Below, piece after piece: positions 1 to 64,000 of a stretch of DNA of 64,000 nucleotides. The notes beneath the pieces are model-generated. The model was not told the DNA's origin. It did no database searches and worked only from the letters and a program-made list of their open reading frames with translations. The position numbers and the translations under genes were made by a program. Source of the DNA: Rhodospirillaceae bacterium (lineage in GTDB: Bacteria > Pseudomonadota > Alphaproteobacteria > GCA-2731375); the NCBI GenBank assembly GCA_018660265.1, contig JABJKS010000094.1, forward strand, positions 1 through 64,000. The letters are read 5' to 3'. Numbering within the stretch: the first letter of the stretch is position 1; every line of letters begins with the position of its first letter.

Positions 1-1332
1 ATCTCGAATTCGATTAATCGCCTTTTGTGGTAACGGGCCAAGATTGAGCGTCGGGTGTCTGCGGTTTGTCGGTGCGAGGTCTCCGTTCGCAGACATTTCT
101 GCATACATCGATGCCGCATCGCCAGCGGTCGCATCACTCCCAAAATCCTCGGGCGACAATTCGAGCTTATCGATGTTCCGATCAGCCGACAGTGTCATGA
201 CGCGCGACTTGGCGAGATCCATGCGTTGTATTCGGTCTGCCTTACCAAAAATTAGGGGTAAATATTGTTTACCCAGCCGCCATAAACTTTTGACGACTAT
301 TCCTAATCCTGCTTCCGAGATTGCCATTCCTTCAGGCAATTCGATGGGATCAACGAAAGCGATGTCTGTTGCCATAAGGAACGTATTTTCGTCGACATTA
401 CCTTCCCCGGCAGCGCCAGGATTGGATACATCTTCGTCAATATCGGAAGGATCTTGCTGACCCTTAGTAGAAGCTCCTCCATACTCACTCGCATCGTCCG
501 AGTCTCCCGATGGCTCTGGCGCACTGGGGTTGGGTTCGTCTTCGCCGTAATCGCTGAGACCATCGACATCCACTGATGTAGCACGTACGGCATTGTCCGT
601 AATCTCTTCATCAAGACCCGACGGGCCCTGCCGATCTTCGGGCAGTGCTTGGCCTTCCCGTTGCATTTCCTCGAAGGTCTTGCGGATGGGTTTGCCGTCG
701 CTGTCCAGTATGGGTTCGCCATCTGGTGTGACCAGCTTCAGGCCGGTGCCGTCGTCGGTGTTGCGCCAGGCGAAGGCGTCCAAGTCTCCTTCGTGCTTGG
801 CCAGTTCGGCCTTTGTGTAGGCCTCGACAGCCCCTGCATCGTAGTCGTTGGGGATGGCAAAGGTGTCCGTATAGGTGGTGTGGTCTTTGATGAACTTGTT
901 GACGGCTAACTTGGCGGCGTTGTGGGGGCTGCGGCCTGCGGCGGTCAAGCTGACTGCGTAGAGGTAGGCGGCGTCCTTTGTTTGTTCGGCCAGGGCCTCC
1001 GCGTCTGGGCTTGTTTCTTTGGCCACGGCCATGACGTCCGTCATGTTGGCGTCGAAGGTGTTTCGCAGCAGTTCCAGGTCCTCTTTTGAGAGGCCCTGTT
1101 CCAGGGTGGCCTTGCCTTTCGCCTCCGCCTGGAGCAGTTGCTTCAGGGCCGGGCGCATCTCTGGCTTACCGATGTGAGACGCCACGATGGGGGCGGAGGC
1201 GAAGGGGCTGGCCAGGGCCAGATCCCGCGCGCCCAGGGCTTGATGGCGACCTGTATTGGCCAGGGTGTGGAAGTAACCCCTTTGGTTATCCCTGATGCTG
1301 CTGATCTGGCGGTTGAAATAAACAAAGTAAAC
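1..1332 (-). pseudogene. Phage virion-type protein, N-terminally broken, runs off left edge
   Basis: An open frame of 444 codons runs on the minus strand from 1332 to the window edge without a stop, but its upstream end is a TAA at 1333-1335 and no convincing start codon follows. The frame opens with hydrophobic aromatic residues and then reads RGYFHTLANTGRHQALG and DLALASPFASAPIVASHIG, a style I associate with long structural or ejection proteins of alphaproteobacterial podophages (recollection, not a search). About 230 residues of mixed helix are followed by a very acidic Pro/Gly/Ser linker (codons about 235-290) and a more hydrophobic tail. Continuity over 1.3 kb and sensible composition support real coding; the missing start supports truncation. 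The neighbour on the plus strand is also broken, so this looks like a rearranged prophage remnant. Confidence 0.6.
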
Positions 1333-1593
1333 TTAAAGACCCATCCCTGGCGTTTACCAAAAGCAAGAGCCGAACGTTTATCTTATTTTCGTGGTCTTCG
1401 GAAAAACAAGCTCCTTGTACTGGATCGTGAAGCCAACCATGCCCTCTCGGGGCGTCCTGGTATGCGAACTGTGTCGGCAATTGAGGCTGAACGACAAGTC
1501 CTACGGGATTTGCCACCTTTGGCAGAAATCGCCCTCAACGCAATGGTGACGACGGATGCGATTGATGCCTATCTGCCGGTGGCACTACAATGA
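1243..1593 (+). pseudogene. 3' fragment of an unrecognised phage-region gene
   Basis: This plus-strand frame ends with a TGA overlapping the ATG of the next gene (ATGA at 1590-1593), the same coupling used by the downstream genes, so its 3' part is probably real coding. Its 5' part lies antisense to the well-supported minus-strand phage frame, so genuine coding probably begins only near 1320-1335. The credible C-terminal stretch is about 85 residues, basic, without membrane segments (for example LLVLDREANHALSGRPG and RTVSAIEAERQVLRDLPPLA). I do not recognise the family. The ATG at 1243 is only the most convenient start; the feature is best read as the surviving tail of a gene cut at the rearrangement point. 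Confidence 0.4.
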
Positions 1594-1928
1594 AACTCAT
1601 TCGTATAAGGCTAGCGCAGCCTATCCTTCACGCCGCCGCCTTGGCGGCTTTTTTTATGCCTATGTCATCGATCGCACAGCCGGTATGTGGTGATCGATCT
1701 GGTTTGCTCACGCGCCTGGGTGAGAAGTTTCACGAGGTGCCCGTTGCCCTTGGTCTGGCCGCATCTGGCCAGGTAGTTGAGGTGCTTACATCACCATCGG
1801 GTAGTTGGAGTATCATTGTCACCCATCCCCAGGGGCGATCCTGCCTTATGGGAGCCGGTCAGGGTTGGCAGGACCTGCCACGGCCACATGGCCCCGGCGA
1901 TAGAGCTGCCAAGGGCCCGGGGGCATGA
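1590..1928 (+). CDS. Small secreted protein of phage lysis region, unknown function
   Basis: The 112-residue product has a classic Sec signal peptide: a basic start (MKLIRIRLAQ), a hydrophobic alanine-rich core and a probable cut after MSSIAQ. The mature part begins PVCGDRSGLLTRLGEKF and contains a second cysteine (GRSCLMGAG), which could form a periplasmic disulfide. The pattern CGDR...GxVxEV...SGSWSI resembles small exported proteins I have seen annotated only as hypothetical in marine alphaproteobacteria; that is recollection. It overlaps both neighbours by ATGA, so it is probably translated as part of the same unit as the small membrane protein, holin and lysozyme downstream. A strong hairpin with a T-run lies inside the signal-peptide codons. 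An alternative start at 1656 would remove the signal peptide. Confidence 0.6.
   Translation: MKLIRIRLAQPILHAAALAAFFMPMSSIAQPVCGDRSGLLTRLGEKFHEVPVALGLAASGQVVEVLTSPSGSWSIIVTHPQGRSCLMGAGQGWQDLPRPHGPGDRAAKGPGA
1635..1655 (+). terminator. Intrinsic-terminator-like hairpin inside signal peptide codons
   Basis: The DNA GCCGC-CTTG-GCGGC followed by seven T residues would form a five-pair GC stem with a CUUG tetraloop and a U-tract. It lies in frame inside the start of the secreted-protein gene and encodes alanine-leucine-alanine-alanine-phenylalanine residues. It could end transcripts of the upstream broken gene or attenuate the lysis cassette, or be a coincidence of alanine codons followed by phenylalanine codons. 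Confidence 0.4.
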
Positions 1929-2116
1929 CCCGCATTGATGTTGCTGTCAGTGGTGCGGGTACGGGGGCCGCTATCTGGAATTTTTTCGCTTCAGGTCATC
2001 TGAATACACTGCTGGCAGCGATCATAGGCATTCTAACGATCTTGGTCCTATTGCAACGCTATCGCATTAATCGCCGGGAGCTTCGTAATAAAGGCACCAG
2101 TACGGGCGCAGAATAA
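1925..2116 (+). CDS. Small single-pass membrane protein, possible holin accessory
   Basis: The 63-residue protein starts at an ATG overlapping the previous stop (ATGA). It has a short glycine-rich N-terminus, one clear transmembrane helix (about residues 25-42, LNTLLAAIIGILTILVLLQ) and a basic cytoplasmic-type tail RYRINRRELRNK. Size, topology and place before a holin and an endolysin fit a pinholin, antiholin or spanin-like accessory, but I recognise no family and the role is inferred only from the neighbours. About 240 bases separate it from the holin. Confidence 0.5.
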   Translation: MTRIDVAVSGAGTGAAIWNFFASGHLNTLLAAIIGILTILVLLQRYRINRRELRNKGTSTGAE

Positions 2117-2182
2117 GCATCGCCCGAAGCGTCATCGTCACACAAAAAAGATCGGAAAAGTGTGCTGTCGTACCATTTAAAG

Positions 2183-2201
2183 CGCCAAAAACTGGCGTTT
2201 T
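2183..2201 (+). terminator. Weak intrinsic terminator
   Basis: CGCCA, a five-base A-rich loop and TGGCG are followed by four T residues. It follows the small membrane-protein gene and precedes the holin by about 155 bases. The T-run is short, so termination would be weak. The rest of 2117-2356 shows no gene I can support. Confidence 0.4.
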
Positions 2202-2356
2202 GCGCGAGGGGCCGACCAGAATGCCGTGATGTAAAAACACACTCTGGCCGACTCTTTCGCGGCCCTCACCCCGATTATTATGCAATTTCGCAGCGAAATG
2301 CAAGGTTTACGGTGCATTGCCGGATGGCAAGACTGCGCATCAATGAGGTATGGAAA

Positions 2357-2809
2357 ATGCTCTCTCTTTTAGGCTCATTACTGGGTTTCACAAGCTCGTT
2401 TCTGCCAAAGGTCATCGACTACTTTCAGGACCGCCGTGACAAGGCCCACGAGCTGGCATTGTTGGATCTGCAGATCGCGGCACAGCGAGACAGCCATCTA
2501 CAACGCCTCGAAGAAATCAATATCGATGCGGATATTCGCGAGGCCGAAAGCCTGCATCGCCATGATCGCAAGGTTGGCATCGGTTGGGTGGACGCCTTGC
2601 GCGGTTCCGTGCGGCCTGTAGTGACTTACATCATGGTGTTGGAATTCGTCTTTGTTAAATCTGCCGCCATGTATCTGATATTCGGCGCTGACGGCGTCAA
2701 TCTGGCGACGCTGAACATGGTATGGGATGACGAGACCAGGGCGTTGTTTGCCGCCATCCTGAGTTTTTGGTTCGGACACCGGGCCTTAAAAAGTTTTCAA
2801 GGCGCATGA
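2357..2809 (+). CDS. Three-helix holin of the GTA/phage type
   Basis: The 150-residue product has the layout of the GTA_holin_3TM family: an N-terminal hydrophobic/amphipathic segment (LSLLGSLLGFTSSFLPKVIDYF), a long charged helix rich in Arg, Glu and His (about 25-75), then two membrane helices (around RPVVTYIMVLEFVFVKSAAM and ALFAAILSFWFGHRAL). Such proteins let endolysin out of the cytoplasm or degrade membrane potential. The start at 2357 is chosen over longer in-frame starts because a GAGG-type site lies just upstream and the family begins near here. The stop overlaps the start of the lysozyme (ATGA), a typical holin-endolysin arrangement. It may be a working relic or a domesticated pair, since the surrounding phage genes are broken. 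Confidence 0.8.
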   Translation: MLSLLGSLLGFTSSFLPKVIDYFQDRRDKAHELALLDLQIAAQRDSHLQRLEEINIDADIREAESLHRHDRKVGIGWVDALRGSVRPVVTYIMVLEFVFVKSAAMYLIFGADGVNLATLNMVWDDETRALFAAILSFWFGHRALKSFQGA

Positions 2810-3249
2810 GGATATGCAGCGAAGGACTGTCGATAATTAAGGAATTTGAGGGCTGGTCCCGGCGGCCTTATCGAGACCCTATCGGCATCCCGACAATCGG
2901 TTATGGTTCCATCTGGGGTCTGGACCGAAAGCGGCTTACTATGGCCCATCGCGAGATTACCCAGGATGAGGGCGAGATCATGCTGACCAGAATGCTACAG
3001 CATGCGGAGCGCGCTGTAGCCCGATTAATCAAGACGCCGCTGACAAGCAGTGAATTCTCCGCGCTGGTATCTTTCACCTATAACCTTGGAGCTGGCAATC
3101 TGCAGCGCTCCACGCTGCGTATGAAGGCCAATCGCGGCGATAAAATTGGCGCGGCGGATGAATTTCCAAAATGGCGCAGGGCGGGCGGCAGAATTTTGGC
3201 CGGTTTGGTGCGCCGGCGTAAAGCAGAACAAGCATTATGGTTGAACTGA
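2806..3249 (+). CDS. Phage-type endolysin, GH24 lysozyme (muramidase)
   Basis: The 147-residue protein matches T4/P22-type lysozyme. Glu15 (EFEGW), Asp24 (YRDPIG) and Thr30 (PTIGYG) have the 9- and 6-residue spacing of the E-D-T catalytic triad. The helical lobe follows with SALVSFTYNLGAGNLQRSTL and the C-terminal RRKAEQALW typical of the family. It cuts the glycan strands of peptidoglycan. There is no signal peptide, so release should depend on the holin next door, with which it shares an ATGA overlap that also fixes the start at 2806. It is intact in length. The gene ends ten bases before the stop of the convergent ubiE and marks the right boundary of the phage remnant. Confidence 0.9.
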   Translation: MRICSEGLSIIKEFEGWSRRPYRDPIGIPTIGYGSIWGLDRKRLTMAHREITQDEGEIMLTRMLQHAERAVARLIKTPLTSSEFSALVSFTYNLGAGNLQRSTLRMKANRGDKIGAADEFPKWRRAGGRILAGLVRRRKAEQALWLN

Positions 3250-3259
3250 GATCGCCCGC

Positions 3260-4003
3260 CTAAATTCGCCATGCGGAGTGCATGGCGGCGACACCACCTG
3301 AGAGATTGCGATAGTTCACATTGCCCAGGCCGGCTTCTTTGATCATCGAAGCAAACGCGTCTTGATCAGGGAATGTTCGAATGCTTTCGGCAAGATAGCG
3401 ATAGGAGGCCTCGTCATCTGCCACAAAGTGGCCCAGGCGAGGGACGATCTCAAACGAATATTTGTCATACAGCCCCTCCAATCCGGGCAGGGCAAGCCGT
3501 GAAAATTCCAGGCACAGGAAGCGCCCACCTGGTTTTAGGACACGGCGCATTTCCGCCAACGCTTTTGGCTTATCAGTCATATTCCGGATGCCGAAGGCGC
3601 AAGTGACTACATCCACCGAGGCATCGGGAATGGGTAGATCCTCGCCATTGGCGCAAAGCCATTCAATGGCACCGTTGGCGCGCCGGCTTTCCGCGCGTTT
3701 TTGTCCAACCAACAGCATTTCCTGATTGATGTCCGCCACGGTGACCCTGCCGCCACCAGCATTCAAAAATCTGAAGGCAATATCCCCTGTTCCCCCTGCC
3801 AGGTCCAATAGATGCATATTCGCCCTGGGGCGCAGCCAGGTGATAAACGCCGCCTTCCACAAACGGTGTAAACCGCCTGACATCAGATCATTCATCACAT
3901 CGTAGCGTCCGGCAACTGAATCAAAAACATCGCGCACCCGGTTGGCCTTTTCCTGCCACGGAATCGATTCAAAGCCGAAATCTGTATTGGCACCAAAAGC
4001 CAT
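3260..4003 (-). CDS. ubiE: Demethylmenaquinone/2-polyprenyl-benzoquinol C-methyltransferase UbiE
   Basis: UbiE methylates carbon of the quinone ring during ubiquinone (and menaquinone) synthesis using S-adenosylmethionine, as part of the membrane-associated Ubi complex. The 247-residue reading contains the family start ([27 protein letters not shown]), the SAM-binding motif [12 protein letters not shown] at about 67-77, the [11 protein letters not shown] region and the C-terminal FRNLSGG-type stretch (here [17 protein letters not shown]). I prefer the ATG at 4003 because a GGAG lies about ten bases upstream and alphaproteobacterial homologues begin near the TDFGFE block; a start at 4045 is also possible. 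It is divergent from mutM. Confidence 0.93.
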
Positions 4004-4100
4004 TGCCGGGTCGCTCCGCAGTTCAACTAATCGGTTATATATCATAGCACGCTTTATCAGACCCTTGGCAGTGGCAGGAAAGATCGGCTACAAATTCCTT

Positions 4101-4925
4101 ATGCCTGAACTCCCTGAAGTTGAAACTGTTTGCCGTGGCCTTGAAAGTCCCCTTGTGGGACGGCGTTTGAGCAAGGTCACCCAACGTCGCGATAACCTGC
4201 GCTGGCCGTTTCCGGATGATTTTGCCGCTCGTTTGGAGGGCCGCACCGTACAGCGCCTGTACCGGCGGGCGAAATTCATTCTGGCTGATCTGGATGATGG
4301 TTGGGTTTGGATGACCCATCTTGGCATGTCGGGTCGGATGTTTATTCACGATGGCCTAGCACCAGAGCCGGCGAAACATGACCATGTCTTGTTGGAAACC
4401 AATGGGGGACACACGGTAGTCTATCAAGATCATCGCCGTTTTGGCATGATGGACTTGGTTCGGGCAGAGGACCTGAACCAACATCGCCTGTTGCGGGACC
4501 TCGGCCCAGAGCCTTTGGGCAACGAATTTAATAACGTGCTCCTATCCAACGCTCTGCGTGGCCGGCGAACACCCATCAAGTCCGCCCTGCTGGATCAAAA
4601 AATCGTTGCCGGTTTGGGTAATATCTACGTTTGTGAGGCTTTGTTCCATACAGGCATCTCGCCCCGCCGTCTGGCCGCGTCAGTTGCTGGGCGCCGGGCG
4701 GAGCGTTTGGTGCCTGCTATTCGCGACGTCCTGAACAAGGCCATTGCCAAGGGGGGATCCACTTTGCGGGACTATGTCCAGGCATCGGGAGAGTTGGGGT
4801 ATTTCCAGCACGAATTCACCGTCTATGGTCGTGAAGGTGAAGCATGCGTTCAGTGCGGCCAGCCAATCAAACGGATTGTTCAGGCCGGCCGGTCCACATT
4901 CTTTTGTTCAAAATGCCAGCGATAG
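4101..4925 (+). CDS. mutM: Formamidopyrimidine-DNA glycosylase MutM (Fpg)
   Basis: MutM removes 8-oxoguanine and formamidopyrimidines from DNA and nicks the abasic site. The 274-residue protein starts PELPEVETV, giving the catalytic N-terminal proline and Glu after Met removal; this fixes the ATG at 4101 against a longer frame. The LGMSGR loop, the helix-two-turn-helix region ([20 protein letters not shown]) and a C-terminal zinc finger with Cys249, Cys252, Cys269 and Cys272 are all present. Length is normal for the family. It is read divergently from ubiE across about 100 bases. Confidence 0.96.
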
Positions 4926-4997
4926 GGTGTTCCAGCTGTCAGCCCTGCTATAGTCGCGGTAATCGTGATGGAATAATCGATAAATAGGAGCGACCCC

Positions 4998-5753
4998 ATG
5001 AGTAAGGTCCTTGTAGAAATAGATGGCCCGGTACGAACCATAACCTTGAACCGACCGGAAAAACGCAATGCGTTGGACCCGGAGACCCTGGATGGGTTAA
5101 GCGCGGCTTTTCCCGATGCGCCGGGCGTCGACGAACGGGTAGCGGTTGTTCGCGCCAATGGGCCATCATTTTGTTCCGGCATGGATTTAGGCCAGAAGGC
5201 CGCTGGCCTGGGTAAGCCCGGCGCAATTGAGGTCATGTTACGCCGGGTTGAGGTTTATCCCCTACCCGTGGTCGCCGTAGTGCATGGCCCCGCCATCGCA
5301 GGGGGCAACGAATTGGCCTTGCATTGCGATTTCGTTGTCGCTGCCAGCACCGCCATTTTCGGTATGTCCCTGGCCCAGATCGGCCTGGCACCGACGTGGT
5401 TTCTGGCCAAAAAGTTGATGGAAGTCGCAGGGCCTGTGGCCATGCGGGAAATCCTGTTGCTAGGTGATCCGCTGCCGGCAACCCGCATGCATGAACTTGG
5501 TCTCATCGCGCGGGTGGCAGAGCCGGATGCTTTGGACGGTGAGGCCCAGAAAATCATAGACCGGTTAGCCGCCAATGCGCCGATGTCACTTCGCAATATG
5601 AAGGCTATGATGGTTCGGCAAATGGCCTTCCGCGAAGCGACCGACTATGACGATCTGAACGCAGATGTCGCCAAAGTCGCCGCGTCCGCCGATGCCCTAG
5701 AGGGTGTCAAAGCCAGATTGGAACGCCGTAAGCCGAATTTTCGCGGCGAATAA
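4998..5753 (+). CDS. Enoyl-CoA hydratase/isomerase (crotonase) family protein
   Basis: The 251-residue protein has the crotonase fold: NRPEKRNALD near the N-terminus, FCSGMDL (first oxyanion-hole segment) and the HGPAIAGGNELAL segment, which supplies the second oxyanion NH and the Glu equivalent to Glu144 of rat hydratase. The second catalytic glutamate of true hydratases falls in the segment FGMSLAQIGLAP and appears replaced by leucine in my alignment, as in several isomerases and hydrolases of the superfamily. I therefore call the superfamily, not the substrate. A purine-rich site (AGGAG) lies just before the ATG. It follows mutM in the same direction after 72 bases, and nothing near it names a pathway. 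Confidence 0.85.
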   Translation: MSKVLVEIDGPVRTITLNRPEKRNALDPETLDGLSAAFPDAPGVDERVAVVRANGPSFCSGMDLGQKAAGLGKPGAIEVMLRRVEVYPLPVVAVVHGPAIAGGNELALHCDFVVAASTAIFGMSLAQIGLAPTWFLAKKLMEVAGPVAMREILLLGDPLPATRMHELGLIARVAEPDALDGEAQKIIDRLAANAPMSLRNMKAMMVRQMAFREATDYDDLNADVAKVAASADALEGVKARLERRKPNFRGE

Positions 5754-5831
5754 TTCGGGTTGATTGAGGCTCACCGATTAGTCACTGCCAGGGATCTGAT
5801 GGATGTGGCAGTCTACTAGATGGACCTTTTT

Positions 5832-6242
5832 TTATGCCGCGAACCCGACTACTTCGCTAATTTCCCGTCCCAGATCAGGGGCGGAAATTGGCTTGGTCAG
5901 TACTTTGGCAGCACCAATTTGCATCGCAACCTCATGCAAAAGTCCGTCGCTGTCACCGGTTAGAATTAACACTGGTATCTGGGCCAAATCAGCGTTCTTG
6001 TGGCGGCGCAGTTTGTTGCAAAACGTCATCCCGTCACCATCTTTCATGTGTAGATCGCAGATCACAAAATCCGGGAGTATTTCACCTGGCGTTTCGAGCC
6101 TTTCATAGGCTTCCTTGCCATCAGCAGCCTCGATTACGTCCGTTACGCCCACTTGAGACAACAGTTTACGAACGATTGACCGCATGGTGCGTTGATCATC
6201 AACAATCATCGCGCGCAGCGATACAAACAAATCAATCGACAT
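5832..6242 (-). CDS. Stand-alone CheY-like response regulator, riboswitch-controlled
   Basis: The 136-residue protein is a single receiver domain: acidic pair Asp15/Asp16, phosphoacceptor Asp63 (VICDLHMKDGDG), Thr95 (ILTGDSD) and Lys117 (LTKPIS), all at receiver spacing. There is no output domain, so it should act by protein contact, as CheY-type or phosphorelay proteins do. The ATG at 6242 has AAGGA eight bases upstream; a longer frame would start inside the riboswitch and is rejected. Its 5' leader is a c-di-GMP-I riboswitch, linking its synthesis to c-di-GMP. It lies about 190 bases after ccmI on the same strand, and no histidine kinase is adjacent. Confidence 0.9.
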   Translation of the reverse strand: MSIDLFVSLRAMIVDDQRTMRSIVRKLLSQVGVTDVIEAADGKEAYERLETPGEILPDFVICDLHMKDGDGMTFCNKLRRHKNADLAQIPVLILTGDSDGLLHEVAMQIGAAKVLTKPISAPDLGREISEVVGFAA

Positions 6243-6256
6243 TAGAGCTATTCCTT

Positions 6257-6336
6257 CCGGCGGTCCCGCTATCTGGATCATCCAGACCGGTGACTTTGCG
6301 TCCCGCCGTCGCCGACGGTTTGCCTTTTGCGTAGCC
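6257..6336 (-). promoter_or_regulatory. Cyclic di-GMP-I (GEMM) riboswitch aptamer
   Basis: Read on the minus strand, this leader has the core blocks of the GEMM/c-di-GMP-I class in order: ACGCAAAAGGCAAACC (GGCAAACC at 6324-6317), a hairpin CCGUCG-GCGA-CGGCGG with a GNRA tetraloop, GGGACGCAAAG (6304-6294), a second arm with a TCTGGA/TCCAGA stem, and TAGCGGG (6271-6265) leading into ACCGCCGG. This matches the architecture of Vibrio cholerae Vc2, where the GNRA-capped stem is also directly joined to GACGCAAAG. By my alignment the two G residues in AAGGC are kept, so c-di-GMP rather than cGAMP is the likely ligand. The ribosome site AAGGA follows the last stem immediately, pointing to control of translation. 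On or off behaviour cannot be told. Confidence 0.85.
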
Positions 6337-6432
6337 CTACCGGTGATGTGCCCTTTTTTGGCTTTTCACCGTTCTTGGCATCGACGTTAGCATCGATTTA
6401 TTTAAGGAATTGTAAATGGCTGTACTGGGTGA

Positions 6433-7872
6433 CTATTTTGCAGTTTCCAGCCGTTTAATTGCGGCATTTAGGCTTTCACGTTCTTTGCTACCTTTGGGCA
6501 GTTGATCGCGCAGACGCTGCCAGCGTTCCATGGCCGTCTTCGCGCGGCCCGCACCGGCATCCGCCATGCCAAGAAACCACAGGGCCCGTGGGTTGTTGGG
6601 CTGTAGTGTTTCGAGTTTCCGCAATATCTCCAAAGTCGTTTCGGGTAATACCTGCTCTGGTGGGGCGTCTTTTATCAAAACTATGACCTGCGCATTTAAA
6701 GGTTCCGGGTCTTTAGGCCGTAGCGCCGCTGCATGGCCGTAGGCACCAGCAGATTCGGCTTTTTTACCTAGAACGCCATAGGCTTTGCCCAGGCGCATCC
6801 AGCCGGAAAAATCACCAGGTTCGTCTTTCAGTCGATCCGCCAGGCGCTGCACCATGGATTGTATGAATTCCTGGCGTTCAGAGGGCGATAAATCCGCCGC
6901 AGCGGCCATCGCGGCACGATCTGGCCCTGGCGCCGCATCAGATTTGAGTGGGGGGGCTGTCTTGCGCTCGCTGGGCGTTGCGGCTTCCGCCAGGTCGTTT
7001 GTGGGGTCGACGCCAATTTGTTGTGCCACCCGGCGGATCTGTTCGGCAAGTGCCGCTCTGTTGTCACTGTCAGCAGGCAACTCGTTGTACAGCGCCAACC
7101 ACGCATCGTAAGCACTTTGCGGTTGCCCGGCCTGCAAGTCTGCCAAGGCAAGGAAGTAACGTGCGGCCAATTGTTTTGGCGCTAGTGCCTGCGCGGTCTT
7201 AAAGGCGCGCAATGCCTCCGGGGTAACCGTACCCCCTGCGGCTTTGGTAAGAATATCGCCGAAGGCGACCTGCAATTCCGCATCGTCATTCGAAAGATCC
7301 AACGCCCGGCGCAAAACCTTGGCGGCATCGTCAAATCGATTTAACGCAGCATATGACCGGCCCAGTAGAATCCAGCCATCCCGGTCATCTGGCTGGTTTT
7401 CCAATCGTTTCGCCAAGCGAGAGACCATTTCAATGATTTGTTGGTTTTGGTCCTCAGTCAAATTCTGCTGTGCCGGTGCTGGTGCCGGTACTGAAATTTC
7501 CCGCTCCGCCAGGGGTTGGTCCTTTTCTTCCGGCAGACCAAGCTGGGTGTAGAGCAAAAGAGTAAGTGCCGGCAGCATAAGAGCGATCACAACAGCGGTC
7601 ATTGCGGAAGGCGCTAAAGATACGCTATGGCTTTGACCATGTTCTGCAGCACGCAATATGCGACGTTCTATTTCCCGCTTCGTTTCATCCGCTTCCTGTT
7701 CCGTCAATGCATTGGCGGCAAGTTCGGCCTCTACTTCCCGTAGTTGATCCCGATAAACTTCCAAATCATGATCCAGGCGATCGTTGACCCTCTGTGCGGG
7801 CCTCAACAACGGCCACAAAATAGGCAGCACAGCCAACAGGGTCAGGCCGGCAATCCCTAACCAAACACTCAT
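6433..7872 (-). CDS. ccmI: Cytochrome c maturation protein CcmI (CycH), TPR apocytochrome chaperone
   Basis: CcmI holds apocytochrome c and delivers it to the CcmFH heme ligase at the periplasmic face of the membrane. The 479-residue protein has an N-terminal membrane helix (LGIAGLTLLAVLPILWPLL), the charged cytoplasmic loop with a leucine-zipper-like region (LEVYRDQLREVEAELAANA) and a second helix (about 88-110). A long periplasmic part follows, with TPR blocks such as GRSYAALNRFDDAAKVLRRA and GKAYGVLGKKAESAGAYGHA. This length fits the long CycH type of alphaproteobacteria. It overlaps ccmH by ATGA and ends the ccm operon. Confidence 0.93.
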   Translation of the reverse strand: MSVWLGIAGLTLLAVLPILWPLLRPAQRVNDRLDHDLEVYRDQLREVEAELAANALTEQEADETKREIERRILRAAEHGQSHSVSLAPSAMTAVVIALMLPALTLLLYTQLGLPEEKDQPLAEREISVPAPAPAQQNLTEDQNQQIIEMVSRLAKRLENQPDDRDGWILLGRSYAALNRFDDAAKVLRRALDLSNDDAELQVAFGDILTKAAGGTVTPEALRAFKTAQALAPKQLAARYFLALADLQAGQPQSAYDAWLALYNELPADSDNRAALAEQIRRVAQQIGVDPTNDLAEAATPSERKTAPPLKSDAAPGPDRAAMAAAADLSPSERQEFIQSMVQRLADRLKDEPGDFSGWMRLGKAYGVLGKKAESAGAYGHAAALRPKDPEPLNAQVIVLIKDAPPEQVLPETTLEILRKLETLQPNNPRALWFLGMADAGAGRAKTAMERWQRLRDQLPKGSKERESLNAAIKRLETAK

Positions 7873-8354
7873 CCCCGGTCTCCATTATCCAGTATAGATT
7901 TCAGACGAGCCTGCTCGTCATGGCTAAGGGGTGCGTTAACAGCCGCAACGGGCGTCTGTCGACGCCGATACCAAAGAAATATAAATATCACTGCAAGTGC
8001 CAGAAATAGAACTGGGCCAAGCCAAAGAAAGATGGTTCCGCTTTTCACCGGTGGCTTTAGAAGCACCCAATCGCCGTAACGATCAACGATATAGCGGATT
8101 GTCTCGTCGTCGCTGTCGCCGGCCTCAATTCGGTCTCGTACCAAAATGCGCAAATCCCGGGCGAGTGAGGCATTGGAATCTTCGATGGACTGGTTCTGAC
8201 AGACCAGACAGCGCAATTGTTTGTGGATAACGCGGGCGCGGGCTTCCAGAACCGGATCGTCCATTGGTTTATCCACAGCCACAGCCCAGGCCGAGCCGGC
8301 TAAACCAAGAACAAAAACCATCGTGATCAGGTTACGCATGAACGGCATCAACAT
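7869..8354 (-). CDS. ccmH: Cytochrome c maturation thiol reductase CcmH (CcmL)
   Basis: CcmH keeps the CxxCH motif of apocytochrome c reduced for heme attachment. The product has a signal/anchor helix, the family motif LRCLVCQNQSI with redox Cys49 and Cys52, a short helical domain ending YGDWVLLKPP and a C-terminal membrane helix (FLWLGPVLFLALAVIFIFLW). It corresponds to the N-terminal half of the E. coli fusion CcmH; the TPR half is the separate ccmI, as usual in alphaproteobacteria. Start alternatives at 8348 and 8339 exist. It overlaps both ccmG and ccmI. Confidence 0.94.
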   Translation of the reverse strand: MLMPFMRNLITMVFVLGLAGSAWAVAVDKPMDDPVLEARARVIHKQLRCLVCQNQSIEDSNASLARDLRILVRDRIEAGDSDDETIRYIVDRYGDWVLLKPPVKSGTIFLWLGPVLFLALAVIFIFLWYRRRQTPVAAVNAPLSHDEQARLKSILDNGDRG

Positions 8355-8938
8355 TTCGCAGTGCCGCCCTTTTGCAATGCTGTTATCGCGGGCAATAGCT
8401 TTTCCTGCAAATCACGTTCCATGACCGGACCAATATGCTTGCAAACGATACGACCTTCGGCACTGATCAAAAAAGTCTCCGGCACGCCATAAACGCCCCA
8501 GTCTATGCCCACTCTGCCATTTAAATCGGCTCCGACGCGATCATAGGGATCCCCATAACGCTGCAGCCAACCGATTGCGGCGGGGCCTTCATCCTTGTAG
8601 TTGAGGCCATGCACCGGCACGATATTTTGCGCCTTCAACTTCATGAACAAGGGATGTTCCGCCCGGCATGAAACGCACCATGAAGCAAAAACATTGACCA
8701 GGGATACTTGGCCTTTCAAATCGGCTGATTTGAGACCTTTTGGCCGTCCGGGCAGGGCGGGGAGGTCGAATGTCGGCACGTCCTTGCCAATCAAGACGGA
8801 TGGAATTTCTTTTGGGCGCAAGTTCAAGCCAACGAATAAAAAACCACCAATAAGCAATGCAACGGCGAGAGGCACCATGCGTAGCCAAATGCGGCGCGGT
8901 GTCTCTTCCGAATTCGGATCGTTTGCTTCGATGGACAT
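8348..8938 (-). CDS. ccmG: Thiol:disulfide interchange protein CcmG/DsbE
   Basis: CcmG is a membrane-anchored periplasmic thioredoxin that reduces CcmH or apocytochrome c. The 196-residue protein has one N-terminal membrane helix (about 20-38), the FDLP..GRPKGLKSADLKGQ strand and the active site FASWCVSC with Cys88 and Cys91. The residue before the second cysteine is Ser rather than the common Pro of WCxPC. The Glu in RAEHP and the cis-Pro region YGVPETFLI are kept. The start ATG overlaps the ccmF stop (TAATG). Confidence 0.94.
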   Translation of the reverse strand: MSIEANDPNSEETPRRIWLRMVPLAVALLIGGFLFVGLNLRPKEIPSVLIGKDVPTFDLPALPGRPKGLKSADLKGQVSLVNVFASWCVSCRAEHPLFMKLKAQNIVPVHGLNYKDEGPAAIGWLQRYGDPYDRVGADLNGRVGIDWGVYGVPETFLISAEGRIVCKHIGPVMERDLQEKLLPAITALQKGGTAKC

Positions 8939-10959
8939 TATTTTGTGACCACCGGCGTTGGCGGTTTCGCCCCCGCTGACATCTTTGTCGCAGTCTTTGC
9001 GCCCGCCTTGCCTCGCACCGGCGCGCCGACACGATGTCGACGGTCACTTAAGGAAACCAAACCGCCAAATACCATAGTCAAACATCCAATCCAGATCCAA
9101 TGGATCATGGGCTTGTTGTAGAACCGTGTCGACCAGGACCCATCGCCCGTCGGATCGCCGATCACAGCGTATAAATCGCCGCCCCAACCGGTGCGGATCG
9201 CCGCCTCCGTGGTGTCCATTGGTGGATCCTGATATTTGCGGGATTCTGGCTGCATCACCGCAATGTCTTTGCCATCGCGGCTAACCTGGAAGATACCACG
9301 AACGGCTTCATAATTTGGGCCCGGTATAGGTGCCGCGCCTTCGAACTTGAACTCATAGCTGCCAACGGAAACGCTTTCTCCCGGTTGCATGATCTGCAAT
9401 TTTTCAACCTGCCAGGCTGAAGACGCTACGATTCCGATAATCACCATACCGGCACCGGCATGGGCAAAAGTGGTGCCCCAGGCGGCCCGTGGCGAGCGCC
9501 AAAGCCTGCGCAGACTATCAGCCACCGGCACGCGGAACAATCGGATGCGATAAGCTGCTTCCTCCAGCGCCGCGGCAATCATCCACACACCCAGGGCGAT
9601 ACCAGGGATAGCAAGCCAGGGGCCGTCGAATGCAAATACCAATGTGGCGAAGAGAGCTATGACCGATGCAGCAACGGCAAATTTCAATCTTTGCACGGCA
9701 CCCAGCACGTCGCCCCGTTTCCAATGCAACATGGGTCCTACGGCCATGGCCAGAAAAACCGGCACCATAAGCGGGCCAAACGTTGCATTAAAATAGGGCG
9801 GCCCGACGGTAATTTTCTCGCCCGTCACGGCATCCAAAAACAATGGATACAGCGTACCAAGCAGGACCGTAGCGCATGCCGTCGACAGAAGCAGATTATT
9901 CAATACCAATCCACCTTCACGACTGATCGGCGCGAACAGGCCGCCCCCTTTCATGGCAGGTGCGCGGAAGGCATACAGGGTCAATGAACCGGCTATAACT
10001 GCGATGAGGAAAGCCAGGATGAAGATGCCGCGTGCCGGGTCAGTGGCGAAAGCATGAACCGATGTCAGTACACCAGAGCGGACCAAAAACGTTCCCAACA
10101 AGCTTAGGGAAAACGTCAGAATGGCCAATAGCACCGTCCAGTTTTTCAGGCTGTCCCGTTTTTCGACAACGATGGATGAGTGCAATAAGGCGGTGCCGGC
10201 CAGCCACGGCATGAAGGATGCGTTCTCGACCGGATCCCAAAACCACCAACCACCCCAGCCCAACTCGTAGTAGGCCCACCAGGACCCCAGTGCGATGCCC
10301 GTCGTCAAGAAACACCATGCGGCAAGCGTCCAGGGGCGAACCCAACGAGCCCAGGCGGCATCGACACGGCCCTCTATCAGGGCAGCAACGGCGAAGGAAA
10401 AAGCCATGGAGAAACCAACATAGCCGAGATACAGGAATGGCGGGTGGAATGCCAACCCAGGGTCCTGCAACAATGGATTAAGGCCGCGGCCATCGATTGG
10501 CGCAGGCAACAGCCGCTCAAATGGGTTCGACGTGAACAATACAAAGCACAGAAATCCAACCCCGATCATCGCCTGTACCGACAGCACCCTTGCCCGGAAT
10601 GGTGCGGGTAGATTGCCGCCGAATACTGCAACTGCCGCGCCAAAAAGCACCAAGATCAGCAGCCATAACAGCAATGAACCTTCGTGATTGCCCCAAACAC
10701 CGGAGATCTTATAAAGCAATGGTTTTGCGGAATGGGAATTGGTTGCAACATTCAGAACCGAGAAATCTGACGTGATATAGGCATGCATCAAGGCAGCAAA
10801 GGCGATCACAACCAACAAGCATTGGACTATGGCTGATGGTCTGGCCAAGCCTATCCAGCCAGGATCGCCGCGCCAGGCCCCATATAGAGGCACTGTCGCT
10901 TGTACAATCGCCACTGACAACGCCAGCACTAACGCGTAATGTCCCAATTCGGCGATCAT
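8938..10959 (-). CDS. ccmF: Heme lyase CcmF
   Basis: CcmF joins heme, carried by holo-CcmE, to apocytochrome c together with CcmH and CcmI. The 673-residue membrane protein has many hydrophobic helices, the tryptophan-rich heme-handling WWD motif GWGGWWFWDPVENASF (about 234-249), the HPPFLYLGY stretch and a large periplasmic loop near the C-terminus. Length and motif order are normal. It precedes ccmG with a TAATG junction. The 115 bases upstream separate it from the dehydrogenase gene that interrupts the ccm operon. Confidence 0.96.
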   Translation of the reverse strand: MIAELGHYALVLALSVAIVQATVPLYGAWRGDPGWIGLARPSAIVQCLLVVIAFAALMHAYITSDFSVLNVATNSHSAKPLLYKISGVWGNHEGSLLLWLLILVLFGAAVAVFGGNLPAPFRARVLSVQAMIGVGFLCFVLFTSNPFERLLPAPIDGRGLNPLLQDPGLAFHPPFLYLGYVGFSMAFSFAVAALIEGRVDAAWARWVRPWTLAAWCFLTTGIALGSWWAYYELGWGGWWFWDPVENASFMPWLAGTALLHSSIVVEKRDSLKNWTVLLAILTFSLSLLGTFLVRSGVLTSVHAFATDPARGIFILAFLIAVIAGSLTLYAFRAPAMKGGGLFAPISREGGLVLNNLLLSTACATVLLGTLYPLFLDAVTGEKITVGPPYFNATFGPLMVPVFLAMAVGPMLHWKRGDVLGAVQRLKFAVAASVIALFATLVFAFDGPWLAIPGIALGVWMIAAALEEAAYRIRLFRVPVADSLRRLWRSPRAAWGTTFAHAGAGMVIIGIVASSAWQVEKLQIMQPGESVSVGSYEFKFEGAAPIPGPNYEAVRGIFQVSRDGKDIAVMQPESRKYQDPPMDTTEAAIRTGWGGDLYAVIGDPTGDGSWSTRFYNKPMIHWIWIGCLTMVFGGLVSLSDRRHRVGAPVRGKAGAKTATKMSAGAKPPTPVVTK

Positions 10960-11074
10960 GTGTGCATCCTTTGCTTATCCTTCATCACTATTCCGATCCA
11001 GCAATGTAACGAATGCGCTGCCAAATTGCCGGCGCAAGGTCTCTGCCTGAATGCGGCGTAATCCGCCCATCAGA

Positions 11075-12037
11075 TTATGCCACCTGATTTGGTAGTGGCT
11101 GGCCTTGAAAGTGGGCCAGCAGATTATCAATCGTCAAATTCCCCATGGCCGTCCTGGTTTCAACGGTCGCACTGGCCTGATGCGGTTGCAGGACAATATT
11201 TTCCAACTCAAACAGTGCTTCTGGCACATTGGGTTCATCGGCAAAAACGTCAATGCCGGCCCCTGCGATAGTTTTTTCCGATAAGGCTTGCACCAGGGCT
11301 GCTTCATCCACGACGCTGCCCCGGGCAATGTTGATCAGATAACCTTTGGGCCCCAACGCCTTTAATACGTCTTCGTCGATCATATTCTGCGTCGCGTCTC
11401 CGCCTGGGCAGGTGAGGGCAAGTACATCACAAGCCTCTGCCAGTGTCTCGGCGGAGGCGTAGTAGGGATAAGGAACGTCGTCCCTTTCGGTGCGGTTATA
11501 ATAGGCAATGGTCATGCCGAAGACTTCGGCCCGTTTGGCAAGTTCTAATCCGATGCGTCCCATTCCGACGATGCCCAGACAGCGACCGCGCGGGGCGTCA
11601 TTCAATGCCATGATGCCTTCGTTTTTCCATCGCCCTGCCCGTACGTAACGGTCGCCCACGACAATCTTGCGCAGACACGCCAATACCAGCGCCATCCCCA
11701 GATCAGCGACACAGTCCGTCAACACGCCGGGCGTATTGGTCACCGCGATATTATTTTCCTGGGCGTAAGTTACATCCGCCCCATCATAACCGACACCAAA
11801 ACAAGCTAGAATTTCCAAGTTCGGCAACAAGGCCATTAAGGGCGCATCAACCTTGGCAAAGCCCGGCATGGCGATGCCACGAATGTGTGCCACATTGTCC
11901 AGAAATTCCTGAGGCCGTTCGCTTTCATGGGACAATACGATCAAATTAAATTCATCTCGCGCCCGATCGACAATCCAGGAAGGGATCGGTTCGATCAACA
12001 GGACGCATGGTTTCCCCCCATTCGACATTTCGTTCAT
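11075..12037 (-). CDS. D-isomer-specific 2-hydroxyacid dehydrogenase inside the ccm operon
   Basis: The 320-residue protein has the D-2-hydroxyacid dehydrogenase layout: an N-terminal substrate domain, a Rossmann domain with GIVGMGRIGLELAKRA, the catalytic Arg in NIARGSVVDEAAL, the Glu in FADEPNVPEAL and the His in LQPHQASAT. It probably reduces a 2-oxoacid such as hydroxypyruvate or glyoxylate with NAD(P)H in the cytosol. The start at 12037 overlaps the ccmE stop by ATGA and has AGGGGA six bases upstream, so it is translationally coupled to ccmE. Placement between ccmE and ccmF is odd; I know no role for such an enzyme in heme handling. Confidence 0.9.
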   Translation of the reverse strand: MNEMSNGGKPCVLLIEPIPSWIVDRARDEFNLIVLSHESERPQEFLDNVAHIRGIAMPGFAKVDAPLMALLPNLEILACFGVGYDGADVTYAQENNIAVTNTPGVLTDCVADLGMALVLACLRKIVVGDRYVRAGRWKNEGIMALNDAPRGRCLGIVGMGRIGLELAKRAEVFGMTIAYYNRTERDDVPYPYYASAETLAEACDVLALTCPGGDATQNMIDEDVLKALGPKGYLINIARGSVVDEAALVQALSEKTIAGAGIDVFADEPNVPEALFELENIVLQPHQASATVETRTAMGNLTIDNLLAHFQGQPLPNQVA

Positions 12038-12489
12038 TCGTGGTCCCCTTGCCATTGGCCGGCCTCTTTCAAAGCTTCGGCAACTTCTTTCGGCATATAA
12101 TTTTCATCATGCTTGGCAAGGACTTCCGTGGCAATGAACGTGCCATCCCCGGCCATGCTCCCCTCAGCGACAATGCCCTGACCTTCCCGAAACAGATCGG
12201 GCAACAGGCCGCGAAATTTTACCGGCACAACTTCCACAGTGTCGGTTACGCGAAAGGTTATTGTGACACCATCCATATCACGACCAACAGAGTCTTCTAC
12301 CACCAAACCGCCAATGCGTAATCGCCGCTCGGGCGGGATCGGCTGCTGCTCCATCATGCGGGCGAGTTCGGTCGGCGAATAGAAGAAAACGATATTCTCT
12401 TCAAACGCGGCCAACACCAAGGCAGCCGCTGTTGCGAATATCAGCATGAAACCACCAACGATATAAAGCCGCCGCCGTTTGCGCGTCAT
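12034..12489 (-). CDS. ccmE: Heme chaperone CcmE
   Basis: CcmE binds heme covalently in the periplasm and passes it to CcmF. The 151-residue protein has a basic N-terminus, one membrane anchor (about 9-29) and an OB-fold domain with RIGGLVVEDSV. The heme-binding His127 lies in LAKHDENYMP, with Tyr131 completing the conserved HxxxY. It overlaps ccmD upstream and the dehydrogenase downstream, each by ATGA. Confidence 0.96.
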   Translation of the reverse strand: MTRKRRRLYIVGGFMLIFATAAALVLAAFEENIVFFYSPTELARMMEQQPIPPERRLRIGGLVVEDSVGRDMDGVTITFRVTDTVEVVPVKFRGLLPDLFREGQGIVAEGSMAGDGTFIATEVLAKHDENYMPKEVAEALKEAGQWQGDHE

Positions 12490-12671
12490 TCTTCAATGTC
12501 TCCTCGTTGCCGGCGATGTTGGCGTAGCGATGCGAGCGCCTGTTCAGATTTGCGCCAGCTGCGCATGGATGCGATCCATAGAAACGCCATCACGATGAGA
12601 ACAATGCCAAATGCTGGCCAGATGAAACCGGCATACCCCCCCATCGACAAAAACTGTTCCATATTCCCCAT
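12486..12671 (-). CDS. ccmD: Heme exporter subunit CcmD
   Basis: CcmD is a small membrane protein that helps release holo-CcmE from the CcmABC complex. The 61-residue product has the family start MEQFLSMGGYAGFIWPAFG preceded by three residues, one membrane helix and a basic, helical cytoplasmic tail. The ATG at 12671 is backed by AGGA about seven bases upstream; the internal ATG at 12662 is too close to its purine run. It overlaps ccmE by ATGA. Confidence 0.92.
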   Translation of the reverse strand: MGNMEQFLSMGGYAGFIWPAFGIVLIVMAFLWIASMRSWRKSEQALASLRQHRRQRGDIEE

Positions 12672-12680
12672 TCTGGCGTC

Positions 12681-13406
12681 CTAGCTCGTCCGTTCGGCCA
12701 GACGCATTGCGCGTATGCGTCGCAGATTCAATTCCATACGCATTCGGGCCAGCAATAAGGTGACGAAGTAGGCTTTGAAAGCCAGAGCCATGATCAACAG
12801 CGGCCATAACATGGAAGAGTGGATCGCCGGTCCATCCATGCGCAGAACACTGGCGGGTTGATGTAAGGTATTCCACCAATCAACTGAAAACTTGATGATT
12901 GGCACATTCACCGCACCGACCAGCGCCAATACCGCCGCCGCTTTGCCCGCCTTTTGCCCGTCCTCAATAGCTTCCCATAAGGCCATATAGCCCAGGTAAA
13001 GAAAGAACAAGATTAGCACTGATGTCAGCCGGGCATCCCATACCCACCATGTCCCCCACATGGGCTTGCCCCAAATGGATCCGGTAACCAGGGCCAGGAA
13101 TGTAAAGCTGGCACCAATCGGGGCGGAAGCCTTTGCAGCTAGGTCAGCCAAGGGATGCCGCCAGATCAATGCGACGGCGCTGGCCACTGCCAGGAACGTA
13201 TAGCAGAACATTGCCATCCACGCGGCGGGCACATGCACGAACATGATCCGAACCGTATCGCCCTGTTGATAGTCTGCCGGCGCTTCGACCAATGCCATAT
13301 ACAGACCAATCAAAAGCAAGACAGCCGTCAGCCCACCAGCCCAAGGTTGGATGCGTCCGGCCAGCCGGGTAAATCGAGCTGGATTTGCGAAATAGTGTAT
13401 CGACAT
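12681..13406 (-). CDS. ccmC: Heme exporter protein CcmC
   Basis: CcmC attaches heme to CcmE within the CcmABCD complex. The product has six predicted membrane helices and the tryptophan motif WGTWWVWDARLTS with its flanking periplasmic histidines. I chose the ATG at 13406 (241 residues, MSIHYFANPARF), the usual family length, over an upstream TTG at 13460 that would add 18 residues. Its ribosome site is not obvious, with a GGAGGGGG 17 bases away. The 84 bases between ccmB and this start are empty. Confidence 0.94.
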   Translation of the reverse strand: MSIHYFANPARFTRLAGRIQPWAGGLTAVLLLIGLYMALVEAPADYQQGDTVRIMFVHVPAAWMAMFCYTFLAVASAVALIWRHPLADLAAKASAPIGASFTFLALVTGSIWGKPMWGTWWVWDARLTSVLILFFLYLGYMALWEAIEDGQKAGKAAAVLALVGAVNVPIIKFSVDWWNTLHQPASVLRMDGPAIHSSMLWPLLIMALAFKAYFVTLLLARMRMELNLRRIRAMRLAERTS

Positions 13407-13490
13407 AGATTGAGGTTTAGCCCCCTCCACGCCTGGGCGCAAGCGCCAGAGAGGTAACAAATTGTCGCGGTTTGGTGAGGCTTAAATACA

Positions 13491-14156
13491 CTATTCCAAC
13501 GACAGTTTAACAGCTGCAGCGGCAGCCCAGGGACAAAGCGGAATAGCAGCCACGGTCAGGGCGGCCAATAACAGCAAATGAGGCTTGGCATTCAAGCCAT
13601 GAACGGCAGCATCAATGCCTGAGACACCAAAAATCAACACAGGGATATAAAGCGGTAGAACCAGCAATGACAACAAGACGCCGCCTCTGCGCACCGTCAG
13701 GGTCAAGGCCGCGCCAATGGCACCGATCAGGCTCAACGCCGGTGTGCCGATCAACATAGTCAACAGCAATGCGGCAAAGCCTTCATTATCCATGTTCAAC
13801 AATATGGCCAAGACAGGTGCCGCTAGCAACAGTGGTAATCCGGTAGTCAGCCAATGGGTGATGATTTTTGCCAGAACGATCAAGCTAATTGGCAAGCCGG
13901 AAAGTGTTAATTGTTCCAAACTGCCATCTTCGAAGTCCGCCTGGAACAGACGATCAAGGGACAACATGGCCGCTAGCAAAGCCGCAACCCATAGTACGCC
14001 GGGTGCGACGCGAGCCAGAATGGCAGGTTCCGGGCCGATACCCAACGGGAACAAGGTAACGGTCAGAAGAAAGAAAACCAGCGCGAGGAATGTTGCCCCG
14101 CCTTGGCGTACGGCAAGAAGCAAATCGCGCGTGATAATTGCCAAGAATATGTTCAT
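13491..14156 (-). CDS. ccmB: Heme exporter protein CcmB
   Basis: CcmB is the membrane subunit paired with the ATPase CcmA; the complex uses ATP to free holo-CcmE. The 221-residue protein has six hydrophobic segments and the family features FFLLTVTLFPLGIGPE and FQADFEDGSLEQL. The start overlaps the ccmA stop by ATGA. Length is normal. Confidence 0.94.
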   Translation of the reverse strand: MNIFLAIITRDLLLAVRQGGATFLALVFFLLTVTLFPLGIGPEPAILARVAPGVLWVAALLAAMLSLDRLFQADFEDGSLEQLTLSGLPISLIVLAKIITHWLTTGLPLLLAAPVLAILLNMDNEGFAALLLTMLIGTPALSLIGAIGAALTLTVRRGGVLLSLLVLPLYIPVLIFGVSGIDAAVHGLNAKPHLLLLAALTVAAIPLCPWAAAAAVKLSLE

Positions 14157-14773
14157 AGCGTCATCAATTGCGGCTGCAACTGTAAGATTTGAGCGTCATC
14201 CAGGCCCAGCTCTATATGGGTTGCGGCCATTACCATGCCGTTTTTAGCGCGGTGGGCTGCGATGGCTTGTTGCAAACAGGCTGTGCCGGCCTGGTCCAAC
14301 GAAACCGTTGGCTCGTCGAGTAGCCAAAGCTTCGCCGGGCTGGCAACCAGGCGCGCCAATGCGGTGCGCCTATGCTGGCCGGCTGACAGATATTGCGTTG
14401 GCGTATCAGCCAGGTGCGCGATATCGAACGCCGCCATCGCAGCCTCTGTCTGATCATCTGTAGTGGCCCGTATCCTGGCCCACATCGCGATATTCTCACG
14501 AACACTCAGGGCACCCTTCACGGCATCCTGGTGGCCTATATAGTGAAGGTTTGCGCGGTGCCCCTCTGGATTTTCGGCGACGTCAATGCCGTTCCAGGTC
14601 AAGGCACCATCCGCAGCTTTCAGCAAGGTTGCAGCAATTCGTATCAAACTCGTCTTGCCGCAACCGTTGGGTCCCTGCAGGACCAGCGCTTGACCCGGTG
14701 CGACGGTAAAATTCAGGCCGGTAAATATCCGCCGTTCCCCTCGCTCGCAAGCGATATCCCGGCCTTGGAACAT
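14153..14773 (-). CDS. ccmA: Heme exporter ATP-binding protein CcmA
   Basis: This 206-residue ABC ATPase has Walker A GPNGCGKTS, the signature LSAGQHRR and Walker B LWLLDEPTVSLD. The signature has Ala-Gly-Gln-His-Arg-Arg instead of the common SGGQ, a form typical of CcmA. It drives the CcmAB part of heme-chaperone release at the inner membrane. Its ATG shares one base with the stop of yciB (TGATG), so the ccm operon is coupled to that gene. Confidence 0.95.
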   Translation of the reverse strand: MFQGRDIACERGERRIFTGLNFTVAPGQALVLQGPNGCGKTSLIRIAATLLKAADGALTWNGIDVAENPEGHRANLHYIGHQDAVKGALSVRENIAMWARIRATTDDQTEAAMAAFDIAHLADTPTQYLSAGQHRRTALARLVASPAKLWLLDEPTVSLDQAGTACLQQAIAAHRAKNGMVMAATHIELGLDDAQILQLQPQLMTL

Positions 14774-15357
14774 CAGGCGTCGTTCCCATCATCGGGCAAT
14801 TTATGACGATTCATTGTTGGCAGCTGTATAAGCGAAAACAAAATGGTTAGTGGCATGATGCCAAAAACCTTGAAGCTGACCCAATCATCGGTCGAAGTAT
14901 TGCGCCAAACAATCTCGTTCAGTATCGCCAGGAATACAAAAAACAGGGCCCAGCGGAATGTCAGGATGCGCCAGCCTTGATCGGTCATGGGGAACATGGC
15001 TCCCATCAGACTTTTTAGGAATGATTTACCCCAGTACAATCCTCCTAAGAGGATCACAGCGAACAGTGTATTTACGATAGTAGGCTTCAACTTTATGAAC
15101 AGCTCGTCCTGGAGGATCAGGGTCAGTCCGCCAAAAACCAAGACAAACACACCCGTGACCAGGGGAAGGGTTGGCAATCGGCGTTCCAGTATCCAGGTTA
15201 TGGACAACGAAACAAAGATTGCAGCCATGAAAACGCCTGTCGCCCAAAATATTCCAAGACGCGCGTTGGAAACGAAAAACAGCGCCAAGGGACCGACTTC
15301 CAAAGCCAGTTTGAGGATAGGATTTGTGGTCGAGATATTACTTGCAGATTTTGACAT
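14773..15357 (-). CDS. yciB: Inner membrane-spanning protein YciB (IspZ, septation protein A family)
   Basis: The 194-residue protein has about five membrane helices and matches YciB/IspZ. Signs are PLALFFVSNARLGIFWATG near the N-terminus, the ERRLPTLPLVTGVFVLVFGGLTL block and the WRNTSTDDWVSFKVFG stretch near the end. The family affects septation and envelope integrity, with no defined biochemical activity. The ATG at 15357 (MSKSASNIS) fits the family; the open frame continues 86 codons upstream without plausible coding and into rpiA. It heads the minus-strand run into ccmA and is divergent from rpiA. Confidence 0.9.
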   Translation of the reverse strand: MSKSASNISTTNPILKLALEVGPLALFFVSNARLGIFWATGVFMAAIFVSLSITWILERRLPTLPLVTGVFVLVFGGLTLILQDELFIKLKPTIVNTLFAVILLGGLYWGKSFLKSLMGAMFPMTDQGWRILTFRWALFFVFLAILNEIVWRNTSTDDWVSFKVFGIMPLTILFSLIQLPTMNRHKLPDDGNDA

Positions 15358-15430
15358 GGCGAACGTATAGCCTGGATCGAACTGAACGGAAACGTTCCAG
15401 ACGATGGCGAATGAAAAAAGGTTCCACTTA

Positions 15431-16108
15431 ATGAGTGACGAGGCAAAACGTTCCGCCGCTGAGGCTGCTGTGAAATTGGTGCAGGACGGCATGAGCATTG
15501 GCATCGGCACCGGCTCAACGGCAGAGCACTTTATCCGTTTGCTCGGTGCCCGTGTAGCGGATGGACTATCTGTTTCTGGCGTTCCGACCTCGGATCGCAG
15601 TGCTGAATTGTGCAATCAATTGGGTATTACCCTGACCAATCTTGACGATACGCCGGTCCTTGATATGGCCGTCGATGGCGCTGATGAGTTTGATGGGGCA
15701 CTGAACTTGATTAAGGGTGGCGGCGGAGCCTTATTACGGGAGAAAATCGTCGCAGGTGCTGCGAAACGGTTTGTCGTGATCGCCGATGCGAGTAAGCAGG
15801 TGGATGTGCTGGGGCGATTTCCCCTGCCATTGGAAATTATTTCCATGGCCCGCCAACCATTGAGCCGGCGACTGACCGATATGGGCGCTGATGTAACCTT
15901 GCGCCTGGCTGCCGATGGCGCGCCGTTTCGTACGGACGAAAATCATTGGATTTTGGATTGTGCGTTTGGCCCAACGATTGCGAAACCGGCTGAATTGTCT
16001 CAAACACTGTCGTCTTGGCCCGGGGTCGTGGAACATGGTCTTTTTTGCGCTATGACTGAACGTGTTTTGCTGGGCAGCAACGATGGCGTGCGGACGATTA
16101 CGCTTTAG
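15431..16108 (+). CDS. rpiA: Ribose-5-phosphate isomerase A
   Basis: RpiA interconverts ribose 5-phosphate and ribulose 5-phosphate in the pentose phosphate pathway. The 225-residue reading has the phosphate loop IGIGTGSTAEHF, the catalytic DGADEFD and the KGGGGALLREK motif, and ends with LLGSNDGVRTITL. I take the ATG at 15431, with AAGG nine bases upstream, over an ATG nine codons earlier. Its stop overlaps the convergent heparinase gene by four bases. Rpe, the partner epimerase, lies nearby on the other strand. Confidence 0.95.
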   Translation: MSDEAKRSAAEAAVKLVQDGMSIGIGTGSTAEHFIRLLGARVADGLSVSGVPTSDRSAELCNQLGITLTNLDDTPVLDMAVDGADEFDGALNLIKGGGGALLREKIVAGAAKRFVVIADASKQVDVLGRFPLPLEIISMARQPLSRRLTDMGADVTLRLAADGAPFRTDENHWILDCAFGPTIAKPAELSQTLSSWPGVVEHGLFCAMTERVLLGSNDGVRTITL

Positions 16109-17742
16109 ACGCGCCGCAAGGCCCATTTGATGACGCAACCCTCGTCTTGAGTGGTTGTGGACAGGACGATCTGCTGACTGCGACGCATACGCTCCCTTTG
16201 CCCTAGATAGACGCTGTCTGCCATCGAAATTTCGGCACCGCTGGCCCGAAACCGCCAACCCTGACCGTCAGCCATGCGCAATAAGACTGCGGAACCACCA
16301 TGCAGGGCAGAGGCTTGCACGTCCGGGTGCAAATGAAAACGTACCGCAGCAGCGCGCCCTGAAAGGTCCGTTCCTGCATTGCGGGTGCCCACGACTTCCA
16401 AACTATCCTCGCCTCGAATATCCTCTCCCGAAGCTCCAAGATATAGTCGCCGACGGTGTGAAAAGCCAAATCGTCTGCGATAACCATCATGATGCAGTTC
16501 TAGCCAGGTATTGCCCAACTCATCTTCATGGCGACGGCAATGAAGGCGCTCCGGTTCACTGCCAAATTCATCGTTTGCAAGAATTGGCCAGGCGTTGGCG
16601 TTTTCCAAATTCAGCGTTGAATGGGCGGCGGTAGCCCGCGCCGCTTCGTGCCAATCTCCGCTACGCTGGCGACCGCTGCCGCAATTGACGATCAAACGCC
16701 GTTTGCCGATCGACAGCTCAAACCCGGCGCCCCCTGAATGGGCAGCACGGCCCCATTTGCCCGCTGGCGGCGCGCCCGTGTCCGCCAAAAGAACGGCATC
16801 CTCTGCTACCATTCGTTGGTATCCGGATTGATTTGCACTCAACACCGGCTTGATGGTGACGTCAGCGCGGGTCAATGTCGCTTCGACGCAGTCATTGCTT
16901 TCCTCCATGCCACCGTTGAAGAGGGCCAGGCCGCCATCACCGTGACGCAACCCAGCCAACATTGGTGCCATGCGACGGATCGCGCTGTGCAGCCAATCAG
17001 GCACCAGCCGGCCTGACGCAGCAATGGCATCCCGCAACGCAATTAGTTGCCGCAAAGCCGTCATTAAATCCGAAGGGGCGCGGCCGACATGACCGCCGTC
17101 CTGGATGATTTGGCTGTCAATGAGGGTTTCGATATGCCGCAGCACCCTTTTCAGCGCGGCATCTTCTTCCGGCAGCGCAATGGCACCATAGGCTTGGCCC
17201 AGCAACGCCAGCAATTGATCGGTACCGGTTTGCGCATCACCGGCGGAGCGTTGTAGATGCTGCCATTGCAGGGCTATTGAGGCTAAATAGGCATCAACAA
17301 AACCAGCATCCGCATCCTGTAACAGGAACCGACCATGGCCCAGCCATGATATCATGCGCTGCCCCAGGACGCCTGGTGACCAGGTTATGGGATCAATTTC
17401 ACCGCAAAGGTCTATCCAGGAACGAACCAGCCGACGGGCGAAAGTAAGGGCTGTCTCGCCGCCTGATGCCTCAAAATGGCAAAGCCATGCAAACCCGTGT
17501 AATTCCGCCAACCATTCATGGTCGTCGGGACGTAATCGCCAGGGTGGCTGGTTCGGCGCGTTCGCTTCCCGTCCGGCAAACCGATAGCGACCGCGAAACA
17601 TCTCATCCGCTCGGCTTTGATCGCCGGGCCACGGGTGATGAGGCAGAAACGCCAATTGCTCAACCTGACGACGTTCCAGGGTCAGGCGATAAAGGCGGGT
17701 CCGGTAACCGGCATTCTTCAGCTTGACCCAGCCATCATTCAT
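16105..17742 (-). CDS. Heparinase II/III family protein
   Basis: The 545-residue protein has the alpha-toroid N-terminal half (tryptophan- and arginine-rich helices such as LHGFAWLCHFEAS and the RMISWLGHGRFLL segment) and a C-terminal beta-sheet half beginning SGYQRMVAEDAVLLADTG. It contains the AAHSTLNLE segment that includes the conserved family histidine. Alphaproteobacterial genomes often carry this protein between rsmB/rpe and purH; the substrate there is unknown and it need not act on heparin. I see no signal peptide. The stop overlaps rpiA by four bases, tail to tail. Confidence 0.85.
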   Translation of the reverse strand: MNDGWVKLKNAGYRTRLYRLTLERRQVEQLAFLPHHPWPGDQSRADEMFRGRYRFAGREANAPNQPPWRLRPDDHEWLAELHGFAWLCHFEASGGETALTFARRLVRSWIDLCGEIDPITWSPGVLGQRMISWLGHGRFLLQDADAGFVDAYLASIALQWQHLQRSAGDAQTGTDQLLALLGQAYGAIALPEEDAALKRVLRHIETLIDSQIIQDGGHVGRAPSDLMTALRQLIALRDAIAASGRLVPDWLHSAIRRMAPMLAGLRHGDGGLALFNGGMEESNDCVEATLTRADVTIKPVLSANQSGYQRMVAEDAVLLADTGAPPAGKWGRAAHSGGAGFELSIGKRRLIVNCGSGRQRSGDWHEAARATAAHSTLNLENANAWPILANDEFGSEPERLHCRRHEDELGNTWLELHHDGYRRRFGFSHRRRLYLGASGEDIRGEDSLEVVGTRNAGTDLSGRAAAVRFHLHPDVQASALHGGSAVLLRMADGQGWRFRASGAEISMADSVYLGQRERMRRSQQIVLSTTTQDEGCVIKWALRRV

Positions 17743-17765
17743 GTTGGCCTAACCTATCCTTGCTT

Positions 17766-18434
17766 CTAAGGCTTCGTCGTCCGCAAGGCCTTTATATTGG
17801 CCGCATATTGGTCTGCGCCGCCCTTAAACGTGGCAGAGCCCGCAACCAAAACATCCGCTCCTGCCGCTATGATCTCTGCTGCATTCTCCGCATTCACGCC
17901 GCCATCAACCTGTAAATCGATGGACCGCCCCGTCGCATCAATAAGGGCACGCAATTCTCGAATTTTCTGCAGTTGCCCCGCAATAAACGACTGCCCGCCA
18001 AAGCCCGGATTGACGCTCATTACCAGGACAAGGTCTAAATCGTCTAGCAAAGGCGTGACAGCAGAGACAGAGGTGCCTGGATTTATTGCCAAACCTGTTC
18101 GCACGCCTTGGTCCTTGATCAACTGAATTGTGCGGTGCAGATGGGCACCGGCCTCGGCATGGACCGTGATAATGTCCGCGCCGGCGGCGGCAAATTCGGG
18201 AATATAAGGATCAACAGGGCTGATCATCAGATGCACATCAAATGGCAGTTCGCTATGGGCGCGCAGGGCGGCGACGACTGCCGGTCCAATGGTCAGATTG
18301 GGCACGAAATGGCCGTCCATCACATCAATATGAATATAGTCTGCGCCAGCAGCGCTGACAGCGCGGATTTCCTCTCCCAGGGCAGCGAAATTAGCCGAGA
18401 GGATGGAAGGTGCGATGCGGGTTTTCTGTTGCAT
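17766..18434 (-). CDS. rpe: Ribulose-phosphate 3-epimerase
   Basis: Rpe converts ribulose 5-phosphate to xylulose 5-phosphate. The 222-residue barrel has [15 protein letters not shown], the metal-binding [21 protein letters not shown] and [11 protein letters not shown]. The C-terminal phosphate site reads [10 protein letters not shown] with VAGSATFKG. The ATG at 18434 ([10 protein letters not shown]) is the usual family start; 18458 is an alternative. It follows the rsmB gene after 46 bases and precedes the heparinase-like gene after 23, all on the same strand. Confidence 0.95.
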
Positions 18435-18480
18435 AGTCGGTTGGTAGCAGGTTGCCATGGTGGCCGCAAGCGGGGAAGGT

Positions 18481-19782
18481 CTAAGCGTCCCGCACAAGGC
18501 GGCAGGCATAAAATCCATCCATTCCGCCTAGGTAATGAGGTAGGGTACGCATATCCCCAAGGGGTGTAATCAACTCCTCAAGACCAAATAGCTCATCAGC
18601 TGTAATTGGCCACCTGGATACTGATTTGCCTGATGCCAGTAACGCCTCAATGCGGTCTTCGCCCTCTTCCGGTTGCAGAGAACAGGTACAAAAAACGATT
18701 GTTCCGCCAGGTGCCAGCATTTCGACGGCAGCCGCCAGCATGCCATCTTGTACAAGAGCCATCTCCTTGGGCACCTTGGCGCTACGCAAGTGCCAAATAT
18801 CAGGATGCCTGCGAATGGTGCCTGTCGCACTGCATGGCGCATCCAGAAGGATGAAATCAAACGGTTTTTCCGGTCGCCAAGTCAAAATATCGGCGACGAC
18901 AGTCTCTGCCTGCAAGTTCAGGCGTTCCAAGTTGGCTTGCACCAACGTCATTCTATTCGGCTCGTTATCAACAGCTGTTACCTGCGCACCCAGCGCCGCC
19001 AATTGCGCGGTCTTACCCCCCGGTGCCGCACACAGGTCCAACACTGCCCGGCCTTCAAGCTCTTTGCCCAGCAAAGCGACAGGCAAAGCGGCTGCCGCAT
19101 CCTGGACCCACCATTCCCCCTCCGAAAATCCTGGCAATGTCTGGATTGCCCCGCCCGCCATACGGCGCATGCTGCCTGTCGGCAGCATTTCCCCCTGTAG
19201 AGCTTCCAGCCACGGTTCAGACTCGTTTTTGAATGTCAGATCCAGGGGTGGTTCCGACAACATGGTCTCCACCATTGTTTTTGTTGTTTCCGCGCCATAT
19301 GTCTTGGTCCAAGCCTGCCACAGCCATTTCGGGCAATTTAGCGCTGCTGCATCCTGATCTGCCAGTATGCCCGGCGCTTCACGTATCAAGCGCCGGGCAA
19401 CAGCATTCACGAGTCCGTTCAAATGGCGTCGGCGCGGGCCCATCAGGCGTACGGCACCATCAGCGATTGCATGTGCCGGTGTGCCCAGAAACATCGCCTG
19501 CGCGGCGGCAAGTCGCAGGGCATTTAGGGCTGGTTTTGCCGCTCTGTTTAAGGGTTTGTCCAAACAACGCGTAATGGCGTCATCGATTTGGCCCAGGCGG
19601 CGCAGCACGGTCATTGTCAGCAACCGGGCAAAGGCGCGGTCCCGTGGTTCCAATGCCGCCAGCCGACCACCTGCCTCCAACTCATCAGCCAGGGCCTGAT
19701 CCAACATCTGACCACGATCCAGTATCCGCCCCAAAAGGCGTGCCGCTGCGGCCCTCGATCGGTGCCCCGTATTGTCACTCAT
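18481..19782 (-). CDS. rsmB: RsmB-type 16S rRNA (cytosine-5) methyltransferase
   Basis: The 433-residue protein joins an N-terminal NusB-like RNA-binding domain ([18 protein letters not shown] to about residue 150) to a SAM-dependent methyltransferase. Motifs include [18 protein letters not shown], the [16 protein letters not shown] loop and [12 protein letters not shown], which hold the two cysteines used by m5C methyltransferases. It probably methylates C967 of 16S rRNA; the assignment to that exact position is by family. The neighbour on the other side, a DUF1674 gene read divergently, is a recurrent alphaproteobacterial partner. Confidence 0.9.
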
Positions 19783-19901
19783 GGATATTATTACTCATCT
19801 AGGGGTCTTTCTGCCAGCTGGCGTCCATCGCCCGAGGCTGCTACGTTCAATTTCTATGGACATGTAGCACAGTAATGGAACCTGTGTAGGAGACAGATTT
19901 G

Positions 19902-20078
19902 ATGCCAACGAAAATACCGGATACGGCACAATCGGACAAAGACGCCATCGAGCAGGCGTCAGACAAAGATGTGCCGAAAAAAACCCCCAAAAGTGTCAAG
20001 GAAGTGGGTGGCCCAAAGGGGCTTGAACCCACGCGCTATGGCGATTGGGAGCGCAAGGGCATCGTTTCCGACTTCTAG
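19902..20078 (+). CDS. DUF1674 protein, succinate dehydrogenase assembly factor 4-like
   Basis: This 58-residue gene was found by reading the gap after rsmB. The ATG at 19902 has AGGAGA eight bases upstream. The N-terminal half is charged and probably disordered; the C-terminus GGPKGLEPTRYGDWERKGIVSDF is the DUF1674/SdhAF4 signature. In mitochondria SDHAF4 binds flavinylated SdhA and protects it before complex II assembly; the bacterial homologues are presumed similar. It is divergent from rsmB and convergent with the SDR gene, with a perfect long hairpin in the 124-base gap that follows. Confidence 0.9.
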   Translation: MPTKIPDTAQSDKDAIEQASDKDVPKKTPKSVKEVGGPKGLEPTRYGDWERKGIVSDF

Positions 20079-20143
20079 TGGTCCGATTCTAACGGATGGT
20101 TCCCAGCCGCTAGGATCGAAAGACTACGAGACTCTTAAGAATC

Positions 20144-20189
20144 GTGGTGCGAGAGAAACAGAAAGACTCTTCTGTTTCTCTCGCACCAC
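20144..20189. repeat. Perfect 20-bp inverted repeat with 6-base loop
   Basis: GTGGTGCGAGAGAAACAGAA at 20144-20163 is followed by AGACTC and then its exact reverse complement at 20170-20189. It sits between the ends of two convergent genes (the SdhAF4-like gene and an SDR). It could act as a bidirectional terminator, but neither side has a T-run. The stem is longer and more perfect than a normal terminator. Confidence 0.9.
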
Positions 20190-20202
20190 CAGGAACCCTA
20201 CA

Positions 20203-20991
20203 TCAAACGACCGGGGATAGCCCCCCATCCACGTTGATCGCCGTTCCAGTGATGTACGACCCCGCGTCGGAAGCCAGGAAACAGGCCATATTGGCAAATT
20301 CTTCCGCCGTGCCCAACCGGCCCATTGGAACGCCACGTTCCTTTGCCATGCCGGTAAGGAAATCATCCATGGGCATATCAGATGACAACGCCTCGTGACG
20401 ACGCACCCATTGTCCGCTTTCGATGATACCTGTGCATAGAGCATTTACCAGTACGTTATGCGCTGCGCCCTCGCCGGCCAGAACCTTGGTCAACGCCATA
20501 CCTGCCGCCCTGGTTACCGCAGTCGGCGCGCTGCCGCCACGGGGTGCTTTGGCCGCTGTGTTAAGGACATTGATAATTCGCCCCCAATGCCGCTCTTTCA
20601 TGCCCGGCAGCGCCAGACGACACAGGCGAACCGCCGCCATCAATTTCAGGTCGATGTCGAATTGCCAGGTTTCATCGGTAACCTCCTCGAATTTGCCAGT
20701 TTGCGACGTGCCTGCGTTATTGACCAGGACGTCGATTTGTCCGAAATCGGCCACAACCTTGGCAAATAGGTCGGAAACCTGCTGGGCGTCGCTGACATCT
20801 GCCGAATAGGCCATAATCCGTTGTCCGGTTGCTTGGGCGATTTCGTCTCTGGTTTCTGCCAACAACTCCATGCGCCGGGCCGCGATGGCAACATCCGCGC
20901 CTGCCTGTGCAAAACCCAGCGCCATGGCTTTGCCCAGGCCTTCACTGCCGCCGGTGATGAGCGCAAACCGCCCTTTCATGTTGATTTCCAT
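20203..20991 (-). CDS. Atypical short-chain dehydrogenase/reductase-like protein lacking the catalytic triad
   Basis: The 262-residue protein has the Rossmann cofactor motif TGGSEGLGKAMA, the NNAGTS motif and the C-terminal GTAINVDGGL, all typical of classical SDRs. The active-site segment instead reads NVLNTAAKAPRGG and SAPTAVTRAAGMALTK. The usual Ser is missing, and in YxxxK the Tyr is Thr and the Lys is Arg. A clade of SDR-like proteins with a similar PTxVxRAAG segment exists, so this is probably inherited rather than decay. Function may be binding or a different chemistry. The ATG at 20991 has GGGAGGA just upstream. It is convergent with the SdhAF4-like gene. Confidence 0.85.
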   Translation of the reverse strand: MEINMKGRFALITGGSEGLGKAMALGFAQAGADVAIAARRMELLAETRDEIAQATGQRIMAYSADVSDAQQVSDLFAKVVADFGQIDVLVNNAGTSQTGKFEEVTDETWQFDIDLKLMAAVRLCRLALPGMKERHWGRIINVLNTAAKAPRGGSAPTAVTRAAGMALTKVLAGEGAAHNVLVNALCTGIIESGQWVRRHEALSSDMPMDDFLTGMAKERGVPMGRLGTAEEFANMACFLASDAGSYITGTAINVDGGLSPVV

Positions 20992-21183
20992 GCTGTCCTC
21001 CCAATTTTTCAAAAATTCTCAGCCCACATCTTATCCCTATGGTACCCGCTTAGAAGCCATGAATTGCGGTTCTTATGCCTTCTTTAGCAATTTTTCCCCA
21101 TTTTGGTGGTGTGGCAGTCGCATTGACAGCCTGGACGTCCTATACAGGGACATCAAAAATTCTTGCAAAGGCGGAGATGCCGC

Positions 21184-22539
21184 ATGAGCCAACTATCGGC
21201 CGAGACGGCCAACGACCTGGACATTTTGTCGGACCTTGTTGCCAAGGCAAAGAAAGCCGGTGCCGACGCCGCTGATGCGGTGATGTTCGAAAGCGCCTCG
21301 CTGGAGGTAAGCTATCGCCTGGGCAAGCGAGAAGATTTGGAACGGTCGGAGAGCAAGGACCTTGGTCTGCGCGTCTTCAAAGGCCAGAAACAGGCCATCG
21401 TTTCATCTACAGATATGACAACCAGCAGCCTGGACGAATTGCTTGAACGGGGTTTGGCCATGGCAACGGCAATGCCCGAGGACCCCTATTGCGGTTTGGC
21501 CGACCCTGATCGATTGTGCAAAGATATCCCAGATTTGGACCTTTATGATGCCATAGAACCCACGCCGGAGGCCTTGTACGAAATGGCAGCGGAAGCGGAA
21601 ACAGCCGCTCTTGCCGTTGCAGGCGTCAGCAACTCCGAAAGTGCCGGTGCCGGTTGGGGCAGCAATCGCATTGCCTTAATCACATCCACAGGCTTCGCGG
21701 GTGGCTATGCCACATCGTCACATTCTTTGTTCGCATCGGTCATTGCGGGGGAGGGCACCGGCATGGAGCGGGACTATGATTTCACGTCCGCACATCATGG
21801 CGGTGATTTATCTGCCGCTGCAGGCGTTGGTACATCGGCCGGTGAACGGGCCGTCCGCCGCCTCAATCCAAGCAAAGTTGAAAGCCAGCAGGTGCCGGTG
21901 GTTTTTGACCCCCGGGTCTCCAACTCCATGTTGGGGCATTTTGTTGGTGGTATCAACGGCGCAGCGGTTGCCCGCGGCACATCGTTCTTAAAGGATCGTC
22001 TCGGCAAAAACGTGTTTGCACCCGGCATCACCATTGTTGATGAGCCACATCGAAAGCGGGGCCTGGGCTCCAAACCGTTCGATGGTGAAGGTGTGGTGAA
22101 TAAAAAATGGCTGTTGGCGGATAAGGGGGAATTGGCGACCTGGATCATGGATAGCGCATCCGCCCGTCAGCTTGGTTTGGCCACGACCGGTCATGCCAGC
22201 CGGGGTACATCAGGCCCGCCATCACCAAGCACAACGAATTTGTACATGCAGCCCGGGACATGTAGCCGCGATGAGTTGTTGGCCGATATCCCCTCCGGTC
22301 TTTACATCACCGAGCTGATTGGCTTTGGCGTCAACGGTGTGACCGGTGATTACAGCCGTGGTGCTTCCGGTTTCTGGATTGAAAATGGTGTGCTGGCCCA
22401 CCCGGTGTCGGAACTAACCATTGCCGGTAATTTGAAGGATATGTTCCTGGAAATGACCCCTGCCGATGATTTGATCTTCCGCTATGGTTCCAACGCGCCA
22501 ACCTTACGCATTGATGGTTTAATGGTGGCCGGGACGTGA
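21184..22539 (+). CDS. pmbA: TldD/PmbA family protein, PmbA (TldE) subunit
   Basis: The TldD/TldE protease removes leader peptides from modified peptides and degrades unfolded peptides; TldD carries the zinc HExxH and TldE/PmbA does not. This 451-residue protein lacks HExxH and has PmbA-type features: SASLEVSYRLGKREDLERSESKDLGLRVF, the STDMTTSSLDELLERGLAMA block and the end region VSELTIAGNLKDMFLEM. No tldD lies in the window. The ATG at 21184 has GGAG close upstream. The stop overlaps the GTG start of the next gene. Confidence 0.92.
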   Translation: MSQLSAETANDLDILSDLVAKAKKAGADAADAVMFESASLEVSYRLGKREDLERSESKDLGLRVFKGQKQAIVSSTDMTTSSLDELLERGLAMATAMPEDPYCGLADPDRLCKDIPDLDLYDAIEPTPEALYEMAAEAETAALAVAGVSNSESAGAGWGSNRIALITSTGFAGGYATSSHSLFASVIAGEGTGMERDYDFTSAHHGGDLSAAAGVGTSAGERAVRRLNPSKVESQQVPVVFDPRVSNSMLGHFVGGINGAAVARGTSFLKDRLGKNVFAPGITIVDEPHRKRGLGSKPFDGEGVVNKKWLLADKGELATWIMDSASARQLGLATTGHASRGTSGPPSPSTTNLYMQPGTCSRDELLADIPSGLYITELIGFGVNGVTGDYSRGASGFWIENGVLAHPVSELTIAGNLKDMFLEMTPADDLIFRYGSNAPTLRIDGLMVAGT

Positions 22540-23342
22540 GCCAACTGGATCAGGACTATGCGTTATTGCTGGAAACCGTCCGCGAGGGCGGTGCCCTGGC
22601 GTTGAGCTATTTTCATGACGGCGTGAAGCATTGGCAAAAGGGCCCGGATGATCCGGTATCCGAAGCTGACCATGCGGTGGATGATTTGCTGCGGGAAAAA
22701 TTGTTGGCAGCGCGGCCTGACTATGGCTGGCTTTCTGAGGAGACCGAGGACGATACCAAACGCCTTGATTGCCGTAATGTCTGGGTCGTGGATCCCATAG
22801 ACGGCACCCGTGCCTTTATCCAACAGCGCGAGGAATTTACTGTTTGCGCTGCTCTGGTGTGCGATGGGCGGCCCCTGGCAGGTGCGGTCTACAATCCGGC
22901 GACCGAGGAATTCTACGAGGCGGTATTGGGTGGCGGTGCGCGGTTGAACGGCAAGCCCATTCAGGTTAGCACCGCATCGAATTTTGAAGGGTCACGTTTA
23001 TTGACGGGACGACATATCTTCAAGAATGCCCGCGCTGATGAAAAGCCGAAAGATGTGACGATCCATATGGTCAATTCGATTGCCTACAGAATGTGCCTGG
23101 CGGCCGAGGGCCGTTACGATGCCTGTATTTCTCTGTCGGGCAAGTGCGACTGGGATATCGCAGCGGCTGAATTGATCTTGGCGGAAGCCGGTGGCGTCAA
23201 CACCAATTCAATTGGCGAAAGCTTTCAATACAACCGGCCCGATACCCGGCATAGATCGGTGATCAGCGCTGGACCGCCCATGCACGCCCATATTCTGCAA
23301 TTCCTGGAAACAATAGATCGGCCTCCTGGCGCTACATGGTAG
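22536..23342 (+). CDS. Inositol monophosphatase family phosphatase (CysQ-like)
   Basis: The 268-residue protein has the lithium-sensitive phosphatase metal motifs: SEADHAVDD, LSEETEDD (EE metal ligands), WVVDPIDGTRAFI and CDWDIAAAELILAEAGG. Candidates for substrate are inositol phosphates or 3'-phosphoadenosine 5'-phosphate (CysQ role); sequence alone does not decide. It starts at GTG in a GTGA overlap with pmbA, so the two are coupled, a common pairing in alphaproteobacteria. Confidence 0.9.
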   Translation: MSQLDQDYALLLETVREGGALALSYFHDGVKHWQKGPDDPVSEADHAVDDLLREKLLAARPDYGWLSEETEDDTKRLDCRNVWVVDPIDGTRAFIQQREEFTVCAALVCDGRPLAGAVYNPATEEFYEAVLGGGARLNGKPIQVSTASNFEGSRLLTGRHIFKNARADEKPKDVTIHMVNSIAYRMCLAAEGRYDACISLSGKCDWDIAAAELILAEAGGVNTNSIGESFQYNRPDTRHRSVISAGPPMHAHILQFLETIDRPPGATW

Positions 23343-23379
23343 ACGCGATCTCGGGGACCGCTTGCGGCGGCGGATACGT

Positions 23380-24273
23380 CTATTGATAGTCAATCGGCGT
23401 GACGTATTTACCGCTCTCGTGCGCATCCCAATACATCTGGCGCAGTCGAAGTGCCAAGGGGCCGGGGCTGCCGTCACCGACGGGGACATTATCCAGGCGG
23501 GATACGGGCATCACACCGCCTGCGGTGCTGGAGATGAAGATCTCGTCCGCCTGACGTAATTCATCTTCTGCTAAAATGCCCACGTCGATCTTCACATTCA
23601 GTGTTTCCGCCAGTTCGATTACTGTCTTGCGCGTGATGCCCTGCAATACGCCACTGGCCGGCGTAACCAATCGCCCGCCAATGCTGGCAAACAGGTTAAA
23701 GCCGGGACCTTCCGTTAAATTGCCTTGGCCATCGGTCAGGACAGCTGTTTCCCCGCCGCGTTCAAAGGCTTCAAACAGGCCTTGCACCATATCGCCCCAG
23801 TGAAAGTTTTTCACAGTCGGGTCAACGGACTCAGGCGAAATGCGTGGCACGCTGCTGATGGTTAGATGGGTGCCTTGTTCCTGCTTCTCCCATGGTGCGA
23901 TCCAGACGTAGGGAATGGACAGGGCATAGAAACGGTTTTCACATTCCCGGGGATCGCGACTGCCCACAGGCGGCGTCCCCCTGGTCAAGATCATTTCCAC
24001 ATAAGACTCCCGTAGGCCTGACCGCCTGACACATTCGGTCAGTATGCTAGCGACTTCGGCCCGGTCATGGGGAGAGTGCATATGCAGCTTCTCGATGCTG
24101 CGAAAGAACCGATCCAGATGGTCTTCAAGGCGGAAAAAACCGCCCCGCCAAACCGCGACCACGTCGTAAGTCACATCGGAGCGTAAAAACCCCCAATCCG
24201 TGATCGGTATCCGCGCCTCGGCAATGGGCAGGTATTCACCTTCGATAAAGGCGATGCCGTCGGATTGCTTCAT
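23380..24273 (-). CDS. Class IV (fold type IV) PLP aminotransferase
   Basis: The 297-residue protein belongs to the branched-chain/D-amino acid aminotransferase group. It has FIEGEYLPIAEARIPITDWGFLRSD at the start, the PLP lysine as Lys155 in TVKNFHWGDMVQ, and LTEGPGFNLFA with the Glu that contacts the pyridine nitrogen. The KNFHWGD form recalls BCAT-like and (R)-selective amine transaminases rather than D-Ala aminotransferase; that is an inference. The ATG at 24273 follows from family length. Only 23 bases separate it from the molybdopterin oxidoreductase upstream, so they are probably one operon. Confidence 0.88.
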   Translation of the reverse strand: MKQSDGIAFIEGEYLPIAEARIPITDWGFLRSDVTYDVVAVWRGGFFRLEDHLDRFFRSIEKLHMHSPHDRAEVASILTECVRRSGLRESYVEMILTRGTPPVGSRDPRECENRFYALSIPYVWIAPWEKQEQGTHLTISSVPRISPESVDPTVKNFHWGDMVQGLFEAFERGGETAVLTDGQGNLTEGPGFNLFASIGGRLVTPASGVLQGITRKTVIELAETLNVKIDVGILAEDELRQADEIFISSTAGGVMPVSRLDNVPVGDGSPGPLALRLRQMYWDAHESGKYVTPIDYQ

Positions 24274-24296
24274 GATCGTCCCGCCTATCTGCTTCT

Positions 24297-26375
24297 TCAG
24301 ACTGGTTTGATCCAAATGCGATTGTCGTGGAAGGCTGCACCGCCAACGGGTGCCACCGGGTCCGCGCCTGTCAGGGCATTGATGCCTTTGCCGCCTTCGA
24401 ACGCTGCGTTTGGCCAAATGCTTTCGACCACGACCACGCCACGCTGTAGTCCGTCAAAGATTTCCACCGCTATTGGCACAACGCCCCGGTTGTTGCCCAG
24501 TTTGACGATATCATCGTCGACGACGCCCAGATCGGCGGCGTCATCGGGATGGATCATAACCGTGGGTTTGCCTTCGCGGGCAATGGATGACGGTGTCTCG
24601 GAGAATGTCGAATTTAGATAACTTCGCGCCGGCGCAGTGACCAAACGATAGGGCATCTCTGCAGTCGCGTCTTCGATCACCGGCCAATGATCCGGCAGGG
24701 CAGGCATTTTGCTGGTCAGGCTGTTGGTGTCGAATCCATGGGGCAGCACCTGCGCCCATTTTGGCGCAAAGCGGAATTTTCCGTCCGGGTGGGCGAACCC
24801 ATTAATATAGTGCGCGTCATCAAATTCCGGCTGGCAGTCAATCCAGCGTTCTTTGCGAAGATTTTCAACATCGCCCCAGCCGGATTTCTGCAATGTCCAG
24901 TCAATCAACTCCAACGCGTTCATCTCAAAGCCGGGATGCTCCGCACCTAATCGTTTGCCCAGGGCATTGATGACATCGAGGTTTGAGCGGCATTCGCCCG
25001 GTGCCTCAACCACTTTCGGCCCCAGAGTAATAAACTGATGGCCGCCGCCCTGATAGACATCGTCGTGCTCCATGAACATGGTGGCCGGCAATACGATATC
25101 GGCGGCCTGGGCGGTCTCGGTCATGAATTGTTCGTGGACACAGGTGAACAAATCATCCCGGCCAAAGCCCTCGCGCACCAGATTGTGATCGGGGGCGACG
25201 CGCATGGGATTGGTGTTTTGAATAAACAATGCTGTTACCGGTGGACCACCGGCCAAAGCCGACTTGTCACCCGTCAGCACCGGGCCGATGCGAGACTGAT
25301 CAAGCACCCGGATTTTTGTATCCAGCAGATCCAAACCCTCGATCATACTTCTGTTCCAGTGATAGATCGCGCCGTTGTTATGAAAGGCACCGCCGCCTTC
25401 TTCAAGCCAGGCACCGGTCACAGCCGCGATGCAGGATGCCGCATGCATATTGACCACGCCATTGCGTTGTCGGGAAAAGCCATAGCCCAGGCGGAAAAAT
25501 GTCTTTGGCGTCTCCCCAACCAATTTGGCGAAAGCCTCGATGTCCGTCACGGGCACACCGGTGATGGCCTCTGCCCAGGCCGGTGTTTTGTCCTTTAAAT
25601 GCGCTTCAAGTGCGTCTGGGCAGTCTGTGTATTTTTCTAAATAGGGCCGATTGGCCAGGCCGTCACGAAACAGAATATGCATCACCGCACAAGCCAGGGC
25701 ACCATCTGTCCCCGGACGCACGCACAGGAACAGATCGGCCTGTTTGGCGGTGTCGTTGCGATAGGTATCAATGTGAACGATTTTCGCGCCTTGTTTGCGC
25801 GCCTTGGTCGCATGGGTCATGACGTTGATCTGGGTATTCACGGGATTGGTGCCCCAAATCACCAGGCAATCAGCCTGGGCCATTTCCCGTGGGTCAGCGC
25901 CTGCCAGGCGTCCAGTGCCGGCGATAAACCCGTTCCAGGCAGAGGTGACGCAAATGGTGGCATACATGCCAGAGTATTTTTTGGCATGGCGCAGACGGTG
26001 AATGCTGTCGCGCATGACCAGTCCCATGGTACCTGCATAAAAATACGGCCAGACGGTTTCTGAGCCGTGTTTTTGTTCCGCTTGCAGAAGCGCTTCGGCG
26101 ACATCATCCAGTGCATCGTCCCAGCTGATGGGCGTGAACTCACCCGAACCCTTGACGCCTTTGCGCCGCAACGGCAGGGTCAGACGATCAGGATGATGGA
26201 TACGTTCGGCATAGCGGGCGACTTTTCCGCAGATAACCCCTGCGGTGTAGTCGTTGTCTTTGGCTCCGCGCACACGGCCAATGGTCCGTTCGTCCAGCTT
26301 TTCTATTTCCAGGGCGCAGGTCGAGGGACAATCGTGCGGGCAGGCACTAGATCGTATTTCCGGTTTGGCATTCAT
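24297..26375 (-). CDS. Molybdopterin oxidoreductase, DMSO-reductase family
   Basis: The 692-residue protein has an N-terminal iron-sulfur motif with Cys12, Cys16, Cys20 and Cys49 (ACPHDCPSTCA and VICGK). Molybdopterin-domain blocks follow: WGTNPVNTQINVM, QNTNPMRVAPDH, EQFMTETAQAADIVLPATMF, and the C-terminal cofactor-binding domain (YRLVTAPARSYLNSTF to GVVVVESIWPN). No Tat signal is visible, so it is probably cytoplasmic. The metal ligand is not certain; Cys142 or Ser145 in YATICVTSAWNG are candidates. No partner FeS or membrane subunit is adjacent, so the electron acceptor and substrate are unknown. It belongs to the single-subunit group often named only molybdopterin-containing oxidoreductase. 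Confidence 0.9.
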   Translation of the reverse strand: MNAKPEIRSSACPHDCPSTCALEIEKLDERTIGRVRGAKDNDYTAGVICGKVARYAERIHHPDRLTLPLRRKGVKGSGEFTPISWDDALDDVAEALLQAEQKHGSETVWPYFYAGTMGLVMRDSIHRLRHAKKYSGMYATICVTSAWNGFIAGTGRLAGADPREMAQADCLVIWGTNPVNTQINVMTHATKARKQGAKIVHIDTYRNDTAKQADLFLCVRPGTDGALACAVMHILFRDGLANRPYLEKYTDCPDALEAHLKDKTPAWAEAITGVPVTDIEAFAKLVGETPKTFFRLGYGFSRQRNGVVNMHAASCIAAVTGAWLEEGGGAFHNNGAIYHWNRSMIEGLDLLDTKIRVLDQSRIGPVLTGDKSALAGGPPVTALFIQNTNPMRVAPDHNLVREGFGRDDLFTCVHEQFMTETAQAADIVLPATMFMEHDDVYQGGGHQFITLGPKVVEAPGECRSNLDVINALGKRLGAEHPGFEMNALELIDWTLQKSGWGDVENLRKERWIDCQPEFDDAHYINGFAHPDGKFRFAPKWAQVLPHGFDTNSLTSKMPALPDHWPVIEDATAEMPYRLVTAPARSYLNSTFSETPSSIAREGKPTVMIHPDDAADLGVVDDDIVKLGNNRGVVPIAVEIFDGLQRGVVVVESIWPNAAFEGGKGINALTGADPVAPVGGAAFHDNRIWIKPV

Positions 26376-26422
26376 ATTTTATCTCTCCAAACGGCGATTA
26401 CGCCGCGATTTATCCATCGGCA

Positions 26423-27316
26423 CTATGTCCCCGGTCGCATCTGCGCCTGTCGTGCCAATATGACCAAGCCTATACCAACCAATACAGTTCCTGCGGCAAG
26501 GTCCCAGGTTAGGACATCGCCCAACAATAAAGCGCTTAATAGAACCCCCGACAAGGGGGAGACGAAACCAAAGCCGACAATCACCGTAGGACTGTAATAT
26601 TTGATCAGCCAGGCATTGACTACAAAGGCAAGGCCGGCAATGACGACCCCTTGATAAGCCAGCGCCATGACCGGTTGCCACCCGACGGCATCCCAATTCA
26701 CCTCTTCCCACATAAACGCACCAGCGGCAAATACGCCCAAGGACAGCAACATTTGCCATAACATCACCCGCGCCGGATCCATATTGCTGACCAACCGCGC
26801 GGTCCAGATCATGCGCCCGCCCAACAAGAACGTGCTTGCCAGGATGACAAGGTCACCGAAATTGGCCCGGGACAAATGTTCCGGTACGGTTCCACCAGTC
26901 AGGATTAGGCCGACGCCAAGGAAGGCAACAGCTAGGCCCGCAGTTTTGCCCAGGGTCATCCGGTCACCGGCAATCAGGAAATGGGCGAACAGTCCTGCGA
27001 ATAAAGGATGGGTTGCCGTCATCACCGAAGCTGATGCGCCTGAGGTCATGTTGATGCCGGAATTCATCAAGGTGATTTGCGATACGAATAGTAGTGCCAG
27101 GAGCAATAGACCGGGCCATTCCTGGGACGTCGGCCAAATTCGAACCTTGTTCAAGCGGGCCCAGATGACAATGCACAAAGCACCGATGGCAAAGCGTAGA
27201 AAGGCGCTCCACAACGGTGGAAAAGCAACCAAGCCAATCTTCACGGCGACTGGATTGGCACCCCAGAGAACGTTGATCGCTACGGCTGAGGCAATCGCCA
27301 ACAGCGGAATTTGCAT
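26423..27316 (-). CDS. DMT superfamily permease (EamA domains)
   Basis: The 297-residue protein has about ten membrane helices in two EamA repeats: the first with AINVLWGANPVAVKIGL and ATHPLFAGLFAHFL, the second with YQGVVIAGLAFVVNAWLIKYYSP and GFVSPLSGVLLSALLLGD. It probably exports or imports a small metabolite across the inner membrane; the substrate cannot be told. It precedes the molybdopterin oxidoreductase by 47 bases on the same strand and may share a transcript with it. It is divergent from the sensor gene at 27459. Confidence 0.88.
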   Translation of the reverse strand: MQIPLLAIASAVAINVLWGANPVAVKIGLVAFPPLWSAFLRFAIGALCIVIWARLNKVRIWPTSQEWPGLLLLALLFVSQITLMNSGINMTSGASASVMTATHPLFAGLFAHFLIAGDRMTLGKTAGLAVAFLGVGLILTGGTVPEHLSRANFGDLVILASTFLLGGRMIWTARLVSNMDPARVMLWQMLLSLGVFAAGAFMWEEVNWDAVGWQPVMALAYQGVVIAGLAFVVNAWLIKYYSPTVIVGFGFVSPLSGVLLSALLLGDVLTWDLAAGTVLVGIGLVILARQAQMRPGT

Positions 27317-27458
27317 GATTGTGCCCTAAAACCGCAGTAAATGTCGAAATTCGGCCCAATGTATACCGAATTTTTTACTATTTTCGAGTGTTATGGCAGG
27401 AATTATTGGCGCATGGCCAATTTGGGCAGATTAATTTGAGTATGATAGAGGCGATGCA

Positions 27459-29543
27459 GTGAGCAAAATTAACAGGAATGTCGTCGCAGCGGGCAGTTTG
27501 CTGTTGCTGTGCGCGGTCTTGGGCATGTTTGCGGTACACAGTTTCGTAGCGGCTGAGGGCGAGCGTGATTTGCAGCAATGGCAGGTCCGCCTTGGTATTG
27601 TCGCCGCCAGTCGGGCCCAGGCGGTCCGGCAATGGCGTGATCAGCAATTCAATACCTTGTCCGGCCTTGCAGATAATCTGTCTTTGCAGCTTTACCTGAC
27701 GGAATTATCACTCTCGGGCGGACAATCGGGGGTGGTTACCGACCAATCTGCTCAGGCGGAATATTTGGCCAATTTACTGGTCGTAACAGCGGATCAATCC
27801 GGTTTCAGCGAACCTATACAGGGTGCCGATGTACAGGCGAATGTAAAACGGGTCGGTATTGCCGGCTTGGCTCTGTTGGATCAGAAGGGTCAAATACTTG
27901 TGACAACCCCCGGCACGCCGGCCCTGGACAGCCGATTGCATGATTTCGTGCGGGGAACGAAGTTAGGTAGTCGTGGCGTACTTGATCTTTATGTTGGTCC
28001 CACCGGTGAAGTCACGATGGCCTTCCTTCAGCCGATTTTTGCTGTGCAGGGAGAGAACCGAGCTGCGGACCAGGTTGGTGCCATACTGGGTATCCGCACT
28101 GTCGGAAGCGGCTTGTATGCGCGTCTGGCCCAACCAGGCGAGGCCTTGCGCAGCGGAGAGACCTATTTGGTGCGAAAAAATGGCGCTACGGTAGAATATA
28201 TCTCACCCCTGTCGGATGGTACGCCGGCGCTGAAACAATCGTTAGCACTTGATACCAATAACCTGGCGGGCGCGGAATTAATGTCCAGGATCGGGGGCTT
28301 TGGCATATTCAGCAATTACCAGGGGCGCGAAGTCCTGGCGACCAGCCGGAGCATACAAGGTTTGCCGTGGACCTTGATCCGAAGTGTTGATCGGGGCGAG
28401 GCCTTGGCAGTATCAGATCGGCGTCAATTGACGCTTCTGATCGGATTGTGGCTGGTCATTGCGGTGATCACGGCCGCTATTTTTGCGGTCTGGCGTCATG
28501 GCTCCTCCGTCCGGGTTGCCGCTGCCGCCGAAGGGCTACGGCAATCAAATTCCCAGTTGCAGACTGTCAGTGATTTTCTGCGTGTGGTCACGGATAGTCA
28601 GCCAACGGCAATTGTCGCTGTGGATCGCAACAGTCAGGTCGTATTCGCCAATTCCAAAGGCGGTGAAGAAACCGGCATGGCGGCCAATGAACTGATCGGC
28701 AAATCCCTGATCAACGTCATGGGTGCCGACAAGGCGGAGCATTTTCAGCGCGCTAATGGGCAGGTCATGGAAAAGGGCACGCCGTTGACGGAATGGCGGG
28801 TGGAAAGCAGGCCGACGGGTCGCCGTGTCATCAAATCCGATCATATTCCCTTGCGGTCCGAGGGCGAAGAACCCTCTGGTGTCCTTATGATCATGGAAGA
28901 TATTACCGATCTGGTGGATGAGAGGGAGCGACGGGGCCGCATATTGCGTGAATTGGTTCAGACGTGCGTAGCCGTGGTGGATCGGCGCGATCCGTTCTCG
29001 GCCTATCATTCCGCCCGGGTCGCCGAGGTGGCCCGCGCCATAGCCGAGGCGATGCATCTGGATGAAGCCGGGGTTGAAACCTGCGACATTGCCGGAGCAT
29101 TGATGAATTTGGGCAAGGTCACGGTGCCGCGCGGTGTTCTGACTAAAACTGAAAAATTGACCGATGCCGAATTAGCCATGATCAGAGAATCTATCCTGAC
29201 CAGCGCCGATCTGATCGAAGGCGTGGAATTCGACGGCCCTGTTGCCGGCACCATTCGGCAGCTTCAGGAACGTTGGGACGGCAAAGGTCAACCGGATAAT
29301 CTGGCAGCGGAGGAAATCCTGCCAACCGCCCGGATCGTCGCTGTGGCCAACGCCTTTGTTGGTATGGTCAGCGCCCGGGCCTATCGCCCCGGCATGTCGT
29401 TTGATGAGGCCTCCAAGGCCCTCATGACTGGCACAGGCACGGCCTTCGACACCCGTCCTGTCTCCGCCCTGCTGCATTATCTGGATATTGAAGGTGGCCG
29501 TCAGAGGTGGGCTCATTTTGGAATCCCACCCGATACTGAATAG
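27459..29543 (+). CDS. Membrane sensor with PAS domain and degenerate HD-GYP domain
   Basis: The 694-residue protein has a membrane helix (about 8-30), a periplasmic sensor region to about 322, a second helix (about 324-345), a PAS domain (about 370-488) and a C-terminal HD-GYP-like domain (about 495-690). Intact HD-GYP proteins hydrolyse c-di-GMP. Here the first His survives (His517 in YHSARVAEVA), but the HD pair is Met549-Asn550 (ALMNLGK) and HHExxDGxGYP reads QLQERWDGKGQP. The later Asp is Asn631 (VANAFVGM). Metal binding is therefore probably lost, and a signalling or binding role is more likely. The GTG start has GAGG seven bases upstream. Confidence 0.88.
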   Translation: MSKINRNVVAAGSLLLLCAVLGMFAVHSFVAAEGERDLQQWQVRLGIVAASRAQAVRQWRDQQFNTLSGLADNLSLQLYLTELSLSGGQSGVVTDQSAQAEYLANLLVVTADQSGFSEPIQGADVQANVKRVGIAGLALLDQKGQILVTTPGTPALDSRLHDFVRGTKLGSRGVLDLYVGPTGEVTMAFLQPIFAVQGENRAADQVGAILGIRTVGSGLYARLAQPGEALRSGETYLVRKNGATVEYISPLSDGTPALKQSLALDTNNLAGAELMSRIGGFGIFSNYQGREVLATSRSIQGLPWTLIRSVDRGEALAVSDRRQLTLLIGLWLVIAVITAAIFAVWRHGSSVRVAAAAEGLRQSNSQLQTVSDFLRVVTDSQPTAIVAVDRNSQVVFANSKGGEETGMAANELIGKSLINVMGADKAEHFQRANGQVMEKGTPLTEWRVESRPTGRRVIKSDHIPLRSEGEEPSGVLMIMEDITDLVDERERRGRILRELVQTCVAVVDRRDPFSAYHSARVAEVARAIAEAMHLDEAGVETCDIAGALMNLGKVTVPRGVLTKTEKLTDAELAMIRESILTSADLIEGVEFDGPVAGTIRQLQERWDGKGQPDNLAAEEILPTARIVAVANAFVGMVSARAYRPGMSFDEASKALMTGTGTAFDTRPVSALLHYLDIEGGRQRWAHFGIPPDTE

Positions 29544-29582
29544 TTCCGAACCGTCTGCATGAACTACGATGTCGACTGTTGC

Positions 29583-29610
29583 TTGACAGTTCGTCGATTG
29601 CATAGATAAT
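29583..29610 (+). promoter_or_regulatory. Sigma-70-type promoter upstream of argD
   Basis: TTGACA at 29583-29588 and GATAAT at 29605-29610 are separated by 16 bases, a near-consensus housekeeping promoter. The transcript would start around 29617 and have a leader of about 50 bases before the GTG of argD. I see no clear operator. Confidence 0.6.
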
Positions 29611-29669
29611 CCGGCCCCTTTCCCAGGCGGTTGCGTCCGCCGTTCAAAACAGTGCAGGAGGGTACTGCC

Positions 29670-30842
29670 GTGACCGCAGCAGTCATGCCGACCTATGGCA
29701 GAATTGATATCGCATTCGAACGAGGCGAAGGTGCCTACATGTACGACACCAAAGGTGGCAAGTATCTTGATTTTGCCACCGGACTGGCGGTGTTGTGCGT
29801 CGGCCACAGCCATCCCCATGTGGTTGCCGAAATTCAAAAGCAGGCCGCCACATTGATGCATACATCGAACCTGTACAACATCCCGGGTCAGGAGCGCTTG
29901 GCTGAACGCCTCGTGGCCAACAGCTTTGCCGATACGGTTTTCTTCTGCAATTCAGGGGCCGAGGCGAACGAATGTGCGCTCAAAATGGTGCGGCGCTATC
30001 ATCACACAAACGGTAATCCCGAACGCTATCGGGTCATCACCTTCAACGATTGTTTCCATGGACGTACCTTTGCGACCATCGCGGCGACCGGCACTGAAAA
30101 AATTCTTGATGGCTTCGGCCCGAAAATGGATGGCTTTGACCATGTGCCAGTGGGTGATTGGGCCGCCTTGGATGCAGCCATCGGCCCAAATACGGCTGCC
30201 ATCATGATTGAGCCGATCCAGGCTGAAGGCGGCGTGATGGTCGTCGCTGACGAGGTCATGGTGAAGTTGCGGCAGGTTTGCGACGACAAGGGATTGTTGT
30301 TGATTGTTGACGAAGTCCAGACGGGCATGGGCCGGACGGGCAAGTTGCTGGCCCATGAATGGTCCGGTGTAATGCCGGATGTGGCAACTTTGGGCAAGGG
30401 CATTGGCGGTGGCTTCCCCATTGGCGCATGCATGGCCACGGCGGAGGCCGCGAAAGGCATGGTCGCCGGTACCCACGGCTCCACCTACGGCGGTAATCCG
30501 TTGGCGGCTGCCGCCGGCAATGCTGTGCTGGATATCATCCTGGAGAAAGGCTTTATCGAAAATGTGCAGCGCTTGGGCGACCTGCTGCGGGCGCGGTTGG
30601 AAGATGTCTGCCAGCGCAATGACGCGGTTGTCGAAGAAGTGCGGGGCCGGGGGTTGTTGTTGGGCATCAAATGCAAATTCCCCAATATGGATTTGGTGAC
30701 GGCTATGCGCGGCAAGGGTGTTTTGGTCCCCCCCGCAGGTGATAATGTGTTGCGTATGCTGCCGCCGCTGAATATTGAAGAAGCGCACATTGATGAAGCG
30801 ATCACGGCGCTTGAAGATGTCTGCCGGGATTTGGGGCAATGA
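29670..30842 (+). CDS. argD: Acetylornithine aminotransferase
   Basis: ArgD converts N-acetylglutamate semialdehyde to N-acetylornithine with glutamate, using PLP. The 390-residue protein shows [15 protein letters not shown], the cofactor aspartate in [15 protein letters not shown], the PLP lysine in TLGKGIGGG and [17 protein letters not shown] start at 29670 is chosen because GGAGGG lies eight bases upstream; the earlier frame start at 29631 has no site. It overlaps argF by ATGA. The argD-argF-hslO order is common in alphaproteobacteria and supports the arginine role over other omega-aminotransferases. Confidence 0.93.
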
Positions 30843-31771
30843 GCCAACTGCGTCATTTCCTGGATATTGACCAGATTGACGGCGCCGAGCTGCGCGGCAT
30901 CCTGGACAATGGCAAGGCACGCAAAGACGCCCGCGCGGGTCAACCGAAAGGTAAGCTCGACGAAGACCAGCCCTTGGCCGGTAAAGTCCTGGCCATGGTG
31001 TTCATTCAACCATCGACCCGCACCCGAGTGTCTTTTGATGTCGGGATGCGTCAGTTGGGTGGTGAAACAATTGTCTTGAACTCCGACGACCTGCAATTGG
31101 ATCGTGGCGAAACCATGGCCGATACGGCGCGGGTTCTCTCCCGTTATGTAGACGCCATAATGTTGCGCACGAAATCTCACGAGATGTTGGACGAACTGGT
31201 GCAGCACGCCACGGTACCGGTAATCAATGGCCTGACGGATGCCAGCCATCCCTGCCAGTTAATGGCCGATGTAATGACCTTGGAAGAACATCGCGGTGCG
31301 GCCGAAGGACAAGTCGTCACATGGGCTGGTGATGGCAACAATGTTGCCACCTCGTGGATCCATGGTGCTGCACAGTTTGGCTATGAAATGCGTCTGGCTT
31401 GTCCTGAGACCTTGAGCCCATCGGCAAGAGCCGTGCAGTGGGCCAGAGAAAATGGTGCGACAATAACGGTTACCGAATCCGCTGAAGAAGCCGTGCGCGG
31501 CAGTGATTGCATTGTTTCCGATGCCTGGGTCTCTATGCATGATGATGAAGAGTCAGGCCGGCAGCGCCACAATTTGCTTGCCCCCTATCAGGTGAACGAT
31601 CAGTTGATGGCCCAGGCGAAAGCGGATGCGGTGTTCATGCATTGTCTGCCGGCCCATCGCGGAGAGGAAGTCACGGCGGACGTAATTGATGGCCCCCGGT
31701 CCTTGGTTTGGGATGAAGCCGAAAATCGTCTGCATGCACAAAAGGGCATTCTGACCTGGTGCCTGGGATAG
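30839..31771 (+). CDS. argF: Ornithine carbamoyltransferase
   Basis: ArgF makes citrulline from ornithine and carbamoyl phosphate. The 310-residue protein carries the carbamoyl-phosphate motif [12 protein letters not shown], the ornithine-side [18 protein letters not shown] and the [11 protein letters not shown] segment with the catalytic Cys. Length is normal. It is coupled to argD by an ATGA overlap and is followed by hslO after 13 bases. Confidence 0.96.
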
Positions 31772-31784
31772 GTTGTAGAGTCCT

Positions 31785-32708
31785 GTGACGATGGTACCTG
31801 ACGATCTGATCCGCCCGTTTCAAATTGAAGGCGTTGGTGTGCGTGGCCGCCTGGTTCGCCTTGGCCCCGCGTTGAATGAAATCCTGGGCCGTCACGATTA
31901 TCCGGACCTGGTGGCCCAGTTGCTGGGTGAGGCTGTGGCGCTGTCGTGCGTATTGGCAGGTGCTTTGAAGTTTGATGGCATTTTCACTTTGCAAACAAAA
32001 GGTGACGGGCCGATCTCCACATTGGTCGCGGATTACCGCTCACCAGGTAATTTGCGCGGCTATGCTCAATTTGATGCAGCGGCGGTGGCGGGCATCGATA
32101 CGACGACCAGGCCATCGATTCCTCGTCTCCAAGGCGCGGGTCATATTGCCTTTACGGTTGATCAGGGTGCCGATACGGAGCGTTACCAGGGCATCGTTGC
32201 CCTGGAAGGCCACAGCTTGGCCGATTGTGCGCACAACTATTTCCGTGAATCCGAACAGATAGAAACGGCGATTGTGCTGGGATGCAGCAAAGGCGCGGAT
32301 GCTGGCCCATGGCGTGGTGGTGCCATTATGTTGCAGCGTCTGCCCGAGGGGGACCCGAGCTTGCTGGCCCGTGGCGTTGAGGTGGAGCGCGACGAGGTGT
32401 CCGAGGATGACTGGCGTCGTGTCGTGACATTGCTGGCCAGCACCAGGGACGGGGAGTTAACGGATATCGGGTTGTCCGGGGATGATCTTCTCTATCGTTT
32501 GTTCCACGAAGACGGCGTGCGGATCTTTGAACCGACTGCATTGCTGCCAGGCTGCCGCTGTTCCCACGAGCGGGCCGAGCGCATATTGCAACAACTGCCC
32601 GAAACGGAATTGCCGGACTTGGCAGTAGATGGTCAATTGATCGTCACTTGTGAATTCTGCAATGCGTCCTACACTTTCGCCCTCGAACAATTCAGCCCAT
32701 CCACTTAA
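31785..32708 (+). CDS. hslO: Redox-regulated chaperone Hsp33
   Basis: Hsp33 is a cytosolic holdase that is switched on when oxidation releases zinc from four C-terminal cysteines. The 307-residue protein has the N-terminal FQIEGVGVRGRLVRLG start and the central substrate-binding region. The zinc switch reads CxC in LLPGCRCSHERAE plus CxxC in TCEFCNASYTF. The start is GTG at 31785 or ATG at 31791; the weak GTAGAG site fits the GTG better. Its place after argF is conserved in the class. Confidence 0.93.
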   Translation: MTMVPDDLIRPFQIEGVGVRGRLVRLGPALNEILGRHDYPDLVAQLLGEAVALSCVLAGALKFDGIFTLQTKGDGPISTLVADYRSPGNLRGYAQFDAAAVAGIDTTTRPSIPRLQGAGHIAFTVDQGADTERYQGIVALEGHSLADCAHNYFRESEQIETAIVLGCSKGADAGPWRGGAIMLQRLPEGDPSLLARGVEVERDEVSEDDWRRVVTLLASTRDGELTDIGLSGDDLLYRLFHEDGVRIFEPTALLPGCRCSHERAERILQQLPETELPDLAVDGQLIVTCEFCNASYTFALEQFSPST

Positions 32709-32719
32709 GGGTTCTAGTG

Positions 32720-33319
32720 ATGAAAATTTCACGCCTCCTGTCAGTCCTTCCGGCCTTGTGCATAGTCTTTCTGCTTTCGGCCTGCGAAAGCCCTCTTCCT
32801 GTCGTCAACTACCCTGATCTGCGCTTCGATCATTTGCCGATGATTGAACTGAACGTTGCCCAAATCGAAGTGGTTGAGCATTATCGCTCACCATTGAAGG
32901 CCCCGAATGTGGAGCATGAATTGCCGTTGGCGCCTGCAAAGGCAATGCGGAATTGGGCCCGGGACCGTCTGCGCGCTGTGGGCAACAACGGTGTCGCAAG
33001 ATTTATTATCATGGATGCCTCGGTCAAGGCGGAAGCTTTGGTCAAGAAAAAGGGCCTGAAAGCGGCCTTTACGAAGGATCAGGCAGCCCGCTATGACGCC
33101 CGCCTGGAAGCCAAGCTGGAAGTCGAGAACACCGGTGGCCTGGCCAAAGGATTCGCAACCGCAACGGCAACCCGCCAACGCACCATACCAGAGGGGATCA
33201 GCCTGAATGATCGCGACGATGCCCTCTATCATTTCGTCGAGTTGGCAGCCAAGGATTTTGATCAGGTCATGGCGACCAATATCGACCGCCACCTAAGTGC
33301 CTTCAAAATGGGCCGCTAA
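32720..33319 (+). CDS. Predicted outer-membrane-type lipoprotein, unknown function
   Basis: The 199-residue protein has a basic start, a hydrophobic stretch and a lipobox LLSAC, so it should be cleaved before Cys and lipid-anchored. The mature part has PDLRFDHLPMIELNVAQIEVVEHY near the start, a central block (RLRAVGNNGVARFIIMDASVKAEAL) and a long region rich in Ala, Lys and Arg. I recognise no named family. AAGGG sits eight bases before the ATG at 32720; a GTG three bases earlier is possible. It is convergent with argE, whose stop lies five bases away. Confidence 0.75.
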   Translation: MKISRLLSVLPALCIVFLLSACESPLPVVNYPDLRFDHLPMIELNVAQIEVVEHYRSPLKAPNVEHELPLAPAKAMRNWARDRLRAVGNNGVARFIIMDASVKAEALVKKKGLKAAFTKDQAARYDARLEAKLEVENTGGLAKGFATATATRQRTIPEGISLNDRDDALYHFVELAAKDFDQVMATNIDRHLSAFKMGR

Positions 33320-33323
33320 TTCT

Positions 33324-34481
33324 TTAGCCTAGATGATCGATTAGACGATGCATGAAAGCCGTGCACTCTTCGATCTGGGAAATTTCAATATATTCGTCCG
33401 GCCGATGCGCGACGGAAATGCTGCCCGGCCCGCAAATAACCGAGGCTACACCCCCTTTTTGAAAAATGCCCGCCTCGGTTCCATAGGATACCGCATAGGT
33501 TTGATTGCTGCCCATCAACGCCAGGACCAGAGTTTCTGCCGGTGATCCGTCTTCGGGCAATAGCGGGATAACCTCGCCCCGCACATCCACGCGAATATCA
33601 GCTTCCGGGTGGACCGCACGCATTCTTGGCAGCACCTGTTCTGCTGCGAAGGCTTCGAAACCGGCAACAATGGCTGCACCGTCAACTTCCGGCAGGGCAC
33701 GATATTCCCACCAGAATGTGGTTTCCTTGGGGATGATGTTGCCGGCGGTGCCGCCTGTAATGGTGCCAACCTGCACCGTGGTGTAGGGCGGATCAAACCG
33801 TTCATTCAGGTTCGAGGTTTTTAGGCCCTCTGCCAGTTCATCCAGATAGCCGATCAATTTTGCCGCCGCGAAAATCGAATTGACCCCTTTGTGGGTTTCC
33901 GATGAATGGCCTTCACGCCCGGTAATAGTCGTTCTGATGGCACAGCAACCCTTGTGGGCGTTAACGACCTTCATCTCTGTTGGTTCGCCCACGATCAAGG
34001 CCTGTGGTTTGACCGGCAGGCCCTGAATGTGGCGGGAAAGATCCGGCGCGCCCAGGCAGCCGATCTCCTCATCATAGGACAGGGCGAAATGGATCGGCAG
34101 GGAAAGGCCCTTTGCCACCATGTCTGGGACCAAGGACAGGGCAATGGCGCAAAAACCTTTCATGTCTGATGTGCCGCGGCCATACAGCCGACCATCTTTT
34201 TCATGCACTTGAAAGGGGTCCGTTGCCCAATCCTGACCGTCCACGGGCACCACGTCCGTATGGCCAGACAGCACAACACCGCCATCAATCATCGGACCTA
34301 TAGTGGCGAACAAGTTGGCCTTGGTGCCGTGCTTATCATGGATCAGGGTGGCTTCGACGCCATAGTCCGCCAAATAGTCCCGCACAAAATGAATAAGCTC
34401 CAAATTCGATTCCCGGCTGGTGGTATCAAATGCTATTAGACGGTCAATCATTTCGCGTGGTGTATAAACTTGGGCGGACAT
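33324..34481 (-). CDS. argE: Acetylornithine deacetylase
   Basis: ArgE, an M20 zinc hydrolase, frees ornithine from N-acetylornithine. The 385-residue protein shows GGVVLSGHTDVVPVDGQ (metal His and Asp), GRGTSDMKGF, the general-base region YDEEIGCLGAPDL and IVGEPTEMKVVNAHKG. The dimerisation domain lies in the middle, and GPGSISVAHRPDEYIE near the end carries the last metal His. With argD and argF close by, arginine synthesis is the best reading. It is divergent from the efflux pair after about 120 bases. Confidence 0.92.
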   Translation of the reverse strand: MSAQVYTPREMIDRLIAFDTTSRESNLELIHFVRDYLADYGVEATLIHDKHGTKANLFATIGPMIDGGVVLSGHTDVVPVDGQDWATDPFQVHEKDGRLYGRGTSDMKGFCAIALSLVPDMVAKGLSLPIHFALSYDEEIGCLGAPDLSRHIQGLPVKPQALIVGEPTEMKVVNAHKGCCAIRTTITGREGHSSETHKGVNSIFAAAKLIGYLDELAEGLKTSNLNERFDPPYTTVQVGTITGGTAGNIIPKETTFWWEYRALPEVDGAAIVAGFEAFAAEQVLPRMRAVHPEADIRVDVRGEVIPLLPEDGSPAETLVLALMGSNQTYAVSYGTEAGIFQKGGVASVICGPGSISVAHRPDEYIEISQIEECTAFMHRLIDHLG

Positions 34482-34602
34482 GCTTTTTTCCCCATTGTAT
34501 TTGTTGGCCTAGGATAACCACCAAGTCTGCCCTGGTCTAGCAGTCGAAAACATCGATTAGTGAAAGCTTGATCCATAGGATCAAGCTGCGTAGTTTCCCG
34601 CC

Positions 34603-35844
34603 ATGGCATGGCAGGTACGCAAAGCAGTAATTCCCGGAATTTTGGTTCTGGCGGCAATGATGGGTACAGCCTATCTGGTGCGGACCAAGCCTGTTGTCGA
34701 GCCGTTGGATAAGGTGGAACAACCTTGGCTTGTTGCGGCAAGTCAGGTCGGATTGGCTGATATTCAACCGAAGTTACGCTTATACGGTGAAATTGTTCCC
34801 GGGCGGGAGGTTGAATTGCGGGCCCTGGTGGCCGGCGAAGTGGTCGCGGTCGCTGATAGGTTTGTTGATGGGGGCAGCCTGCGTCAGGGCGATCTGATCG
34901 TCGCCATTGATGATTTTGACTATCGCGCAAAATTTGATGAATTGTCGTCTCAAGTAGACGAAGCCAAGGCGCGGTTGGAGGAGATCCAGGCGCGCAGGAA
35001 ATCCTTTGCCATGGCCCTGCGTCGGGACCTCGAAATGGTCTCTCTGCATCAACGGGATGTTAAACGCATGAATGACCTGTCGGGCCGGGGCTCCGTTTCC
35101 GATAAACGGCTGGATACGGCCCGGATGGACCTAACCCGCCAGCAAAAAGCCACCGAAATGCGGCAAAGCGATCTGGCGGCGGAAGCAGCCCGTGTCAAAC
35201 AACAGCAAGCGGTCATCGATCGCCTATCCGTCGGTGTCCGCCGGGCCGAGCGGGATTTGCAAAAGGTACGCCTAATTGCGCCGTTCGATGGCTTTTTGGC
35301 GGACGTGCAGGCCCAGGTCGGCAAGCGCTTAAGCGCCAATGACCGGGTTGCCCGGTTGATCGATGCAGGCCGCTTGGAAGCGCGGGTGACATTGTCCGAC
35401 CGGCAATATGGCCGTCTGGTATCCGAAGGATCGTTGGCAGGTCGCACCGTGGCAATTACCTGGCAGGTGGGGCAACAGAGTTTCATCTACACCGGGCGTC
35501 TGGACCGGGTTGGGGCGCGTATCGACAGTGCCAGCGGCGGCGTCCAGGTTTTTGTCCGCCTGGATGATGTGGGTCTGTCCAAACCTTTGCGTCCCGGCGC
35601 TTTTGTCACGATTGCCATGCCGGATCGAACGTTTCATAAGGTGGCGCAGTTGCCTGAAAGTGCTTTGTACAATAGCGATACCGTTTATGTCATCGCCGGG
35701 GAACGCCTGGAAAAACGCAAAGTGGAGTTGGTGGCGCGGGTTGGCAATGACGTTCTTTTGCGTGGCGAGATCGAGGACGGCGACCAAGTTGTGGTTACCC
35801 GGTTCGCCGAAATTGGGCCCGGGCAAAAGGTGGAAGTACGCTAG
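34603..35844 (+). CDS. RND efflux periplasmic adaptor (membrane fusion protein)
   Basis: The 413-residue adaptor has one N-terminal membrane helix, a lipoyl-like half motif (GEIVPGREVELRALVAGEV), a long coiled-coil hairpin (about 105-215, rich in Arg, Gln and Glu) and the second half VRLIAPFDGFLADVQAQVG. A beta-barrel and a membrane-proximal domain complete it. It links the inner-membrane pump to an outer-membrane channel, which is not encoded here. The next gene starts directly after its stop, so the pair is one operon. Confidence 0.92.
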   Translation: MAWQVRKAVIPGILVLAAMMGTAYLVRTKPVVEPLDKVEQPWLVAASQVGLADIQPKLRLYGEIVPGREVELRALVAGEVVAVADRFVDGGSLRQGDLIVAIDDFDYRAKFDELSSQVDEAKARLEEIQARRKSFAMALRRDLEMVSLHQRDVKRMNDLSGRGSVSDKRLDTARMDLTRQQKATEMRQSDLAAEAARVKQQQAVIDRLSVGVRRAERDLQKVRLIAPFDGFLADVQAQVGKRLSANDRVARLIDAGRLEARVTLSDRQYGRLVSEGSLAGRTVAITWQVGQQSFIYTGRLDRVGARIDSASGGVQVFVRLDDVGLSKPLRPGAFVTIAMPDRTFHKVAQLPESALYNSDTVYVIAGERLEKRKVELVARVGNDVLLRGEIEDGDQVVVTRFAEIGPGQKVEVR

Positions 35845-38800
35845 ATGTCGCCCGCTGATCTGGTCCGCCTGTTCGTACGACATCGCAATGCCGCTAATTT
35901 GCTGATGATCATTATGGTGGTCCTCGGCGGAGTTGCCTTGTCCCGGTTGAACACACAGTTTTTCCCCGATTTTGGTATCGATATGGTGTCCATCAACGTC
36001 ATATGGCCTGGTGCCAGTGCGGAAGATATCGAAGCCAACATCGTTACCGCCATTGAGCCGGAGGTCCGCTACCTTAACAGCGTCGATCATATAGAATCCT
36101 TCTCCATCGAAGGATCCGCAACGATTTTGGTACAGTTTGACGCCAATAGCGATATGCAGGCCGGGCGTGCGGATGTGGTGTCCGCCGTTGCCCAGGTAAC
36201 CACCCTGCCCATCGGCAGTGAGACGCCCATAATTCGCCGCGTCGCCCGGTACGACACGATCTCGCGGATCGCCCTGTCGGGTCCGTTTAGCGAAAACGCC
36301 CTGAAGGCCATCGGCAAACGAATCCGGGAAGGCTTATTGGCCCGCGGCATCGACCAAGTGCTGTTTTTTGGTGCCAGGGACGAGGAAATATGGGTCGATA
36401 TGGCACCTCAGACCCTGCGCCGCCTGGATTTGAGCCTGGATGATATCGCCGAACGTATTCGCAGCCGCAGTCAGGATCTGCCTTCGGGCAGTATCGAGGG
36501 CACGGTTGAAAAGCAGATCCGCAGCATAGGCCTGGAAACTACCGCTGCCGGGCTGGGCGATATTGAAATTCGATCCTTGCCGAATGGAGAGAAAATCCGT
36601 CTGCGCGACGTTGCCAAGGTGCACGAAGCCTTTGATGATGATGCGCCCGAAGGCAGGCTGTCAAAGGAGCGCGCAATTGAGCTGCATGTAAAGCGCGCCG
36701 TTGGCGCCGATGCCTTGAAAATATCGGAAACCGTCGAAACCTATTTGGCGGAACTTCGTCTGACATTGCCGCCCACATTGAATGTGAGGCATTACGACGT
36801 TCAGGCCGGGTTAATCCGGGAACGTATCGCCATCCTTTTAAAAAATGGTCTTGGCGGCCTCGCCCTGGTGCTGATCATCTTGTTTATCTTCCTCAACCTG
36901 CGGGTCGCCATATGGGTCGCAGCGGGCATTCCCGTGGCACTTTTGGCCACCATGGGCGTGATGCTGTTGTCGGGGCAGTCGATCAACATGGTCAGCCTGT
37001 TCGCCCTGATCATGACCTTGGGCATCATCGTTGATGACGCCATCGTGGTGGGCGAGCATAGCGCGGCGCGGCGCAGCCGTGGCCTTGGTGCCCAACAGGC
37101 AGCAGAAGAAGGTGCCTTGCGTATGTTGGCACCGGTGGTCGCCTCATCCATTACAACGATTGCCGCCTTTTTACCCCTGTTCGTTATTGGCGGCATTATT
37201 GGCACTATTTTGCAGGCCATTCCCCTTGTCATGGTTTCGGTCCTGGTTGCCAGTTTGATTGAATGTTTTCTGATTCTGCCTGGCCATCTCCGGGGTGCCA
37301 TGGCACGTGACCCTGAGCACGAATCAAGATTACGGGTTTGGTTCAATCGCCATTTTGATCGGTTCCGCTACTGCGGCTATCGCCGTGCCTTGGTCTTGTG
37401 CTTGGAATGGCGCTATTTGACATTGGCCAGTGCGGTTGCCTCATTGATCCTGGCATTGGGCGTCATTGGCGGCGGCAGGATTGGCTTTCAATTCTTTCCC
37501 AGCCCCGAGGGAGACATTGTTTACGGCAATGTGGTGATGATGCCCGGCACCCCGCGGGAGCGGACAGCGGCCATGGTTGTAGAACTGGAACGGGCAGCGC
37601 ATGCTGCAGCGGCGCAATCCCTTTCCCAGTTTGGGGCTCAGCTGGATGGTGAACAGGCGCTTATTCATTCGACGTTTGGCAAACTTGGGCGCTCCCAGGC
37701 CCGGGAATTTCAAAGTGTGCGCGGTGACAAATACGGCGGGCTGTATGTGCAATTGGTGCCGTCTGACCATCGCCAGGTACGCATGCCTGATTTTATTGAA
37801 ACCTGGCGAGAGAATATTGAGTTGCAGCCGGGTGTGGAGCGGATCAATCTGAACGAACGTCGCGGTGGGCCGCCAGGACGGGAAATTGATATCCGACTAA
37901 GCGGCGGCAGCACACGGGATCTGAAGGACGCGACGCGCCAGATCAAAACATTGTTGGAAACCTTCCCCGGCGTCACGGATGTGGAGGATGATCTGCCCTA
38001 TGGCAAGGTCGAGGTGATCCTTGAATTGACTCCCCGGGGCCGGGCCCTGGGTTTTGCCACGGACAGCGTTGGCAAACAAGTGCGCGCCGCATTCGAAGGT
38101 ACCGTTGCCAAGCGCTTCCCACGGGGCGATGAAGAGGTTTCCGTGAAGGTGCAATATGCCCGTGGTGCTATCACCACCGAGGATCTGTTGAACCTTTACC
38201 TGCGCAGCCCGGCGGGCGTCGATGTGCCTTTAAGTGAAGTCGTCTCCATGCGGGAGACGGCCGGTTTCTCCCGGATCCGGCGCAAAGATGGCAAGCGGGA
38301 GATCGCCATCACCGGAGAGCTTGATGAAGGCAAGATCCGCGCTGGTAAGCTGATCGCGGCCCTGGAAACCTCCGAGTTACCGAATATTGCCCGCCAATAC
38401 GGCCTGCAATATACCTTTGCCGGTCGGGCCGAAGAACAAGCCCGGACCATGGCCGATATGCGTCTTGGCGCCATGATCGGTATCGCGGCAATCTACATTA
38501 TTCTAGCCTGGGTTTTTTCCTCCTATACCCGCCCGATTGTGGTTATGGCGGTGATCCCGTTCGGGGTGGTCGGGGCGGTGGTCGGACATCTGTGGCTGGG
38601 CTTTGACTTAAGCCTGTTGACGTTGGTGGGGCTGTTGGGTCTTTCGGGTATTCTGGTCAACGACTCGATAATTTTGGTTTCCACCATTGATGAGCGTATT
38701 GCCGCGGGTGAAGAAATCATGTTGGCCATTGTCGCCGGCAGCCAGGATCGCCTGCGGGCTGTTTTGTTGACCTCATTGACGACAATAGGCGGTCTGACCC

Positions 38801-38979
38801 CATTGCTGTTTGAGACCTCTCTACAGGCACAATTCCTGATCCCCATGGCCATCACCATGATATTCGGGCTGGCCTTTGCCACATTCCTGGTGCTGTTGGT
38901 GATCCCCGCACTGATCGCTATTCAATTGGATTTTAGTAATCTCCGGCAGCGCAATCAGGAACACCGCGTCATTCGCTAA
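35845..38979 (+). CDS. RND efflux transporter permease (AcrB/MdtC-like superfamily)
   Basis: The 1044-residue pump has the RND duplication: TM1 near NAANLLMIIMVVLGG, a periplasmic porter domain, a TM2-6 block with LFALIMTLGIIVDDAIVVGEH (the Asp pair of the proton relay in TM4) and SSITTIAAFLPLF. A second half follows with TLVGLLGLSGILVNDSIILV and TSLTTIGGLTPLLF. The C-terminal half resembles the first in length. It exports a hydrophobic or cationic compound using proton force; the substrate is unknown. It begins at the base after the adaptor stop. The 149 bases after it, before trkH, hold only a short GC hairpin without a T-run. Confidence 0.93.
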   Translation: MSPADLVRLFVRHRNAANLLMIIMVVLGGVALSRLNTQFFPDFGIDMVSINVIWPGASAEDIEANIVTAIEPEVRYLNSVDHIESFSIEGSATILVQFDANSDMQAGRADVVSAVAQVTTLPIGSETPIIRRVARYDTISRIALSGPFSENALKAIGKRIREGLLARGIDQVLFFGARDEEIWVDMAPQTLRRLDLSLDDIAERIRSRSQDLPSGSIEGTVEKQIRSIGLETTAAGLGDIEIRSLPNGEKIRLRDVAKVHEAFDDDAPEGRLSKERAIELHVKRAVGADALKISETVETYLAELRLTLPPTLNVRHYDVQAGLIRERIAILLKNGLGGLALVLIILFIFLNLRVAIWVAAGIPVALLATMGVMLLSGQSINMVSLFALIMTLGIIVDDAIVVGEHSAARRSRGLGAQQAAEEGALRMLAPVVASSITTIAAFLPLFVIGGIIGTILQAIPLVMVSVLVASLIECFLILPGHLRGAMARDPEHESRLRVWFNRHFDRFRYCGYRRALVLCLEWRYLTLASAVASLILALGVIGGGRIGFQFFPSPEGDIVYGNVVMMPGTPRERTAAMVVELERAAHAAAAQSLSQFGAQLDGEQALIHSTFGKLGRSQAREFQSVRGDKYGGLYVQLVPSDHRQVRMPDFIETWRENIELQPGVERINLNERRGGPPGREIDIRLSGGSTRDLKDATRQIKTLLETFPGVTDVEDDLPYGKVEVILELTPRGRALGFATDSVGKQVRAAFEGTVAKRFPRGDEEVSVKVQYARGAITTEDLLNLYLRSPAGVDVPLSEVVSMRETAGFSRIRRKDGKREIAITGELDEGKIRAGKLIAALETSELPNIARQYGLQYTFAGRAEEQARTMADMRLGAMIGIAAIYIILAWVFSSYTRPIVVMAVIPFGVVGAVVGHLWLGFDLSLLTLVGLLGLSGILVNDSIILVSTIDERIAAGEEIMLAIVAGSQDRLRAVLLTSLTTIGGLTPLLFETSLQAQFLIPMAITMIFGLAFATFLVLLVIPALIAIQLDFSNLRQRNQEHRVIR

Positions 38980-39128
38980 CAACGCTGGCCGGCCTTTCGC
39001 CCGGCAACGTTTCGCGAGGCAATTGAAGGCACTGCGTTGATGACGGCGATGGTCTTCTTCGTTGTTATGGCTGCCCAGCCAGATGTTTGAGTGACCCAAG
39101 GCAATTCCAATATACAACCGGAATTTCT

Positions 39129-40580
39129 CTATCCCCGCCAGAACGTCCGGGTGAACAGAACCATAACGGTCAACAGCTCTAACCGGCCCAGCAACATGCC
39201 TGCCGCCAATAGCCATTTCGCCATGTCGGGCAGGGGGGCAAATGTGCCTGATGGACCGATAACATCACCCAATCCGGGGCCAACGTTGGCAATCGCCGTG
39301 CCGGCCCCTGAAACGGCTGTCAGAAAATCCAGGCCCATCAGGCTTAGACCGACGGCGATGGCGGCAAAGCTAAGGGCGAAGAGAAAGAAAAAACTCATCA
39401 CCGAATCCATCACCGATTCCGGTATGGGCCGGCGGTTGAAGTTGGCGACGAAAACGCCGTGGGGCTGCAACAGGCGTGCCATCTGCGTGCGGGCGGCGGC
39501 ATAAAGGATCTGAAAGCGGAAAATCTTGATGCCGCAGGATGTTGACCCAACACAGCCGCCGATGAACATGACAAAGAAAAACATCACCACTGCAAAGCCG
39601 CCCCATTGGCTGTAATCATCCGTGGCATAACCCGTGCCGGTCAGAATTGAGGTCACGTTGAAGGTGGTGAAGCGCATGGCCTGGGTAAATTCCAAATCAT
39701 TGCCGCCGACCTGCCACAAGGTCATGCCGAGAATGGCGGTGGATAATATGGCGAAAAACCAACGCACCTGACTGTCCCGCCACAGGGCAAGGGGACGCCC
39801 GCGCAGGACTTGGAAATACAACAGGAACGGCAGGCTACCAATAATCATGAAGGCCGTCGCGGTATAATCAATCAATGCACTGTCATAAATCCCGATGGAT
39901 TGATCAGAGGTGGAAAATCCCCCCGTCGCAATTGTTGTCATAGCATGGGCCGCCGCTTCGAACGGGGGCATCCCTGCGGCCCAATAGACCAAGGCACAGA
40001 CTGCGGACAATGCCAGATAGATGATGGAGATGGTGCCGGCGATCTGTGCGGTGCGTGGCAGCACTTTTTCAGATGCATCGGAAGATTCCATGCGGAACAG
40101 CTGCATGCCGCCGACCTGCAATATGGGCAGGATGGCGACGGCTGTGACAATAATACCGATACCGCCCATCCATTGCAGCAAGGCCCGCCAGATCAGAATG
40201 CCCGGTGGGGCGTCCTCCAACCCGGAAATGACCGTTGACCCGGTCGTTGTAATGCCTGACATCGCCTCAAAAAAGGCATCCGTATAGCTGAGGTTCAGGT
40301 TGGAAAACGCAAAAGGCAGGGCGGCAAATGTCGGCGTCACAATCCACATGGTCGTGGTCAGGATAAAGGCCTGGCGAAGGTGCAGATCTTCACCGCCGCC
40401 CCAGCAGGTGATCGTCAGGCCAGCACCGACAAAGCCTGTCAGGAATGCGGCGGCCAGGAAGACCTGCCAATCGGGGTGTCCCGTGCGGGCATCCAACAAC
40501 GCCGGTACCAACATGGCGAGGCCAAGGATTAACAGCAAAATGCCGTTGACCTGGAAAACCGCCCTGTATTGTCCCATCAT
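39129..40580 (-). CDS. trkH: TrkH-family potassium uptake protein
   Basis: The 483-residue protein has four repeated pore loops with glycine filters: SGITTTGSTVISG, TIATGGFSTSDQ, SILTGTGYATDD and AIANVGPGLGD, embedded in about ten membrane helices. It moves K+ into the cell; TrkH normally needs the cytoplasmic NAD/ATP-binding TrkA, which is not encoded in this window. The start overlaps the stop of the CoA-transferase gene, an unexpected partner. It is convergent with the RND pump. Confidence 0.93.
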   Translation of the reverse strand: MMGQYRAVFQVNGILLLILGLAMLVPALLDARTGHPDWQVFLAAAFLTGFVGAGLTITCWGGGEDLHLRQAFILTTTMWIVTPTFAALPFAFSNLNLSYTDAFFEAMSGITTTGSTVISGLEDAPPGILIWRALLQWMGGIGIIVTAVAILPILQVGGMQLFRMESSDASEKVLPRTAQIAGTISIIYLALSAVCALVYWAAGMPPFEAAAHAMTTIATGGFSTSDQSIGIYDSALIDYTATAFMIIGSLPFLLYFQVLRGRPLALWRDSQVRWFFAILSTAILGMTLWQVGGNDLEFTQAMRFTTFNVTSILTGTGYATDDYSQWGGFAVVMFFFVMFIGGCVGSTSCGIKIFRFQILYAAARTQMARLLQPHGVFVANFNRRPIPESVMDSVMSFFFLFALSFAAIAVGLSLMGLDFLTAVSGAGTAIANVGPGLGDVIGPSGTFAPLPDMAKWLLAAGMLLGRLELLTVMVLFTRTFWRG

Positions 40581-41776
40581 TCCGGGTCGGTGCCGAAATG
40601 CACGGCACCTTGGGCAGCCAGATCGGCAATTTTTTCATCCTCATAGCCCATTGCCGCCAATATTTGCCGGCTATGTTCGCCAAGGCGGGGGGCCTGTTGG
40701 TCCGGATCGTTGGGGTCGATCATCGCCGTGCCTGGAATTTGCACCAGGGGCACCGGGCCCATGCCTGGTTGCGACATCATTTGAAAGGCCTTGTTGGCGA
40801 CAACATGGGGGTCCGCCATCCAGTCGCCATAGCTGGCAACGGGATGGGCCAGAACCCCTGCCTCCTGAAAGCGTTCGCCCCATTCCGCCGCCGTATGGGC
40901 CATCAAGGCGTTCTGTATTGTAGGTTTTAGAGTGTCCATATTTGCCGCCCGGTGCGCGAAATTATCATAGCGGGGATCGTCCGCCAATTCAGCAAGGCCA
41001 AGGGCCGGGCACATTTGCTTGAACTGTTCTTCTTTCACCAGCGTAATGGCGATGAACCCGTCTTTGGTATTGTAGCTGCCGGCAGGGGCATTGTTGGCGG
41101 TTGGGTTTCCGTCTTCGAGATGGAAATCCGCAATTTTTGAGGTTTGAACGGCCGCCGCTGCCTGCATCAGGCTGCAATCGATAAAGCGTCCAGCCGCCTC
41201 ATCCCGGCGCGCGTAAATGGCGGTGGATAGGGCCTGGTAGGCATATAACGCGGTGACGCAGTCGACGATGAAATGGCCAAACCGATGCGGGATGTCGTCA
41301 TTGCCACGGTTAATGGACATCAGGCCGGAAAACGCCTGGGCCACCGTGTCAGTGCTGGCCTGATCCGCATAGGGGCCTTCCTGGCCATAGCCGCTGACGG
41401 AAAGATAGATGACACCGGGATTGACCTTGCGCAGGTCTTCATAGGAAAGGCCAAAGCGGGCGCAAACGCCGGGGCGAAAGCCTTCCATAAATACATCGCA
41501 GTCGGCTGCCAGTTCCTGGACCACGGCCAGGCCGCCGGGGGTTTTTAGATCCAGGGCGATGCTTTTCTTGCCCCGGTTGGCAGTCATGGAGATGGTTGTG
41601 TGATCCCCAAAGATGCGTCCCAGGCTACGGGCCCAGTCGCCCTCGGGCGGTTCAACCTTGGTGATCTGCGCGCCATATTGGGCCAACAGCCCGGCGCAGT
41701 ACGGACCTGCATAACCCTGGCTCAGGTCCAGGACTTTCAGGTTGGCAAATGGTTTTTCATAGCTCATGCCCGCCAT
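40577..41776 (-). CDS. CaiB/BaiF family (family III) CoA-transferase
   Basis: Family III CoA-transferases move CoA between carboxylic acids through an aspartyl intermediate. The 399-residue protein shows the N-terminal LKVLDLSQGYAGPYCAGLLAQYGAQ, KVEPPEGDWAR, the RGKKSIALDLK block and the GYGQEGPYADQASTDTVAQAFSG segment with the probable nucleophile Asp. The substrate is unknown. The 50-base gap to the radical SAM gene and an overlap with trkH suggest one transcript. A start at 41767 is possible. Confidence 0.9.
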   Translation of the reverse strand: MAGMSYEKPFANLKVLDLSQGYAGPYCAGLLAQYGAQITKVEPPEGDWARSLGRIFGDHTTISMTANRGKKSIALDLKTPGGLAVVQELAADCDVFMEGFRPGVCARFGLSYEDLRKVNPGVIYLSVSGYGQEGPYADQASTDTVAQAFSGLMSINRGNDDIPHRFGHFIVDCVTALYAYQALSTAIYARRDEAAGRFIDCSLMQAAAAVQTSKIADFHLEDGNPTANNAPAGSYNTKDGFIAITLVKEEQFKQMCPALGLAELADDPRYDNFAHRAANMDTLKPTIQNALMAHTAAEWGERFQEAGVLAHPVASYGDWMADPHVVANKAFQMMSQPGMGPVPLVQIPGTAMIDPNDPDQQAPRLGEHSRQILAAMGYEDEKIADLAAQGAVHFGTDPE

Positions 41777-41826
41777 TCTATTCCATTACCACCCCGGGGC
41801 GGTATGGGAATTAATTCAAGCGATAT

Positions 41827-42786
41827 TTAACCCGCGCTGCATGAACCGCCGCCCAACACGCAAAATCGGGCGCAATGGGGATGGTTCAGGGGTACCGCGT
41901 CTTTGCCGGCGGCCAGGGTTGGGCCCATGCGAAAGCGTTCGTCATAGGGCAGCAAGGTGCAGGGCATGACGGTCAATGCCTCATCACCCTTGTGCTTGAC
42001 CACCATGCGGGATGAAGCGCACATCATGGCATCGGGGGAAACATTCAGGATATCCCAACAGGCCGTCGTAATCTCGGGCACATCCAATGCTTCATCCATC
42101 TCGGGAAACAGCACCAGTTCACCGGGGTTCTGGGCATCGACGGGAATATTATTGCCGGCAAACAGGCGGCCATAGCCTTGGCGTAAAACGCTTTCGTCCT
42201 CCCCTGACAGGGTGCGCCCTGCCACGTTGATATCGAAGTGGTTATCGGCCAGCCAGCGCAGGCCGTTCAACATCGGTGCCCAGCTGTTCCCCCCCCGCTC
42301 CAACTCGTGCAAGTCAGATGCGTAATGATCCATGGATACCCGCAGGCACAGCCGGTCGCCATAGGCTTCGCGCAAGGCCAATAAGCCATCCGCCAGCTTC
42401 ATCATGGGGCGCATGGCGTTGGTTAGAACCAGAACCCGATAGCCCCGCTTCAGGGCACTCTCCAACATCGCCAGGATATGTGGGTTCATAAATGGCTCGC
42501 CACCCGTGAAGCCGATTTCCTGTGCCTGCCAATCTGCCTGTAACTCATCCAGGACGCTATCCACCTCACCAATGCTGAGATAAGACAGCCGATCATTGGT
42601 TGGGCTGCTGTCAATATAACAATTGGTGCAGGTCAGATTGCACAGGGTGCCCGTGTTGAACCAAAGGGTCTCAATATTCTCCAGCCGAACACTGGCGCGG
42701 GCTTGATTGTCTACAGTCCGAAGGGGGTCGCGAAATTTCGCCTTGGCCAATATGGCAGGATCTTTATCGGGTATCGCGCTGTTCAT
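41827..42786 (-). CDS. Radical SAM protein with C-terminal cysteine cluster
   Basis: The 319-residue protein has the radical SAM CxxxCxxC motif in TLCNLTCTNCYIDS (Cys49, Cys53, Cys56), the GFTGGEPFMNPH motif that binds the SAM amino group and a barrel with LVLTNAMRP. The C-terminal third carries more cysteines: TACWDILNVSPDAMMCASS, VMPCTLLPYDERF and HCARFCVLGGGSCSAG. These could hold an auxiliary iron-sulfur cluster as in SPASM or twitch domains. The substrate is unknown, and no small precursor peptide is visible in the flanks. It probably leads an operon with the CoA-transferase and trkH. Confidence 0.88.
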   Translation of the reverse strand: MNSAIPDKDPAILAKAKFRDPLRTVDNQARASVRLENIETLWFNTGTLCNLTCTNCYIDSSPTNDRLSYLSIGEVDSVLDELQADWQAQEIGFTGGEPFMNPHILAMLESALKRGYRVLVLTNAMRPMMKLADGLLALREAYGDRLCLRVSMDHYASDLHELERGGNSWAPMLNGLRWLADNHFDINVAGRTLSGEDESVLRQGYGRLFAGNNIPVDAQNPGELVLFPEMDEALDVPEITTACWDILNVSPDAMMCASSRMVVKHKGDEALTVMPCTLLPYDERFRMGPTLAAGKDAVPLNHPHCARFCVLGGGSCSAG

Positions 42787-42975
42787 CTAGGGTTTTCCAA
42801 AGCAATCCAAAAATACACGCCGATTACAGGGCGGAATAGCGCCAAATTCTACAGACATAGGGCCAATGTCAACGGCTCATAGGACCTTGTCGCGGGACTG
42901 TGATCAAAATTGTCTGAAAAAAGTGCCTATGCATGGCATTTCGTCTTCCAAAGGTCTGTGCTACACAGGCCCCAC

Positions 42976-43049
42976 GCGGGCGTAGCTCAATGGTAGAGCA
43001 GGAGCTTCCCAAGCTTAAGACGAGAGTTCGATTCTCTTCGCCCGCTCCA
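42976..43049 (+). tRNA. tRNA-Gly(CCC)
   Basis: GCGGGCG pairs with CGCCCGC for a perfect acceptor stem. GCTC/GAGC form the D stem, and the anticodon loop TTCCCAA holds CCC at 43008-43010. GAGAG/CTCTT with loop TTCGATT form the T arm; the discriminator is T and CCA is encoded. The first pairs of the anticodon stem are weak, as is common in alphaproteobacterial copies of this tRNA. I see no clear terminator after it. Confidence 0.95.
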
Positions 43050-43211
43050 ATCCCATCAAATATTTGACGAATTGCCACCGATCCGGAGTATCGGGCCATG
43101 TCGTTTGGTTGCGCGTTGACGCCAATAAGACAATTGTGTTACAAATTAACTATCTCTTAACTTTAAGTTTTGCACGACGCGTAGTCGGCGGTACGTCTTG
43201 GGAGTATAATT

Positions 43212-43961
43212 ATGCGGAAGTTATTTTATGCCTTTGCTCTGCTCGTCGCAGGTTCGATTGTTCCCGCCGGTAATGCAAACGCCTCTCTTATTGTGGCGGG
43301 CTACGATTTTTACACCACACTTTCGGCACAGGGCTTGATATCAGGGCAAATCGTCGCATTGGAAGGTAATCCTTTCGCTGTTGATCCGGGCATTACACCA
43401 GCGCCTGGCTTTCATCCTGGAGCCACCCCCGGCATACCCGGACAGGACCCTATATTGATCACCGGTGGCGGTGGCGCGACAGCGGCTGATGAGGAGGCGG
43501 AGGAGCCTGGTGACCCTGTCGATACGATCGTCAAAAGGCTTGAAGATGGCCCGCCAGATGGTGGCAGCGCTACTATTAATATTGAGTTGGTGGCATTGTC
43601 GCTCCGTAGTGTCGCCCCGGTGGATCTAGGCGGGACTTTGGTCGATATCGAACTGGTATCTGGCACTATGTTTGGTCAACAGGCATTTGGAACTATGGAT
43701 ATTTTCCACAATCCGGATGGCCTGGGCGGCATCTTTAACCTCAATATTAGCTATATTTTCGAAGTTACGGCGTTCCTTGCTGGTACGAGCGATGTTTTCG
43801 TCATGGATGTAGATAGCAACAGTTTCAATATCACCAATGCGCCCTGGGCACACACGGTCGAGGCTGCGGTCCCCATTCCTGCGGCTTTGCCGCTGTTTGG
43901 GACGGCGCTGTTGGGTCTAGGATTTGCCGGCTATCGTCGGCGCAAGGCATCTGCTGCCTGA
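43212..43961 (+). CDS. PEP-CTERM-type exosortase-sorted surface protein
   Basis: The 249-residue protein has a signal peptide (MRKLFYAFALLVAGSIVPAGNANA) and a tripartite C-terminal sorting tail: VPIPAALPLFGTALLG, a hydrophobic helix and basic YRRRKASAA. Such VPxPAALPLF tails are recognised by exosortases, which place proteins at the surface or in exopolysaccharide-rich matrix. The middle is low in complexity, acidic and glycine/proline-rich, with a beta-strand-rich second half. No exosortase is in the window. A strong terminator follows, so it is probably a single-gene unit. The 160 bases between the tRNA and this start show no firm promoter. Confidence 0.88.
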   Translation: MRKLFYAFALLVAGSIVPAGNANASLIVAGYDFYTTLSAQGLISGQIVALEGNPFAVDPGITPAPGFHPGATPGIPGQDPILITGGGGATAADEEAEEPGDPVDTIVKRLEDGPPDGGSATINIELVALSLRSVAPVDLGGTLVDIELVSGTMFGQQAFGTMDIFHNPDGLGGIFNLNISYIFEVTAFLAGTSDVFVMDVDSNSFNITNAPWAHTVEAAVPIPAALPLFGTALLGLGFAGYRRRKASAA

Positions 43962-43988
43962 CGCTAACTTATTTACGGATTGAATTAG

Positions 43989-44017
43989 GCGGCGGTCTTC
44001 GGACCGCCGCTTTTTTT
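43989..44017 (+). terminator. Strong intrinsic terminator of the PEP-CTERM gene
   Basis: GCGGCGGTC, the stable loop TTCG and GACCGCCGC form a nine-pair perfect stem, followed by seven T residues. It begins 28 bases after the stop codon. Confidence 0.95.
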
Positions 44018-44148
44018 GTTTCTGGCAACGGTGACTGATACAAAAAACGTGCTGCAGAGACCTCTCCATATCTCAGGCGCTTTCGCAGTTGGCGGAGAGA
44101 GGTTAAAGTCCTTCCATCCAGCCTGCCCATCGGATAAGGATGTCTTGC

Positions 44149-45102
44149 ATGTCGAAGTTGAAGGCGGTTTTTCATTATGCCGCAAGTGACGGTATCGCTG
44201 CCCGTCTGAAAGCTGCCGAAAGTGACTGGCTATCCATAGAAACCTGTGACGAGGCTGATGACGAACGCCTGTTCCACTTGATGGCGGAGGCGGATGTGTT
44301 GTGGCATGTTTTGAAGCCGGCGACGGCTGAAGTTATTGCGGCGGCACCGAATTTGCGCCTGATCCAGAAAATCGGTGTTGGGGTTAACACAATTGACCTT
44401 GATGCGGCTCGGGCCAGGGATATTCCCGTTTGCAACATGCCTGGCACCAACAGCCAGGCGGTGGCGGAAGTGACGGTGATGCTTATGCTGTCGGCCTTGC
44501 GCCGGGCTGCGACCTTCCATGATGCGACGCGGGCAGGGGATGGCTGGCGCATGGATCCGGGCATCTTCGACCGGGTCGGTGAAGTTGCCGGCCGCACTGT
44601 TGGTTTGGTCGGATTTGGTGAAGTTGCACGCCGTGTCGCCCCCGTCCTTCAAGCCCTGGGCGCAAAGGTAATTTATACGGCACCGACAAAAAAAGAGAAT
44701 ACTGGGTTGGCATGGTGCAGCCTGCCTAATTTGTTGGCGCAGGCGGATGTGGTTTCGTTGCACCTGCCCCTGACGGCGGAAACTGAGAATTTATTGGATG
44801 CGGCAGCCTTCGCCGCCATGAAGCCCGGCGCCGTGCTGATCAATACCGCGCGTGGTGGCCTGGTTGACCCAAGCGCGTTGCACCATGCCTTGACCAAGGG
44901 CACGTTACTGGCGGCGGGATTAGATGTGTTCGCGGATGAGCCGATTGCAGACAACGAACCATTATTGGCGTTGGAGAACGTTGCATTGATGCCCCATGTG
45001 GCCTGGTTGACGCCGGAGACGTTTGCCCGCAGCATCGATATCGCCGTGCAGAACAGCCGCCGTCTGTTGGATGGCGGTGAATTTATGCACCGGGTTATCT
45101 AA
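44149..45102 (+). CDS. D-2-hydroxyacid dehydrogenase (phosphoglycerate dehydrogenase-like)
   Basis: The 317-residue protein has the family layout: LRLIQKIGVGVNTIDLDAA, the Rossmann motif VGLVGFGEVARRVAPVLQ, the catalytic INTARGGLVDPSAL (Arg), FADEPIADNEPLL (Glu) and MPHVAWLTPET (His). It should interconvert a 2-oxoacid and a D-2-hydroxyacid. An ATG at 44140 overlaps its own AAGGA site, so 44149, eight bases after it, is the better start. It leads a co-directional run with an amidohydrolase, a MaoC-like protein and a threonine aldolase-like enzyme, which suggests catabolism of a nitrogen-containing organic compound. Confidence 0.9.
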   Translation: MSKLKAVFHYAASDGIAARLKAAESDWLSIETCDEADDERLFHLMAEADVLWHVLKPATAEVIAAAPNLRLIQKIGVGVNTIDLDAARARDIPVCNMPGTNSQAVAEVTVMLMLSALRRAATFHDATRAGDGWRMDPGIFDRVGEVAGRTVGLVGFGEVARRVAPVLQALGAKVIYTAPTKKENTGLAWCSLPNLLAQADVVSLHLPLTAETENLLDAAAFAAMKPGAVLINTARGGLVDPSALHHALTKGTLLAAGLDVFADEPIADNEPLLALENVALMPHVAWLTPETFARSIDIAVQNSRRLLDGGEFMHRVI

Positions 45103-45121
45103 ACTATCTTAGGGCTCCACC

Positions 45122-46573
45122 ATGGCAGAGACGACAACTGAGACCACGACGGTTATCCGCAATTGCCGCTGGTTGATCGCCTGGGACGGGCCGGAAAATC
45201 AGCAGGTTTTTCTGCGAGGTGCGGACCTGGCGTTTCGCGGCAGCGACATAATCCATTGCGGTCCTGATTATAAGGGCCCGGCTGGTCTGGAGATCGATGG
45301 CCGTGATCGCATGGTCATGCCCGGTCTGATCGATATTCATTCCCACCCCATGTCCGAACCCATGAACAAAGGCTTCAGCGAAGAAGTCGGCAGCAAGTAT
45401 CTTGGCATGAGCAGTCTGTATGAATATCTACCCATCTTTCGTCCCGACGAGGTAGGCACCGCAGCCTCCGCCGAGGTCGCCTATTGCGAATTACTGTTAA
45501 GCGGCGTGACCACATTGGTGGATATGTCCGTGCCCTGGGACGGCTGGCAGGCTTTGATGGCGCAAAGCGGCCTGCGCGGCGTGCTCGCCCCTATGTTTCG
45601 CTCCGGCTATTGGTACACGCCCAACGGCCATGAAGTTCTCTATGAATGGGACGAGGCGGGCGGCCGGGCCGGGATGGCGCGGACCCTGCAAATCATTCAG
45701 CGCGCGCAACAGGACCCCTCTGGCCGTCTGGGCGGTATGTTGACGCCGTCGCAGGTTGATACATGTACAGAGGATTTGTTGCGCGAGGCTGCGGCAGAGT
45801 CCCGCCAACGTGGCCTGCAAATGCAAATTCATGCCGCCCAAAGCGTGGTCGAATTCAACGAAATGACCCGCCGGCACGGTCTTACTCCCATTGAATGGCT
45901 GAACAGCATCGGTTTCCTGGGCGATAACACCTCCATCGCCCATTGTATCTTTTTGGACCATCATTCCTGGGTGCGTTGGCCAACCCGGCGGGATCTGGAT
46001 TTGCTGGCGGACAGTGGCACTTCCGTGGCCCATTGCCCGAACGTTTTTGTCCGCCGTGGCATCACGTTGGAGAACCTGGGCCATTATCTGGACAGGGGTA
46101 TTAACGTCGGTATCGGGACGGATACCTTCCCCCATAACATGCTGGATGAAATGCGTTGGGCCGGTGTTCTGGCCAGGGTCGCGGCCCAGAATGTGGATGC
46201 GGTTAAGGCAGGCGGCGTCTTCAACAGCGCCACTATAGGCGGAGCAAAAGTTGTGGGCCGGGATGACATTGGCCGCCTGGCGGTCGGTGCCAAGGCCGAT
46301 GTGGTTCTGGTGGATACGGCGCACCCCGCCATGCTGCCGGGCCGGGAACCCTTGCGGGCGTTGATCTATTCTGCACAGGACCGCGCTGTCCGCGATGTCT
46401 ATGTGGATGGCCGACAAGTGGTGGCCGAAGGCAAGGTCCTGACTATGGATTATGCCGATGCCGCCGGGCGCTTGGATGAGGCCCAGCATCGGGCTGAATT
46501 GGCGGTGCCGGGCCTGGATTGGGGCAATCGTCCCATTGATGAAATCGTGCCGTCAAGTCTGCCCATTCGATGA
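45122..46573 (+). CDS. Amidohydrolase superfamily protein (chlorohydrolase/deaminase-like)
   Basis: The 483-residue protein has the TIM-barrel metal site of the ATZ/TRZ and cytosine deaminase-like group: MPGLIDIHSHP (HxH), LQMQIHAAQ (third His), the TSIAHCIFL and TSVAHCPN histidines and GIGTDTFPHN (Asp). The small beta domain is made from both ends (VIRNCRWLIAWDG and VRDVYVDGRQVV). It probably deaminates or dechlorinates a ring or hydrolyses an amidine; the substrate is unknown. It follows the dehydrogenase after 19 bases and overlaps the MaoC gene by ATGA. Confidence 0.9.
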   Translation: MAETTTETTTVIRNCRWLIAWDGPENQQVFLRGADLAFRGSDIIHCGPDYKGPAGLEIDGRDRMVMPGLIDIHSHPMSEPMNKGFSEEVGSKYLGMSSLYEYLPIFRPDEVGTAASAEVAYCELLLSGVTTLVDMSVPWDGWQALMAQSGLRGVLAPMFRSGYWYTPNGHEVLYEWDEAGGRAGMARTLQIIQRAQQDPSGRLGGMLTPSQVDTCTEDLLREAAAESRQRGLQMQIHAAQSVVEFNEMTRRHGLTPIEWLNSIGFLGDNTSIAHCIFLDHHSWVRWPTRRDLDLLADSGTSVAHCPNVFVRRGITLENLGHYLDRGINVGIGTDTFPHNMLDEMRWAGVLARVAAQNVDAVKAGGVFNSATIGGAKVVGRDDIGRLAVGAKADVVLVDTAHPAMLPGREPLRALIYSAQDRAVRDVYVDGRQVVAEGKVLTMDYADAAGRLDEAQHRAELAVPGLDWGNRPIDEIVPSSLPIR

Positions 46574-47052
46574 ATTTGATCATGAAGACGGACCCTCCTT
46601 TCACCGACAATGTGTATTTCGAAGATTTCGCCATGGGCGACCGCTTTGCCTATGGTGCCTATGAAATGCAACGGGATGACATGCTGGCTTTTGCCCGGCA
46701 ATTTGATCCCGAACCTTTTCATCTTGATGCGGCTGCCGCCAAGGCCATGGGCTGGCCGGATTTAATCGCATCCGGCCCTCATGTCTGTGCCGTCTGGCGT
46801 CGTCTGTCCAAAGACGCATTCGCCGCCACCGATGCGTTTGTATCGCCGGGCTGGGGTGAAATCAATTGGCTGATGCCCGTCGTCGTCGGCTATGTTCTCA
46901 GCGTGCAGTCGGAAGTGACGGCATTGCGCCCCTTGAAAAGCAGGCCAGAGCTGGGCTATCTGGAATTCAACAACGAAATTCGCAATCAACATGGTGAATT
47001 GACCACGACGATAAACACGAAGTGGTTCATTCATCGTCGCAACAAAAATTAG
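46570..47052 (+). CDS. MaoC-like hot-dog dehydratase
   Basis: The 160-residue protein has the (R)-hydratase motif in FARQFDPEPFHLD (Asp and His of the hydratase pair), followed by ASGPHVCAVWRRL and a C-terminal strand. Members hydrate trans-enoyl-CoA or related compounds; this one is probably a dimeric single hot-dog. The ATG at 46570 overlaps the previous stop, so translation is likely coupled; the ATG at 46582 is an alternative. It sits between the amidohydrolase and the threonine aldolase-like gene. Confidence 0.85.
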   Translation: MNLIMKTDPPFTDNVYFEDFAMGDRFAYGAYEMQRDDMLAFARQFDPEPFHLDAAAAKAMGWPDLIASGPHVCAVWRRLSKDAFAATDAFVSPGWGEINWLMPVVVGYVLSVQSEVTALRPLKSRPELGYLEFNNEIRNQHGELTTTINTKWFIHRRNKN

Positions 47053-47067
47053 CTACAGGTGAAAATT

Positions 47068-48105
47068 ATGCCCGCTCCGCGCATTGATCTCTACAGCGAT
47101 ACCAACACCAAACCAACGCCACCTATGCGCCAGGCCATGGCCGAGGCAGAAGTGGGTGATGAGCAGAATTTCGAAGATCCCACGGTCAACAAACTATGCG
47201 CCATGACGGCAGCGTTGTTGGGGCAGGAGGCAGCGGTGTTTTTACCATCGGGCACCATGTGCAACCAGATCGCCTTTCGTGTGCATTGCCAGCCAGGCGA
47301 CGAGATAATCCTGGATTACACGGCCCATCCCATTAATGCGGAGGCCGGCGGCCCGCCGGCTATAGCCTTGGCGCAAACCCGTGCCATTCATACGGAGTTG
47401 GGGATTTTTACCGCAGATCAGGTGCGCGAGGCCATTCGTCCGCCCCGCCGTCATGTTCCCCGCAGCCGGGTTCTATCGATTGAGAACACCACCAATGCCG
47501 GCGGCGGCACTATCTGGCCCATAGAAGATATCGCTGCCGTTACGGCAGTGGCCCGCGAACACGGCATGGCCAATCATATGGATGGTGCCCGGCTGATGAA
47601 TGCGGTGGTGGAAAGCGGGACGTCCGCGCAGGAATACGGCAAGCATTTTGATTCCCTTTGGCTGGATTTGTCGAAGGGCCTGGGCTGTCCGGTTGGTGGC
47701 GTGCTGGCGGGCAGTGCGGATTTCATAGACCAGGCCTGGCGCTTCAAACAACAAATGGGCGGTGCCATGCGCCAAGCGGGGATTATCGCCGCCGCCGGCG
47801 TCTATGCCCTGGAAAACAATGTCGCGCGCCTGGCGGAGGATCACGAGAATGCCCGTGCCTTCAGCCGCACTATCGCGCAAATTCCCGGCATCAAACTAAT
47901 CTTTGATCGCTGCGAAACCAATCTGGTTTTCTTCGATGTATCGGACACGGGTATGGACGCGGCCACGGTCTCGGATAAACTGCTGGCCCATGATGTCCGC
48001 ATCGGTGCCATGGGCCCATATCGTATGCGGGCGGTGACCCACCTGGACATCGATGCCGGTCAATTGGAAGAGGCAGCGGATGCCCTGCGCAAGGTTGTAT
48101 CCTAA
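47068..48105 (+). CDS. Threonine aldolase/beta-eliminating lyase family PLP enzyme
   Basis: The 345-residue protein is of the L-allo-threonine aldolase type: [19 protein letters not shown] at the start, the [15 protein letters not shown] segment, [27 protein letters not shown] and the PLP lysine in [14 protein letters not shown]. It would cleave a beta-hydroxy amino acid into glycine and an aldehyde. I prefer the ATG at 47068 to a GTG nine bases earlier. It ends the catabolic run. The gap 48106-48156 before the convergent selenoprotein gene is empty. Confidence 0.88.
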
Positions 48106-48156
48106 TCCTGCGCAATTTCAATTTGTTCGATGTTTAAAATCCCGAGCGTATTTTGC

Positions 48157-48375
48157 TTAAATGCGCGTCAAGGCGTCCAATTCAACATCAGTGGGAAAAC
48201 GGTGCGTGGCTTTTTTTGAGTAGGCCAGGTTTCCGTCAACGGTGATTTCGAATGCCCCGCCCCCCGAAGCGGTCAGGCTGACATCGGCGTTGAATTTGTC
48301 CTGCAAGCGGTCCCTCGCACGGAGGGCGTTCGGTTCGTAGTTTCACATCATGCAATATTCGATGTCGATCTTCAT
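48157..48375 (-). CDS. SelW-like (Rdx family) selenoprotein with CxxU motif, in-frame TGA
   Basis: Reading the minus strand from the ATG at 48375 gives 72 residues if the in-frame TGA at 48345-48343 is read as selenocysteine: MKIDIEYCMM-U-NYEPNAL, then ARDRLQDKF, SGGGAFEITVDGNLAYSKK and RFPTDVELDAL before TAA. This is the SelT/SelW/SelH (Rdx) thioredoxin-like fold, whose redox motif is CxxC or CxxU after a first beta strand, followed by NYxP. The TGA sits exactly where Cys or Sec belongs (Cys8, Sec11). GGGGGAG lies seven bases before the ATG. A hairpin 16 bases after the TGA fits a bacterial SECIS. The gene follows the TerB/J-domain gene after 23 bases on the same strand. The alternatives are a pseudogene or a base error (TGC). 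Confidence 0.87.
48312..48345 (-). promoter_or_regulatory. Candidate bacterial SECIS element with the Sec TGA
   Basis: On the minus strand the TGA (48345-48343) is followed by 16 bases and then CCCTC (48326-48322), loop CGTGC and GAGGG (48316-48312). The apical loop starts about 21 bases after the TGA and has G as its second base. Both features fit the bacterial SECIS consensus (loop 16-37 bases from TGA, G among the first two loop bases). The stem is five perfect pairs, short but GC-rich. Confidence 0.7.
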
Positions 48376-48398
48376 AATTTGCTCCCCCAAAACATTGG

Positions 48399-49136
48399 TT
48401 ACGATATGCCCCGTTGCTGGCAGATGCGGTCATAGGCATCATTGATGGTGGCCAGTTTTTCTGTCGCCAGGTCAACGAACTCCTGTGGCAGGCCGCGGGC
48501 GATGGCGCGGTCGGGATGATTTTCCTGGATCAAGGCGCGCCATGTTCGCTTTATTTCTTCTTCGTCCGCATCCGCTTCAATGCCAAAAATCGTGTACGGG
48601 TCGGCCAGATCAGGGCCCATATGATAGGCTTGGATGCGCGAAAAACCTGCTGGATTAAAGCCGAATATCTCCGCCACTTTAGCCAGGAATTCCAGCTCTG
48701 TCGGGTGGACAATCTGGTCTGCCTTGGCGATCTGAAACAGACCGTGCAATAAATCTTCCAGGACCTGGGATGCGGGTTCAAACAGATCCGCGATCTGTCC
48801 TGCATAAGCCTCAAAACCGGCCACATCCTGGCGTGCCAGATTAAAGACGCGGGAGACGCTTTTCATGTCTTCGGGCGAAATCTTGAATACCTGCTTAAAG
48901 GCCTCAACCTCGTCGCGGGTTACCTGGCCATCGGCCTTGGCCATTTTGGCGCCCAGGGCGATGACGCCGATGGTAAAAGCAACCTGCCTGGTGGCATCAC
49001 CAGCCTCGCTGGTGAATTCTCCGGTGATATTGCGAAAGGTGTCCGCTGCCTGCCCGGCGAACCCGCCCAACAGGGCACCCAACGGCCCATCCAATGCGCC
49101 GCCGACGCCGCGAACAATTCTATTCCAAATACTCAT
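48399..49136 (-). CDS. TerB-domain and J-domain co-chaperone (DjlA-like)
   Basis: The 245-residue protein begins with a short glycine-rich, weakly hydrophobic segment (GVGGALDGPLGALLGGFAG). A TerB-like helical domain follows (VAFTIGVIALGAKMAKADGQVTRDEVEAF to about 165, with acidic pairs that may bind metal), and a C-terminal J domain has DPYTIFGIEADADEEEIKRTWR and the HPD motif in ENHPDRAIARG. J domains stimulate DnaK. The start at 49136 (MSIWNRIVRG) has AAGG just upstream; a 25-codon longer frame is not supported. The SelW-like selenoprotein gene follows immediately, so the two are probably co-transcribed. Confidence 0.88.
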   Translation of the reverse strand: MSIWNRIVRGVGGALDGPLGALLGGFAGQAADTFRNITGEFTSEAGDATRQVAFTIGVIALGAKMAKADGQVTRDEVEAFKQVFKISPEDMKSVSRVFNLARQDVAGFEAYAGQIADLFEPASQVLEDLLHGLFQIAKADQIVHPTELEFLAKVAEIFGFNPAGFSRIQAYHMGPDLADPYTIFGIEADADEEEIKRTWRALIQENHPDRAIARGLPQEFVDLATEKLATINDAYDRICQQRGIS

Positions 49137-49276
49137 GCCGCCTTCATCCCTCATGTGCGGTCTTTTACACTTAAGACCCCGGACCGCGCTTTGCAAGTAC
49201 GCCATTGCCAAATTGATGAATTATCGATAAATTGTCTATAAAATATAAATTAAACTGCAATTTAAGGACCTGGAAC

Positions 49277-52200
49277 ATGCCTGAAAAGTGGGATTTTTGG
49301 ATTGATCGTGGCGGCACTTTTACGGACGTGGTCGCCCGTCACCCCGATGGCGGATACCTGAGCCATAAACTTCTGTCTGAAAACCCAGAGCAATATCCAG
49401 ACGCCGCCCTGCAAGGGATTCGTGACCTACTGGGCGTCGCCAAGTCCGAACCCATCCCGACGGAGCGTATCGCCGCCGTGAAGATGGGTACCACAGTGGG
49501 CACCAACGCTTTGCTGGAACGAAAGGGGGACCGAACCTTGTTGGTGATCAACGAAGGCTTTGGCGACGCCTTGCGCATCGGCTATCAGAACCGCCCCCGG
49601 CTGTTTGATCTCAACGTCAAATTGCCCGAAATGCTGTACGAAAACGTGTTAGAGGTTGCGGGCCGCTATACCGCCCATGGTGTTGAGCGTGCGCCCATTG
49701 ATCTGGAGGGTGCCCGGTCCGGCCTACAGTCGGCATATGACAGCGGCATTCGCGCCTGCGCCATTGTTTTCCTTCACGGCTATCGCTATAGCGCGCATGA
49801 AAAGGCCGTTGCGGGTCTGGCCAAAGACATCGGATTTACGCAAATCTCCACGTCCCACGAAGTCAGTCCTTTGATGAAGATTGTCGGCCGCGGCGATACT
49901 ACGGTGGTTGATGCTTATCTGTCGCCGATCCTGCGCCGTTATGTGGACCGGGTCGCGGCTGAGTTGGGCGATGCCCGTTTGATGTTCATGCAATCCAACG
50001 GGGGGCTGACAGACGCCAGTCTGTTTCAGGGTAAGGATTGCATTCTGTCCGGCCCTGCGGGCGGTGTTGTCGGTGCTGTACGCACCACGGCCATGGCGGG
50101 GTTCGAGAAAATTATCGGTTTTGACATGGGCGGCACATCAACGGATGTCTCCCATTATGCCGGCACGTTTGAGCGCGCCTTTGAAAGTGAGGTCGCGGGT
50201 ATCCGCATGCGGGCACCGATGATGCATATCCACACGGTGGCTGCCGGTGGCGGTTCCATCCTGCATTACGACGGTTCCCGCTTTACCGTTGGTCCGGATT
50301 CCGCCGGGGCCAATCCGGGGCCGGCCTGCTATCGACGCGGCGGCCCCCTTGCGGTCACCGACTGCAATGTGATGCTGGGCAAGTTGATCCCGGACTTCTT
50401 CCCCAAAGTTTTCGGACCAAATGGTGATGAAGCCTTAAATCGCGATGCGGTGGCGGAAAAATTCGCGGCCCTGGCGGCAAAGATCGCTGCCTCCGGTCGA
50501 GACGCCATGACGGTAGAGGCCATTGCGGAAGGCTATTTGACCATCGCGGTTGAGAATATGGCCAATGCTATCAAGAAAATTTCCATCCAGCGCGGCTATG
50601 ATGTCTCTGAATATGTGCTTAGTTGCTTTGGCGGTGCGGGCGGGCAGCATGCCTGCCTGGTGGCCGATGCCCTGGCCATGAAAAAGGTTTTCATCCATCC
50701 CCTGGCGGGTGTCCTGTCCGCCTATGGCATGGGCCTGGCCGATGTTCGCGCCATGCGGGAGCGGGCGATAGAGGCTGTATTGGACGACGCCAGCATGCCC
50801 GGACTGGCCACCGCCTTGGATGAGCTGGCGGTAGAGGGCCTGGGGGAGCTGCATGGCCAGGAAATTGACGACGATCGAATTACCATCCTGCGCAAGGTGC
50901 ATTTGCGTTATCAGGGCACGGATACGGCGCTCGTCGTGGATTTCACTGACCGGGCCGCGATCGTAGCGGCGTTTGAGGATGCCCACCGCCAGCAATTCGG
51001 TTTCATCGATGACACCAAGGCGCATGTGGTTGAGGCGGTTTCCATTGAGGCCATAGGCGCCGGTGAGCCGGCAATCGATGCGCCACTGGAACTGGGACAG
51101 GGCGACCGGGTCGATACGATCCCGCCGTTGGCAAATGTTCGGGTTTATATGGCGGGGGCCTACCATGATGCCCCGGTCATCGACCGCAATGACCTGCGCC
51201 CCGGCGATAAGGTCAGTGGCCCGGCGATACTGCGTGAAGACACGGCAACGACGGTGATCGAACCAGGCTGGCAGGCTGCATTAACGGATGTGGGTCATTT
51301 GATCCTCAGCCGTATCACACCCCTGCCAAAGCGGGTCGCCATCGGCACGGATGTGGATCCGGTGATGTTGGAGATCTTCAATAATCTGTTCATGTCAGCG
51401 GCGGAGCAAATGGGCCTGGTGCTGCAAAAGACCACCAATTCAGTCAATATCAAGGAGCGGCTGGATTTCTCCTGTGCGGTTTTCGACGATGAGGGGGAGT
51501 TGATCGCCAACGCGCCGCACATACCTGTGCATCTGGGCAGTATGGACGAATCTACTAAGGCGGTGATCCGTGTGCATGGCGCGATCATGCGCCCCGGTGA
51601 CGTGTTTGTTCTGAATGCGCCCTACAATGGTGGTACCCATCTGCCCGATGTTACGGTGATCACGCCTGTATTTGATGACGATGATCTAGGCGACGATGCG
51701 ACCGTCCTGTTCTATGTCGCCTCCCGCGGCCATCATGCGGAAATCGGCGGTATCAGCCCCGGCTCCATGCCACCCTACAGCCGGAATGTTGAGGAGGAAG
51801 GCATCCTGATTGACAACATCAAGTTGGTCGACCAGGGCCGTTTCCTGGAAGCGGAAATCCGTGAAGTGCTGGCCAGCGGTCCTTACCCCTCGCGAAACCC
51901 GGATAGCAACATCGCCGACCTGAAAGCGCAGATCGCGGCTTGTGAGACAGGCGTGCAGGAACTGCGCCGGGTGGTGGCGCATTTTGGTCTGGATGTGGTG
52001 CATGCCTATATGGGTCACGTTCAGGACAATGCGGAAGAATCTGTACGTCGGGTCATTGATGATCTGCAATCAGGCAGTTTTGAATGCCCGCTGGATGATG
52101 GGTCCGTTATCAAGGTGGCGGTCTCGGTCGATCATGCCGCGCGCACGGCAAAGATCGACTTTACCGGCACCTCGAAGCAGTTGGAAACGAACTTCAACGC

Positions 52201-52909
52201 ACCAACTGCTGTCAGCCGGTCTGCGGTGTTGTATGTATTTCGCTCGTTGGTGGACGCTGACATCCCCCTGAATGCGGGTTGTCTGAAGCCTATTGAATTG
52301 CTGATCCCCGATGACTGTATGTTAAATCCCAAATATCCGGCGGCGGTGGTCGCGGGCAATGTGGAGACATCGCAGAATATCGTTGATTGCCTGTATGGTG
52401 CCTTGGGTCGTCTGGCAGCCTGTCAGGGCACTATGAATAATTTCACCTTTGGTGATGACGAGCTGCAGTATTACGAAACCATCTGCGCCGGAACGCCTGC
52501 GGGGCCTGGGTTCGACGGCACTGATGGTGTGCATGCTCATATGACCAATTCCCGCCTGACCGACCCGGAAATCCTGGAATGGCGCTTTCCGGTCATGTTG
52601 GACAGCTTTTCCATCCGGCCCAATTCCGGCGGCCGTGGTGCTTTCAACGGCGGTGCGGGTACCTTACGTTGCATAAGGTTTCTTCGTCCCATGACGGCCT
52701 CCATCCTGTCCTGTCGCCGGGACGTGGAGCCCCATGGCATTGCGGGCGGGGGAAATGGCCAGGCCGGCCGCTGTTGGGTGACACGCGCGAATGGTGCCCA
52801 TGAGGAGCTGTCGGGCTGTGATAGTGCCGAAATGGAGGCGGAGGATGTCTTCGTCATCCAGACCCCGACCGGTGGGGCGTACGGCACCACCGAGGAGGTT
52901 GAGTCATGA
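49277..52909 (+). CDS. 5-oxoprolinase/hydantoinase, fused HyuA-HyuB type
   Basis: The 1210-residue protein joins the HyuA ATP-binding half (WIDRGGTFTDVVA at the start, MGTTVGTNALLERKGD, FDMGGTSTDVS, YRRGGPLAVTD) to the HyuB half (from about residue 690, with DFSCAVFDDEGELIANAPHIPVHLGSM, GDVFVLNAPYNGGTHLPDVT and RPNSGGRGAFNGG). Full-length fusions are typical of ATP-dependent 5-oxoprolinases, which open 5-oxoproline to glutamate; hydantoin or related lactams are alternatives. AAGGA lies eight bases before the ATG at 49277. The stop overlaps the downstream regulator by ATGA. Confidence 0.92.
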   Translation: MPEKWDFWIDRGGTFTDVVARHPDGGYLSHKLLSENPEQYPDAALQGIRDLLGVAKSEPIPTERIAAVKMGTTVGTNALLERKGDRTLLVINEGFGDALRIGYQNRPRLFDLNVKLPEMLYENVLEVAGRYTAHGVERAPIDLEGARSGLQSAYDSGIRACAIVFLHGYRYSAHEKAVAGLAKDIGFTQISTSHEVSPLMKIVGRGDTTVVDAYLSPILRRYVDRVAAELGDARLMFMQSNGGLTDASLFQGKDCILSGPAGGVVGAVRTTAMAGFEKIIGFDMGGTSTDVSHYAGTFERAFESEVAGIRMRAPMMHIHTVAAGGGSILHYDGSRFTVGPDSAGANPGPACYRRGGPLAVTDCNVMLGKLIPDFFPKVFGPNGDEALNRDAVAEKFAALAAKIAASGRDAMTVEAIAEGYLTIAVENMANAIKKISIQRGYDVSEYVLSCFGGAGGQHACLVADALAMKKVFIHPLAGVLSAYGMGLADVRAMRERAIEAVLDDASMPGLATALDELAVEGLGELHGQEIDDDRITILRKVHLRYQGTDTALVVDFTDRAAIVAAFEDAHRQQFGFIDDTKAHVVEAVSIEAIGAGEPAIDAPLELGQGDRVDTIPPLANVRVYMAGAYHDAPVIDRNDLRPGDKVSGPAILREDTATTVIEPGWQAALTDVGHLILSRITPLPKRVAIGTDVDPVMLEIFNNLFMSAAEQMGLVLQKTTNSVNIKERLDFSCAVFDDEGELIANAPHIPVHLGSMDESTKAVIRVHGAIMRPGDVFVLNAPYNGGTHLPDVTVITPVFDDDDLGDDATVLFYVASRGHHAEIGGISPGSMPPYSRNVEEEGILIDNIKLVDQGRFLEAEIREVLASGPYPSRNPDSNIADLKAQIAACETGVQELRRVVAHFGLDVVHAYMGHVQDNAEESVRRVIDDLQSGSFECPLDDGSVIKVAVSVDHAARTAKIDFTGTSKQLETNFNAPTAVSRSAVLYVFRSLVDADIPLNAGCLKPIELLIPDDCMLNPKYPAAVVAGNVETSQNIVDCLYGALGRLAACQGTMNNFTFGDDELQYYETICAGTPAGPGFDGTDGVHAHMTNSRLTDPEILEWRFPVMLDSFSIRPNSGGRGAFNGGAGTLRCIRFLRPMTASILSCRRDVEPHGIAGGGNGQAGRCWVTRANGAHEELSGCDSAEMEAEDVFVIQTPTGGAYGTTEEVES

Positions 52910-53412
52910 GCGGACAACCCATCGTATCCTCGGCCCATTTGGTCTCGGAACAGGCTGCGGAATTAAGTGAGTTTGAATTCGGTCTGAATATGGCGGTGAA
53001 TGCCTATCACCGCTGGATCGTCCGTTGCATGGCGGCGGCGGGGCAGGATGGCCTGGGCGCACTGGATGTCTTGGTCCTGCATCTGGTCAGCCATCGGGAG
53101 CGGGAAAAGCGCCTGTCGGATCTGTCTTTCCTGCTGAATATCGAGGACAGCCACGTCGTGAACTATGCCCTGAAAAAACTGGCCAAGCTGGATTTGGTTG
53201 TCGGCCATCGCCGGGGCAAGGAGACATTCTATGCCACGACAGAGGCCGGGCAGACGGCTTGTCAGCGCTATAGAGAGATCCGTGAAGATTGCCTGATTGC
53301 CAGCCATGCCGCCTTGGGCCAAGATAACCAGGAAATTGGCGAAGCAGCGCGTCTGCTGCGTGTCCTCTCCGGTCTGTACGATCAGGCCGCGCGGGCAGCC
53401 GCCTCCCTATAG
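52906..53412 (+). CDS. MarR-like winged-helix transcriptional regulator
   Basis: The 168-residue protein has a helical N-terminus (FEFGLNMAVNAYHRWIVRCMAAAG), a winged helix-turn-helix (LGALDVLVLHLVSHREREKRLSDLSFLLNIEDSHVVNYALKKLAKLDLV), the wing VGHRRGKETFYATTEAG and a C-terminal dimer helix. It matches the group of MarR-like proteins commonly found beside oxoprolinase or hydantoinase genes. Its overlap with the oxoprolinase gene suggests that it senses the substrate of that pathway. No operator was identified. Confidence 0.85.
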   Translation: MSGQPIVSSAHLVSEQAAELSEFEFGLNMAVNAYHRWIVRCMAAAGQDGLGALDVLVLHLVSHREREKRLSDLSFLLNIEDSHVVNYALKKLAKLDLVVGHRRGKETFYATTEAGQTACQRYREIREDCLIASHAALGQDNQEIGEAARLLRVLSGLYDQAARAAASL

Positions 53413-53443
53413 TCCTAACCGGCCACGCCGCGAAAGCATAGAA

Positions 53444-54319
53444 TTGCAGAACCTCGCGCCTATCCTGCTGGCCTTAACGTCGGCGATGTTGTTTGCGGTC
53501 TCTATCCAGGTGCTGCATAGGGGCTTGCGTTCGACGGATTCTGAAACCGGATCCGTGGTGCAAATTGGTGCCACGGTCGCCTGTTATTGGCTGTTGGCAC
53601 CTTGGTTGGTGGAAAGCTGGTATTGGCTGACCCCCGCCGCCTTGATTTTTGCCGCCATCGGTTTGTTCAAGCCGTTCCTCTCGGCCAATGCATCTTTGTT
53701 GAGCGTGCATTATTTGGGACCTACGCCGACCTCGACGCTGGCAGCCACCTCGCCATTATTTGGTGCCGCATTCGGGGTTTTAATCTTGGGCGAGCAACTG
53801 ACCCTGCCGATCGTCGTGGGAACAATTGCCATTGTTGGCGGCTGCATCCTGTTGGCCCAAAAGGGCCGTGGCGGCGCGCGCGCCTCATGGCCCATGTGGG
53901 CGTTATTGCTGCCCTTGGCCGCGGCCTTCATTCGGACTGCTGGCGATGCCATGACAAAATTTGCCATGCTGGATCTGCCCAGCCCCTATTTTGCCGGACT
54001 GGTCAGTTTTTCTGTTTCATTGATTGTGGCATTGGGTTTCTTTTGCGCCCGGCGTCGTACTTTGCCGAAAATAGGCCGGGCCCACGGTTCGGGCTGGTTC
54101 GCCTTGGCCGGCGTGATCAACGGCATCTCGGTCTATAGCCTGAATACCGCCCTGCAATTGGGCGACGTTATCGTGGTCATACCGCTCGTCTCTGCCTCGC
54201 CATTTCTGACCATGTTGTTGAGCGTCTTTTTGATACGCCAGGAGACTATTACCCGCAACAGCCTGCTGGCCGCCTTGATCGTGGTGCCCGGCTGCATCCT
54301 GATCGCCGTGGGCAGATAA
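53444..54319 (+). CDS. DMT superfamily permease (EamA domains)
   Basis: The 291-residue protein has about ten membrane helices in two EamA repeats, with GPTPTSTLAATSPLFGAAFGVLILGE closing the first and ISVYSLNTALQLGDVIVVIPLVSASPF in the second. A longer open frame reaches back into the regulator gene; I take the TTG at 53444 (reading MQNLAPILLALTSAM), which removes a basic, non-membrane stretch. The start is uncertain. Position after the oxoprolinase and its regulator suggests transport of the lactam or its product. Confidence 0.82.
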   Translation: MQNLAPILLALTSAMLFAVSIQVLHRGLRSTDSETGSVVQIGATVACYWLLAPWLVESWYWLTPAALIFAAIGLFKPFLSANASLLSVHYLGPTPTSTLAATSPLFGAAFGVLILGEQLTLPIVVGTIAIVGGCILLAQKGRGGARASWPMWALLLPLAAAFIRTAGDAMTKFAMLDLPSPYFAGLVSFSVSLIVALGFFCARRRTLPKIGRAHGSGWFALAGVINGISVYSLNTALQLGDVIVVIPLVSASPFLTMLLSVFLIRQETITRNSLLAALIVVPGCILIAVGR

Positions 54320-54330
54320 GGGCCGATAGA

Positions 54331-55263
54331 TTGAGCGCCCTGTCCTTCTGCCTCACCTTCATGGCCCGGCATGCCACGAAGTTTCTGGCTATTGGGGTGC
54401 TGACCGGCCTGTTGTTACCTCCCCTTGCAGACTTCATGCGGCCGGCCCTGGCACCGGCTATATTTATCAATCTGGTTTTGGCCCTGATCCGCCTGGATTT
54501 TGGCGATGTTACCAGCTATCTGCGCCGCCCGACATTGTTGCTGCTGTTCACCGGTTTCGCACTTTTCGTCTCTCCGGTCGCCATGGCCGGAATTGTCTGG
54601 GCCCTGGGCCTGCCGCCGGGTCTTGCCGCCGGGTTGGTGCTTATGGCGGCATCTGCGCCCATCACCTCGGCCACCACGTTTGCCTTGATCCTTGGTCTGG
54701 ATGCGGCCTTTGCCATGGCGGTCGTGGTGCTCAACCATATTCTGCTGCCGTTCACCTTGCCGGTGATGGCGCTGTATCTGTTGGGGTTGGATTTGCAGAT
54801 CAGTTTGCCTGAATTCATGGGCCGTCTGGGCGCCATGATCGGTGGTGCGTTCATCATCGCCATTGTCACCAAGCGCTGGCTGATGACGCCGGCGTCCCAG
54901 GCCCGCCATGCCAGCCACATGGACGGCCTGATGGTGCTGGGCCTGGGCGTGATCGCCATCGCCATTATGGCCGGGGTGACGGATTTTTTCTTTGCCCGCC
55001 CCGCCTATGTCCTGTTGACCATTGCCGCCGCCTTCATCGCCAATGCGGGATTGCAGGCCATTGGCGCGCTGGTGTTCCTGCCCGCCGGGCGCAAGATCGC
55101 CTTCACAGCCGGGCATATGGCGGGCAATTGCAATATGGCGTTGATCCTAGCGGTGCTCGCGGACCGGGCGGAGATGGAGGTGGTGATTTTTTTCGCCCTG
55201 GCGCAGCTGCCCATGTATATGCTGCCCGTCGTCGCTAACAAGATTTATCGCCGCTTCCTTTAG
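54331..55263 (+). CDS. Bile acid:sodium symporter-like (SBF/BASS) membrane transporter
   Basis: The 310-residue protein has about nine to ten membrane helices with motifs of the BASS fold: GLVLMAASAPITSATTFALILGLDAAFAMAVVV in the middle and TAGHMAGNCNMALILAVLAD near the C-terminus, at the crossover helices. It likely moves an organic anion with Na+. The start is a TTG at 54331, twelve bases after the EamA stop, with a purine-rich AAGGG upstream. It ends the oxoprolinase locus. Confidence 0.8.
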   Translation: MSALSFCLTFMARHATKFLAIGVLTGLLLPPLADFMRPALAPAIFINLVLALIRLDFGDVTSYLRRPTLLLLFTGFALFVSPVAMAGIVWALGLPPGLAAGLVLMAASAPITSATTFALILGLDAAFAMAVVVLNHILLPFTLPVMALYLLGLDLQISLPEFMGRLGAMIGGAFIIAIVTKRWLMTPASQARHASHMDGLMVLGLGVIAIAIMAGVTDFFFARPAYVLLTIAAAFIANAGLQAIGALVFLPAGRKIAFTAGHMAGNCNMALILAVLADRAEMEVVIFFALAQLPMYMLPVVANKIYRRFL

Positions 55264-55312
55264 GTCTATCCAAAATTCATAGGGAAAGACCTAATTCTTT
55301 GCGCTCACGCTT

Positions 55313-55328
55313 GTGCGCAATTGCGCAC
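55313..55328. repeat. 16-bp perfect palindrome in an intergenic GC-rich hairpin cluster
   Basis: GTGCGCAATTGCGCAC is perfectly self-complementary, and the flanks add GCGCTCA (55301-55307) against TGAGCGC about 40 bases later. It lies between the BASS transporter and the SDR genes, about 50 bases after a stop. It could be a terminator without a T-run, an operator or a dispersed repeat; I see no second copy in the window. Confidence 0.6.
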
Positions 55329-55450
55329 CGCTTCGCGAGAGCGGCGCATGAGCGCCGGGCCGCCGTCGCGACCGTTGCTGGCAATGTGGCTTGAAAAAAT
55401 GCCATGTCGGTGTGGTTTCCTGACAGGATGAAATGATCTAGGATCGACGA

Positions 55451-56146
55451 ATGCAAAACGTCATGATCACAGGCGCCTCCCGCGGCATTGGACTGGAATT
55501 TGTTCGCCAGTACGACGCTGATGGCTGGCGCATCTTCGCCTGCTGCCGCACACCTGGGCAAGCAGACGAACTCAACGACATCGCCGCCTCCTCCAATGGC
55601 CGTGTTACCGTTCATCAACTGGATGTGGACCAGGATGCCTCCGTCGCCGCCTTAAAGGCGGAACTGGGCGATGTGCCCCTGGATGTGCTGTTGAACAACG
55701 CCGGCATCATGGGCCAGCGCAACGCCGCCCGGGGCGGCATCGACTATGATGCCTGGGGCGAGGCCATGGTGACCAACGTCATGGGGCCGATGCGCATGGT
55801 CGAAGCGTTCGCCGACAATGTCGCGGCCTCCAGCCAGAAAAAACTGATCACCATATCCTCCCGCATGGGCTCGATAGGGGAGACCAAGGCGGATAATTCC
55901 ATCGTCTATCGGTCATCAAAGGCCGCCGTGAACATGGTCATGAAGATCGTCGCCAATGATCTGGGCAGCCAGGGCGTGATTGCCACATCCTTCCACCCCG
56001 GCTGGGTCCGCACGGATATGGGTGGCTCCGCCGCCGATATCTCGGCAGAGGAAAGCGCGGGCGGTATACGCCACGTCATCGCGGGCCTAAGTGCCGCCGA
56101 CAACGGCGGCTTCCGCAATTACGACGGAGAGATTATTCAGTGGTAG
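55451..56146 (+). CDS. Short-chain dehydrogenase/reductase (C-factor-like)
   Basis: The 231-residue protein has TGASRGIGLEFVRQ, LNNAGIMGQ, ITISSRMGSIGE (catalytic Ser) and IVYRSSKAAVNMV (catalytic Tyr and Lys). The FHPGWVRTDMGG stretch is typical of the C-factor/sniffer-like group. Cofactor choice and substrate are unknown. No strong ribosome site stands before the ATG. In contrast to the SDR at 20203, the catalytic triad is intact. Confidence 0.88.
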   Translation: MQNVMITGASRGIGLEFVRQYDADGWRIFACCRTPGQADELNDIAASSNGRVTVHQLDVDQDASVAALKAELGDVPLDVLLNNAGIMGQRNAARGGIDYDAWGEAMVTNVMGPMRMVEAFADNVAASSQKKLITISSRMGSIGETKADNSIVYRSSKAAVNMVMKIVANDLGSQGVIATSFHPGWVRTDMGGSAADISAEESAGGIRHVIAGLSAADNGGFRNYDGEIIQW

Positions 56147-56241
56147 GGGAGATTACATGATTTCTCTTGCAATTTAAAATTACATAATGTAGTATTTTTA
56201 TAGCGATAAAGTGCCGCGCCAGACCGGCATCATGTCGGAAA

Positions 56242-56267
56242 AAGCGCCAATTCCAGGCGCTTTTTTT
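56242..56267 (+). terminator. Intrinsic terminator, left member of a terminator-like repeat pair
   Basis: AAGCGCC, loop AATTCCA and GGCGCTT are followed by T residues. The 95 bases before it hold a possible promoter (TTGCAA and TAGTAT 17 apart) and a small hairpin, so it may end a short RNA or the SDR transcript. It resembles the element at 59015-59049, including the trailing GTGCCTGAAATCCCA. Confidence 0.85.
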
Positions 56268-56305
56268 GTGCCTGAAATCCCACCATAAGATCTGATTTTC
56301 GAACA

Positions 56306-56339
56306 GGGCCCTGGCGGTTATCCGCCGCGGGCCCTTTTT
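56306..56339 (+). terminator. Second intrinsic terminator before the phage-like gene
   Basis: GGGCCC pairs with GGGCCC (self-complementary) around an inner stem GGCGG-TTAT-CCGCC, followed by five T residues. It stands 39 bases after the previous terminator and about 85 bases before the start of the 572-residue gene, so that gene is insulated from upstream transcription. Confidence 0.85.
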
Positions 56340-56423
56340 CGTTCCGGTACTGCGCCACTGCGCCACTAGGCGGGGGACATCGGCGCGCCCATCCAAACAA
56401 ACTTAGCGAAGGACAAACAACAA

Positions 56424-58142
56424 ATGATCGACATATTTGCCAACGGCAAGCCGAACCAGGATGTGGTGTGGGAAGATGATCCCTTTGCGATTGACTACTT
56501 GATGCAATCAGACAACGACTTTGAAATGGTCGGCAGGGATGATGTCTATGACCCGTTTGCCGGGCCCGAGGCGCGACGTCGGAAGAAGACCCGCGCGCCA
56601 CGCCTATTTGCGCATCTGGACGCCAGTGATGTTCCCATAGAGCATGAAACTGATCGCATGTCCCTTGGCATCAACTACGGCACCTCCCGCCGGGTCACGA
56701 ACACCTATAATATTGCCGACAAGCTTGAACGTAAACGTATCGCCGGTGAAGTCGGCAACGCCCTGGCCTGGTCCAAGACGGCAACGCCCGAACAACTGAA
56801 GGCGCAAATGGCGGCGGTGGCCAAGGCCCAGCAATACAACGTCGCCCACAATGAAAAGGTCTTCATGAAGGCTTACCCACGATTTGAAGACGATCCCGAA
56901 ACCGCCCTGGCAAACCACGTCGGCGAAGGCCTGACACCATGGGAAGACACCGTGTTCTTCAAAGGTACACCGGAGGAACGGCAGGCGGTCATCGATGATC
57001 TGGGCGCCAGGATACAACCCTGGCAGACTTATGAACTGACACAGGAAGATTATAACGACGCGGAAGCGAACCAGAACAATACTCTCGCCATTGAACCCGA
57101 CGACAATAACAAAACCGGGTATGACGATCTTGCGCCAGCGGCTGGTGCCACGTCTCATATTGCACGAAAGCGGGGTGAAGAGGCGAATGCCGCCGATGGT
57201 GACTATCCATGGCAGGCCGCTTCCATCACGGCGGAAGCTGACGGTTGGGAAGATGCCCAGGTGCAACCTATCGAAACACAGCTGAAGCAACAGGCGAAGT
57301 CGGGCAAATCCGCTTCCGACATGGCAGCGGACCTAAGGCCACCTTCGGCCTACAAGACGGATCTGGAGATCAAGCAGGAGAAGTACGAGGACGAAACGCC
57401 TTGGTGGAAGTATGTCGGTGATAGGCTGAAGGCTGGTACCTTGCCGTTAATTGCAGGAGTCGATGCTTTCGAAATGATATCATCTGTGAGGCTGCTGGAT
57501 GACTACGACGCTATCAAGAAAGGAACATTCACCCGGCAGAAAACCACCTCTGGCAGTGGCCCACTGAGCGCCAGACAAATGCGTCTGGCGAAATTCCTTC
57601 GTGCCAAAGAGGGCGATGGTGTACAGGATCAAATGTATAAGGAGGAGGAAGAGGAGCTTGCAAAGTCTGTCGAAAGTGGTTGGAACTTGACCAATAAGGC
57701 AAAGTCCATTCCAAGTTCACCAATCGCAAGAGGCGCGTTGGGCGCATGGGAAATAGGCGATATTGGCGAGTTCTGGCAATACTTCGAGCAGGACCCTATG
57801 GCCGTCATCGGTCATTATGGCGTTGAAGAAATTCCCTCTGCAACATTGTCGAGAATTACAGGCGCTGCTGGCAGTGCAATTGCCGGCTCAATCGGCGCAG
57901 TAGCTGGTCGGAACATTGGCCTGGGCCTGTCCGAGTATGCCTCGGCGGCTTGGACCGAAATGCAACGACGCGGCGCAATGATGAATGATCCAGCTTCTGT
58001 GAGGCGGGTTTTGAAGCAGCACGGCCAAGAGATTAGGATCAATGCGTTAAAACGCGCAATGGGCGAAATTTTCAAATCGGAGGCAACAAAGGCAGTGAAG
58101 CCCAACGGCCAGAAATATATGAAGACCGCCCCGAAGCCATAG
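56424..58142 (+). CDS. Phage-like protein of 572 residues, unknown function
   Basis: The product is hydrophilic and acidic in its first 330 residues (DDPFAIDYLMQSDNDFEM, DPFAGPEARRRKKTR, many Asp, Glu and Gln). A helical, charged middle follows, and near the end a glycine/alanine-rich, weakly membrane-like segment (ITGAAGSAIAGSIGAVAGRN). The style recalls internal virion or DNA-ejection proteins of podophages and the broken protein at the left edge of the window, but I recognise no family. The ATG at 56424 follows AAGGACAAACAACAA. Two terminators lie before it and an AT-rich stretch after it. The C-terminal basic tail ends KTAPKP. Confidence 0.7.
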   Translation: MIDIFANGKPNQDVVWEDDPFAIDYLMQSDNDFEMVGRDDVYDPFAGPEARRRKKTRAPRLFAHLDASDVPIEHETDRMSLGINYGTSRRVTNTYNIADKLERKRIAGEVGNALAWSKTATPEQLKAQMAAVAKAQQYNVAHNEKVFMKAYPRFEDDPETALANHVGEGLTPWEDTVFFKGTPEERQAVIDDLGARIQPWQTYELTQEDYNDAEANQNNTLAIEPDDNNKTGYDDLAPAAGATSHIARKRGEEANAADGDYPWQAASITAEADGWEDAQVQPIETQLKQQAKSGKSASDMAADLRPPSAYKTDLEIKQEKYEDETPWWKYVGDRLKAGTLPLIAGVDAFEMISSVRLLDDYDAIKKGTFTRQKTTSGSGPLSARQMRLAKFLRAKEGDGVQDQMYKEEEEELAKSVESGWNLTNKAKSIPSSPIARGALGAWEIGDIGEFWQYFEQDPMAVIGHYGVEEIPSATLSRITGAAGSAIAGSIGAVAGRNIGLGLSEYASAAWTEMQRRGAMMNDPASVRRVLKQHGQEIRINALKRAMGEIFKSEATKAVKPNGQKYMKTAPKP

Positions 58143-58270
58143 CGCTCTAGTTTAATCAACGTTTTATGTTCACATTTTGCCGGTGTTTGGCCCTATTTGC
58201 CGTATGGGCCAAATGCCGGAATTGTGATGAGAAACATGTTAGCGTCGCAATTTATTCAAAAAGGAATACT

Positions 58271-58423
58271 ATGAAACGCTTTAATAAAAACAACTACGTC
58301 AATGCGAGTAAAATAAAAAGTGAGAAAATTGCACAGGCTAAAATAAATGAACAGAATAGGCGATATTTCTTTGGCGCAAACCAAACTAAACGATCCAGTA
58401 TTTTTTCAAGAAATATTGCCTGA
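58271..58423 (+). CDS. Small basic AT-rich ORF, unknown
   Basis: This 50-codon frame starts at an ATG with AAGGA six bases upstream and reads MKRFNKNNYVNASKIKSEK, a basic, Asn- and Lys-rich peptide. Codon choice is AT-rich, unlike the neighbours, which fits phage or other foreign DNA. A longer frame from 58166 has no ribosome site. No family is recognised; it may be a small DNA-binding or antirepressor-type protein or a chance frame. Confidence 0.4.
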   Translation: MKRFNKNNYVNASKIKSEKIAQAKINEQNRRYFFGANQTKRSSIFSRNIA

Positions 58424-59014
58424 ATATATGAAAGTATGTGTCCCATTTTCAATCTTACATCAGCGTATCATCAGTTCTTGATGTTTTCTCAAGGTTGAAT
58501 CATTCTATTTATCGAGGCAATAAATTTTTATATGCCCGTTATAGTATATGACTAAAATCAATTAGATCGAGTCTTTCTTCTTGGATACACAGATGGATGG
58601 GTTAGATTCTTGATTGTGACTAAGCCTGTTCCAGCGCCTTCATAATCTTGCTGACGGTTGAACAATGCAACCGTGCCGCATGGGCGTTCGGGCTCATGTT
58701 GTATACGGGCAGGCTATCCACTCAAACCTATGGCCCCCTCAGGCATTGTTTTTCTAAAACCGGAGTGTGGCAAATGGTTAAGGGGAAAATTGAGTCAGAA
58801 AGCGCCCCTGGTTCCCATTTCTAGCTTGCAAAATTTGACATAATGCATTAAGGTTTTTGCATCGTTACTTGTAAGGGAGAGGCGATTGAAGACGACGCCA
58901 CCTGACCATTTACAATAACCCAAAACTCGATCTCGTGGTCGAGAGGTGGGGTCGGTTCCACTGGTAAAGATGAGAATCGCAGTGACCACGCCCCACTGGA
59001 AAATTTAGAAAAAG
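58424..59014. other. AT-rich intergenic stretch without supported genes
   Basis: About 590 bases without a credible intact gene. The first 200 bases are markedly AT-rich (many AAT, TTT and TAT runs); the rest is mixed. It contains the possible helix-turn-helix fragment and a TTGACA at about 58837 without a good -10. It is probably decayed phage DNA. Confidence 0.6.
58620..58718 (-). pseudogene. Possible helix-turn-helix fragment
   Basis: Between two stops on the minus strand lies a short frame reading VYNMSPNAHAARLHCSTVSK and ending IMKALEQA. The AARLHCSTVSKIMKAL part has the spacing of a helix-turn-helix, as at the end of recombinases or small regulators. There is no plausible start; it looks like the last piece of a decayed gene. 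Very weak evidence. Confidence 0.25.
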
Positions 59015-59049
59015 CCCCGTGACGCCGGCTGGCGCGCGGGGTTTTTTTT
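59015..59049 (+). terminator. Intrinsic terminator, right member of a terminator-like repeat pair
   Basis: CCCCG and CGGGG enclose CGCC-GGCT-GGCG, followed by eight T residues. The flanks GAAAAAGCCCC before it and GTGTCTGGAATCCCA after it resemble the flanks of the terminator at 56242. It closes the AT-rich phage-like stretch, about 60 bases before the cupin gene. Confidence 0.9.
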
Positions 59050-59110
59050 GTGTCTGGAATCCCAAATTCATGGCACCCTGGGGATCAGAGTTATTTGGGT
59101 GGGGTGCGAA

Positions 59111-59659
59111 ATGCTACGACAGGTTCGCCGGATTGTGACCGGCCACGATGAAACGGGAAAATCCATTATTCTCAGCGATGGGCCATCGCCCCATGTTCTG
59201 GAGAACCCGGAACAGGAACAGCGCGGCTTGACGGATTTGTGGCGTACCACGGCCACGCCGGCCAGTAACGCAGGCAACGCCGATGCCGCCGATACCCAGG
59301 TCACTTTGGCACCGCCCGCCAAGGGCAGCGTTTTTCGTTATTTCCAGATCAGGCCCGCGGCCTGGGATGCGGATATCACGGCGGAAGAACGGGCCCGACG
59401 GGATGCCGCGAACTTTGAAAAAATGGGCGCCACCGGGGCCCACGACAGCGCCTCGGCCCAGCCGGGCATGCACAAGACGGACACGGCGGACTACATTATA
59501 CTGTTGTCAGGCCAGGTTACCTTGATCCTGGATGATGGCGAGGTTGCGATGCAGCCTATGGACGTGGTCATCCAACGGGGTACAAATCATGCCTGGGTGA
59601 ACAAAGGGGACGAGCCTGCTATTCTCGCAGGCATATTGATAGACGCCGATAATATTTGA
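59111..59659 (+). CDS. Cupin-domain protein
   Basis: The 182-residue protein has a C-terminal single cupin: HKTDTADYIILLSGQVTLILDDGEVAMQPMDVVIQRGTNHAWVNKG contains the His, Asp/Glu and late His of cupin motifs 1 and 2. The first 110 residues are less structured and include FRYFQIRPAAWDADITAEERARRD. Members act as metal-dependent oxygenases, isomerases or binding proteins; here the function is unknown. I chose the ATG at 59111 because the frame upstream lies within or just after the terminator. An MFS permease follows after about 80 bases. Confidence 0.82.
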   Translation: MLRQVRRIVTGHDETGKSIILSDGPSPHVLENPEQEQRGLTDLWRTTATPASNAGNADAADTQVTLAPPAKGSVFRYFQIRPAAWDADITAEERARRDAANFEKMGATGAHDSASAQPGMHKTDTADYIILLSGQVTLILDDGEVAMQPMDVVIQRGTNHAWVNKGDEPAILAGILIDADNI

Positions 59660-59738
59660 TGGCCCTGGATCTGATGGCCTTGGGCCTGATGGATCTGGGT
59701 CTGATTGGGGATAAACTCTGACACGACAAATATGGATC

Positions 59739-60914
59739 ATGCTGATCTGCGGCGTGCTGATCATGCTGGCCAGCAATGGGCTGCGCCTGACCTTTGGTGT
59801 TTTCCTGCGCCCCATCTCTATGGACCTCGAAGTTGGCCGCCAGGTGTTTGGTCTGGTCATCGCCGTACAAACCTTGCTTTACGGCGTTGCCCAGCCAATC
59901 TTCGGCATGTTCGCCGACCGCTATGGTGCGGTGAAGGTCATAATCGTAGGCGCAGTATTTTATAGCCTGGGCCTGTGGCTGTTGAGCTTGGCCACCTCTG
60001 CTTTCGACCTTTACCTCTCACTCGGTGTTCTGGTCGGTCTTGGCCTGGCGGGTGCCAGCCAGGTGATCGTCCTTGGGGCCTTGGGCAAGATGGTCTCGAA
60101 TGAACGGCGCGGTGTGGTCTTTGGCACCGTGATCGCGGCGGGATCGGTGGGGATGTTTTTCTTCATCCCCGGTATCCAGGCCCTGTTGGACATGTTCGGC
60201 TGGCGGGAAACTTTGGTTCTCATGGCGTTGTTCGTCGCCTTGATCCCCTTTGTCTCTTCCGGTTTGCGGGTAAAGGCGGCGGGGCTGGGTGTCGGTGCCG
60301 CGCAGTCGTTGCGGGAGGCGGTCCGCGAAGCCAGGGGTCATTCGGGCTATGTCCTGCTGGCCCTGGGATTTTTCGTCTGCGGCTTTCACGTCACCTTCAT
60401 TGCTACACATTTTCCGACCTATCTGGCGGATAACGACGTCTCGGTCACTGCAGCGGCCTATGCCATGGGAACAATCGGATTGTTCAACGTGATCGGCGCC
60501 TATGCGTTTGGCGCAGCCGGCGATAGGTTTCGCAAAAAGAACGTCCTGACCCTGATCTATGCCAGCCGCGCGGTTTTGATGACGATTATTTTGCTGGTCC
60601 CGATCAACGATACCACGGCGATCATATTCGGTGCGGCCCTGGGCCTGTTCTGGCTTGCGACCGTGCCCTTAACCTCCGGCATCGTGGCGCAGGTTTTCGG
60701 CACCCGGCATTTCTCCATGCTGTTCGGTGTGGTCTTTATGAGCCATCAGATCGGCGGTTTCTCGGGCGCCTGGTTGGGCGGCCTGATCTTTGATGCCACC
60801 GGTTCCTATGACCTGATGTGGGCGATCTCCGCCGGTCTTGGCCTGGCCGCCGCCATCCTCCATTGGCCCATCAGCGACCAACCGCTGGAGCGGTTAAGCG
60901 ATCAGACAACATAA
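59739..60914 (+). CDS. Major facilitator superfamily transporter
   Basis: The 391-residue protein has twelve membrane helices with the MFS loop motif in GMFADRYGAVKVIIVG (after TM2) and GAAGDRFRKKNVLTL in the second half. The pattern resembles monocarboxylate or oxalate/formate-type antiporters, but the substrate cannot be told. The ATG at 59739 is the first in a good context; the frame is open slightly further upstream. It directly follows the cupin gene and ends at the metH 3' relic. Confidence 0.85.
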   Translation: MLICGVLIMLASNGLRLTFGVFLRPISMDLEVGRQVFGLVIAVQTLLYGVAQPIFGMFADRYGAVKVIIVGAVFYSLGLWLLSLATSAFDLYLSLGVLVGLGLAGASQVIVLGALGKMVSNERRGVVFGTVIAAGSVGMFFFIPGIQALLDMFGWRETLVLMALFVALIPFVSSGLRVKAAGLGVGAAQSLREAVREARGHSGYVLLALGFFVCGFHVTFIATHFPTYLADNDVSVTAAAYAMGTIGLFNVIGAYAFGAAGDRFRKKNVLTLIYASRAVLMTIILLVPINDTTAIIFGAALGLFWLATVPLTSGIVAQVFGTRHFSMLFGVVFMSHQIGGFSGAWLGGLIFDATGSYDLMWAISAGLGLAAAILHWPISDQPLERLSDQTT

Positions 60915-60983
60915 TCAGACGCTGAAATATTTCGCCTGGGGATGATGCACGATAATGGCTGATGTGGACTGTTCTGGGTGCAG
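60915..60983 (-). pseudogene. Relic of a metH 3' end (second copy)
   Basis: On the minus strand these bases read LHPEQSTSAIIVHHPQAKYFSV and stop, exactly the last residues of the metH product ending at 62481. About 60 of 69 bases match, and the differences fall at synonymous positions, so both copies were under protein-level selection before one was stranded. There is no upstream coding: the frame breaks beyond the leucine. The BenE gene lies between the two copies. Confidence 0.88.
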
Positions 60984-61112
60984 TAACTTGATGTCTGCTT
61001 TTGAGAAAAAAGTCAGACCTGTTCTGTATCCTGTCGAAATGGAGGCCTCTGGAAAAGGCCAGGAGGCTTTGGCATACTTGCACGAGCCAATTGACTAGGA
61101 TACCGGCAATCA

Positions 61113-62297
61113 ATGTTCCGCGATTTCTCCGTGCCTGCACTCTATATGGGCCTGCTCGCAGCCTTTGTCGGTTATTCGGCGTCATTTGCCATTGTTCTCG
61201 CCGGGATAACCGCGATGGGTGCCACTGCTGCGCAGGCGGCGACGGGATTGTTCTTCGCGACTATTGGAATGGGTATTTGCAGCATCTGGCTGCCAGCTTC
61301 GACGCGAACCCCGGCAGCTGTCGCATGGTCGACGCCAGGCGCTGCTTTCCTTGCCGCGACCGCCGCCTTGCCAGGCGGCTTTGGCGAAGCAGTCGGCGCA
61401 CTGCTCTTTTGTGCGGGATTGATTGTATTGACAGGGTTCGTTCCGGGCTTGGGGCGGATCGTTGCGGCTATTCCAAAACCGATTGCGAACGGATTGCTGG
61501 CCGGGGTTTTATTGAAACTATGCCTGGCTCCCGCCCTGGCACTAGGGACAATCCCCGTTTTGATCTTACCCGTCCTTGTGGCTTGGCTGATTGGGTTATC
61601 ATGGAACAAGCTTGCGGCGATGCCATTTGCGGTGATGTCCTTTGTTTTCGTGCTCTACTTTAGTTTGGATATGCCCGAAAGCCCCATCCAGGAAGGCTTT
61701 GGCCAAAGAAACTTTGCATTGTTGCCTGAGCTCACCGCCGTCGCGCCGATCTTCACCTTTCAAGCCTTCATTTCCATTGCACTTCCACTCTACCTAGTGA
61801 CCATGGCCGGCCAGAACATTCCTGGCTTTGCTGTATTGGAGCTCAACAAATATACCGTGGATCGGCAACCGCTGATCCGCAAGACCGGCTTGGTCAGTCT
61901 TGCGATTGCGCCGTTCGGTGCTATTCCGGTCAATATGTCCGCAATAACAGCGGCAATGATGGCTGGCGAGGATGCGGGAAGGGATCCGGCGGGCCGTTAT
62001 TGGGCCGCCATCACCTCGGGGGTCGCTTACGTATTGTTGGCATTTGCAGCCGCGACCGTCGCCTCCCTGGCCAGCTTTGCACCTGCTGCGTTGATCACGG
62101 CGGTCGCAGGCCTTGCGCTTATCCCCGCTTTGGTCGGTTCAATCTCCGCCGCGTTCAGCGTGCCCGGCCAGTTGGAGGCACCCGCGCTGACCTTCCTGAT
62201 CGCAGCAAGCGGCATGACACTTTTCGGCGTGAGTGGGGCTTTTTGGGGCATTGTTGCCGGCGCAATAATCTGGTTTTCAAAAAGCTTAGTGCGCTAG
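61113..62297 (+). CDS. benE: Benzoate/H+ symporter family membrane transporter (BenE-like)
   Basis: The 394-residue protein has about eleven to twelve membrane helices and matches BenE: SASFAIVLAGITAMGATAAQAATG, WSTPGAAFLA, GFVPGLGRIVAAIPKPIANGLLAGVLLKLCL, QNIPGFAVLELNKY and the IPVNMSAITAAMMAGEDAGRDPAGRYWAA stretch. BenE imports benzoate with protons; related members take other organic acids. A GC hairpin (61045-61067) stands in its leader. It lies between the metH relic and the metH gene, so it was probably brought in with a foreign metH end. Confidence 0.9.
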   Translation: MFRDFSVPALYMGLLAAFVGYSASFAIVLAGITAMGATAAQAATGLFFATIGMGICSIWLPASTRTPAAVAWSTPGAAFLAATAALPGGFGEAVGALLFCAGLIVLTGFVPGLGRIVAAIPKPIANGLLAGVLLKLCLAPALALGTIPVLILPVLVAWLIGLSWNKLAAMPFAVMSFVFVLYFSLDMPESPIQEGFGQRNFALLPELTAVAPIFTFQAFISIALPLYLVTMAGQNIPGFAVLELNKYTVDRQPLIRKTGLVSLAIAPFGAIPVNMSAITAAMMAGEDAGRDPAGRYWAAITSGVAYVLLAFAAATVASLASFAPAALITAVAGLALIPALVGSISAAFSVPGQLEAPALTFLIAASGMTLFGVSGAFWGIVAGAIIWFSKSLVR

Positions 62298-62480
62298 CTG
62301 CTGACCTTTGTCTGATCGATATCATTTATACTATTTGTCAATTTGACGGGCATTAACTTGACCTTCAGAAGCTGGCCTTTGCACCATCGACGATGCCCAA
62401 TCACCGCGAGAGTGAAATGTCCTGTGATGGCACGCGCCCATCTATTTTACGCCAAAAATGGCAAGTGCCGCAGAGGTGTC

Positions 62481-64000
62481 TCAGACGCTGAAATACTTCG
62501 CCTGGGGGTGATGCACGATGATGGCGGATGTGGATTGCTCCGGGTGTAATTGATCTTCGTCCCCCATGACCAGGTTGATCCTGTCTGCGTCCAGCAATTC
62601 CAATATCTTGCGCTGATCGGACATGGTCGGGCAGGCGGGATAGCCGAAGGAATAACGGGAACCCTGATAGCCTTGGTTCAACAGGGCATCGTTATCACGG
62701 GCGTCCTTGTCGCCGAAACCTAATTCTCCCCGAACCCGCTTGTGGACGTATTCGGCCATGGCCTCGGCCATTTCCACGCCCAGGCCATGCAGATACAGAT
62801 AGTCCTGATACTTGTCGTTATCGAACCATTCCCGCGCTACTTCAGAGGCATGTTGACCCACGGTCACCGCCTGCAGGGCAATAATATCCCGTTCGCCTGA
62901 ATCTGCTTCACGGAAGAAATCGGCAATGCACAGACCGCCCGACCGGTTTTGCCGGGGCAGGGCAAAGCGCGCGACCTCCTCGCCGCCGTCCGGTCCATAT
63001 AGCACAAGATCGTCGCCTTCGGAGGCTGCCGGAAAATAGCCATAGACTGCTTGCGGGTGCAGGATTTCCTCTGCCTCGCAACGGGCCACCAGGTCCACCA
63101 TGATCGGCTTAATCTCGGTCCGGGCCCATTTCATATAATCGGCTAAAGAGCGGCCCGCCTTGCGATAGCCCCAATGGAATTGATACAGCATGCGTTCATT
63201 CAGATAGGGCAGCAATGACTTGATACCCACCTGTTCGATGATGCGATGGCCCAGGAATGGCGCAGTGGGCACCTCGACACCTTTGTGCAGCTCCTCCCGT
63301 CTGGTTTTCACTTCTTCCAGATCCAGGGGCCGGGGCATCAAGGTTGGTTGGCCCAGTTTACGCCGTTGGTTGGTGGGGCGGCCTTCGCGCTTGCTGTCCC
63401 GCTCGGTGATGTAGTCGTCAAAGCCACCTTCGGTAACCTTGGCCATCAGGTCCAGGCCGTCAAAGGCGTCGCGGGCATAGGCCACCCGGCGGGAGGCACC
63501 TTCGTAGGCCAGGGCGCAGTCTTCCTCGACAAAGTTCCGGGTCAGCGCGGCCCCGCCCAGCATGACCGGCAGGCTGATCTGCTGGCGGCAAAGTTCCTCG
63601 AGGTTATCGCGCATGATGGTGGTGGATTTCACCAGTAAGCCGGACATCCCGATGGCGTCAGCCTTGTGTTCTTTCGCCGCCTCGATAATGGCGCCAATAG
63701 GTTGCTTGATGCCGATATTGACCACCCGATAGCCGTTGTTGGTGAGGATGATGTCCACCAGGTTTTTGCCGATGTCGTGCACATCACCCTTAACCGTGGC
63801 CAGGACGATGGTGCCTTTTTCGCTATCGGCACTGCGTTCCATATGAGGTTCCAGATAGGCCACGGAAGCCTTCATGGTTTCCGCTGATTGCAGCACGAAC
63901 GGCAGCTGCATCTGGCCGGAACCGAACAATTCGCCGACAACTTTCATGCCGCCCAACAAAATATCGTTGACGATTTCCAGGGGGGGGTGGCCTTCCATAG
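62481..64000 (-). CDS. metH: Cobalamin-dependent methionine synthase, C-terminal part (runs off right edge)
   Basis: MetH moves a methyl group from methyltetrahydrofolate to homocysteine through cobalamin. The visible 506 codons hold the end of the cap domain (PLEIVNDILLGGMKVVGELFGSGQMQLPFVLQSAE), the cobalamin domain with GDVHDIGKN (the His that replaces the lower ligand), GMSGLLVKS and MLGGAAL. The whole reactivation domain follows, with the SAM-binding stretch around YRYSFGYPACP (here GSRYSFGYPACPTMSD). The frame continues past base 64000, so the start and the homocysteine and folate domains lie outside. A near-identical copy of the last codons stands at 60915. Confidence 0.95.
   Translation of the reverse strand, partial: MEGHPPLEIVNDILLGGMKVVGELFGSGQMQLPFVLQSAETMKASVAYLEPHMERSADSEKGTIVLATVKGDVHDIGKNLVDIILTNNGYRVVNIGIKQPIGAIIEAAKEHKADAIGMSGLLVKSTTIMRDNLEELCRQQISLPVMLGGAALTRNFVEEDCALAYEGASRRVAYARDAFDGLDLMAKVTEGGFDDYITERDSKREGRPTNQRRKLGQPTLMPRPLDLEEVKTRREELHKGVEVPTAPFLGHRIIEQVGIKSLLPYLNERMLYQFHWGYRKAGRSLADYMKWARTEIKPIMVDLVARCEAEEILHPQAVYGYFPAASEGDDLVLYGPDGGEEVARFALPRQNRSGGLCIADFFREADSGERDIIALQAVTVGQHASEVAREWFDNDKYQDYLYLHGLGVEMAEAMAEYVHKRVRGELGFGDKDARDNDALLNQGYQGSRYSFGYPACPTMSDQRKILELLDADRINLVMGDEDQLHPEQSTSAIIVHHPQAKYFSV

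Follow-up and report, generated by a model that had tools for sequence, protein, structure and literature searches.

A SelW-like (Rdx family) gene with a conserved in-frame UGA and SECIS hairpin, predicted to encode a selenoprotein, in a selenocysteine-decoding alphaproteobacterium

Background

Mammalian selenoprotein W carries a CxxU motif, and in bacteria selenocysteine (Sec) is delivered at UGA by SelB with Sec-tRNA-Sec, which binds a hairpin in the mRNA. In marine metagenomes, SelW-like proteins rank with the commonest selenoproteins (PMC1088965, PMC2398784), and they are also listed in a bacterial survey of 2006, in which few Cys homologues were recorded in Sec-using organisms (PMC1794560). 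The function of the bacterial members has been described as unclear, SelW having been linked to glutathione, and the eukaryotic SECIS element is known to sit in the 3' UTR and not in the coding sequence (PMC1088965).

The locus described here lies in a window of 64 kb, which is the whole stretch of DNA analysed, and had been predicted to contain a SelW-like selenoprotein gene hidden behind an in-frame TGA. Our analysis indicates that it almost certainly encodes a bacterial SelW-like selenoprotein of the Rdx family, with the UGA at codon 11 read as Sec.

Results and discussion

An Rdx family frame interrupted by TGA

The features of the locus are collected in Table 1. The product reads MKIDIEYCMMUNYEPNALRARDRLQDKFNADVSLTASGGGAFEITVDGNLAYSKKATHRFPTDVELDALTRI, the TGA being the sole interruption of the frame and TAA its terminator. 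On inspection, the frame, the ribosome-binding site ahead of it and the motifs CMMU-NYEP, GGGAFEITVDG, YSKK and RFP were all found as the original prediction had reported them. It had also held that gene callers would miss the gene entirely, which is true of ordinary ORF finding, since this ends after ten codons and makes the locus a clean case of a gene that the genetic code conceals; the statement went too far in that a fragment of about 50 codons, starting from a TTG downstream of the TGA, is callable. The SelT/SelW/SelH family itself is covered by NCBI curated models.

Table 1. Features at the SelW-like locus (positions in the window)
Feature	Position	Strand	Description
selW-like (Rdx family) selenoprotein gene	48157..48375	(-)	72 residues, predicted Sec at position 11
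In-frame TGA (UGA)	48343..48345	(-)	codon 11, predicted selenocysteine of CxxU motif
Ribosome-binding site GGGGGAG	48382..48388	(-)	6 nt 5' of ATG, direct sequence reading
SECIS hairpin	48312..48326	(-)	5-bp stem CCCUC/GAGGG, loop CGUGC at 48321-48317
TerB-DnaJ domain protein gene (upstream neighbour)	48399..49211	(-)	Pfam TerB 2.5e-28, DnaJ 3e-8

In the family profile searches Cys was used as a stand-in for Sec at the TGA. Read in this way, the product matched Pfam Rdx (PF10262) over residues 2-67 with an E-value of 5.1e-17 (62.3 bits, cut-off 22.6) and the NCBIfam model TIGR02174 CXXU_selWTH with 52.6 bits (cut-off 34.2); with both models over their cut-offs, the proposed assignment to the SelT/SelW/SelH (Rdx) family is correct. 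The match spans the TGA, and the segment after the TGA also matches Pfam Rdx when taken alone (E = 4.6e-10). No second Rdx gene was found in the genome. The CxxU motif lies near the N-terminus (C-MM-U, residues 8-11) and aligns with the CxxC of 2fa8, and the solved Rdx relatives matched by sequence are Atu0228 (2fa8), selenoprotein W (2npb) and 2ljk. Considering these homologous structures, the product is expected to adopt a thioredoxin-like fold in which the CMMU motif (Cys8, Sec11) is redox-active, and its predicted role is most likely that of a small thiol/selenol oxidoreductase.

As a control for chance, a loose filter for frames broken by a TGA and having a Cys close to it was applied to the 64-kb window and returned 37 frames, the selW-like frame included. 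Pfam scans of the other 36 gave no match across the TGA; the sole matching frame amongst them is a class III aminotransferase from 29631, the match of which ends just before its TGA. The bare pattern of TGA and Cys is thus not rare in the window and the family match is unique, so that the finding rests on the family match.

A covarying hairpin downstream of the UGA

The stem of the SECIS hairpin starts 16 nt 3' of the UGA. In a gapless alignment of 24 sequences, all of the 120 pair cells hold standard pairs, and controls at slid positions pair at only 36-61 %. Two-sided changes are seen in four of the five stem pairs and amount to 12 cells, against a shuffle mean of 1.1, with none of 500 shuffles as high. 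Copies from Bacillales have a different stem at the same distance from the UGA (CCGCG-AGUUU-CGCGG, as against CCCUC-CGUGC-GAGGG in the present gene). The loops of the aligned hairpins are CGUGC or AGUUU, in which the bases GU are invariant and a G is placed in the small apical loop.

Codon usage over the hairpin is constrained as well. For the 18 alphaproteobacterial copies, codon identity at positions with the same residue is 98 % at +6 to +10 after the UGA vs 55 % elsewhere. CGT is the only codon used for the Arg at +8, and AGG the only one at +10 (17 copies having Arg there), whereas the remaining Arg codons of these selW-like genes are mostly CGC or CGG. Codon choice over the hairpin is frozen beyond amino-acid need. 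When the genome was searched with the hairpin (SECIS) model, no further convincing hit was obtained, the next best having an E-value of about 0.1, and the model is therefore unfit for finding selenoproteins in general. No relative was detected when viral contigs were scanned.

Selenocysteine machinery and the reading of codon 11

The genome is 5.5 Mb in size and 97 % complete, in a draft assembly of 121 contigs, and a search for selA, selB, selC and selD found all four. The selB gene, coding for 646 aa, adjoins selA; selC is a tRNA-Sec with the anticodon TCA (UCA in the notation of RNA), and selD is present in two copies. In a survey of 96 genomes, comprising its own and those of relatives, an in-frame TGA occurs at the identical site in 19. 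The selA gene is present in 17 of these 19 genomes vs 7 of the 77 others (Fisher p = 1.6e-11, with shared ancestry ignored), and outside the organism's own family in four of five genomes with the UGA form vs 6 of 76 without it (p = 5.9e-4, shared ancestry again being ignored). One of the two exceptions, G003, is without selA but has selB and tRNA-Sec. The other, G025, is a MAG of 77 % completeness that carries the UGA form and the hairpin (locus L032, G025:C21:54208-54408), but searches of it for selA, selB and tRNA-Sec gave nothing over cut-off; incompleteness or missing contigs, misbinning or loss may be the reason.

The machinery, the conserved TGA, the covarying hairpin and the other TGA-containing genes of this genome (see below) together support the earlier proposal that the organism decodes UGA as selenocysteine, and from them we infer Sec insertion at codon 11 itself. 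In the proposed mechanism, the ribosome would reach the UGA at codon 11, SelA would make Sec-tRNA-Sec from the selenophosphate supplied by SelD, the downstream mRNA hairpin would recruit SelB with this tRNA, and selenocysteine would be inserted at the UGA in place of termination.

Selenocysteine insertion is generally inefficient, and a reading in which the UGA mostly terminates or takes cysteine, little selenoprotein being made (for instance at low selenium), draws on this fact. Such a long conservation of both hairpin and UGA nevertheless implies that read-through with Sec mattered, and the Sec machinery is present; we therefore regard this reading as very improbable.

Conservation of the UGA and the Cys forms

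The selenoprotein reading also agrees with the spread of the TGA form, which is found in 10 of the 11 genomes of the genus, in all four other members of the family that were searched and, down to a protein identity of about 47 %, in other families of the class. Public contigs add TGA copies from Bacillales of the Rossellomorea/Planococcus type and from a gammaproteobacterial MAG. The latter copy (L046:2805-3005) has 58 % protein identity and an identical 15-nt hairpin; this is a hint of transfer between classes, of misbinning or of extreme constraint.

Two relatives (G030 and G051) have an uninterrupted frame with TGC at the TGA site, coding for Cys and giving a CxxC motif. No selA match, no selB over cut-off and no tRNA-Sec were found in these two genomes, where the best tRNA hits are tRNA-Ser. 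The occurrence of Cys forms here agrees with the scarcity of Cys homologues in Sec-using organisms reported in PMC1794560.

Since the assembly behind the window is a draft of many contigs, a sequencing or assembly error might be suspected, the true codon being TGC or TGT and the product an ordinary CxxC Rdx protein. The same TGA in 19 separate genomes, independent relatives among them, nevertheless excludes a misread TGC or TGT at 48345-48343, and the covarying hairpin would be needless for a Cys form; an error was thus rejected, with next to no probability remaining to it. If the gene were a pseudogene in decay and the TGA at codon 11 a genuine stop, the early in-frame stop would likewise be accounted for, yet the protein after the TGA is strongly constrained in all relatives (GGxFEITVDG, SKK, RFP), the position of the stop is identical everywhere and no further stops accumulate within the frame. 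With the frame conserved beyond the TGA and the stop fixed in position, the pseudogene was rejected as extremely improbable.

TGA codons elsewhere in the window and genome

A different genetic code, in which UGA is reassigned to Trp, Gly or Cys, would also fit the fact that several genes read through a TGA. However, of the 33 long stop-to-stop frames that the window contains, 8 end in TGA, the aminotransferase mentioned above loses its Pfam match just ahead of such a codon, read-through TGAs are seen only at redox/Sec sites and the genome has the full Sec machinery. Since TGA is still used as a stop in the aminotransferase and in other long frames, a changed code was rejected and its chance is considered negligible.

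The selenoproteome of the genome was sampled through a few families. In the first selD copy (L069:1501-2427, equivalent to G000:C31:57158-58084) an in-frame TGA occupies the classic Sec site, GGG-U-GCKIAP. The second (G000:C97:58106-59017) is without TGA and lies inside an open frame of 787 aa, and it may belong to the Ndh-SelD fusions reported in PMC2398784. Four genes of peroxiredoxin/thioredoxin-like proteins (L089, L090, L092 and L093, on contigs C91, C1, C48 and C116) have in-frame TGAs at redox sites that are classic for Sec, namely TPGUT (Prx), WUPYC in two cases and WUGC. Some hairpin is predicted downstream of each TGA, and the four are probable further selenoproteins of the same genome. 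Matches in the genome to the formate dehydrogenase and CMD/AhpD families contained no TGA.

Genomic neighbourhood

The end of the upstream TerB-DnaJ gene and the start of the selW-like gene are 23 nt apart on the same strand, and the two are possibly co-transcribed. A hydantoinase/oxoprolinase gene is located on the far side of the TerB-DnaJ gene, and a beta-eliminating lyase gene is convergent to the selW-like gene. In relatives of the genus the TerB-DnaJ gene is likewise the direct neighbour, with the same orientation, and it occurs upstream of or near the selW-like gene in G011, a member of another genus; none was seen beside more distant selW-like copies. Adjacency conserved in the genus and one neighbouring genus only prompts the speculative and unlikely suggestion that the SelW-like selenoprotein is a redox partner of the TerB-DnaJ protein in this alphaproteobacterial genus. 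If true, this partnership would provide a concrete function for bacterial SelW, and the conserved neighbour can be regarded as a small lead in that direction.

Comparison with known systems

Amongst described relatives, mammalian selenoprotein W (2npb) belongs to the same Rdx family and was matched at 2.7e-4, but its SECIS is located in the 3' UTR, whereas that of the present gene lies inside the coding sequence. The Cys-form Rdx proteins (Atu0228 with structure 2fa8, and the copies in G030 and G051) share the family and the GGxFE and FP motifs, but have CxxC where the present gene has CxxU, and no UGA. Curated models place the product similarly: TIGR02174 matches it over the whole length, and so does NF041051 SelTWH_Campy, with 84.4 bits narrowly under its cut-off of 88, the present gene being alphaproteobacterial.

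The original prediction had stated that SelW-like selenoproteins occur in marine bacterial metagenomes, and the literature bears this out (PMC1088965, PMC2398784). The SelW-like genes of the Sargasso Sea and Global Ocean Sampling data share with the present gene the SelW/Rdx family, the CxxU motif, the in-frame UGA and an origin in marine bacteria, as well as a bacterial SECIS right after the UGA, the small apical loop of which contains a G; no substantive difference was noted at the level of these described features. The present gene is a further SelW-like member of a kind known since 2005 or before. Beside its metagenomic counterparts, it is placed in a genome with Sec machinery and known neighbours, and it provides a record of an alphaproteobacterial lineage that decodes Sec and retains SelW as a predicted selenoprotein throughout, with a hairpin under such constraint that its codons are frozen.
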